Below are positions 1 to 31,778 of a DNA stretch of 31,778 nucleotides, piece after piece. Source of the stretch: a virus. Each line of letters opens with the position of its first letter. The stretch's first letter is position 1. The stretch covers positions 1-31,778 of the IMG/VR virus record IMGVR_UViG_3300024289_000077; one strand, 5' to 3'. A program made the translations under genes and the position numbers. Below the pieces are notes generated by a model. The model was not told where the DNA came from. It did no database searches and worked only from the letters and a program-made list of their open reading frames with translations.

Positions 1-1453
1 ACTTGGAAGCGTCATTGTGCTTGTAGATGATTGGAGTTACACCCGCAATGATATTGAATTTGAAGTCAGTTGCTTCATAGACTTTACCGTTGCCGTATGT
101 AATCTTTACGTAACCATCGTAAGCATCACGGAGTAAGTCCCACAACTGTTGCTGTACACCATCCGGCATACCGAGCAATACAGTCATGTCCTTAATGAAC
201 AATGTCTTGTTGTTCATCTTGTGCAACGTGGATGCGTCTGAACCATCGGTGTTACGCCAACCTGATACAAGTGATGTTGAAGTCAGTTTGGATACGTAAT
301 CGAAGTACTTATTGTTACCTCCGAATGCTTCAATCACTGTGGATTTACCGCATGATGCAGGACCTACTACGAATAGCCATAAAGGTTCTCCAGGCAGGAA
401 TACGGATAGCGATGTAGCCAACATGGTATCAATCGTTTGAAGGATTGACTTGTTAGTGTACAGGCTTTCCTTGATTTGCTTCTGGAAGGTGGAGTAGGAA
501 GTAACCTTATCCAAACTATCAACATCGATAGTGAAGGTCTTCTTTACTTCGTCCCCTTCTTCCAATACTGGTTCCTCTTCGTGGTCTTCTTGGGTTGTTG
601 CCATCATATCCAACAGTACTTCTAAGACTTCGGTTTTCGTCTTAGCGTACTTCCAGATATCTCTAACATCCTTCGGAGTCTCTTTCTTGCTGGTCAGCTT
701 CAACTTAGAAAGCTTTTCGGACTCCCAGTTGACAAGGCTGTACCGAAGTCCTGCTGAACGTTTCTTCAGTACCTCGATACCTTGCTCCCCTCCTTGATCG
801 TTGTCAAAGAAGAATGATAGGGACTTGCCTTTGAACTTGGTGTTCCAATCTTGCTTCCAACAAGTTGCTCCAGGTAGAGCAAGTAAGGTAGGTGCTTCCT
901 TACGTTGACTACGGAACGCTGCATAGAATGCTAAGGCATCCCACTCACCTTCAGTAACGATACATTCAGGATCGTATGTCTTCGTTTGGAACAGTTTGTA
1001 CAACTGGAGGTCTAATCCAGGAGTCTTGAAGATTCGGAATCGGTTCTTTGGGTTGAAGTTGTTTGGATCGAACACCCCAAGGTTCCCAAGGAACTCTCCA
1101 TTGAAGTATGGTACGTACCATCTGCCTGTGGTTGGATTCTTGTACCACTTGGCTAGCTTGAAGACTTCAGCGGGAATGGAACGCTCTGCTTCGAGGAAAG
1201 CATAATCTTCATCGGTTGTGTGCCCTTCTAGAGCTTTATGAAACTCGGTGATGAAGGTAATGTAATTGCCGGTACGTTGACACTTCATGCAACGATAAAG
1301 GCCGTTTGTCTTGTTGAATCCGAAGTGATTGACTTTTCTGCAACCATGAAAAGGACATGTACCGATATGGTTGTCTTTAACGGACTTGGCTACTTCAACT
1401 CCGAAGAACTTGTAAAAGGCTACTGGGTCTTGTGTGTTTTGCATGTTACTCAT
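1..1453 (-). CDS. Primase-helicase, C-terminus cut by the window edge
   Basis: Primes DNA synthesis and probably unwinds DNA at the phage fork. About 484 residues are visible and the frame is open to base 1, so the C-terminus is missing. A DnaG/CHC2-type zinc finger has C33-x2-H36 and C55-x2-C58. A Toprim domain shows E168-G-x-x-D172 (TEGEWD) and D217-N-D219. An ATPase domain has the Walker A sequence GPASCGKST with K370, then a Walker B-like stretch LFIKD and a sensor-like Asn in FKFNIIAG, which resembles SF3/D5-type rather than DnaB-type helicases. The start is ATG 1453, overlapping the stop of the upstream gene. ATG 1444, one base after that stop, is an alternative; neither has a strong Shine-Dalgarno. 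It is last in a replication cluster behind the polymerase. Primase assignment is firm; the helicase subclass is inferred. Confidence 0.9.
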   Translation of the reverse strand, partial: MSNMQNTQDPVAFYKFFGVEVAKSVKDNHIGTCPFHGCRKVNHFGFNKTNGLYRCMKCQRTGNYITFITEFHKALEGHTTDEDYAFLEAERSIPAEVFKLAKWYKNPTTGRWYVPYFNGEFLGNLGVFDPNNFNPKNRFRIFKTPGLDLQLYKLFQTKTYDPECIVTEGEWDALAFYAAFRSQRKEAPTLLALPGATCWKQDWNTKFKGKSLSFFFDNDQGGEQGIEVLKKRSAGLRYSLVNWESEKLSKLKLTSKKETPKDVRDIWKYAKTKTEVLEVLLDMMATTQEDHEEEPVLEEGDEVKKTFTIDVDSLDKVTSYSTFQKQIKESLYTNKSILQTIDTMLATSLSVFLPGEPLWLFVVGPASCGKSTVIEAFGGNNKYFDYVSKLTSTSLVSGWRNTDGSDASTLHKMNNKTLFIKDMTVLLGMPDGVQQQLWDLLRDAYDGYVKITYGNGKVYEATDFKFNIIAGVTPIIYKHNDASK

Positions 1454-1763
1454 TTGGCTTGCTAGGATTGAGAATAAGGTCTTTTGGAAGTAATGCTAAA
1501 AGGTTGTCTGTAATACCTTGAGCAAGCTTTGATACATCAATCCTATTCGTATCATATAGCTTTTCAAAGTCTATTGTTGTGTCCTTAATAAACTTCTTGT
1601 GACCTTTACGGATAACCGTCCATCTGAAAACGACACGGTTTCTGTGAAGGTATACTGTTATGTATCCAAAATTAAGGTTGCGATGAATCACTCTCATAAT
1701 TTTAGCTACGTTCAAGAATACCGTATCATAGTATTCTTTCGATCTGCTTAGTTCATCTGGCAT
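1446..1763 (-). CDS. Hypothetical protein, 105 aa
   Basis: Function not recognised. The protein is basic and compact, with a beta-rich middle (FGYITVYLHRNRVVFRWTVI) and an acidic C-terminal half, and has no signal peptide or membrane segment. ATG 1763 overlaps the 3' end of the DNA polymerase gene by 16 bases, and its stop overlaps the primase start, so the three genes are almost certainly co-transcribed and translationally coupled. An AGAAAGAG stretch just upstream may serve as ribosome binding site. Position between polymerase and primase suggests a replication accessory role; that is inference from context only. Confidence 0.8.
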   Translation of the reverse strand: MPDELSRSKEYYDTVFLNVAKIMRVIHRNLNFGYITVYLHRNRVVFRWTVIRKGHKKFIKDTTIDFEKLYDTNRIDVSKLAQGITDNLLALLPKDLILNPSKPNE

Positions 1764-3850
1764 TTATTGCTCTTTCTGTTAAACACCGATTCAGCTAACT
1801 CGTACTCATAGGTCTTTCCTGCTCCCCAATTGTTATCGATTAAATCTGGTTTACAGATACACGGAATACCGAGTTGTGTACCTGCTAATTCCATACGGCG
1901 TTTGAATTCATTAACTGCAAAGTTGAAGTAACCAAACGACGATTTTCTGGAGAAGGAGAAGAGTAATTCATCATGGACTTGAAGAATCATCTTCGGGACT
2001 AAAGTATCGTTTAGTTTTAGTGCATTGACTTTTTCTTGCTGAATGAATTCGTCGCAAGATATCATTGCACTCTTAACGATAAGTCCTTCTATCCCTTGAA
2101 CTGAATAGTTCACTCCTGCGTAAGCTCTATGTTTTGGTACTTGCAGTCTATATCCTGTTGGGAGTTCGATGTAACCGTTTCGTTTGACTTGGGAAATAGT
2201 TCTATTGATCGTCTCCGTAGCACTTGGAAATAATGATTGTACTCTTCGATAGATTCCCTTGATTCCGCATGTTGCGTCGATCTTCGATTCTCCAGCACCG
2301 AATATGTATCCGAAGTTGACATTCTTAGCTACTCTCCGTTGTATCTTTGTTGGATCATCCGTCTCAAATATCTGCATAGCCATGTAAGTGTGAAAATCGA
2401 AACCTTGTTCGAAGGCTTTGATTAACTTTGGATCACCTGACCAATACGCGAAGATTCTAAGCTGTAACTGGTCATAGTCAATACTAATCCATACATAATC
2501 TTTCGAGGGTCCAAAACATTCGCGTAATGAGTAGACTATGTAGATGTTACCGTTCTCATCTATTCGTTCTTTACCCTTGCTTATGTTCTGCCCGTTAGGG
2601 TTCGACATGGATACCCTAGTGGTGTTAGTTCCGGTTGGATTAACACTTGGGTATAGCTTGCCGTTTATCTCGAAACGTCTATAGGACTTCTGGTAAGTTA
2701 CTGCGGAGTTTACTTCCCTGTACGCTAGAAGATGATCCATGAACTTCAATCGAATGTCGTTTATGGATTTCAGTTTCTTCGGAGGGTTAACGCACTGTAC
2801 TTTTAGTTCTGGTAAAGTAGCCTTATCTGTAGAGGGTTTACCTGCTGGAGTTAACTTGATCGGTTCGAACTTTAATGTTTCGTATAAAGCTTTGGTCAAG
2901 TCTTTACTACTGTTGGGATTGAATCCCCAATCATTCAATAGTTCTTGCATGGCTATTATGTTCGAGTTGCGAACATAAGAAGCTTTACAGAAACTAGATG
3001 AAAGGTTCTTTTGATGAATGTCTATTCCATGCTTAGACATTCTGTAGATAGCCGTTAATGACTTTCTAGGAATGTCGTAAGCGGATAATAATTCTGGTTC
3101 TTGCTGGAATGTGTTCTCTTGAAGTATGAATAATCCGGCTGTTCGTATAGCGTCATTAACGGCGTATTCTTTACAGCACTTAGCTAACTCTAGATTAGCT
3201 GGTGAGGGATCGTACTTAGCTATTGCTCTTGGTAGCCAGAAATCGCACTTGTGGAATAAGCTTGATTGACCAGCTAGGTGAGGGTGTCCTTCTACGGCTA
3301 TATCCCAACCGAGTGTTTTAGCTTGTCCATTGCGTAGTTTCTTTACGGCATCATCTAGACGTTTTTCATCGGCATTCGATATGCCTAAGTGTTCTTCAGC
3401 TTGGTCTTTGAGATTCAAAGAATCATCACTACCGAAGATATGGGCACGAATCATTGTATCATGGCAATCGAAGAATCCGCTTTCAAGTACGTCTATATCG
3501 AAACCTTCGAATACCGAATCCCCTTCTGGAGGGGAGAGAAGAGATAACATGCGTATGTCAAAGTTCATGTTGTGGAATACAAGAACTGAATACGAATGTA
3601 TGTAATTGTATATCTGCTTTAGGACTTTCTTAGTCCATAGTGGCTTACGGGTGAGTGGATCAACGTCACACTCCCAGTACTTAGTAACCCCGTCTTGATT
3701 GCAGGTGGAAACTGCGAATGCTCTACAACCATGTTCAGGAAAGAGACCTGTACCTTCAGTATCAATTGCTAGAAACTTCTTGATTGGTTGATACTTGATA
3801 ACCTTAGATGCTTTTGATGGATTGGTTTTCTTAGCTCTTAATGCAACCAT
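1748..3850 (-). CDS. polA: Family A DNA polymerase with 3'-5' exonuclease
   Basis: Replicative phage DNA polymerase, 700 aa. The N-terminal proofreading exonuclease has Exo I D30-x-E32 (IDTEGTG), Exo II N94 to D98 (NMNFD) and Exo III Y229-x3-D233 (YAVND). There is no 5'-3' exonuclease domain, as usual for phage members. Polymerase motif A is D458-YDQLQLR465, motif B is RRVAK509NVNF513GYIFG and motif C is QVH626D627E628. The residue matching E. coli Glu710 (ribose steric gate) is Gln463, which is unusual. The position matching Phe762 is Phe513 and the one matching Tyr766 is Phe517. ATG 3850 has an AAGG 8 bases upstream. The gene sits just after the terminator that ends the ssDNA-binding protein unit and overlaps the next small gene by 16 bases. 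Confidence 0.97.
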   Translation of the reverse strand: MVALRAKKTNPSKASKVIKYQPIKKFLAIDTEGTGLFPEHGCRAFAVSTCNQDGVTKYWECDVDPLTRKPLWTKKVLKQIYNYIHSYSVLVFHNMNFDIRMLSLLSPPEGDSVFEGFDIDVLESGFFDCHDTMIRAHIFGSDDSLNLKDQAEEHLGISNADEKRLDDAVKKLRNGQAKTLGWDIAVEGHPHLAGQSSLFHKCDFWLPRAIAKYDPSPANLELAKCCKEYAVNDAIRTAGLFILQENTFQQEPELLSAYDIPRKSLTAIYRMSKHGIDIHQKNLSSSFCKASYVRNSNIIAMQELLNDWGFNPNSSKDLTKALYETLKFEPIKLTPAGKPSTDKATLPELKVQCVNPPKKLKSINDIRLKFMDHLLAYREVNSAVTYQKSYRRFEINGKLYPSVNPTGTNTTRVSMSNPNGQNISKGKERIDENGNIYIVYSLRECFGPSKDYVWISIDYDQLQLRIFAYWSGDPKLIKAFEQGFDFHTYMAMQIFETDDPTKIQRRVAKNVNFGYIFGAGESKIDATCGIKGIYRRVQSLFPSATETINRTISQVKRNGYIELPTGYRLQVPKHRAYAGVNYSVQGIEGLIVKSAMISCDEFIQQEKVNALKLNDTLVPKMILQVHDELLFSFSRKSSFGYFNFAVNEFKRRMELAGTQLGIPCICKPDLIDNNWGAGKTYEYELAESVFNRKSNKCQMN

Positions 3851-3878
3851 GGTCTAGCCTTGAAAGAATTGAGTAGAT

Positions 3879-3917
3879 AAAAAATGCCCCGCAAGAGGGT
3901 AGGCTTCTTGCGGGGCA
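3879..3917 (-). terminator. Rho-independent terminator after the ssDNA-binding protein gene
   Basis: A perfect 12-bp stem (3885-3896 with 3906-3917, arm TGCCCCGCAAGA on the plus strand) with a 9-base loop is followed on the minus strand by six T residues (3884-3879). It ends transcription of the gene at 4010-4855 and lies 28 bases before the polymerase start, so polymerase is expressed only by read-through or from another promoter. Confidence 0.93.
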
Positions 3918-3926
3918 CTTGATTAA

Positions 3927-3995
3927 GCAGTTACTACAACGTCCACGTTCCCCTTAGTAGTAACTGCTCCTTAGGTTGCTCGTTTCATACAACCT
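3927..3995 (-). other. Two further hairpins in the 3' untranslated region
   Basis: Between the stop at 4010 and the terminator lie two more inverted repeats. One has 11-bp perfect arms (3927-3937 with 3957-3967, GCAGTTACTAC) enclosing a nested AACGT/ACGTT pair. The other has 6-bp arms (3973-3978 with 3990-3995). No ORF fits this stretch. With the terminator it makes three consecutive hairpins, which could protect the mRNA 3' end or form a small RNA. Confidence 0.55.
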
Positions 3996-4009
3996 GTTGA
4001 ACCTACAGT

Positions 4010-4855
4010 TTAGTGTACCTCTTGTACCTCGTCAAGCTTGACTTTCACCGCTTCGCCCTTGGAGTTCTTAGCGTTGAATGTCTTGGTTTTTTCGTTGTAG
4101 GACAACAAAGTAACCTTGCCAGCTTTGGGCATCTTCGAAGTCTTGACAGTGGCTTTGGAGCCTACCCAACTGTTCGGGTCGTCATCTTCTGAATCATCAT
4201 CTTCAGAATCTTCCTCGGCATCGTCTTCGTCTGAATCGTCGTCGTTGTCGGATTCGTCTTCATCCGAATCTTCTTCTTCATCCTCTTCTTCAGATTCGTC
4301 ATCATCTTCGCTTTCAGAGTCTTCTTCCTCGGACTCTTCGAGTGGACGGTTGACTCGAACATCGAGACCTTCAGCGGCGTATCGACTGAGTGTGATTGAG
4401 ACAAGGGGTTGATCCTCCTTAATGGAAGTGAGAATGGACTTGATGGTGGACTCTGAAAGGTCGTCTGTGTCGTAACCAAGATTTTGTAACGTGAAAGCCA
4501 AGTCCTTGAAGGCTTGTTCTTCTGTACGATTACCTTGCTCGTACAGTCCGATGTACTTGGACGGAGTTTGACCAGCACCGATTGAACCAGTACAAACGAA
4601 GTTGAAAGACGCGAACATATTTTTGTTCTTGTCCAAACCGACACGGCCACCTGTGCAACGTGCAGTTGTAGTAGCCTTACCACCAACGCGAAGATTGAAT
4701 GCTTCAATCTGTTCTTCTTTGGTGGTGTACCCTGTTGGAGCCTTCTCCTTCCCTGCCTTCTTGAGGACAGTTGCTTTGGACTTCATCTTCTTGAAGAACT
4801 CTGCGGAAGTGTCCTTGAGACCTCGATTAGCTCCCTTGTCTGACTTCTTTACCAT
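4010..4855 (-). CDS. Probable ssDNA-binding protein with acidic linker and extra C-terminal domain
   Basis: Likely coats single-stranded DNA at the fork and during recombination. The 281 aa comprise a Lys-rich N-terminus (1-40), a beta-rich domain (about 50-165) whose end (LQNLGYDTDDLSEST and following) recalls DUF669-type phage ssDNA-binding proteins, an acidic tract (about 173-227, almost only Asp, Glu and Ser), and a basic, small beta-barrel-like C-terminal domain (229-281). In typical SSBs the acidic segment is the extreme C-terminus; here it is internal. Evidence for function is the gene neighbourhood (RecA-like ATPase and nuclease upstream, polymerase downstream) plus domain resemblance, with no decisive motif. 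ATG 4855 has AAAGG 10 bases upstream. The gene lies alone between a repeated promoter-like motif (4871-4891) and a terminator, which fits strong expression. Confidence 0.7.
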   Translation of the reverse strand: MVKKSDKGANRGLKDTSAEFFKKMKSKATVLKKAGKEKAPTGYTTKEEQIEAFNLRVGGKATTTARCTGGRVGLDKNKNMFASFNFVCTGSIGAGQTPSKYIGLYEQGNRTEEQAFKDLAFTLQNLGYDTDDLSESTIKSILTSIKEDQPLVSITLSRYAAEGLDVRVNRPLEESEEEDSESEDDDESEEEDEEEDSDEDESDNDDDSDEDDAEEDSEDDDSEDDDPNSWVGSKATVKTSKMPKAGKVTLLSYNEKTKTFNAKNSKGEAVKVKLDEVQEVH

Positions 4856-4870
4856 GATGGTACATGCCTT

Positions 4871-4891
4871 TCTGCAATGCTGAATTTATTA
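4871..4891 (-). promoter_or_regulatory. Repeated motif, copy a (putative phage promoter)
   Basis: On the minus strand this reads TAATAAATTCAGCATTGCA followed by GA, ending 15 bases before the ATG of the ssDNA-binding protein gene. Nineteen bases are identical to the inverted copy at 21844-21862, and similar copies lie at 13594-13614 and 21808-21828. Promoter function is inferred from position and conservation. Confidence 0.6.
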
Positions 4892-4920
4892 CCAAACACA
4901 AACAAACAATTGAACGTTAA

Positions 4921-5784
4921 CTACTCTTCGGTTTCTTCCAAGAAGATTCCGTTTTTGATTTTGTTATCCCAAGCTCGGATGAGGGTTTCATAACCCTTAG
5001 TAGGGTCATTGGGTAATGAGAAACCGTTTAATGGAACTCCCTTTAGATTGCAGAACCTATTGGGGAGTCCACACTTTGTCCAGATGGTGTCCCATCGGCA
5101 ATGGACTGCTCTGGATTTGTTGTGGTGTCCGATGAAGAAAGCAAAGTCCATTGCTACCTTCAACCAATCGAACACACTCGTATTGCAAGCCGGAGAGTAA
5201 ACATTATCTGTTGTTCCGGTATTCAATTCACCTTCACGTTCTTTTGTGTGTGCTGTGAAGATAACTCCAAGTCTTGAATCGAACTTCAAGTTATTGAATA
5301 CACTCGTAAACTCTGAATTGATTTCGTTTCGTGATGCTCCGTAATCCTTCTTAGGAACAAACTCCATGTTATTGACTAAACACCAATTACGCTCACAAGC
5401 TTTGTAGCATTCATTGATGTTGTCAATACCGATAACTTTGATCGACTTGTCGGACTCTGCTTGTTCAAGTAACGCTATGAATTTCTTCCAAGCGTTTTCA
5501 GCACCACGTTCCATATCGGGAACTGTACTAATTCGAAAGTCAATCTGTCTTGCTTTGATGTTACGTCTTGCTGGTTCGAATTGAAATATCAATGAACCAG
5601 GAATCGATGCTATCAGAGAAGACTTTCCAACACCTGCGGTTCCATGAAACAACGTGTAGTAATCAAAGAAATCATCAGATGGTTGTGTGAATTCTTCAGG
5701 GCCAGGGATAGACCATTCTGAAGAACTGTCGGACGCTTTAACCGATCTACCTGTCGGTCGAACTTTCTTAGCTCTAGCTACCAT
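4921..5784 (-). CDS. RecA-like (Sak4-type) ATPase
   Basis: Phage nucleotide-binding protein, 287 aa, probably promoting strand annealing or exchange in phage recombination with its partner ssDNA-binding protein. Walker A is G48-TAGVG-K54-S55; Walker B is the hydrophobic strand IKVIGID ending in D121. A later strand, LGVIFTAHTKE, fits the RecA/AAA core. The first 40 residues are basic and probably disordered. ATG 5784 has a very strong Shine-Dalgarno (AAGGAGGG), but start codon and half the Shine-Dalgarno are folded into a hairpin (5781-5816). The gene lies between a PD-(D/E)XK nuclease gene and the ssDNA-binding protein gene, an arrangement common in phage recombination modules. The ATPase assignment is firm; the exact recombinase role is inferred. 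Confidence 0.85.
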   Translation of the reverse strand: MVARAKKVRPTGRSVKASDSSSEWSIPGPEEFTQPSDDFFDYYTLFHGTAGVGKSSLIASIPGSLIFQFEPARRNIKARQIDFRISTVPDMERGAENAWKKFIALLEQAESDKSIKVIGIDNINECYKACERNWCLVNNMEFVPKKDYGASRNEINSEFTSVFNNLKFDSRLGVIFTAHTKEREGELNTGTTDNVYSPACNTSVFDWLKVAMDFAFFIGHHNKSRAVHCRWDTIWTKCGLPNRFCNLKGVPLNGFSLPNDPTKGYETLIRAWDNKIKNGIFLEETEE

Positions 5785-5816
5785 ACTTCCCTCCTTTCGT
5801 TTAGGGAGTAGTATGG
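5781..5816 (-). promoter_or_regulatory. Hairpin enclosing start codon and Shine-Dalgarno of the RecA-like gene
   Basis: CCATACT arms (5781-5787 with 5810-5816) extend through TCCCT/AGGGA (5788-5792 with 5803-5807) with a two-base bulge at 5808-5809 and a 10-base loop. The AUG (5784-5782) lies in the outer stem, and the Shine-Dalgarno (5789-5796) lies partly in the inner stem and partly in the loop. This could repress or time translation. Confidence 0.6.
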
Positions 5817-5860
5817 TAACTGTTGGTTAACTGAATGTCAACAGGACGCTAAAAATAATT

Positions 5861-6937
5861 TCAGTTATTTTTTACTGATTTTTTTTTAGCTTTATCTGCC
5901 GATTTTTTAGCTTCCCATAACGCACCAGAGGAAAAGTCTAGCTTGCTAACGCTTCCTTGCTCTCCTTGAAGTTCTGGAAATACCGTCTCTACTCGGACGA
6001 GTCCTAATTCTCTTCCAGTAGTCGTTAGTTCGAAGTAATCGCCTACGCCTAGCGTCATTGGATCGAAGATTCCGAACGGTGTTCGATAGTGGTGAGGATT
6101 TACGTTTCCCTGCTCGTCCACCCAGGGATTGAACGGGTTTGATTTTATTGACTCCCACCAGATTACAACGTTCTCAATTAACGGTACAAGCGTTTGATTG
6201 AAGAAGTTAGTTATATCTGATTGAACCAATTCTACTTCATACCTTTTGAAGAAGTGTTCAGGGTCTTTTGCAACCGTAGCACTTAATCTTTGTAGGTATT
6301 GAAGTTCCGTTTCCTTTGCACTTTGTTTCGTGCTAGGTCTTCGTATGACGTTGTAGAGTACCCCACCAATAGGTTTGTCAGGGTAATCGTGTGTCATCGA
6401 ATAAATGTACAACATTGTTTGAAGGTCATGAGGCAACGTCATGATGATCTTGTTTTCATCAATGGTTGTCTTTGTTTTGTTTTCTTGCAACCAGAGTTTC
6501 TTATTTCTAATAAACTCTTCGTCACGCCTACCACGAAGACGGATTATCTTACCCGTAGTGACTGACTTGTATGGAATGTCAAATACTCGTTCTTGAGCAA
6601 TGTACTTGATATTTGAGTTCTTGTTTATCGCTATGTAGTGTGGAACAAGTACACAAGCTTCTCGAACTAACATTTGGTCAACTGAAGTATCTTTGTACAG
6701 TTTAATAACTGTATTGATTACTTGAGTTGTAGTCTTACCAGATGCAGTCAACTCAAGTGCTTTATGGAACACTGTTCCAAAGTCCATTGCGGCTCGACGT
6801 TCAGAAGGACGTAATCCTTCTACTGCTGAAAGTCGGAAACGCTCTTTGCAGTTTCGGTACTTGCATAGCATGGAATATGAAATTCCGTCTCTATACAAGT
6901 CCCATACAGGTGATCTTGAAATGGATTTTTTCTTCAT
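5861..6937 (-). CDS. PD-(D/E)XK nuclease (RecB/Cas4-like)
   Basis: Probable exonuclease of the phage recombination or replication module, 358 aa. The N-terminal ISYSMLCKYRNCKERF stretch and GTVFH58KAL match the start of the PDDEXK_1 (RecB/Cas4-like) family. The catalytic core is D139 (GRRDE) followed by E152-N-K154 (LQENKTK). There is no C-terminal cysteine triplet, so the iron-sulphur cluster seen in Cas4 and AddB is probably absent. The C-terminus is lysine-rich (KKSADKAKKKSVKNN). ATG 6937 has only a weak Shine-Dalgarno. It lies just upstream of the RecA-like ATPase gene (76-base gap). It is a recombination nuclease by context, not evidence of a CRISPR system: no cas genes or repeats are present. 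Confidence 0.85.
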   Translation of the reverse strand: MKKKSISRSPVWDLYRDGISYSMLCKYRNCKERFRLSAVEGLRPSERRAAMDFGTVFHKALELTASGKTTTQVINTVIKLYKDTSVDQMLVREACVLVPHYIAINKNSNIKYIAQERVFDIPYKSVTTGKIIRLRGRRDEEFIRNKKLWLQENKTKTTIDENKIIMTLPHDLQTMLYIYSMTHDYPDKPIGGVLYNVIRRPSTKQSAKETELQYLQRLSATVAKDPEHFFKRYEVELVQSDITNFFNQTLVPLIENVVIWWESIKSNPFNPWVDEQGNVNPHHYRTPFGIFDPMTLGVGDYFELTTTGRELGLVRVETVFPELQGEQGSVSKLDFSSGALWEAKKSADKAKKKSVKNN

Positions 6938-6946
6938 TACGATTCA

Positions 6947-7630
6947 CTACCAAGTAAGGGGGGACCAATCGGATGAGTAGGGTTTGTTGTAAATTGCGTA
7001 TCTGCCATAGATTCCTCCAGGGCAGCTATCATCGAGTTCTTCCCATTGAGTCTTTGAAGGTATACCCCACAAAGTTCTCTCATTGTTTTTATCCGCATGA
7101 GACTTGATGTTTGCTATCTCATTTGGATTGAAAAATCTAGGGTCTGCAATTCGGTACTTTAAGCACAGTGTTCTACACTCTTCAAGAGTTAGAGCCACTA
7201 CAGACTTTGTACTCTCCTTGCATGGATATCCTTGCGAGCAGTACTTGAATGGCATTAAGATAGGTTTTGTTTGCCTATCATACAGTTTAGCAAGTCTGCA
7301 TCGGTTTCGGTACATACCAATAGATACTTTGCCGGAACTAATAGCTCCACCAATGACTCTTTTGGTAACAGGGTTAATACCTAAACCTTCGTACTCCTTT
7401 ATCCAGTTGGCATGAATAACTCTATCCGAGAGTATCTTGCCAATGTTACCCATGATTAGGTTTTTCTCGTTCAGTTCGAAAACAAGTTCGAACCAAACAG
7501 CTTGGGGTAGATTTGTTTTTCTACCCCCTGTGTTGTTTTTAGCTCTTGGTAACTTGCGTGCTGCTGGACGTAAATCGGGATCGATTGCAGTAGTCAACAA
7601 GTACAGAGCGTCGATTCGATCTTCTGACAA
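6947..7630 (-). CDS. Hypothetical protein, 227 aa, TTG start
   Basis: Function not recognised. The start chosen is TTG 7630, because a strong AAGGAGG (7643-7637) precedes it by 6 bases and it begins one base after the upstream stop. An in-frame GTG at 7666 would overlap the MazG-like gene by 35 bases and lacks such a site. The protein has a basic N-terminal third (ARKLPRAKNNTGGRKTN), several Cys residues (YCSQGYPC, CRTLC) and an aromatic C-terminus. The segment around NEIANIKSHADKNNERTLWGIPSK might bind nucleic acid, but no known fold is recognisable. Context between a nucleotide hydrolase and a nuclease suggests DNA metabolism. Confidence 0.75.
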   Translation of the reverse strand: MSEDRIDALYLLTTAIDPDLRPAARKLPRAKNNTGGRKTNLPQAVWFELVFELNEKNLIMGNIGKILSDRVIHANWIKEYEGLGINPVTKRVIGGAISSGKVSIGMYRNRCRLAKLYDRQTKPILMPFKYCSQGYPCKESTKSVVALTLEECRTLCLKYRIADPRFFNPNEIANIKSHADKNNERTLWGIPSKTQWEELDDSCPGGIYGRYAIYNKPYSSDWSPLTW

Positions 7631-7631
7631 G

Positions 7632-8015
7632 TTAATCCTCCTTTCCTTCACCGATCTTGTCAGCACGTTCTTTCGCGGCTTGATCTGAGTATCCTTCGGG
7701 ATACCGTTCAGTAAGCTTTTTCATATTTGCTTCGAGGACTTCACCGCGACCTAACTGCATTGCATTGCGGATCATGGTCAGATAGAACTCGATATCACCG
7801 ATCTCTTCAATGACGTTTTCGTAGTCAACAGTCTGATTGTACGCAAACGATTTCTTCAATGCACCGAGCAGTTCACCGGCTTCAGTAGCTACTCCCATAA
7901 CGCCATGTAAGATTGCTACGTCAATAGGATTCTTGTCAGCAAACTCTTTGCGGATTTCCAAAGGATTCTTGGATCGGGATGCAACGAACAATGCATATCT
8001 TGATTCTTCTAACAC
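7632..8015 (-). CDS. MazG-like nucleotide pyrophosphohydrolase
   Basis: Small all-alpha NTP pyrophosphohydrolase, 127 aa, expected to hydrolyse (d)NTPs to monophosphates and so shape the nucleotide pool or relieve host stringent signalling during infection. The family metal-binding motif is visible: E45-A-G-E48 (TEAGELL), then E71-I-G-D74 (EEIGDIEFYL), with helical segments either side. The length is that of a single-domain phage MazG. The start is GTG 8015, 6 bases after the upstream stop, with a weak AAAGAGAG upstream; no in-frame ATG exists near it. It is followed by the TTG-started gene with coupling. Confidence 0.88.
   Translation of the reverse strand: MLEESRYALFVASRSKNPLEIRKEFADKNPIDVAILHGVMGVATEAGELLGALKKSFAYNQTVDYENVIEEIGDIEFYLTMIRNAMQLGRGEVLEANMKKLTERYPEGYSDQAAKERADKIGEGKED
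7637..7643 (-). promoter_or_regulatory. Shine-Dalgarno deciding a TTG start
   Basis: AAGGAGG on the minus strand, inside the last codons of the MazG-like gene, 6 bases before TTG 7630. This spacing is optimal and argues for translational coupling and against the upstream GTG start. Confidence 0.75.
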
Positions 8016-8021
8016 GGTTGA

Positions 8022-8273
8022 CTACTCTCTTTCAATCGGTGCGGAATTGGACTCGTAATAATTAACGGGACTTCGGGATAAAATATCTTTAGAGAGTTGT
8101 TGCAACTCCGTTACTTGAGAATGCCCTGTTGATTCTTTGAGCATTAAGGATTCTGGTGTTTCCGCGTCTCCGTATTCTCTGTGTCTTTTGTCATACTCTA
8201 ATATGAGTATGAAAGCGGTAATTGACGCCGCGATGAAGAATACGGATTCTAGAATTTTCATTGTTGAGTTCAT
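8022..8273 (-). CDS. Small membrane protein, 83 aa
   Basis: Function not recognised. A single N-terminal hydrophobic segment (about 7-26, ILESVFFIAASITAFILIL) is followed by a charged, soluble C-terminal tail of about 55 residues. No lipobox or cleavage site is evident, so it is probably an anchored single-pass protein. ATG 8273 has AAGG four bases upstream; ATG 8261 is an alternative. It lies between the small basic genes and the MazG-like gene. Such a shape fits an inner-membrane phage protein of unknown role; it is too far from a recognisable endolysin to be called a spanin or holin. Confidence 0.7.
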   Translation of the reverse strand: MNSTMKILESVFFIAASITAFILILEYDKRHREYGDAETPESLMLKESTGHSQVTELQQLSKDILSRSPVNYYESNSAPIERE

Positions 8274-8285
8274 AGCCTTAACTTG

Positions 8286-8567
8286 TCAGTTACAGTCCCA
8301 TTTACGCAACGATTTGTTTATACGGGACTTGGGGTTACTTGCGGTTTTAGTCGAAGTAAGTTTTGCTTTCATACCTTTCATTCTTGCACAAAAGCTCTTT
8401 CTTCGACCTGCTGAAGTCTTAGACTTCTTCGCTTGTTCTTTTGACACTGGAGGTTTCAAATTCGAACCTGGGTTCTGTCTTTCATAAGACTTGCGACCCT
8501 TTTCGTTTAATCCTCCTTTGTCATTCTTACCTTCTTTGCGTTGCCACGCTGCTGTTCTTTTTGCCAT
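8286..8567 (-). CDS. Small basic conserved phage protein (DUF6321-like)
   Basis: A 93-aa, very basic protein. The WQRKEGKNDKGGLNEKGRKS stretch, then YERQNPGSNLKPPV, FCARMKGMK and a terminal LRKWDC, match my recollection of a small protein family widespread in phages (DUF6321); its function is unknown. The start chosen is ATG 8567 (MAKRTAAW); a TTG 45 bases upstream has no support. The N-terminal part overlaps the preceding 56-aa gene by 61 bases in another frame, and the conserved WQRKEGK motif lies inside the overlap. High Lys/Arg content suggests nucleic acid binding, which is inference. Confidence 0.75.
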   Translation of the reverse strand: MAKRTAAWQRKEGKNDKGGLNEKGRKSYERQNPGSNLKPPVSKEQAKKSKTSAGRRKSFCARMKGMKAKLTSTKTASNPKSRINKSLRKWDCN

Positions 8568-8677
8568 TTGGGTGTAACTTTCTTGGATTGTTTTGTCGAA
8601 GCTTTCTTGCAACTGTTGTTGCTGTACGGTTTCTTACCTTTCACAGGTTCGTATCCTTTCCAACATCGGTTTTTCAT
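8507..8677 (-). CDS. Small basic phage protein, 56 aa
   Basis: A short gene starting at ATG 8677 in a four-base ATGA overlap with the stop of the upstream gene. The product begins MKNRCWKGYEPVKGKKPYS and continues NNSCKKAS; this R-C-W-K-G-Y-x-P-x-x-G-K-K-P-Y-S pattern is one I recall as a recurring small phage protein of unknown function. Residues 28-56 (rich in K and Q, ending MTKED) lie beyond that core and are encoded by DNA that also encodes the start of the next gene. Two Cys (C5, C23) might bind a metal. The start/stop coupling and recognisable N-terminus make it a real gene. Confidence 0.72.
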   Translation of the reverse strand: MKNRCWKGYEPVKGKKPYSNNSCKKASTKQSKKVTPKWQKEQQRGNAKKVRMTKED

Positions 8678-8832
8678 CGAGACTTACCTTTCTTCGCTTT
8701 CTGTTGAGGTTTAGCCATTCCAGCTTTTCGCATAGCTATGGCGACCGCCTGATCTTGGGGTTTTCCTTTCTTCATTTCCTTTCTTATGTTTTCTTGAACT
8801 GTCTTCGGGTCTTTACCTTTATCTAGCGGCAT
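8674..8832 (-). CDS. Small basic phage protein, 52 aa
   Basis: Begins MPLDKGKDPKTVQENIRKEM and continues with KKGKPQDQAVAIAMRKAG, then a Lys-rich tail. The MPL-x-KGK ... I-x-x-NI ... Q-x-QAVAIA-x-x-KAG pattern is one I know from many phage genomes; function unknown, probably a helical nucleic-acid-associated protein. The start is ATG 8832, with AAAGG about 8 bases upstream, starting 4 bases after the previous stop. A longer frame beginning further upstream would run into the previous gene and disagrees with the family start. It is coupled by an ATGA overlap to the 56-aa gene. Confidence 0.78.
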   Translation of the reverse strand: MPLDKGKDPKTVQENIRKEMKKGKPQDQAVAIAMRKAGMAKPQQKAKKGKSR

Positions 8833-8836
8833 AGCA

Positions 8837-9412
8837 TCAACCTTTCTTTCGAGCGAATCTTTGGTAAGTATACCTACGTAGTTTACCCATGTCAACACCA
8901 GTCATTCGAATGGATTTTCTTAGGAATAAGTAAAGCGTTCTGTCGCTCAACTCAATTTTGAGTTCTCTGTATAGAGAATCGTTCTTGATTGCGTATACCA
9001 AACTTTTGATTTGAGCGTTCGCAAAACTAGGCCCATAGGCATTGAGAACTTTTCGTATTGTGCAACACGTTGTTGAATCATCCAGCATTGGAGCTAATTT
9101 ACTTAGTAAGTAAATAAAATTATCTCCAACTCTTGAAGTTTTTAAGTTTAGTTCTTTTGGAGTGGTTGAAGGATTGCATGTCTTAGCTATACGCAACAAC
9201 ATAAGCTTTAAGAATTTGTCACTTGGCTTATCTTGCAATTGTTCGTATTCCGGTTGTAACTTTATAGCTTCAACAATAGAGCTTGCTTGTTTAACCAATT
9301 CCCTAACCGTCATACCGTTGAGGGTATTGATAAGGCTATCTGGATCATTTTGATCTTGACTAAATACTGTTACGTATTTATTCAATTCAATTGAAATACA
9401 GTTTCCTAACAT
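8837..9412 (-). CDS. Hypothetical protein, 191 aa
   Basis: Function not recognised. A mostly helical, soluble protein with a Lys/Arg-rich C-terminus (SIRMTGVDMGKLRRYTYQRF and following). The ATG at 9412 is chosen; an in-frame TTG at 9418 is two codons upstream and overlaps the glycosyltransferase stop. No transmembrane segment or metal-binding cluster is visible; one CC pair occurs near the middle. It sits between the glycosyltransferase gene and the small basic genes, with gaps of a few bases, so it is part of one operon. Confidence 0.82.
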   Translation of the reverse strand: MLGNCISIELNKYVTVFSQDQNDPDSLINTLNGMTVRELVKQASSIVEAIKLQPEYEQLQDKPSDKFLKLMLLRIAKTCNPSTTPKELNLKTSRVGDNFIYLLSKLAPMLDDSTTCCTIRKVLNAYGPSFANAQIKSLVYAIKNDSLYRELKIELSDRTLYLFLRKSIRMTGVDMGKLRRYTYQRFARKKG

Positions 9413-9414
9413 TA

Positions 9415-10932
9415 TCAATTAGCCCTTTCTAGCAGAAAAGCATTCCATCTTTCAGCCATGCTAGAGGCTGTGTACTTGCTTATGTCAACAGAACATGGCT
9501 TAGCTTTAAGTATGTAGTTTGTAATACTTCTAGCAGACTCTTCAGGTTCGAATACCGAGCAACCAATATCTCCGTACTTATTCGTTAAAGACTTAACTAT
9601 GCCGACATTCGATGCGGCTACTGGAAGTCCAAACAACATAGCTTCCATAACAGAAAGCCCAAACCCTTCTTGCGAAGAACAAGATACAAAGCAATCTAGT
9701 AGAGCTAGAGTATCGCCAACTCTTTCAACTGCTGGTAGGAATATGAATCTGTCTTTTGGTATCCCTGCAAAGATTGCAGCTTCTTCTAGGTCATAGTGGC
9801 TTCTCCAACCACTTATGATTAAGTAAGCATTGTCTATGAAGGATACTGCTTTCATCAATTTTTGAATGTTCTTTTCAGAACTGGTTCTACCTGTGTAACC
9901 AACTACATAAGCGTCTTCAGGTATCCCTAAGTACCCTCTCAAATCTTTTCTGGAGGAGGAGGAGATAAGGCGATCAACGTCAACTCCGTTTTCTATTGTC
10001 TTGCAAGGTTTGCCGGTGACACGTTCAACGAGCTTAGAAGCTTCATCAGATACGCCTACAAAAGACCTTGCATAGTCTTTAGCATCAGATATCCATTTCT
10101 CTGTGTATTGACAAACACCGTGAGCTACGCAAATTAAGTCTGCACTTCTATGTATAGCTGTATTGAAGATATTGGAAGCTATGATCGGCACTTCATGGTA
10201 GATAGCATCTGATAGTGTTACGTTTGGAGCATACGTATTCAAACTTTGAATGATATCAGGATCAGGTATTCCATTCATATCACGTTGAATAACTCCAAAG
10301 CAAGGTATGTTCTTTGCTAGAGATATTGACCAACGTTCTAATCCACCATACTCGACAGGTTGCCACAATGCGAATTTAGAATCCCATTGACGATGGAATT
10401 CAGATAGTGTTATTTGTGGATGGTTACTACCTTGATCGGTAAGATTTTGATTGATGAGGTTATGAAATTCGAATCCCCATAGATGGAACTTGTCGTAAGA
10501 TGAAAAGTCTGGTGGGAGTTTTCGCATAGCTTCATTAGCATCTCGAACACAAGCACAATCCTTCGGTATGGTGGACTTCCATATTTTGAAGAACTTCTCT
10601 AGGGTGCTTGGTGTTGCTGTCTTATCGCGGAACGTATGAAGCATCTTCCATGATTTCCTACCCTTGTCAGCTTTGAGTCTCTTGAAACGCTCTGTAGCGT
10701 CTTCTTCAACCAAGTCAGTTGGTGCTGAAGATATAGGGAACCTAGAGTACTTGGTTGCAGGGTTTACGTGCGGTAAGAATCGCACTTCACCAGAACGTAG
10801 TTCTATTCTTCCGCACTTACAGACTATCGGGAAGTTTAAACCTTCTTCGTTTTGTAGCTCAAACTGGCAATCAATACACTTCCATTGAGTAACCTTGGGA
10901 CGTTTTACTTGGGGACGGATTCGGCATTTCAT
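9415..10932 (-). CDS. Zinc-ribbon / GT4-type glycosyltransferase
   Basis: Probable GT-B fold retaining glycosyltransferase, 505 aa, with an extra N-terminus. Residues 15-45 form a zinc-ribbon-like unit (C19-x2-C22 and C38-x-C40). A middle segment (IPKDCACVRDANEAMRKL) is a short Cys-containing module whose role is unclear. The C-terminal Rossmann half has YVVGYTGRTSSEKNIQKLMKAV, then LIISGW, and the family 4 E-x7-E motif E422GFGLSVME430 that positions the nucleotide sugar. Acceptor is unknown: phage virion protein, phage DNA or a host glycan are possible. It directly follows two virion-type genes (four-base overlap with the first), which favours virion glycosylation, but this is inference. Confidence 0.85.
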   Translation of the reverse strand: MKCRIRPQVKRPKVTQWKCIDCQFELQNEEGLNFPIVCKCGRIELRSGEVRFLPHVNPATKYSRFPISSAPTDLVEEDATERFKRLKADKGRKSWKMLHTFRDKTATPSTLEKFFKIWKSTIPKDCACVRDANEAMRKLPPDFSSYDKFHLWGFEFHNLINQNLTDQGSNHPQITLSEFHRQWDSKFALWQPVEYGGLERWSISLAKNIPCFGVIQRDMNGIPDPDIIQSLNTYAPNVTLSDAIYHEVPIIASNIFNTAIHRSADLICVAHGVCQYTEKWISDAKDYARSFVGVSDEASKLVERVTGKPCKTIENGVDVDRLISSSSRKDLRGYLGIPEDAYVVGYTGRTSSEKNIQKLMKAVSFIDNAYLIISGWRSHYDLEEAAIFAGIPKDRFIFLPAVERVGDTLALLDCFVSCSSQEGFGLSVMEAMLFGLPVAASNVGIVKSLTNKYGDIGCSVFEPEESARSITNYILKAKPCSVDISKYTASSMAERWNAFLLERAN

Positions 10933-11993
10933 GTTATTTTTATGTAGTAGTTACAACTACCTCTTTCAAAGATGTTGGTGTTAGTTGTGCATAGGCACGT
11001 TAAGTCTGTTGGAGCAACGTAAAATGGCCCATACACTAGTTCAAAAGGATAACAACTAGAGGATATAGGTAACTGTCCTCCTATGCAACCTCCACAACTA
11101 TTTGTACACCCTTGAAGAATAGTCATTACCATTGTGTCTGCGGTTAGCTCTCCAGTACCTTCCCCTGTAGGACAACTAACAGCTACTCTCCAGTTCTGTC
11201 CGGTATTCACGTACCCTTCACAACAGAAACCTTCTCCTTCCCATCTGGATTCAACTCTATTCCAGTAGATAGGGAAAGTACATTCCGGCAGTAGGTTGAG
11301 TCTTTCGCAATTAGCAGGATCGGGGTAGATAGTTACAGTTAGCATCGGTGGAAGAATTTGATCTTCGCACTTACATAAACAATGCCCACAGTCTTCGTTT
11401 GTTTGGAAGTGTTCTTTGAATTCGAATTGGTCTATGACTGCTGCATCAGAGTTAGCAAACATCCCACTGTAGTATCCGTCTTCGAACAGTGGGGGCGGTG
11501 TTACACCTACATAGGATAATGTAGCATTAGTTACTTTGGCACAGAATTCTGTATCAGATATCAGTGCTTCAAAATTTCTAGTCAAATCAACTAATCCTAG
11601 AACTATGTCTTGAGCTAGTATAGTCTCGACCCCATTTGAAGATATTCCTAGCTTGATTATCGAGTCTGCTGTACCGTTTCGTAAGAAGTCTGCAAAGAAG
11701 AAACTGTTAATGTTACTTGCTTTAACTACGTTCAACATTATCCTATAACGAATACCTCCATTAGGTATTTCGTCTTTGATAGTCATTACTACGTGCATCG
11801 ATTCGTCTGGAACCGGATGCTGAACGTCTAGGATTGCTGTTGCCCCTGAAGAATCCGGTCTTGCTGCAAAATCAACAATGTTAAACTCTGTACCTTCATT
11901 AAGCCAGGGCAGGTCTAACCTATCCTTATTCGGCCTGTTGAAGGTATCTTTATAGATTGTGCAAGTTCGACAACAGCAAGGAAATCCTACCAT
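10929..11993 (-). CDS. Cysteine-rich virion-type protein (probable tail adhesin)
   Basis: A 354-aa protein with 21 cysteines, including CCCRTC at residues 6-11, CGHCLCKC mid-protein and CTNSCGGC near the end. Residues about 15-190 (YKDTFNRPN ... LDVQHPVPD ...) have the pattern of a concanavalin/LamG-like beta sandwich seen in phage tail appendages. The C-terminal 150 residues form a Cys-rich module beginning LTVTIYPDPANC and containing WEGEGFCC. So many paired cysteines suggest an extracellular, disulphide-stabilised particle protein, perhaps host-binding. The start is ATG 11993, one base after the previous stop. The glycosyltransferase gene follows with a four-base overlap. Virion role is inferred. 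Confidence 0.65.
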   Translation of the reverse strand: MVGFPCCCRTCTIYKDTFNRPNKDRLDLPWLNEGTEFNIVDFAARPDSSGATAILDVQHPVPDESMHVVMTIKDEIPNGGIRYRIMLNVVKASNINSFFFADFLRNGTADSIIKLGISSNGVETILAQDIVLGLVDLTRNFEALISDTEFCAKVTNATLSYVGVTPPPLFEDGYYSGMFANSDAAVIDQFEFKEHFQTNEDCGHCLCKCEDQILPPMLTVTIYPDPANCERLNLLPECTFPIYWNRVESRWEGEGFCCEGYVNTGQNWRVAVSCPTGEGTGELTADTMVMTILQGCTNSCGGCIGGQLPISSSCYPFELVYGPFYVAPTDLTCLCTTNTNIFERGSCNYYIKIT

Positions 11994-11994
11994 G

Positions 11995-13584
11995 TTATTC
12001 AGGGGGTTCTTCGCAGTAAGGGGATAGTGGAGGTTGAGGACACACGTAGCCGGAAGTCCAAGTACCTTTTAGTACGTCACAGACTTTCTTAGTAGTGTCA
12101 TAGCAGAAGATTCTATCTGCATCATTTTCTATGTCAAATGGTACACAACATTTACCGATTGGGCCTGGAGGTTGGTTACTTGGATCGGGACATTCTCCTT
12201 GCACTATTACGTATCCACAACTACCGCATTCTTGATATACGTATATCTGCTGTCCGGCTTTAAGTTCTTGGAAGATACCTAAAGGATCGTTTACTTCAGC
12301 TACTCTATCAATTAGATAGTTACGATTAAGTATTTTTGTGATAGCTGCGGTACTCTTGAAAGACCCGTTAGAGAATGCCATATCCTCTAACAAGACTCCA
12401 CGAAACATGGAGTCCTTACAAGCTACTTCTCTTGGAGCAAGTATTGAGTTAGCAACTTCCCAAGGAACCGTTTGAACTTGAGTTCTAAGACCGCCATCAG
12501 AACCTTGGTAGTAGTAAGTGATAGCTTGAACATCATTGGATAGATTCGAAGTTACTAAGCCTAGATAGATTATGTCTACTTTTCTAAGTAAACGATTTTC
12601 AGCGTAGTACTTAATCTTAGTCATGAACCTATCGCATTCGATCTTACCCGCATCAGAATCATATTCGAGTAGTCTATGATCCACCATCGCATACGGTACG
12701 AGTACTCGTATGTTCTTTTGTTCTGTGTTCGATACGATAGGAGATTCGTAGAAGTATGTTTCTAAAGTCTCTATGAGCAATATCGATTCATCTGAGTTAA
12801 AGAACTGCAACTTACATAGGTTGTCACTTTGCAATGACATTTTGAACTTGGGCGGTGTCTTTAGAGTAAACACCTTGTTGAACAAGATGTTTGTTTCATC
12901 AGGGTACTGAAACAAATCATTTGTTAACTTTGGTTTACCGCCATCCGGTGCAAGGTATACGGTAAGGAAGTGGGTAGAAGCTACGTATGCTAAGTATTCA
13001 GCTACACTTACATCGGGGATAGTGTGTTTATTGAATACTTGTGGAGTCTGCAACATTTCTCCGTTGTCGAACATTTCTTTTAGTTCGTCAAAGGATTCAT
13101 GCTGTTCGTAGATTCTACAGTTCTTCCTATACGATTCGCCGTTATGCTCAAGTTCGACTATAAGCATACGCTCACCGTCCTGACCGCTATTTACATCTTC
13201 AGGTGGGTTCTCTGGATCGGGAGGATTATCTGGATCGGGAGGTGGCGGTGCTGTAGTCTTTTCATTTGGAGACATAATGAAAGACGTAGTAATTATCTCT
13301 AGACCAACGAAGTTCTTTTGTTTAAGTACATCGTCAGCGTCTCTCCAAGAGATATTTAAGTTTACTTTACCCTTGGTACTAGCCCCGAAGGAGTCTTGCC
13401 ACTGCTTCTCGTTGACTAGGAATCTACCCCAAGAACGTTCTGGAAACGCTCTCCAAGTAAAGAAGTTCAATTGATTGGGTTGAATCCCAATAGAGTTTAG
13501 ATGCTCTATTAACGGGGTGTGGTCATAAACAAGAATTGCATTACCTGCTGTTCCAGAACCACCAGCACCCGTTATTTTGAACAT
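11995..13584 (-). CDS. Tail-associated protein with Pro linker and Cys-rich C-terminus
   Basis: A 529-aa protein of unknown family. A Gly-rich N-terminus and beta-rich domain lead to a proline/aspartate spacer (PPPPDPDNPPDPENPP, about 113-128), then a long mixed domain, then a Cys-rich end (about 450-529). That end contains CGSCGY, GKCCVPF and FCYDTTKKVC, then a G-x-W-x-x-G-x-x-C pattern, resembling Cys modules I associate with Planctomycetes proteins. ATG 13584 has AGAGG 8 bases upstream. A copy of the repeated promoter-like motif ends 10 bases before the start. Downstream of the portal and upstream of the probable adhesin, it is likely a tail-tip or appendage component; sure as a gene, unsure in function. 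Confidence 0.7.
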   Translation of the reverse strand: MFKITGAGGSGTAGNAILVYDHTPLIEHLNSIGIQPNQLNFFTWRAFPERSWGRFLVNEKQWQDSFGASTKGKVNLNISWRDADDVLKQKNFVGLEIITTSFIMSPNEKTTAPPPPDPDNPPDPENPPEDVNSGQDGERMLIVELEHNGESYRKNCRIYEQHESFDELKEMFDNGEMLQTPQVFNKHTIPDVSVAEYLAYVASTHFLTVYLAPDGGKPKLTNDLFQYPDETNILFNKVFTLKTPPKFKMSLQSDNLCKLQFFNSDESILLIETLETYFYESPIVSNTEQKNIRVLVPYAMVDHRLLEYDSDAGKIECDRFMTKIKYYAENRLLRKVDIIYLGLVTSNLSNDVQAITYYYQGSDGGLRTQVQTVPWEVANSILAPREVACKDSMFRGVLLEDMAFSNGSFKSTAAITKILNRNYLIDRVAEVNDPLGIFQELKAGQQIYVYQECGSCGYVIVQGECPDPSNQPPGPIGKCCVPFDIENDADRIFCYDTTKKVCDVLKGTWTSGYVCPQPPLSPYCEEPPE

Positions 13585-13593
13585 GGATATACC

Positions 13594-13614
13594 TCTGCAA
13601 TGTGAAATTTATTA
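13594..13614 (-). promoter_or_regulatory. Repeated motif, copy b
   Basis: Minus strand TAATAAATTTCACATTGCA followed by GA. It differs from copy a only in the central three bases. The first TAA is the portal stop codon, and the motif's last AGAGG part doubles as the ribosome binding site of the next gene. Putative promoter for the cysteine-rich genes. Confidence 0.5.
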
Positions 13615-14892
13615 GAGTTGAAGTCCGGTATCTTCTTCAGTTGTTTCTACTAAACTGGTTGCCGGTTTGTCCGGCATGTTAGACTGACCTTGTTCTGCAA
13701 CTATTGCGTCTTCCAAGGTAACTCTTTCTACAGTGTAGTTGGTTGACTTAAAGTTTACAAGAGCAATGTAATCTATCACTTGTTTCTTGAAGTCATATAT
13801 GGCTTGATCTGCTAGACTAGCCAAGGTGCTGTAGTACAGCATCATCGGAACTTTTCTACCTGTAGCTGAACCCATGCCATTATCGTTCTGCGATTCAGTT
13901 ACTTCAGGCGGAATACCTAATGCTTCTAGAATCTCATAACGAAGTTCTTTCGGGTACTCCATAAGGCCGTTTGGAGTGATGTTTGCTGAAGGTGGGGTGT
14001 ATCCCCATTTCTGCGTGCCTGTAGCGGCGTTAACGTCATCTGGGAATACTCTGAACCCACCAGTACGCATGTTAGACATCATACGTACAGCTAAGTCCAA
14101 GTTATCTATTTCTTGGAGTCCAACTTTGGTTTTACCGATTGGGTATCGAATCTCCCCACCATCAAACGCATTCTTGATAAACCAAGTTCTACGAATGTCT
14201 CTACCACCGTACATTACGTACAGTTCGTGCCATGGGATGCTGCACCATTCTAATCTTGATTGACCGTAGATAGGGTTAGCATTACGTTCATGGACATGCC
14301 ATAGAATTTTAGGGAACAGTAAATCGGCATGAGCATCGCTTGCGTCAACGGACTTGATCCTAGCTCCAACCATTTGATGTTTGTATATCAAAGGCTTAAC
14401 GGAGTCTGGATGATACCATTTCAAGCAATCGTACTCGATTCTATTGCCGGTATCTTGCCCGTTCTTGAACATGACTTGAGAACATGAAAATCCGTACTCA
14501 ATAGCTTTGAGTGCTTGGCTAAGCCCATTCGTCCAGAAATTACGAAGCGTTTTCAAAACTAGTTGTTCCAACTCTTTGTTGTCAGACTTCACTTTGTAAA
14601 TGAACTCTGCCCCGTTTGCTTTGAGAAGGTCAATCAAAGCGGGATTGCTACTACGCTCTGCTTCAATGAATATCGTATTGTAAGTGATCGGACCTTTAAG
14701 CATTTGCAGTCCAAAACGAATCCTACCATCACGTAGCATGGCAGGGATCATTGTCGCCGTGAAGTACGGTATGTTATGACCGTATTCAGGATCGTACATA
14801 GCAATAGCACTAGGAGAATTCCCAAGATACCTTACAGGGTCTTGGGTATACGTTGTCAGCATTTCATGAACTGAACTCTTAGGCTTACTCAT
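13612..14892 (-). CDS. Portal protein
   Basis: Dodecameric ring at the capsid vertex through which DNA passes, 426 aa. It resembles the DUF935/Mu gp29-like portal group: an N-terminal DPVRYLG... region, GLSQALKAIEYGFSCSQVMF in the stem-like core, the typical NPIYGQSRLEW motif (P-x-YG-x-S-x-L) around residue 210, and a C-terminal helix (LASLADQAIYDFKKQVIDYI). The end is acidic and probably disordered. ATG 14892 starts two bases after the stop of the preceding -1 frame, with AAGAG 8 bases upstream. It is unusual that the portal lies after the tail genes, about 8.6 kb from the major capsid gene. Confidence 0.85.
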   Translation of the reverse strand: MSKPKSSVHEMLTTYTQDPVRYLGNSPSAIAMYDPEYGHNIPYFTATMIPAMLRDGRIRFGLQMLKGPITYNTIFIEAERSSNPALIDLLKANGAEFIYKVKSDNKELEQLVLKTLRNFWTNGLSQALKAIEYGFSCSQVMFKNGQDTGNRIEYDCLKWYHPDSVKPLIYKHQMVGARIKSVDASDAHADLLFPKILWHVHERNANPIYGQSRLEWCSIPWHELYVMYGGRDIRRTWFIKNAFDGGEIRYPIGKTKVGLQEIDNLDLAVRMMSNMRTGGFRVFPDDVNAATGTQKWGYTPPSANITPNGLMEYPKELRYEILEALGIPPEVTESQNDNGMGSATGRKVPMMLYYSTLASLADQAIYDFKKQVIDYIALVNFKSTNYTVERVTLEDAIVAEQGQSNMPDKPATSLVETTEEDTGLQL

Positions 14893-14894
14893 AG

Positions 14895-15406
14895 TTAACT
14901 CTTTTTGGATCGATCTTCGCGTAGAAGGAACATATTCTCAACACTATCGGCAAACTTTTCGTCATTAAAAGCACGCATAACTATGCCTTTAATTGTTGAA
15001 GAGTTAACAGGCAAAAGAGTTTCGTATATCTCTCTTGCCTTTAGGGTGGGTATGAACAAAGCAAGTAGCTTTAGGTCTCTTGTGTGGAGGTTGGAAGGTG
15101 CAACTCCGTAATATCGTATTGCTTCTGCGATAGGCAGGATTTTTTTTTAAGGTCTTCCATCAAATCGTTTGCGTAGTTGAACAAAGTGATCGCTTGCGAT
15201 TTCGTCAACGGTACGTTGTACTTTTCGTGAAGCATGTCTGCGTAGACTTCGAGAGCTTCCTTACCGAGCTTGTTTGCTTGGTCTACTGCTTCCCCATAGC
15301 ACGTAATAACGTCAATCGATTCGGCACTTGCCAACACCTTATTCGAAGAATCTATAAGGTCGATCATTGCGTCTACGTCTGGAGCAATTGCGAATTTTAC
15401 CGACAT
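14895..15406 (-). CDS. Predicted -1 frameshift product, 170 aa
   Basis: Reading from ATG 15406 to the A9 run at 15148-15140, then slipping back one base, the frame continues (LKKK to ILPIAEAIRYYGVAPSNLH and onward) to a TAA at 14897-14895, two bases before the portal ATG. The added 80 residues look like protein (balanced helices, hydrophobic spacing, basic end DRSKKS) and fill an otherwise empty 176-base gap. The slippery sequence A-AAA-AAA fits -1 ribosomal slippage, and runs of nine A also allow transcriptional slippage. A short/long product pair is the layout of tail assembly chaperones, but here it follows rather than precedes the tape measure gene, so function stays open. A sequencing length error in the run is the alternative. 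Confidence 0.65.
15071..15406 (-). CDS. Zero-frame product of the frameshift gene, 111 aa
   Basis: Starts at ATG 15406 with AGGGG 7 bases upstream. Residues 1-89 are a helical, acidic domain (VDAMIDLIDSSNKVLASAES ... GKEALEVYADMLHEKYNVPL). After LKKK at the A9 run the zero frame gives a short tail SCLSQKQYDITEL and onward to TAA at 15073-15071, which is low in hydrophobic residues and may be only the consequence of not slipping. The gene lies between the large tail protein and the portal. Whether both forms are made depends on slippage at 15140-15148. No family recognised. Confidence 0.75.
   Translation of the reverse strand: MSVKFAIAPDVDAMIDLIDSSNKVLASAESIDVITCYGEAVDQANKLGKEALEVYADMLHEKYNVPLTKSQAITLFNYANDLMEDLKKKSCLSQKQYDITELHLPTSTQET
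15140..15148 (-). other. Slippery A9 run (candidate -1 frameshift site)
   Basis: Nine consecutive A on the minus strand read CTT AAA AAA AAA TCC in the zero frame. GGAAG lies about 7 bases upstream and could act as a stimulatory Shine-Dalgarno-like element. A short CTGC/GCAG pair follows. Slippage by -1 opens an 80-residue extension ending at the portal start. Confidence 0.65.
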
Positions 15407-15439
15407 ACCAAACCCCTTTTCTGGAGGAGGAAGAAGAAA

Positions 15440-17956
15440 CTAAACAAATTCATTAGGTCGTGGGGACCGGAATCCCATATTAACGCAAACTGGATCACCT
15501 TTCAATACGTAAGTGATATCCCAGGTTGCACCGAATACCGGCATATCTGCGGAACGATTCAGTTGCTTGTGCGACCATACGCTAGTTCCTGCTCGATACG
15601 CTTTGATTACCGTAGACGATGTAAAATCATCTTGGTTGGCATCGAACCTTTGAACACCTACAAGGCTAGGGGTAGGTATTGGGTATCCAACTCGAACCGC
15701 ACTTCCAGTGCATCTAACCATAGATACTGGAAGTCCGAATGATTGGATCGAGAACTTTTCGTAATCAGTACCACCGTACGTAGGAATAGCGTTGCTAGTA
15801 CCTAGCATAGCAAAGCCTATATGATCTTTCACACTGCTAGATGGTCTAGCATTGTTGTTGTGTCTAGACTCGGCTAGTTGTGGACTGATGATGGGAAACA
15901 TTACTGTGTTCTCATTACGTACCACTTCAAAGTCCATATCATAGGATACCCAAGTAGCTCTTGGATTCGATGCTCTTAACCAGTACGGATTTTTAGCATC
16001 TGCACCTTTGTAAGGGTTTGTTTCTGGATTGTCAGGAGGTATTACAGGACTAGCAGTAGAGCCAGATGCAGCACCCCCTATGTTATCCATAATTTCATTA
16101 ACTCTCTGGATACCTGTTATAGGTGTCATTCCGTTTACAAATCCAGATGCTATATCGTAACCAGAACTGAAATCCAGATTATTGAATGTTTCTAGATGCA
16201 AGTTACGTCTATGCTGTGCCAGTTCTGGAGCATTGTACGGACCTACATCTACTGTTTCAGTGGAAGGTACTACCGGATCGCCGTTTTCATCAGCTTCGTA
16301 ATACACCTTTTCAGGATTCAGAACATTCTTTGGAGGGGTAGTAGTTGCTAGATTACCTCTGTTATTATCTTCTTCTACGTAAGGGTTGAAGATAACATTG
16401 TAACCAGGCATCAACGGTCCACGATATCCAAAAACATTTTGAGTAGATGCCATTGATTCTCTGGATTGAGACCATTGACCGTTGTAAGAATTTGGTTGGA
16501 ACTCTGATAGGTTTACAGGAACTTTACCGAAATTAGCAGGGTATGGACCTCCACCTTGCCACGAAATATGGACTGGTTCGAATAGCCCACTATTTCTGAA
16601 TAATTCTTCTAGTTCGGTTATCAATAAGTAACCGATAGTAAAAGATACTTGTCGTGTGTATATCTGCTCTTTGATAGACACTTTTGTTAATAAGTGTCTC
16701 GCTTCAACGCGACTGTTGTTAGCTGCATCCGTCTTGACTCCGCTTACTTCGTCTTTGATACGTGCTGCTGAATCTGGACCCATTACAGTTGATCGCATAA
16801 TTCTCTGTTGGATTATGCACATAATGGCAATCCATGCCCACCCTTTCCATTTACCAGGGGCAACGGTCAATGTACCTTCGAAGGTAGTTGCCCATGAAAG
16901 GAATCCAGCACCTTGCATGATATTATCTGAAAGCAAATCAGAGTTAACGGAGTGTGTAACATCTGCTTTAACTATGTTTGGCATAAACGGATTGTCTGAT
17001 TGTAGTTCTCTATCCGTTATGGTGTACTCAAGTGTCCTCTTATTCTTTAGTAGCTTATACTTCTGCGTTCTTGAGAAACCTGTTGGGTGTAGTGGCTCAA
17101 AATAATGAGTCATCATTTGAATAAGTCTAGGTATTGCAGATGGATTTCCTTTTCGGTTAAGGAATACTGCACCTGAACTAGAGAACTCAATACTACCAGT
17201 AAGAGTACTAACAACTGTACCCTCTTCTGAAACTTCGAACTCATGTTCTTCAGTTATAGATAGTACGTAGTTAGCCATTTTATCATCACCGATTTCTGAT
17301 CCACCAGCATCAGAATCTATGTATACATAGTTACGTACCCACGTATTGAATAATGAACTGAACGTTTGAAGACCGGCTTTTTGTCTACCTTCTTCTGATA
17401 CTCTATCTCCACTTACAAAAGCTGCATTCTGAATAGTTTCTTCAACTGGAAGATTGAAAGTACAACGCCATTTACATTTAATTGCGTTGTTCAATCCCAT
17501 AGGTTCCCACGAAAGAATTTCAGGTGTGGGACCTTCTATCAAGTTGTAGCGTAAATGGTTTTTGTACTTGTAAGTAGACTTTTCGCTTTCTTGATCTTCA
17601 GATTCTCCAAGTACGTTCATAATTATACCAGCACCATGATGCCAAAATACTAATCTACAGTTTGGACGTTGTAGTTGGTATTTTACTTTGTCCATTGCAA
17701 CGTCAACTGAATCTGGTTGAAGTTCAACATCTGTATTGTCGTCTTGGTACGTTATGTCTCTACCATAGTTAACAGTAGATACTAGCTCTTTAGTTAGTAT
17801 GAACTCTGCTTCAAGAGTATATCTACTGTACTTTGCAGTGATACCGTCTTCAGAGTATACAACCTGACCGTTCAGAGACGTTTTGGTATAGCCTCTGAAT
17901 TCAAGCATACCGTACTGAAGAAACTTGTATTCGCATGGGATTGGTTCTTCTGGCAT
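15440..17956 (-). CDS. Large tail protein, 838 aa
   Basis: Family not recognised. Long, beta-rich and soluble, with one hydrophobic stretch (WKGWAWIAIMCIIQQ, about 370-384) and a proline/asparagine-rich region (about 620-660). Only a few Cys occur. ATG 17956 begins two bases after the tape measure stop, with AGAGAG about 7 bases upstream, so they are translated together. The gene directly after a tape measure in siphophages usually encodes the distal tail protein, hub or tail tip; the size fits a hub or tip component. This function is inferred from position only. Confidence 0.65.
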   Translation of the reverse strand: MPEEPIPCEYKFLQYGMLEFRGYTKTSLNGQVVYSEDGITAKYSRYTLEAEFILTKELVSTVNYGRDITYQDDNTDVELQPDSVDVAMDKVKYQLQRPNCRLVFWHHGAGIIMNVLGESEDQESEKSTYKYKNHLRYNLIEGPTPEILSWEPMGLNNAIKCKWRCTFNLPVEETIQNAAFVSGDRVSEEGRQKAGLQTFSSLFNTWVRNYVYIDSDAGGSEIGDDKMANYVLSITEEHEFEVSEEGTVVSTLTGSIEFSSSGAVFLNRKGNPSAIPRLIQMMTHYFEPLHPTGFSRTQKYKLLKNKRTLEYTITDRELQSDNPFMPNIVKADVTHSVNSDLLSDNIMQGAGFLSWATTFEGTLTVAPGKWKGWAWIAIMCIIQQRIMRSTVMGPDSAARIKDEVSGVKTDAANNSRVEARHLLTKVSIKEQIYTRQVSFTIGYLLITELEELFRNSGLFEPVHISWQGGGPYPANFGKVPVNLSEFQPNSYNGQWSQSRESMASTQNVFGYRGPLMPGYNVIFNPYVEEDNNRGNLATTTPPKNVLNPEKVYYEADENGDPVVPSTETVDVGPYNAPELAQHRRNLHLETFNNLDFSSGYDIASGFVNGMTPITGIQRVNEIMDNIGGAASGSTASPVIPPDNPETNPYKGADAKNPYWLRASNPRATWVSYDMDFEVVRNENTVMFPIISPQLAESRHNNNARPSSSVKDHIGFAMLGTSNAIPTYGGTDYEKFSIQSFGLPVSMVRCTGSAVRVGYPIPTPSLVGVQRFDANQDDFTSSTVIKAYRAGTSVWSHKQLNRSADMPVFGATWDITYVLKGDPVCVNMGFRSPRPNEFV

Positions 17957-17958
17957 TT

Positions 17959-20469
17959 TTATCTCTCTTGAATGTTCTCTGGACGGTTTCGCATGAACGA
18001 TTTAGTTTTGTTGAATGTAGCACCTGAAAGGCTTTTTGTCGAGTCAGGCTTGCTTAGCCAATTCGATACAGCAACAGCCGCAAGTCGAATTGGAGCTATC
18101 AAAGGATTGACACCTATAGCAAATTCATACATATAGTATATCGGTGTTGTTAAAGACCTAAGTACACCTAGCAAGAATATAGCTAAGGCTAACATGTCTT
18201 TTGTGAATGGCTTGAAAGCTATCATGAAGTCTATGCCAAGTTTGTACATTTCTTGACGTACTTCATTTGAGTACTGGTTTAGCTCGGCTATGTCTTTACC
18301 GTATTTCTCTCCAGTACTTATGTTTAGTTCAAGCATTTTGATTTGGTTGTCTAGTCTGCTTGAAAGTACTTCAGGTGAAAATGCTTGTACAGATTTAGCT
18401 GTATTTTCGGATATGCTTGTTAACAAGCTAACTATCTCTAACGAACCACCAGAAGCTTGCCCTACTGCTCCACCAGCTAGACCACCAACAACCGCACCAG
18501 CAGCAGTACCTATACCAGGAACCACAGAGCCTACGAGACCGCCTATAGCAGCACCGCCCAATGATCCCACTGAAGTAACCATTTTAGTGGTTCCTTTAGA
18601 CATAGCTGCTACGCCTTCACTTCCTGATACTCCTTGGGAAGTGGTTGCATTAGCTGTTCCTTTTAGCAGTTCTTGCGGGACTGATGTTACTATTTTTGCA
18701 GCATCAATAGCCATACCGATTCTGGATTTAGCTAATGATAATCTACTAGCAGCGTTAATGTACGAATCGTAGGAACCACCACTAGCACCAGGACCACCAG
18801 GGAATTGCAAAGAACCTCTATTAAAATCTGGAGGACTTCCACCCTTCCCGCCCGATCCTCCTGGAGGAGGGGGAGGTAAAGGTGGAACACTAGGAGGATT
18901 CTTAGGTGGAACTGGAGGGTTCGGAGGTACTGGGGGATTAGTAGGTATCGGTGGTGGGTTGTTGGGTTGAGGAGGGGGTTGAGTATTTGGAGAAGGGCTT
19001 GGAGGGGGTGGCGGAAGTTGAGTGTTTGATTGTTGATTAGGAGGAGGTTGGGTACTTGATTGTTGTTGTTGAACGTTTGATTGCTGTGATGTTTGCTGTT
19101 GACTGGACTGAGTATACGTACTTGTAGTTTGTTGATTTCTAGCAATTTTTCTAGCAGCTAGTTCTTGTGGTGTTGAAGTTAGGTATTCAACAACTGAACG
19201 TAGTACCTTCGGCTTGATACGAGCAGTGTAGTCAGAGAAAGCTAAGGGCTTCTCTATAGTTGCTGCTTTGTATGGTGGTGGGGTTGTTGCTTCTTCGAAA
19301 GTTGTTTTGAGACTTTCAGCTACGTCTTCTCTGTTCCTGCTTGTTATGCCTTTGGCGAATACGGTTCCGCTTTCTGCGGTGAAGTCTGGTTTCTCTAGTT
19401 GCTTGCGTAAAGAGTCTGGAACACTCTTACCGATTTCTGTAAAGTAGTTAAGAATTTCTTGACCACTCTTTACCAGTCCGGTTCGAAACTCTACTTCAAA
19501 CTTTCTAAGGTCAGAAAGTACGTCTGGCTTGGAGACTATTTCAGATACAAAGTCTTCAGGCTTGAATTGATTTGCTTGAGACTTGTATCTAGTTAGTATC
19601 TCTTCTTCAGATAGCTTGGATTCGATCTTTGTTTGGGCAATAACTTCGTTGCGAGTAGCATCATATATTCTACGAGCTTCTGCCATTACTTCACGTTCTG
19701 GAGAACCCTTAGCAGCTTCTTCATCTACGAATTGCTGTGCCTTTTCAAAAGCAGTTCTATTAGCAACTGACTCTAGTTCTTGCTTAACTACTTTGGTATA
19801 CTGGGTTTGATACTTAGTTAGTATCTTGGCGTTGTCTATGTTTTCTTTGTTCTGCTTTTGTTTTGTTCTTTCCGCATCAGCTTTCTTGAACGAAGTCGTA
19901 GCAACTCTGGTTACTTGAGAACGTAGTTTGTTGATTGCGTTTTCGGAGTAAGTTCTTAGTTCTTCTTCGACTTGTTTGATTTCCGTAATTCGATCTTGGT
20001 AGAAATTGATGAAGTCAGTATCAAGTTGGTAATTAGGGTCTTTGTCAAGCCGATCAAACTCTTCATCGAGCTTTGTTTGTGCTATTGAACCTAAAGTGTT
20101 ACCAGCATTGTTGATGTTCGTAAGTAAGTCATTTAGATACTTTGTTTGGGAAGCAACAGTGTCTTTGATTACCTTGGCAAGGTCTTCAGGGGTCTTGGCT
20201 CTAGATGCTTTGCTTCTTAGGTCTCTAGTAATGCTAGGTAGAAGCATTGTTTGAGACTGTCTGAAGAATTCAGAAGCGTAGGTACGACGAAAGTTTTCTG
20301 TTCGTACTTGGAAAGCAGGATTGATGTTTGATAAGTCGTCACGATAAGCAACGCTATTCGGATCACCAGAACCTTTGAGTATGTCTTGGCGTAGTACGTC
20401 ATCCTTCTTTGTGACGGGATCAATAATAGGATTCAAGTCAACGTTTATTGATGTTCGCTTCTTCGCCAT
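17959..20469 (-). CDS. Tape-measure-like tail protein, 836 aa
   Basis: Likely sets tail length and is held inside the tail tube. Residues 1-440 are charged and strongly helical (coiled-coil type). About 446-543 is a low-complexity linker, first Gln/Thr/Ser-rich then nearly all proline, followed by a Gly-rich stretch to 570. At about 633-673 there is a glycine-zipper hydrophobic segment (GGAAIGGLVGSVVPGIG and following) typical of tape measures. About 756-805 is another hydrophobic region (ALAIFLLGVL, then RLAAVAVSNWL). ATG 20469 has AAAAGGG 7 bases upstream. It follows the tail-tube gene and a terminator, and is coupled to the large tail gene. A long proline linker inside a tape measure is unusual. 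Confidence 0.75.
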   Translation of the reverse strand: MAKKRTSINVDLNPIIDPVTKKDDVLRQDILKGSGDPNSVAYRDDLSNINPAFQVRTENFRRTYASEFFRQSQTMLLPSITRDLRSKASRAKTPEDLAKVIKDTVASQTKYLNDLLTNINNAGNTLGSIAQTKLDEEFDRLDKDPNYQLDTDFINFYQDRITEIKQVEEELRTYSENAINKLRSQVTRVATTSFKKADAERTKQKQNKENIDNAKILTKYQTQYTKVVKQELESVANRTAFEKAQQFVDEEAAKGSPEREVMAEARRIYDATRNEVIAQTKIESKLSEEEILTRYKSQANQFKPEDFVSEIVSKPDVLSDLRKFEVEFRTGLVKSGQEILNYFTEIGKSVPDSLRKQLEKPDFTAESGTVFAKGITSRNREDVAESLKTTFEEATTPPPYKAATIEKPLAFSDYTARIKPKVLRSVVEYLTSTPQELAARKIARNQQTTSTYTQSSQQQTSQQSNVQQQQSSTQPPPNQQSNTQLPPPPPSPSPNTQPPPQPNNPPPIPTNPPVPPNPPVPPKNPPSVPPLPPPPPGGSGGKGGSPPDFNRGSLQFPGGPGASGGSYDSYINAASRLSLAKSRIGMAIDAAKIVTSVPQELLKGTANATTSQGVSGSEGVAAMSKGTTKMVTSVGSLGGAAIGGLVGSVVPGIGTAAGAVVGGLAGGAVGQASGGSLEIVSLLTSISENTAKSVQAFSPEVLSSRLDNQIKMLELNISTGEKYGKDIAELNQYSNEVRQEMYKLGIDFMIAFKPFTKDMLALAIFLLGVLRSLTTPIYYMYEFAIGVNPLIAPIRLAAVAVSNWLSKPDSTKSLSGATFNKTKSFMRNRPENIQER

Positions 20470-20495
20470 AGCATTACCCTTTTAGTATTAAATGG

Positions 20496-20528
20496 AAAAA
20501 ACCACCCGAAGCATAGTCCAGGTGGTTT
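20496..20528 (-). terminator. Rho-independent terminator between tail tube and tape measure
   Basis: An 8-bp stem AAACCACC (20499-20506 with 20521-20528) and 14-base loop is followed by a T run on the minus strand (20501-20496). It lies 50 bases after the tail-tube stop and 27 before the tape measure ATG. It would keep tape measure expression well below tube expression. An inverted repeat TAGTCCAG (20514-20521 with 20551-20558) overlaps the loop and could compete with the stem. Confidence 0.85.
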
Positions 20529-20577
20529 CGAGTTTGTGGTTGTCGTTTTTCTGGACTACAAAAGTAGTAACTAAGAA

Positions 20578-21168
20578 CTAACACAAAGGAGACGGACCAC
20601 CATCACCCCAATTGAACGCATAGTACCGAAGGTTTCCAGTACACGTAGGACCTGCGGAATCAACTTCCAAGTCGGGCAGTGGACAAGTCACTGGAAGGAT
20701 ATCCAAAGTCACTGGCAACTTGCGAACCGAAGAAGAAAACTTCACTGATTGAGGATCAGCAGAAACAACCGCTTGGAGGTACGTAAGCGAGGTAATAGGG
20801 CCACCAGTTTCAGGATGCCCCAATAGTTGAGCCGAAGTACCTGGACACGGTACTAGAGTCAACGGCAAAGCTGAAGCAGACAGCAAAGAGCCTACAGGAC
20901 CTACGCGACCATGACCATCATCAAACTCACCGTCTAAGTCATGATCGTAAGGCCAAAGGAGTCTGCGTACACCTGGAAGGTTCAGTTCCATCAGAACCAT
21001 TCGAACTTGCATTCGAATACCTTGGAACACGGAATCCAAAGGACCTCGGTATTGATCGCAAACAATGTCTTCTTGGATACGCGAAGTAGTTTGTTCGAAA
21101 CCGTCTTCGGTAACTCCCAGTGGAAGACCACCATAAAAAGCATTAAATGCACCAGTGATGAACGCCAT
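20578..21168 (-). CDS. Major tail tube protein
   Basis: A 196-aa protein. The N-terminal pattern YGGLPLGVTEDGFEQTTSR with following DQYRGPLDSVFQGIRMQVRM is the layout of siphophage tail-tube subunits (a beta strand pair, then a D-Q/T-P-x-D loop and helix). The rest is beta-rich with prolines and a Cys-containing C-terminus (TCPLPD, TCTG, PLC). ATG 21168 has AAGGAG 9 bases upstream. It lies after the zinc-ribbon gene and just before a terminator and the tape measure, the standard place for the tube gene. It is transcribed probably from the motif at 21808-21828. Confidence 0.8.
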   Translation of the reverse strand: MAFITGAFNAFYGGLPLGVTEDGFEQTTSRIQEDIVCDQYRGPLDSVFQGIRMQVRMVLMELNLPGVRRLLWPYDHDLDGEFDDGHGRVGPVGSLLSASALPLTLVPCPGTSAQLLGHPETGGPITSLTYLQAVVSADPQSVKFSSSVRKLPVTLDILPVTCPLPDLEVDSAGPTCTGNLRYYAFNWGDGGPSPLC

Positions 21169-21228
21169 TTCTTAAACTCCTTCAACTAAGTAGTAAGCTA
21201 CTGCTAGTAAAAGTTTAGGCTACGTACC

Positions 21229-21771
21229 TTAACTTCTTTGTTTTCGTACCATAATCTTACGAAATTTTTCGTTATCCCGCAACTCTTTCAGAAGTCCCAT
21301 TGTTTGTTGGACTTCTTTCAATTCCAACAAGTTCATGTCGATCTTCTTAATGTCTTCGACTTTGGAAACAAAAGAGTTTTCTGCATCATCTTCGTCTTCG
21401 AAGGTTACACCTTTTAGAGACTCGATAATGAAGTCTTTCTCTTTGGAAGCTGTTTGAATTAGTTTCCTAGTTTCAAACCATTCCAAACACTTCTTACAAG
21501 TTACTGCTCCTATGAACCCTGTAGTGAATCTTGGCTTGGTTTTAGCATTACATGGAGTTACGCATTCAATACCAGTCGAGTCAGGGTCTTTAAGGTCCTT
21601 GTTGAACACGGCAACAACAGTGTTAGTAGGCATACTTTGCTTAGGCATTAAGAAGCAAAAGTTTGCTAACTCAAACAACGTTGCATTGTTGCAACATTTA
21701 GCAAATCGTTTCGAAGGTGCGTGAACGATCTTTTCGCACCTTGAACATCGATAAGGGTAGTCGGTCGCCAT
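21229..21771 (-). CDS. Zinc-ribbon protein, 180 aa
   Basis: Function not recognised. The first 100 residues hold nine Cys in metal-binding spacings: C9-x2-C12, C26C27, C39, C70-x3-C74 and C92-x2-C95, indicating one or two zinc ribbons. The second half is acidic then helical (EDEDDAENSF, VEDIKKIDMNLLELKEVQQT), probably a coiled coil. ATG 21771 has only a weak Shine-Dalgarno. It is the first gene after the repeated motif at 21808-21828 and precedes the tail tube. A transcription or assembly role is possible; nothing in the sequence decides it. Confidence 0.75.
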   Translation of the reverse strand: MATDYPYRCSRCEKIVHAPSKRFAKCCNNATLFELANFCFLMPKQSMPTNTVVAVFNKDLKDPDSTGIECVTPCNAKTKPRFTTGFIGAVTCKKCLEWFETRKLIQTASKEKDFIIESLKGVTFEDEDDAENSFVSKVEDIKKIDMNLLELKEVQQTMGLLKELRDNEKFRKIMVRKQRS

Positions 21772-21807
21772 GATTTTATCCGTCGAAAGTTAGGGGGTAT
21801 TTTGGTA

Positions 21808-21828
21808 TCTGCAATGCGGAATTTATTG
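21808..21828 (-). promoter_or_regulatory. Repeated motif, copy c
   Basis: Minus strand CAATAAATTCCGCATTGCA followed by GA, 36 bases upstream of the zinc-ribbon ATG. Putative promoter for the zinc-ribbon and tail-tube unit, which ends at the terminator at 20496-20528. Confidence 0.55.
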
Positions 21829-21843
21829 GATTTTGTTAGGGTT

Positions 21844-21862
21844 TAATAAATTCAGCATTGCA
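21844..21862 (+). promoter_or_regulatory. Repeated motif, copy d, inverted
   Basis: Plus strand TAATAAATTCAGCATTGCA, identical over 19 bases to copy a read on the minus strand. Its AT-rich end faces copy c across 15 bases, forming an 18-base imperfect inverted repeat with one mismatch. It overlaps the last codons (VQC and stop) of the upstream gene. It is either a divergent antisense promoter or half of a hairpin/operator. Confidence 0.5.
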
Positions 21863-22454
21863 CACTGTAGATTCTGGAGGGGGAGAGGAAACGGCAGATT
21901 AGGGTATGTCCTGCCGGACGAGACGTATCCGAATCGTTGTTTGCATTGAAGTAATCTGCATACCTTGGTTGTGGTTCTGCATCTGCATTGATGTATTCAA
22001 ATCCATGTCCGATAGATATTCCACTACATAATAACTCTTGAATATCACTAGGATATTCTTTTGATTTATTGATAATGAACGTAGCTATGTTGTTATTGTT
22101 ACTACTGTTAGTCTGACTAACTATAGTAATAACTATATCTTTAATAGTACTTAGAGACATATACTCTTTAGTTAAGTATAGTCCTAATCTATCTGTTGGA
22201 GTTACAGAAGTTCTAGCACCGCATATAACATCGAAACCCATTCTATCTAGAACGTAGTTAGTTCCTCTTGAAGAACTTTCACTATCACTGTTGTTGTTTC
22301 GATCCTTGGGAACTATCAGTACGAATTGTGAACCTACTGTTGGTGGTGGCTCATCTTTCAGATTCACGATTATGTTGTCTGGGTTAACCAGCCTAGTCAA
22401 AGGACTTTCAACCAATCGGTTTCTAATTGTTTCTAAGACTGCTCTTTCAAACAT
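21852..22454 (-). CDS. Neck / tail-terminator-like protein, 200 aa
   Basis: Probably completes the head-tail joint or caps the tail. The start FERAVLETIRNRLVESPLTRLV and a following beta domain (PPTVGSQFVLIVP, then GFDVICGART) fit small tail-terminator proteins. There is a Ser/Asn-rich loop (NNNSDSESSSRG, about 53-64). The protein lies between the morphogenesis-type connector and the tail genes, where terminators usually are. The last three codons come from the inverted copy of the repeated motif. ATG 22454 has a purine-rich AGAGAAAGAAG upstream. The family is inferred mostly from position. Confidence 0.6.
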   Translation of the reverse strand: MFERAVLETIRNRLVESPLTRLVNPDNIIVNLKDEPPPTVGSQFVLIVPKDRNNNSDSESSSRGTNYVLDRMGFDVICGARTSVTPTDRLGLYLTKEYMSLSTIKDIVITIVSQTNSSNNNNIATFIINKSKEYPSDIQELLCSGISIGHGFEYINADAEPQPRYADYFNANNDSDTSRPAGHTLICRFLSPSRIYSVQC

Positions 22455-22499
22455 GCTTCTTCTTTCTCTAACTCCAGGAAACGGGGGTCCAGGGGGTGA

Positions 22500-22991
22500 C
22501 TACAGTAATCCTCTTCGTCTTAGGTAAGCTTCGAATTGTGGTGCAGCGGATTTCTTTGCTGCAATAATACCCTCTTTGGAAGGTACTAGAATTTTACGTC
22601 TCGAATGTACATTCTCTGCATAGTCAATGTCAATTCCAAACGTAATGCTTGTTGTGGTTACTTCTACGAATTGCCCTTCTCTAGGTATGTACCTACCATT
22701 GATGAACCTTCCAGGCTTTATAGCTTCTCGCAACGCCCTAGTGCGTATATTGATTGCTACCCTACCTCCGTAGAGTTGATTCTTTCTTTTCTTTTGTTTG
22801 ATCGTTATTGGTTTCAGAGGTCTCCATTGTTTACCGAATTCATCAACGTCTCCAAAGATTTTATCCATGAAAGCCTTGTTGTTAATCTTAACAAGATGGT
22901 AGAGAACGAGGTTGTTGTAGTACAGCCGTATCTCATCGTCCTCTACCTTGGTAAGTTTCTTGATGACTTTGTAGGTTTTCTCTAGAGCCAT
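22500..22991 (-). CDS. Head-tail connector (virion morphogenesis family)
   Basis: A 163-aa neck protein. The segment FGKQWRPLKPITIKQKKRKN followed by a Gly and Arg-rich strand (RTRALREAI) matches the phage virion morphogenesis / Mu gpG-like family (W-x-P-L-x-x-x-T-I-x-x-K). The C-terminus (YAENVHSRRKILVPS ... QFEAYLRRRGLL) has the conserved basic helix. ATG 22991 overlaps the previous gene by 10 bases. It probably joins the connector ring to the tail. Neighbours: head-tail adaptor upstream, tail-terminator-like protein downstream. Confidence 0.75.
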   Translation of the reverse strand: MALEKTYKVIKKLTKVEDDEIRLYYNNLVLYHLVKINNKAFMDKIFGDVDEFGKQWRPLKPITIKQKKRKNQLYGGRVAINIRTRALREAIKPGRFINGRYIPREGQFVEVTTTSITFGIDIDYAENVHSRRKILVPSKEGIIAAKKSAAPQFEAYLRRRGLL

Positions 22992-23482
22992 AGAAAGGGT
23001 AAGTTTCTGCTTATGTACTGTCCACCAACCGTTCTACTTGAAGTGATCGAATCTACACGTATAGGCGTGAATGGGAATCGATTATCTGATGAAACGTTTT
23101 GGTAGACAACAGAAGTGTTTCCAGAACGAGGCAATTCAGATAAGTACAAATCTCCATTAGCTATACGTTCAAGGTCGATCATGGACTCCATGTACTGATC
23201 GCTGTACAGAGAAGGATTACCTCTACGAATAGAAATAAGATAACAAGCAATAATGGTTGCTATCTCTCTGATTCTCGGAGAGTACTGCAAGTCAACATCA
23301 TCAAATGATTTATTGAGTTCTTGCTTTACTCTCCCAGTTGCTCTTTGAATGAACTCTTTAACAATCTCTGAACTATCCGAAAAGTCATCAGTGTGCATAT
23401 CGAGACCATCCTCTGAAAAGAGTCTTTTAATCTCTTCAGAGGATGTGAACTCGAATGGGTATAGCTGACCTGGAATAGTCAT
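22982..23482 (-). CDS. Head-tail adaptor
   Basis: A 166-aa, largely helical protein of the DUF1320/gp6-like adaptor layout: IVKEFIQRATGRVKQELNK, then PRIREIATIIACYLISIRRG followed by QYMESMIDLERIANGDLYL. Such proteins bind the portal ring and form the neck. The C-terminus is a beta hairpin-like tail (RFPFTPIRVDSI ... LPFLWL). ATG 23482 follows the capsid stop by six bases, and the Shine-Dalgarno is weak, so translation is probably coupled to the major capsid gene. The expected portal gene is not adjacent; it lies at 13612-14892. Confidence 0.75.
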   Translation of the reverse strand: MTIPGQLYPFEFTSSEEIKRLFSEDGLDMHTDDFSDSSEIVKEFIQRATGRVKQELNKSFDDVDLQYSPRIREIATIIACYLISIRRGNPSLYSDQYMESMIDLERIANGDLYLSELPRSGNTSVVYQNVSSDNRFPFTPIRVDSITSSRTVGGQYISRNLPFLWL

Positions 23483-23488
23483 TGATGG

Positions 23489-24667
23489 TTATACCAATCC
23501 TGTTCGCCAAACGTTTGCGAAGAATGGAACTTGAGGTTGCGGCATAATCGGAACGTAGTTCGTCAATGTCTTAACATCAAATCGAGGAGGATCGTACTCT
23601 TGGGTTCGCCAAGTAGCTTGGCCGGAAACGGTACGTACATCGGACATTGCATTTTCAGCAATAGGTTCCATTGCAGTACCGAAACCAATCCAGTCACCAG
23701 GAGGAGGAACGATCAACGCATATCCATCAGGAATCAACGAAGACCAGTTAGAAGTACTAACTTGGTTATCGTAGTTCGGAACAACGTCATTCAATACGAG
23801 ACCTTCGTTGTATATGTGGAAGGTGTATTGAGGAATTGCTCGGAACACAACCTTGTAAGGACCGCTTGTTGGAGCCTTGTTTCCTTCAACAGGACGGTTC
23901 GTTAACGATTCGAAAATCGTGAAGCTTGAACCACCAACAGCTTTGAGTTGGTTGTTGTTGAACAAGTGCTTTCCGGTATTGCCATTCATGATGATATCAG
24001 TTGGCTGATAACCGGAAATACGCGATGAAAGAATGCTAATCTCGTTCAGGTGATCTACGATTGGAGCGTTAACGCTATCCCAAGCTTCTCCACCAGCGAT
24101 GATCCCTCCAAGGTCTCCCTTGTTGGAATCAGGAATTCGATACTGGTTAGCATGGATGATTGCTGGATCGTTCAGTTCGCACAAACGGAACCCTTCACCA
24201 CCATCAGACTTCAGACCGAAACCGCCTTGGAACATCTTGGCAACCATCCATTCAACGGAGTTGGATACCGTTGTTTTCAGGTGCTTGATCTGCATAGCGA
24301 TGTACTTCTCTCCAGAAGCATCAACCTTGGTGTTAAGTCCGTATGAACCGAGTTGTCGGGTCATGAAGACTTTCTCATGGAAAATGCTGATCTTCGGGTG
24401 AAGACGGAAAGTTGTAGCCAGTGCGGTTCCAATTGGCTTCAATCCGATACCTTGAGGTCCACTCATCGGTGCGGAGATTGGAGACAATGTACGAGTAGCC
24501 GCATACAAATCGTAACCGAAAGTACGAGTTTGACTGACAGTAAGCGGTGCTGATGTCGGTTCAAGATTGAAGTACCTTTGGAAAAACGATGCTGGAGTAT
24601 GCAACTGTTCGTAAACGGCAACAATTTGCGGAACTCGCATCAACTGGTCAAATGAAACACCTATCAT
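23489..24667 (-). CDS. Major capsid protein (lambda E-like)
   Basis: Builds the icosahedral shell, 392 aa. The N-terminus MIGVSFDQLMRVPQIVAVY and the long E-loop region, followed by the FGYDLYAATRTLSPISAP stretch and the C-terminal PPGDWIGFGTAMEPIAEN, fit the lambda gpE-like capsid group (HK97 fold). There is no N-terminal delta domain, consistent with a separate upstream protease/scaffold. ATG 24667 has a purine-rich AAAGAG about 6 bases upstream. The gene follows the decoration protein gene, with a 21-bp palindrome between them. Confidence 0.88.
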   Translation of the reverse strand: MIGVSFDQLMRVPQIVAVYEQLHTPASFFQRYFNLEPTSAPLTVSQTRTFGYDLYAATRTLSPISAPMSGPQGIGLKPIGTALATTFRLHPKISIFHEKVFMTRQLGSYGLNTKVDASGEKYIAMQIKHLKTTVSNSVEWMVAKMFQGGFGLKSDGGEGFRLCELNDPAIIHANQYRIPDSNKGDLGGIIAGGEAWDSVNAPIVDHLNEISILSSRISGYQPTDIIMNGNTGKHLFNNNQLKAVGGSSFTIFESLTNRPVEGNKAPTSGPYKVVFRAIPQYTFHIYNEGLVLNDVVPNYDNQVSTSNWSSLIPDGYALIVPPPGDWIGFGTAMEPIAENAMSDVRTVSGQATWRTQEYDPPRFDVKTLTNYVPIMPQPQVPFFANVWRTGLV

Positions 24668-24705
24668 AATCTGCTCTTTACCTTTCTTGTGACTTCAGAA
24701 TGAAT

Positions 24706-24726
24706 GACCTAATAACTTATTAGGTC
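24706..24726. repeat. 21-bp perfect palindrome at the decoration gene stop
   Basis: Arms GACCTAATAA flank a single central base; the decoration gene stop lies inside. No T run follows, so it is not a standard terminator. It could be a protein-binding site or an mRNA-stabilising hairpin upstream of the major capsid gene. Confidence 0.6.
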
Positions 24727-25547
24727 GCAGTAGTTACGGTTTGACCGCCCCAAGTATTAGGAAGGATCAACCATTTCGAACCCGTACCGATTGCTCGGAA
24801 CGATCCACCAACTTTCTGAGCAGCAGTGCTAAGAGCAACTGAGTCAGCAGCGATATCGTTGAATATCACTAGAACGTCAGTCGTCGAACAAGTGATGGTC
24901 ATGTTCTGATCGACACTGTTATAGAACTGGAATTCCAATCCACGTTTCGGACTTGGAAGAGTAAAGGTAACTGCACCAGCACCACCAGCTACGAACATCG
25001 TACCGGCAGAAGCTTCAGTAACCACGGTATCAGCAGTCACCGTAACTGTGGAGCGTCCAGGAGCATAGCCTTGAGGCATGTCATCGAACATGAACCTTCC
25101 GGCCATTTGGCGACGAATGACCCATTCAAGGGTCGATCCGACAATGCCTGGGTTGGTTACAGAACCAACAAACAATCCGCTTGCTTTGACATTACCGCCA
25201 AAGAGAACGAATCCAGTGGTACGATCTTGGTCACTGCCAAGCAACTGCATTTTCTGTGCCCCCATAAGGACACCGGCAATGTTCTGTGTACCATCGGTTG
25301 CATCGGGGTTCCATTGCTTGAACTTACCGGCATCTGCACCTGAAGTAACCTTGCCAAGCAAAAGACCTGGACGAAGAACATCGGTGAAGTTAGTGTTACC
25401 AGCGTCTCTTGACGATCCATCAAGAACAACTGGTAAGAAAATTTGTTGATCGAGTCGTCCCCAAGTAATGTTTGTTGGGTTGACTACCTCGTTGAACGGG
25501 GCCATGTAATGACCGCCAAGGAGGTTTGCCATATCAAAACTGTACAT
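24720..25547 (-). CDS. Head decoration protein (gpD-like) with extra C-terminal domain
   Basis: Stabilises the expanded capsid, 275 aa. Residues about 40-130 have the lambda gpD signature: DVLRPGLLLGKVT, then GKFKQWNPDATDGTQNIAGV and a following G-x-V-KASGL strand. Lambda gpD is about 110 aa. The extra 110 C-terminal residues (VTVTADTVVTEASAGTMF and onward, beta-rich) may project outward from the shell. ATG 25547 with AAGGG 9 bases upstream; the Shine-Dalgarno lies in a CCTTAATTAAGG palindrome (25558-25569). It follows the protease/scaffold gene and precedes the major capsid gene. Confidence 0.85.
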   Translation of the reverse strand: MYSFDMANLLGGHYMAPFNEVVNPTNITWGRLDQQIFLPVVLDGSSRDAGNTNFTDVLRPGLLLGKVTSGADAGKFKQWNPDATDGTQNIAGVLMGAQKMQLLGSDQDRTTGFVLFGGNVKASGLFVGSVTNPGIVGSTLEWVIRRQMAGRFMFDDMPQGYAPGRSTVTVTADTVVTEASAGTMFVAGGAGAVTFTLPSPKRGLEFQFYNSVDQNMTITCSTTDVLVIFNDIAADSVALSTAAQKVGGSFRAIGTGSKWLILPNTWGGQTVTTAT

Positions 25548-25608
25548 ACTGCGTTTCCCTTAATTAAGGTTCGATGCTGAAATGAAAAAACTGTTGAGGA
25601 ACTAGGAA

Positions 25609-26865
25609 CTAAATCCTAGCTGCCATACGTTTCGCAATGTTCTCAATCTGAGTGTTGTTGTCGGTGTTCTCGGATTGCCAATCAGAACCCATAACAAGGG
25701 TTTCAACGAATTGCTTGGAAGCATCTGTCACAACGGTTGGTTCTGGCATCGCTTCCAGTGCCATGAGCAACGTTTCAACAACGGGAGTAACAACTTGACC
25801 GTTGCTGAATTCCAAGTTGTAGGAATCCGCTTGCGGATACAGGTTCGAGTCAGCAAAAGCTTGAGTTGTTCGATTCGACTTCACAAGGGCATCGACGCGA
25901 CTTCGATATCCTTTGCGGCGTTCCGTTTGCATCGAATTCTGCATGGCAGACATGATGAGTTGTGATTGAGTATCGACTTGAGGGGTGACAGGATCAACCT
26001 TGAAATCGGCTTTCTCGTAAGGCTTGCCGGTATCGGGATTGACAGTCTTGCTCGAAATCAAAGCTTCGATTTGTTTGACGCTTAAATGGGACATAAGCAA
26101 AGGCTCCACTTCAAAGGTTTCGGTTTCTGGACTCGCTTCTGAATTAAGAAGCTTGTATTGGTTAACGGCAATAGACAAATTTTCAATCAAATTGTCAATA
26201 GTCGTGGTAGTTGGAAGATACAATTTGCAAATATCTCGCAAATCATTGACTAATTGAGAAATCGAAGCTCCTCCAACAGTATCTTCGGTTTCTTCAGATT
26301 CAGATTCGGTTTCGGATTTTTCGTCTTCAACCATGTTGGACATTATCAACTGAGCATCATCAGGCTTTAGTTGAAAGTTCTCTTGCCCGTTCTCAATCGG
26401 ATGAGTTACTAGGGCGATGTGCATTATCGCTTCATCTATTACTTCCTCCCCTCCAGAAGTTAAAGGTACGTTGCGACGAGTGTAGATAGATGTATCTTTA
26501 ACAATACTACCTATCTTTCCTGCGGGTGTATTTGGGTCGTCTTCTGCTCCAGGTGATTCGATGATACCTACCAATCCGTATTTACCGTCTTGGCATTTCT
26601 GTACTTTGAGGCTTTCCCAAAATCCAGCGTTGTCAGTACTCTTGGCTAGAAGACCACCATCCCCACTGGTAAGGATAGTCATGTCCAAGTCGTGTTTCCA
26701 AGGTGCAGGGACTTTCATCCCATGCTTCTTAGTTATCTTTTGGAATGATTGTTCGAGTTTGTCCAAGCGAGCTTTGTCAACAGTAACGTATTCGTACTCT
26801 TTGGTTTGCTCGTTCCATTGACGAAACTTACCTTCTTTGAGGATGATCTTTTCAAACTTAGGCAT
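25609..26865 (-). CDS. Prohead protease/scaffold candidate
   Basis: A 418-aa protein in the position of a head maturation protease fused to a scaffold. The N-terminal half (about 1-165) has the Mu gpI-like layout, with KVPAPWKH58D, then KDTSIYTRR and the ending EAIMHIALVTHPIENGQENF. A catalytic set cannot be assigned with certainty (H58 is a candidate). A Ser/Glu-rich stretch (about 177-193) leads to a mostly helical C-terminal half of scaffold type (VKQIEALISSK ... QMLM-like helices). ATG 26865 has AAGGAG 9 bases upstream and overlaps the fibre gene stop by one base. Protease function is inferred from order and resemblance. Confidence 0.65.
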   Translation of the reverse strand: MPKFEKIILKEGKFRQWNEQTKEYEYVTVDKARLDKLEQSFQKITKKHGMKVPAPWKHDLDMTILTSGDGGLLAKSTDNAGFWESLKVQKCQDGKYGLVGIIESPGAEDDPNTPAGKIGSIVKDTSIYTRRNVPLTSGGEEVIDEAIMHIALVTHPIENGQENFQLKPDDAQLIMSNMVEDEKSETESESEETEDTVGGASISQLVNDLRDICKLYLPTTTTIDNLIENLSIAVNQYKLLNSEASPETETFEVEPLLMSHLSVKQIEALISSKTVNPDTGKPYEKADFKVDPVTPQVDTQSQLIMSAMQNSMQTERRKGYRSRVDALVKSNRTTQAFADSNLYPQADSYNLEFSNGQVVTPVVETLLMALEAMPEPTVVTDASKQFVETLVMGSDWQSENTDNNTQIENIAKRMAARI

Positions 26866-28931
26866 TACTCGATTCTCCTTGTGATATCTCGTTTAACAAC
26901 AAACTTGTCGGATTGGTGAAGCATAATAGCATCAGGTTCATTTGGCAACTTACCTTTAAGGTCATAAACGTAGTTGTTGCTTGGTTCTATGAACTGCGTG
27001 ACGAATGCTTTAACGGTAATTGTTGCATCTTGACCAGATATCGTCAAACTACCCAAAGTAGGGTCTATTGCAGGTTGCTTATTACCGATCAAAAGTCCCT
27101 GGACAGAAGATATCAGAATCTCGCTATCCTCTTCATTGTCGTTTTGACGCTTACGTAAGCAGAACCATATCTCAGGATATGCGGCTAAGTCTCCAAGGTC
27201 TTCGATTGTGAATGTCCATCTACAACCACGATAAACTGTTATCTCATCGAGACTAAATGCCGTGTGTTCAAGTACTTGAGGTACTGCTACTGTAGCGATA
27301 ACTGTACCTCCACCACCACCGCTTCCGGTTGGTGCTAAACTCAAAGCATTAGCAGTCCAACGTACTAGTGAAGTACCTGAACTTACGAGCATAGTTGATA
27401 AGTCTGCAACTAGTTGAGTTATTGCAGTTGGGATACGTGCAAGTAGTGTATTCAAACTCGTATTAGTTGAATTCAATGTTTGAGCTACAGTACCAGGAGC
27501 AACGATTCCGGTATGAACTGTAGATAGCATGTTCAAAGATATCGTATCGTAGACATTCGAATCGAATGTAGATACATGATAAGAGGCTGGTTGAGTTTCA
27601 TGTACATCAGCAGCAACATGTTTAGCTCCAGTTATCTTAACTACTCTGGTATTGTAGTTATCTGATAGTAACATACCGTCTAAGAACCCTGCTCTGGTTA
27701 CTGTCAAACGATTAGTTAGTTCGGTGACATTACCTGCCATAGTACCGGCTTCGATTTGTGCTAGTGTCGGTTTTTGTGACAGGTCAGTTGAGATTTGTTG
27801 GAGAACTGTAGTAACATCATAGTCAACAACAGCACCGGCCCATATCGCGTACCGAGTTTCAGTACTTGTTGTACCAATTGCTTCGATACGCAACGATTCT
27901 CTGGAGTGAGAAGAAGAAACGGTATACGTGAATCGGTATCTTCCAACGTTAGGGTTGGTAACACTAGATAGATTACCTGATCGACTAACACCAGCACCGT
28001 TAACAGCAGAGATTGACGGAGTAGCGTCTAGGTTGACAAGCTTATCTTCGTCGTCTTTGACAACCAGTGTGAATTCATAAACTGTTGATCCGGTTTCAGG
28101 TGCTTCAAGTAATGCTGCACCAAACAGATTGCATTTAGCACTTAGGTTGTTCAACCCAGTGATAGCAGACAGAATGTTACCTGTTGTTGCTGATATTGAA
28201 GCATCTAGGAAATTGAGTCTTGAGTCATTGGCTAGCAACGGATTTGTTGGGATAGCCGCAATCGATGAATTCAAGTAGTTCAATCGGCTATCTGTTGTTA
28301 ATAGCGGATTAGTTGGGATTGAACCGATTGGAGCATTTAGGTTATTTAACCTAATGTCCGTTGTAAGTAGTGGATTTGTTGGAATGTTGTTAACACTTAC
28401 TTGGCTAGCTCTAGTATTAACAGTTGCTTCTTTAGCGAGTAGCGTAGACGCTTCAATTTGTGTAAGTGTAGGTTTAGTGTCTACACTAGTTTGAGAAGCT
28501 CTACTAGCTATGTCTGTATTAAGTCGGGATAGTCCGAATCCTACGGCATCTTGGTAGTTAACTGCATCTAGTTCAATGATAGCTAGAACAGGAAGCATGT
28601 TAGCTACACCGCGAATTCTAATTATCACGAATTCAACACCAGAGGCATAAGCAGCATCAGGTAAGTCTAACTCGTAAGCACCTGCTAGAGTACCATCAGC
28701 TACGATACCCCAAGCTGTAAAGGTTCCGAGTACCTTACCCGATGCGGCACTAAGTTGCGATGGTGTTGCTTGCGTCCAAGTAGATTGACCTTGCCTACGA
28801 AACTCAATTATCAAGCCAGATGAAGCTGTAGTAACTCCAGAGAGACCGCCTCCTGTAGTGCTTGTCGTATCTCGAATGAAGATTGGGAGACTCTGTGATG
28901 TTTCACCAGCATAGATTTTTCGTACACTCAT
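26865..28931 (-). CDS. Tail fibre / baseplate appendage protein with 22-aa repeats
   Basis: A 688-aa virion appendage protein. The N-terminal beta domain (about 1-125, AGETSQSLPIFIRDT ... GAYELDLPD) resembles the attachment domain found in fibre and upper-baseplate proteins. Residues 183-248 are three tandem 22-residue repeats starting IPTNPLLTTDSRLN, flanked by IEAST/LAKEATV-type repeats (KPTLTQIEAS, KPTLAQIEAG), suggesting a trimeric shaft. A Gly-rich hinge (GSGGGGG, about 545) precedes a second beta domain (ITVYRGCRWTFTIEDLGDL ... ). ATG 28931 overlaps the preceding stop (TAATG). Placement upstream of the head protease is unusual for a fibre gene. Confidence 0.75.
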   Translation of the reverse strand: MSVRKIYAGETSQSLPIFIRDTTSTTGGGLSGVTTASSGLIIEFRRQGQSTWTQATPSQLSAASGKVLGTFTAWGIVADGTLAGAYELDLPDAAYASGVEFVIIRIRGVANMLPVLAIIELDAVNYQDAVGFGLSRLNTDIASRASQTSVDTKPTLTQIEASTLLAKEATVNTRASQVSVNNIPTNPLLTTDIRLNNLNAPIGSIPTNPLLTTDSRLNYLNSSIAAIPTNPLLANDSRLNFLDASISATTGNILSAITGLNNLSAKCNLFGAALLEAPETGSTVYEFTLVVKDDEDKLVNLDATPSISAVNGAGVSRSGNLSSVTNPNVGRYRFTYTVSSSHSRESLRIEAIGTTSTETRYAIWAGAVVDYDVTTVLQQISTDLSQKPTLAQIEAGTMAGNVTELTNRLTVTRAGFLDGMLLSDNYNTRVVKITGAKHVAADVHETQPASYHVSTFDSNVYDTISLNMLSTVHTGIVAPGTVAQTLNSTNTSLNTLLARIPTAITQLVADLSTMLVSSGTSLVRWTANALSLAPTGSGGGGGTVIATVAVPQVLEHTAFSLDEITVYRGCRWTFTIEDLGDLAAYPEIWFCLRKRQNDNEEDSEILISSVQGLLIGNKQPAIDPTLGSLTISGQDATITVKAFVTQFIEPSNNYVYDLKGKLPNEPDAIMLHQSDKFVVKRDITRRIE
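28188..28385 (-). repeat. Three tandem 66-bp coding repeats in the fibre gene
   Basis: Encodes three 22-residue copies starting IPTNPLL, with small changes (TTDIRLN, TTDSRLN, ANDSRLN). Likely a fibre shaft module that can vary in copy number. Confidence 0.9.
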
Positions 28932-29584
28932 TATGGGGTCATCCCTCCGTTGAATCCGATAGGTAAAAATAGCCCACCACCTACACTATACAAGCTAACT
29001 TCAAATAGAGAAATTATGGCATCTAAAAAGGCAGCGGATACAGATTGTACTACAGTTGTAGAACTCCATATAGTAGTTCTATTCTCTTGGTAGTACGTCT
29101 TAAATTGCGATGATCCTACAGATGCAGACTTGTCGTTAAGCAATGCCCCTGGAGGTAGTAGGGTATTTGTTAAACTGGCGTTTTGAACATAGCCATATAA
29201 AGCTGTGCTTAATGCGTTAGTTCTAAACGCATTCGTAGTTTGTGCGGGATATAGAATGTTGACTGACGTACCAGAGTTGCTTGATATCCGTTCTGGTACT
29301 GCAATCGTGTTTGTGTCACCACGCCATACCCCTGCAATTATGTTTTGAGCATTCGTCCAAGTACTACTTATATTAGACGTTCCAGAGGAATGAATATACC
29401 CTGCTCTAAAAGAACCTGAAGCTGTGGATATCGATATCAAGTTTACCCAATCAGTAGGTAAATCGGGTATCGTTGCTGAAGCTGGATTGCTTGCGAAACA
29501 TACAATGCAATCTCTTAACTGCAAAGAAGACACTGTAATGCTACTAGAATTTACAGTTGAACTTGATGCCAAAAGAATTGTCAT
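28931..29584 (-). CDS. Virion appendage protein, 217 aa
   Basis: Beta-rich protein with Ser/Thr/Asn-rich composition. MTILLASSSTVNSSSITVSS, then LQLRDCIVCFASNPAS and PTDWVNLISIST, then AGYIHSSGTS and IAGVWRG, follow the pattern of small beta-jelly domains in phage appendages that bind the surface (L-x-x-GD-x-x-x-x-x-x-x, W-x-x-L, GYR-like, A-x-x-x-x-x-RG). The start chosen is ATG 29584; an in-frame TTG at 29629 lies inside a terminator hairpin. Its TAATG end couples to the fibre gene. Likely a fibre-associated or receptor-contacting protein; family assignment is from pattern only. Confidence 0.65.
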   Translation of the reverse strand: MTILLASSSTVNSSSITVSSLQLRDCIVCFASNPASATIPDLPTDWVNLISISTASGSFRAGYIHSSGTSNISSTWTNAQNIIAGVWRGDTNTIAVPERISSNSGTSVNILYPAQTTNAFRTNALSTALYGYVQNASLTNTLLPPGALLNDKSASVGSSQFKTYYQENRTTIWSSTTVVQSVSAAFLDAIISLFEVSLYSVGGGLFLPIGFNGGMTP

Positions 29585-29620
29585 TTGTATGCCTATGTTA
29601 CTAATGTCTAATTGCCAAAA

Positions 29621-29645
29621 GTCTCCCAAGGGTTACTTGAGAGAC
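29621..29645 (-). terminator. Probable terminator upstream of the appendage gene
   Basis: Arms GTCTCCCAAG (29621-29630) and CTTGAGAGAC (29636-29645), nine pairs with one mismatch, a five-base loop, and TTTT following on the minus strand. Sits between the hydrophobic small gene and the appendage gene; the short T run makes it a moderate terminator. Confidence 0.65.
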
Positions 29646-29671
29646 TTAGTAAAGTTGTTGTTTGATTCCAA

Positions 29672-29950
29672 CTACTCAGTTGGTTGAGCTAAATCGATTT
29701 GTTCCAAGATTTCGTCATCGGTAAGAAGCAAAGCAGATGGGTTCTTGTTTTCACGCCACTTCTGAATCAACTGAATAATCAGCATGATTGCTTGGATCAT
29801 TGCCATGATCGTAGCTGGATCAACACCAACCAAGTCAGGGTCTTTTTCAAGTTTCTTGAGAAGTTGTTCTTTAGAGCCTGTGAACGTGGAATACTTACGA
29901 GCAATGCGTACTGCAAGTAAGTTTCTTCGACGTTTGGTGAACTTAAACAT
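29672..29950 (-). CDS. Small hydrophobic protein, 92 aa
   Basis: Function not recognised. Basic N-terminus (MFKFTKRRRNLLAVRIARKY), a central hydrophobic helix (about 44-65, VDPATIMAMIQAIMLIIQLI then QKW) and an acidic end (LTDDEILEQIDLA). It could be membrane-bound. ATG 29950 overlaps the previous stop by 8 bases, with AAAGGA about 7 bases upstream; a TTG further upstream lacks support. It is followed by a terminator. Confidence 0.7.
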   Translation of the reverse strand: MFKFTKRRRNLLAVRIARKYSTFTGSKEQLLKKLEKDPDLVGVDPATIMAMIQAIMLIIQLIQKWRENKNPSALLLTDDEILEQIDLAQPTE

Positions 29951-30350
29951 TACGTGGTCCTTTTGTGATAGAGTCAATTTTCGCGTCTTGTTGCTTCATG
30001 TGAGCATCAAGTTTATCTACTTTTTCTTCGATACTGTCAAACCTAGAATTCACCAAAGCTGAAAGACTTTTCAGAGTTTCAGATATGGCAACCATAGTAG
30101 CGTTCATTCCGGTCATAGTGGTATTCACTATGTCCAAGTGCTTAAAACTCTTGTCTAGGAATTCAAACCCTTTATCTCTTGCAGGGATAGCAATTTCTTT
30201 TCCGATCCATGAAGACATTTTCCAGATAGCAATAACTACAACAACCACAAGTACTACGAGAACACCTGAAGCCGTATAGCTATTGTCAGTAAGGAATCTA
30301 TGCGTTTGGTTAGCGACTTCCGTTACCTGTTGAGCTAACATGAAAAACAT
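29943..30350 (-). CDS. Membrane protein with coiled-coil tail, 135 aa
   Basis: One transmembrane segment (about 29-45, GVLVVLVVVVVIAIWKM) after a short N-terminal region, then a long helical coiled-coil C-terminus (SLSALVNSRFDSIEEKVDK and onward) ending in a basic tail. ATG 30350 is chosen, 16 bases after the previous stop, with AGAAAG about 9 bases upstream; an earlier TTG would overlap the previous gene by 41 bases. The shape would fit a holin or a membrane-tethered partner of the next small hydrophobic protein, but a single-pass form with long tail is not diagnostic. Confidence 0.68.
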   Translation of the reverse strand: MFFMLAQQVTEVANQTHRFLTDNSYTASGVLVVLVVVVVIAIWKMSSWIGKEIAIPARDKGFEFLDKSFKHLDIVNTTMTGMNATMVAISETLKSLSALVNSRFDSIEEKVDKLDAHMKQQDAKIDSITKGPRNV

Positions 30351-30366
30351 CTGAACGAACTTTCTA

Positions 30367-31401
30367 CTAAATAGTTGGAACTGAATCGGGTAAGTCGATT
30401 TCGCCAATGGCTATCACTGAAATGTCGCGTAGAGAGAACCATCTTGCAACTTCCTCTACTGGAACGTTGTAGACAATTCCTGGTCCCCAACTTTCATTAG
30501 ATAGCCTTACGAACATCTTTCCATCTGAAGAGTAAAAGAACCCTTGGAACGACATATTGTGCGCCCAAGAGTCACGAGGATTTCGGGCATGAATATCGAA
30601 ACCGTCTTTGTGCTTACCGATCTTATGGATAGCAACACCGGAGCAAATTGATGCAGGTTTGAACTGCTTAGCAAGTTCAACGAGCATATCAACATTTGTT
30701 ACTTCAGGAGCTTCCAGCAAACGGTAATCAGCAAATGGAAGTAGCGTATCCAAGAATTCCCAGTTCTGAAATCTTCGGTATACGTCATTGTTTTGAGGTT
30801 CAGGAAAGTCCTTGTCTTGAACAGCGTTAAGCTTGGTTAGGATTTCATTCAGCTTGCCGTTGTTGCAAGGAATAACTCCATCTTTGATAAAGGATTCGTA
30901 TTGCTCAGCACAAAATCCACCATCACCACCTTTGAGCTTGCCTCTACGTCTACCACAACCATAGCTGAATGGTGCATAGAACGAGATTGACTTAGTAGTG
31001 AACTCGTCCTTACCAAGGAACTCTTCGGCTTGCCCATCCATAACGATTTCAAACAAGGCTCTACGTACCCATGGACGGAACGTATTACTGATTACACAAG
31101 AACCAGTCTTTTGAGGAAGCCAAGCAAACGTTCTGCCAAAGACGAACTTATCGATTACGGATAAGTCGCATGATCCTGAACCGTAGTTTAGAGACTCCAT
31201 GAACTTCAAGTAACGCGAGTAGATAGGGTTACTTGTATAATCCTTAGCTACTCTTGCTCTAGAAACGATTGGGATATCGTTGTAAAGTGCTTCAAGCTTT
31301 CTTCGTTCAGTATCCAAACGAGTATCGACTGAATCTGAAGAATTGAAACCCCACCCAGTAGGGCCACGAACTAGCGAAATATCTAGAGTATCTGTACTCA
31401 T
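30367..31401 (-). CDS. Papain-like cysteine-protease-fold protein
   Basis: A 344-aa protein with a papain-type triad pattern: Q97-KTGS-C102 (oxyanion Gln then catalytic Cys), H281 in WAHNMSF, and N302 in SNESWG, the N-x-x-W-G signature of C1-type peptidases. A middle segment (YGCGRRRGKLKGGDGG followed by FCAEQYESF) has the form seen in a family of phage-encoded cysteine-protease-fold proteins near structural genes. Function may be protein processing during assembly or host protein cleavage. ATG 31401 is two bases after the previous stop, with GGAG 9 bases upstream. The Q-to-C spacing is one residue shorter than papain, so activity is likely but unproven. Confidence 0.72.
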   Translation of the reverse strand: MSTDTLDISLVRGPTGWGFNSSDSVDTRLDTERRKLEALYNDIPIVSRARVAKDYTSNPIYSRYLKFMESLNYGSGSCDLSVIDKFVFGRTFAWLPQKTGSCVISNTFRPWVRRALFEIVMDGQAEEFLGKDEFTTKSISFYAPFSYGCGRRRGKLKGGDGGFCAEQYESFIKDGVIPCNNGKLNEILTKLNAVQDKDFPEPQNNDVYRRFQNWEFLDTLLPFADYRLLEAPEVTNVDMLVELAKQFKPASICSGVAIHKIGKHKDGFDIHARNPRDSWAHNMSFQGFFYSSDGKMFVRLSNESWGPGIVYNVPVEEVARWFSLRDISVIAIGEIDLPDSVPTI

Positions 31402-31403
31402 GC

Positions 31404-31778
31404 TTAGTTCTCCAATCCTGCGGATACTGCTTGCATGTACAGAACCATATCACCGCGAGTCAAAGGCCATCTTGACCTAAGATCGGCATTCAAGTTTTCA
31501 AAGACTATGCTGTAACGGTTCAAGTCTGTACCCAAAAGCTTTGTTCGATTGTCCACAATCAGGGTTGTAGCGTCATTGATAGTCATTATGGGATTTTCTG
31601 TCAACGATTTAGCCGCATCCTTGTAAATCCCCCCAAGCTCTTTTCGCTTTGGAAGGTCTTTTGACCATTCCCTAACTCGTTTGCCTAGATTGTTGAATTG
31701 ATCGTCTGGAATAACGCTAGGTTCCGGCATCGGTCCTGGAGGAGGAGAAGGAGGAACAGGGGAATCCCCAAGTTCGAC
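31404..31778 (-). CDS. Partial protein, Pro-rich spacer then small domain (window edge)
   Basis: The frame is open to the right edge. From the edge it reads a proline-rich spacer (16 codons, VPPSPPPGP) and then MPEPSVIPDDQFNNLGKRVR followed by a helical 90-residue domain ending SAGLEN. An ATG at 31730 with AGGA four bases upstream could start a 108-aa protein, but the proline spacer continuing upstream makes a longer protein more likely. The domain resembles nothing I can name. It is coupled to the cysteine-protease-like gene (two-base gap). Confidence 0.6.
   Translation of the reverse strand, partial: VELGDSPVPPSPPPGPMPEPSVIPDDQFNNLGKRVREWSKDLPKRKELGGIYKDAAKSLTENPIMTINDATTLIVDNRTKLLGTDLNRYSIVFENLNADLRSRWPLTRGDMVLYMQAVSAGLEN

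Follow-up and report, generated by a model that had tools for sequence, protein, structure and literature searches.

Organization of the locus between the tail genes and the portal gene

The window analyzed in this study is the complete 31,778-nucleotide stretch of IMG/VR virus record IMGVR_UViG_3300024289_000077, and the gene under study lies on its minus strand, between a gene for a large tail-region protein and the portal gene. Its zero-frame ORF (15406-15071, minus strand) encodes 111 aa, the predicted short product, and residues 1-89 form an N domain that is kept in the family. Within the ORF, a run of exactly nine A (A9, 15148-15140, minus strand) starts on a codon boundary and places the heptamer A_AAA_AAA in phase, the junction codons being CTT AAA AAA AAA TCC. 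A -1 slip at this run opens an extension (15140-14895, minus strand) of 81 residues past the slip point and would yield a 170-aa fusion with the N part. The stop codon of the -1 frame, TAA (14897-14895), is followed by CT and then by the portal ATG at 14892. An earlier sequence-only reading of the window had the length and strand of the A9 run, the zero-frame end at 15071 and the 170-aa -1 product right; it also correctly ended the extension two bases before the portal ATG, while its length of 80 residues is corrected here to 81. A second A9 occurs in the window at 5887-5879 (minus strand), near the end of a PD-(D/E)XK exonuclease gene (5861-6937), where a -1 slip adds only about three residues and gives no real extension. 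Three strands and three helices make up the predicted fold of the N domain (pLDDT 91.8), and fold searches with this domain gave no clear structural match, a result that shows neither a new fold nor an absence of relatives.

The neighboring genes are read from the same strand. The portal protein (Portal_Mu type, 426 aa, 14892-13612) matches Pfam PF06074 (E 3.4e-6) and a portal PHROG (E 6e-6). Directly upstream of the frameshift gene, as also in relatives, lies the gene for the large tail-region protein (838 aa, 17956-15440), for which no Pfam, PHROG or PDB match was found. The next protein (836 aa, 20469-17959) is the probable tape measure protein, assigned by its position together with a weak match to a tail length tape measure PHROG (E 7e-7) that falls in a low-complexity, glycine-rich stretch. 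The presumed tail tube protein (196 aa, 21168-20578) is conserved in relatives, has no database match, and was assigned by position only. The interval between the presumed tube and tape measure genes, which is the usual slot for a tail assembly chaperone, spans 108 bases (20577-20470) and contains no ORF.

Relatives of the gene and selection on the extension

Relatives were sought in IMG/VR with the portal protein, and the gene beside the portal was then read in each contig. The first two portal searches yielded six contigs with portal identities of 65-71%. In all six, the gene is flanked by those for the large tail protein and the portal, and its -1 frame stays open up to the portal; five carry A9, and the sixth (L005) carries eight A followed by G. 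Since five of these closest relatives lie on contigs of 54-58 kb and no terminase was recognized among the window ORFs examined, the window record is probably a fragment. Wider portal profiles reached portals at approximately 31-37% identity, and later still further ones. The same gene was found beside the portal in 48 further IMG/VR contigs, and its extension lies in the -1 frame in 46 of these, although near-copy contigs among the 46 mean that the number of independent lineages is smaller; in the remaining two (L037 and L038, which are identical) the extension is in frame with the N part. One contig additional to the 48 (L091) begins inside the extension. The extension is only weakly matched (E 0.003) in three of the 46 (L106, L107 and L112), which share a single sequence. 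By profile comparison, the extension of L062 clearly belongs to the family, as does that of L065 (prob 84.8), the N part of which is less clear. Two other candidates, L010 and L011, were rejected as chance hits of a two-sequence profile.

The comparison with homologues could have spoken against a frameshift, and the finding that the downstream -1 frame is conserved in relatives favors the sequence-only reading. The extension is also protein-like in that frame. In pairs with enough change, dN/dS of the -1 frame was mostly 0.06-0.14 (0.46 for L004/L007), compared to approximately 1.0-1.6 when the same bases were read in the zero frame, with synonymous change saturated in two of the pairs. The extension stretch therefore truly codes for protein in the -1 frame, and purifying selection acts on it in that frame only. 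Synonymous divergence was far lower in the extension than in the N part for two close pairs (0 versus 0.15 for L004/L006 and 0.04 versus 0.23 for L007/L008), which could reflect either an RNA element or recombination.

That independent contigs carry the slip site and an open -1 frame at a matching location is beyond chance. In A/T-rich loci, the presence of an A9 somewhere is not rare by itself, with up to 1.3 runs expected per locus; its non-chance feature is its fixed position and phase. The slip site was the sole A or T run of at least eight in 16 of the 20 loci checked, and an open -1 frame of the length of the extension has a chance of roughly 0.3-2.5% per locus.

Slippery heptamers and the probable mode of frameshifting

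The window and each of the 46 relatives that show the -1 layout have an X_XXY_YYZ heptamer in zero-frame phase at the junction, and six types were found. Most members have A_AAA_AAA; the run of L103 is only seven A long. A_AAA_AAG occurs in L005 (A8G), A_AAA_AAC in L063, and both A_AAA_AAA and A_AAA_AAC in L035. T_TTT_TTC, with six T, is found in L065, L108, L109 and L110, T_TTT_TTT in the L106 group, and G_GGA_AAC in L083, L084 and L086, where the zero-frame stop directly follows the heptamer. The family thus shows a slip site that has been swapped for quite different heptamers with the -1 relation kept.

This variety bears directly on whether the frame break is an artifact. A sequencing or assembly error, by which the true run would be A10 and the gene a plain 170-aa ORF, has a precedent of sorts in L037 and L038, which do carry A10 and a plain long ORF. 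However, the -1 relation recurs in assemblies made independently, at A9, A8G, A8C, T_TTT_TTC and G_GGA_AAC, the last of which a homopolymer error cannot explain. The error was rejected on account of the G_GGA_AAC and other members, and the chance that it accounts for the window is negligible.

A second potential explanation, which the sequence-only reading had left open, is transcriptional slippage: as in Thermus thermophilus dnaX, an extra A would be inserted at A9 by RNA polymerase, and ordinary translation of the resulting A10 messages would yield the long form. Slippage of this kind requires a long homopolymer, which in many bacteria means about nine A (PMC1088944; PMC5009743), a length at which it is efficient and which most members of the family keep; in addition, no ribosomal stimulator common to the family was found. 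However, the long homopolymer that marks slippage of the Thermus dnaX type is not kept across the family, and the same -1 layout occurs with G_GGA_AAC, which contains no homopolymer, with the six-T T_TTT_TTC, with A7 (L103) and with A8G (L005), while every heptamer is in the phase that ribosomal slippage requires. The G_GGA_AAC, T_TTT_TTC and A7 members rule out transcriptional slippage as the family-wide mechanism, and it is improbable as the source of the long form, although RNA polymerase slippage may be an added contributor in members with A9. Since transcriptional slippage depends on long homopolymers, only ribosomal slippage accommodates every member, and the turnover of heptamers with their phase kept indicates ribosomal -1 frameshifting instead.

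The comparative sequence evidence makes it nearly certain that translation of the gene involves programmed -1 ribosomal frameshifting. The majority of ribosomes would stop at 15071 and release the 111-aa protein, while a fraction, with Lys tRNAs on A_AAA_AAA, would slip back one base and continue to produce the 170-aa fusion; we infer that both products are made from the gene. A search for a downstream RNA structure shared by all members of the family found none; a stem-loop was predicted in the L005/L007/L008 group, and strong Shine-Dalgarno-like sites lie just upstream of the slip site in L035 and L063 only. The A-rich site is of the same kind as those of E. coli dnaX (A_AAA_AAG) and of Thermus dnaX slippage (A9), but dnaX is an unrelated gene, and the E. 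coli site has defined stimulators; no stimulator shared throughout this family was found.

In one lineage the zero frame now encodes the long form. The two contigs concerned (L037 and L038, the sequence of which is also present in MAG contig MGYJ01000055.1) carry an A10 run at 5612-5621 in a locus of 60% G+C; the zero-frame product is the long form of 183 aa, and a -1 slip reaches a stop after one codon (ACA TGA). This layout, in which the zero frame yields the long form and the slip stops at once, follows the logic of dnaX, for which the exchanged-frame pattern is known (PMC5009743), and the lineage could still make both forms with the roles of the frames exchanged. The in-frame long protein of L037, folded alone, gave a pLDDT of 45 and was not used.

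Displaced position and possible function

The usual way to recognize frameshifted tail chaperones is their location upstream of the tape measure gene. The family described here has no match among Pfam, PHROGs or PDB sequences and is placed elsewhere, with the usual slot empty in several relatives, which widens where such genes may be sought. The order tape measure, large tail protein (approximately 570-850 aa), frameshift gene and portal holds in every relative with readable upstream genes, as does the unusual position after the tape measure gene, which the sequence-only reading had pointed out. Across relatives the predicted tape measure length ranges from 257 aa (L038) to 1175 aa (L005), and the size of the frameshift gene is constant. 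The usual slot contains no ORF in L034, L035, L062, L063, L065 and L066, as in the window, and an ORF of 75-83 aa in L029-L033 except L032. This ORF could encode another chaperone and so counts against the chaperone role considered below, whereas the empty slots count in its favor.

We consider it probable, on the basis of gene layout and sequence comparison, that the gene combines a frameshift with a tail assembly chaperone role of the lambda gpG/gpGT type, displaced from its usual slot. Lambda gpG/gpGT and its kin (P2 E/E', HK97) share with it a short N-domain protein of approximately 90-140 aa, a -1 frameshift near the end of that protein, a helical-looking extension and a location within the tail gene block (PMC5009743). 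As in such chaperones, one gene within the tail block is predicted to give a short and a frameshift-extended product, and the N part and extension are of the sizes seen in known chaperones. In such a role, the tape measure protein would be bound by the N domain, and the less abundant fusion would recruit tail tube subunits through its C-terminal domain. In contrast to the lambda group, the window gene follows the tape measure gene rather than lying between tail tube and tape measure (the usual, though not absolute, site) and adjoins the portal gene, and neither domain has a significant match to the lambda, P2, HK97 or RoyalG chaperones. Given the departure from the usual position and the weak sequence similarity, the gene is not formally assigned to the gpG/gpGT chaperones; it most likely functions as they do.

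The nearest cultured phages by portal protein (approximately 24% identity) are Andromeda-type phages and Geobacillus phage GBK1; tblastn against cultured phages found no match for the frameshift protein of the window or of L066, and for that of L063 only matches with E of at least 1. The chaperones of Bacillus phage Andromeda (gp23/gp24) and GBK1 share with the family an in-phase A run, theirs ending in AAG, an N part of similar size (113-115 aa in the two phages) and, probably, a remotely similar extension, but their genes occupy the usual place before the tape measure gene and their portal genes stand at the start of the head genes. With a profile of the extension, the -1 extensions of the GBK1 and Andromeda chaperones took the first and second ranks among 56 sequences, ahead of every other protein tested from these two phages. 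The match (prob 62.6, P 7e-5) covers 43 columns only and came from an enlarged profile tried after a smaller one gave P 0.0066; its score was reached by none of 400 column shuffles and by neither of two reversals. The N domain has no detectable similarity to the Andromeda and GBK1 chaperones. Remote homology of the extension with this chaperone type is likely.

It is also conceivable, though unlikely, that the frameshift is real and the function is a different one, with portal or neck assembly or portal dosage served either by the two products or by a coupling between shifted ribosomes and the start of the portal gene. Throughout the family the gene lies beside the portal, whose start is reached or overlapped by the -1 frame, and the similarity to chaperones is weak. 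However, the ranking of known chaperone extensions over all other tested proteins of two phages argues against this explanation, and the gene is not directly next to the portal in L106/L107/L112 and L066. There is a correspondingly small chance that the gene belongs to an undescribed frameshift cassette, linked to the portal instead of the tape measure, in a widespread group of uncultured phages, in which the ratio of products or ribosome coupling would govern portal or neck assembly.

Two further genes on the minus strand of the window deserve mention. The first (9415-10932) encodes a glycosyltransferase (Glycos_transf_1), the N-terminal part of which matches Erv1/Alr sulfhydryl oxidases (E 7.5e-9), a fusion that would not be expected in a phage; a comparable stretch of L008 seems, by eye, to be a stand-alone ORF of 126 aa (11086-11466). 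The second (4010-4855), located between Sak4-like and family A DNA polymerase genes, encodes a 281-aa protein with a long acidic, D/E-rich stretch and is possibly a single-strand DNA-binding protein.
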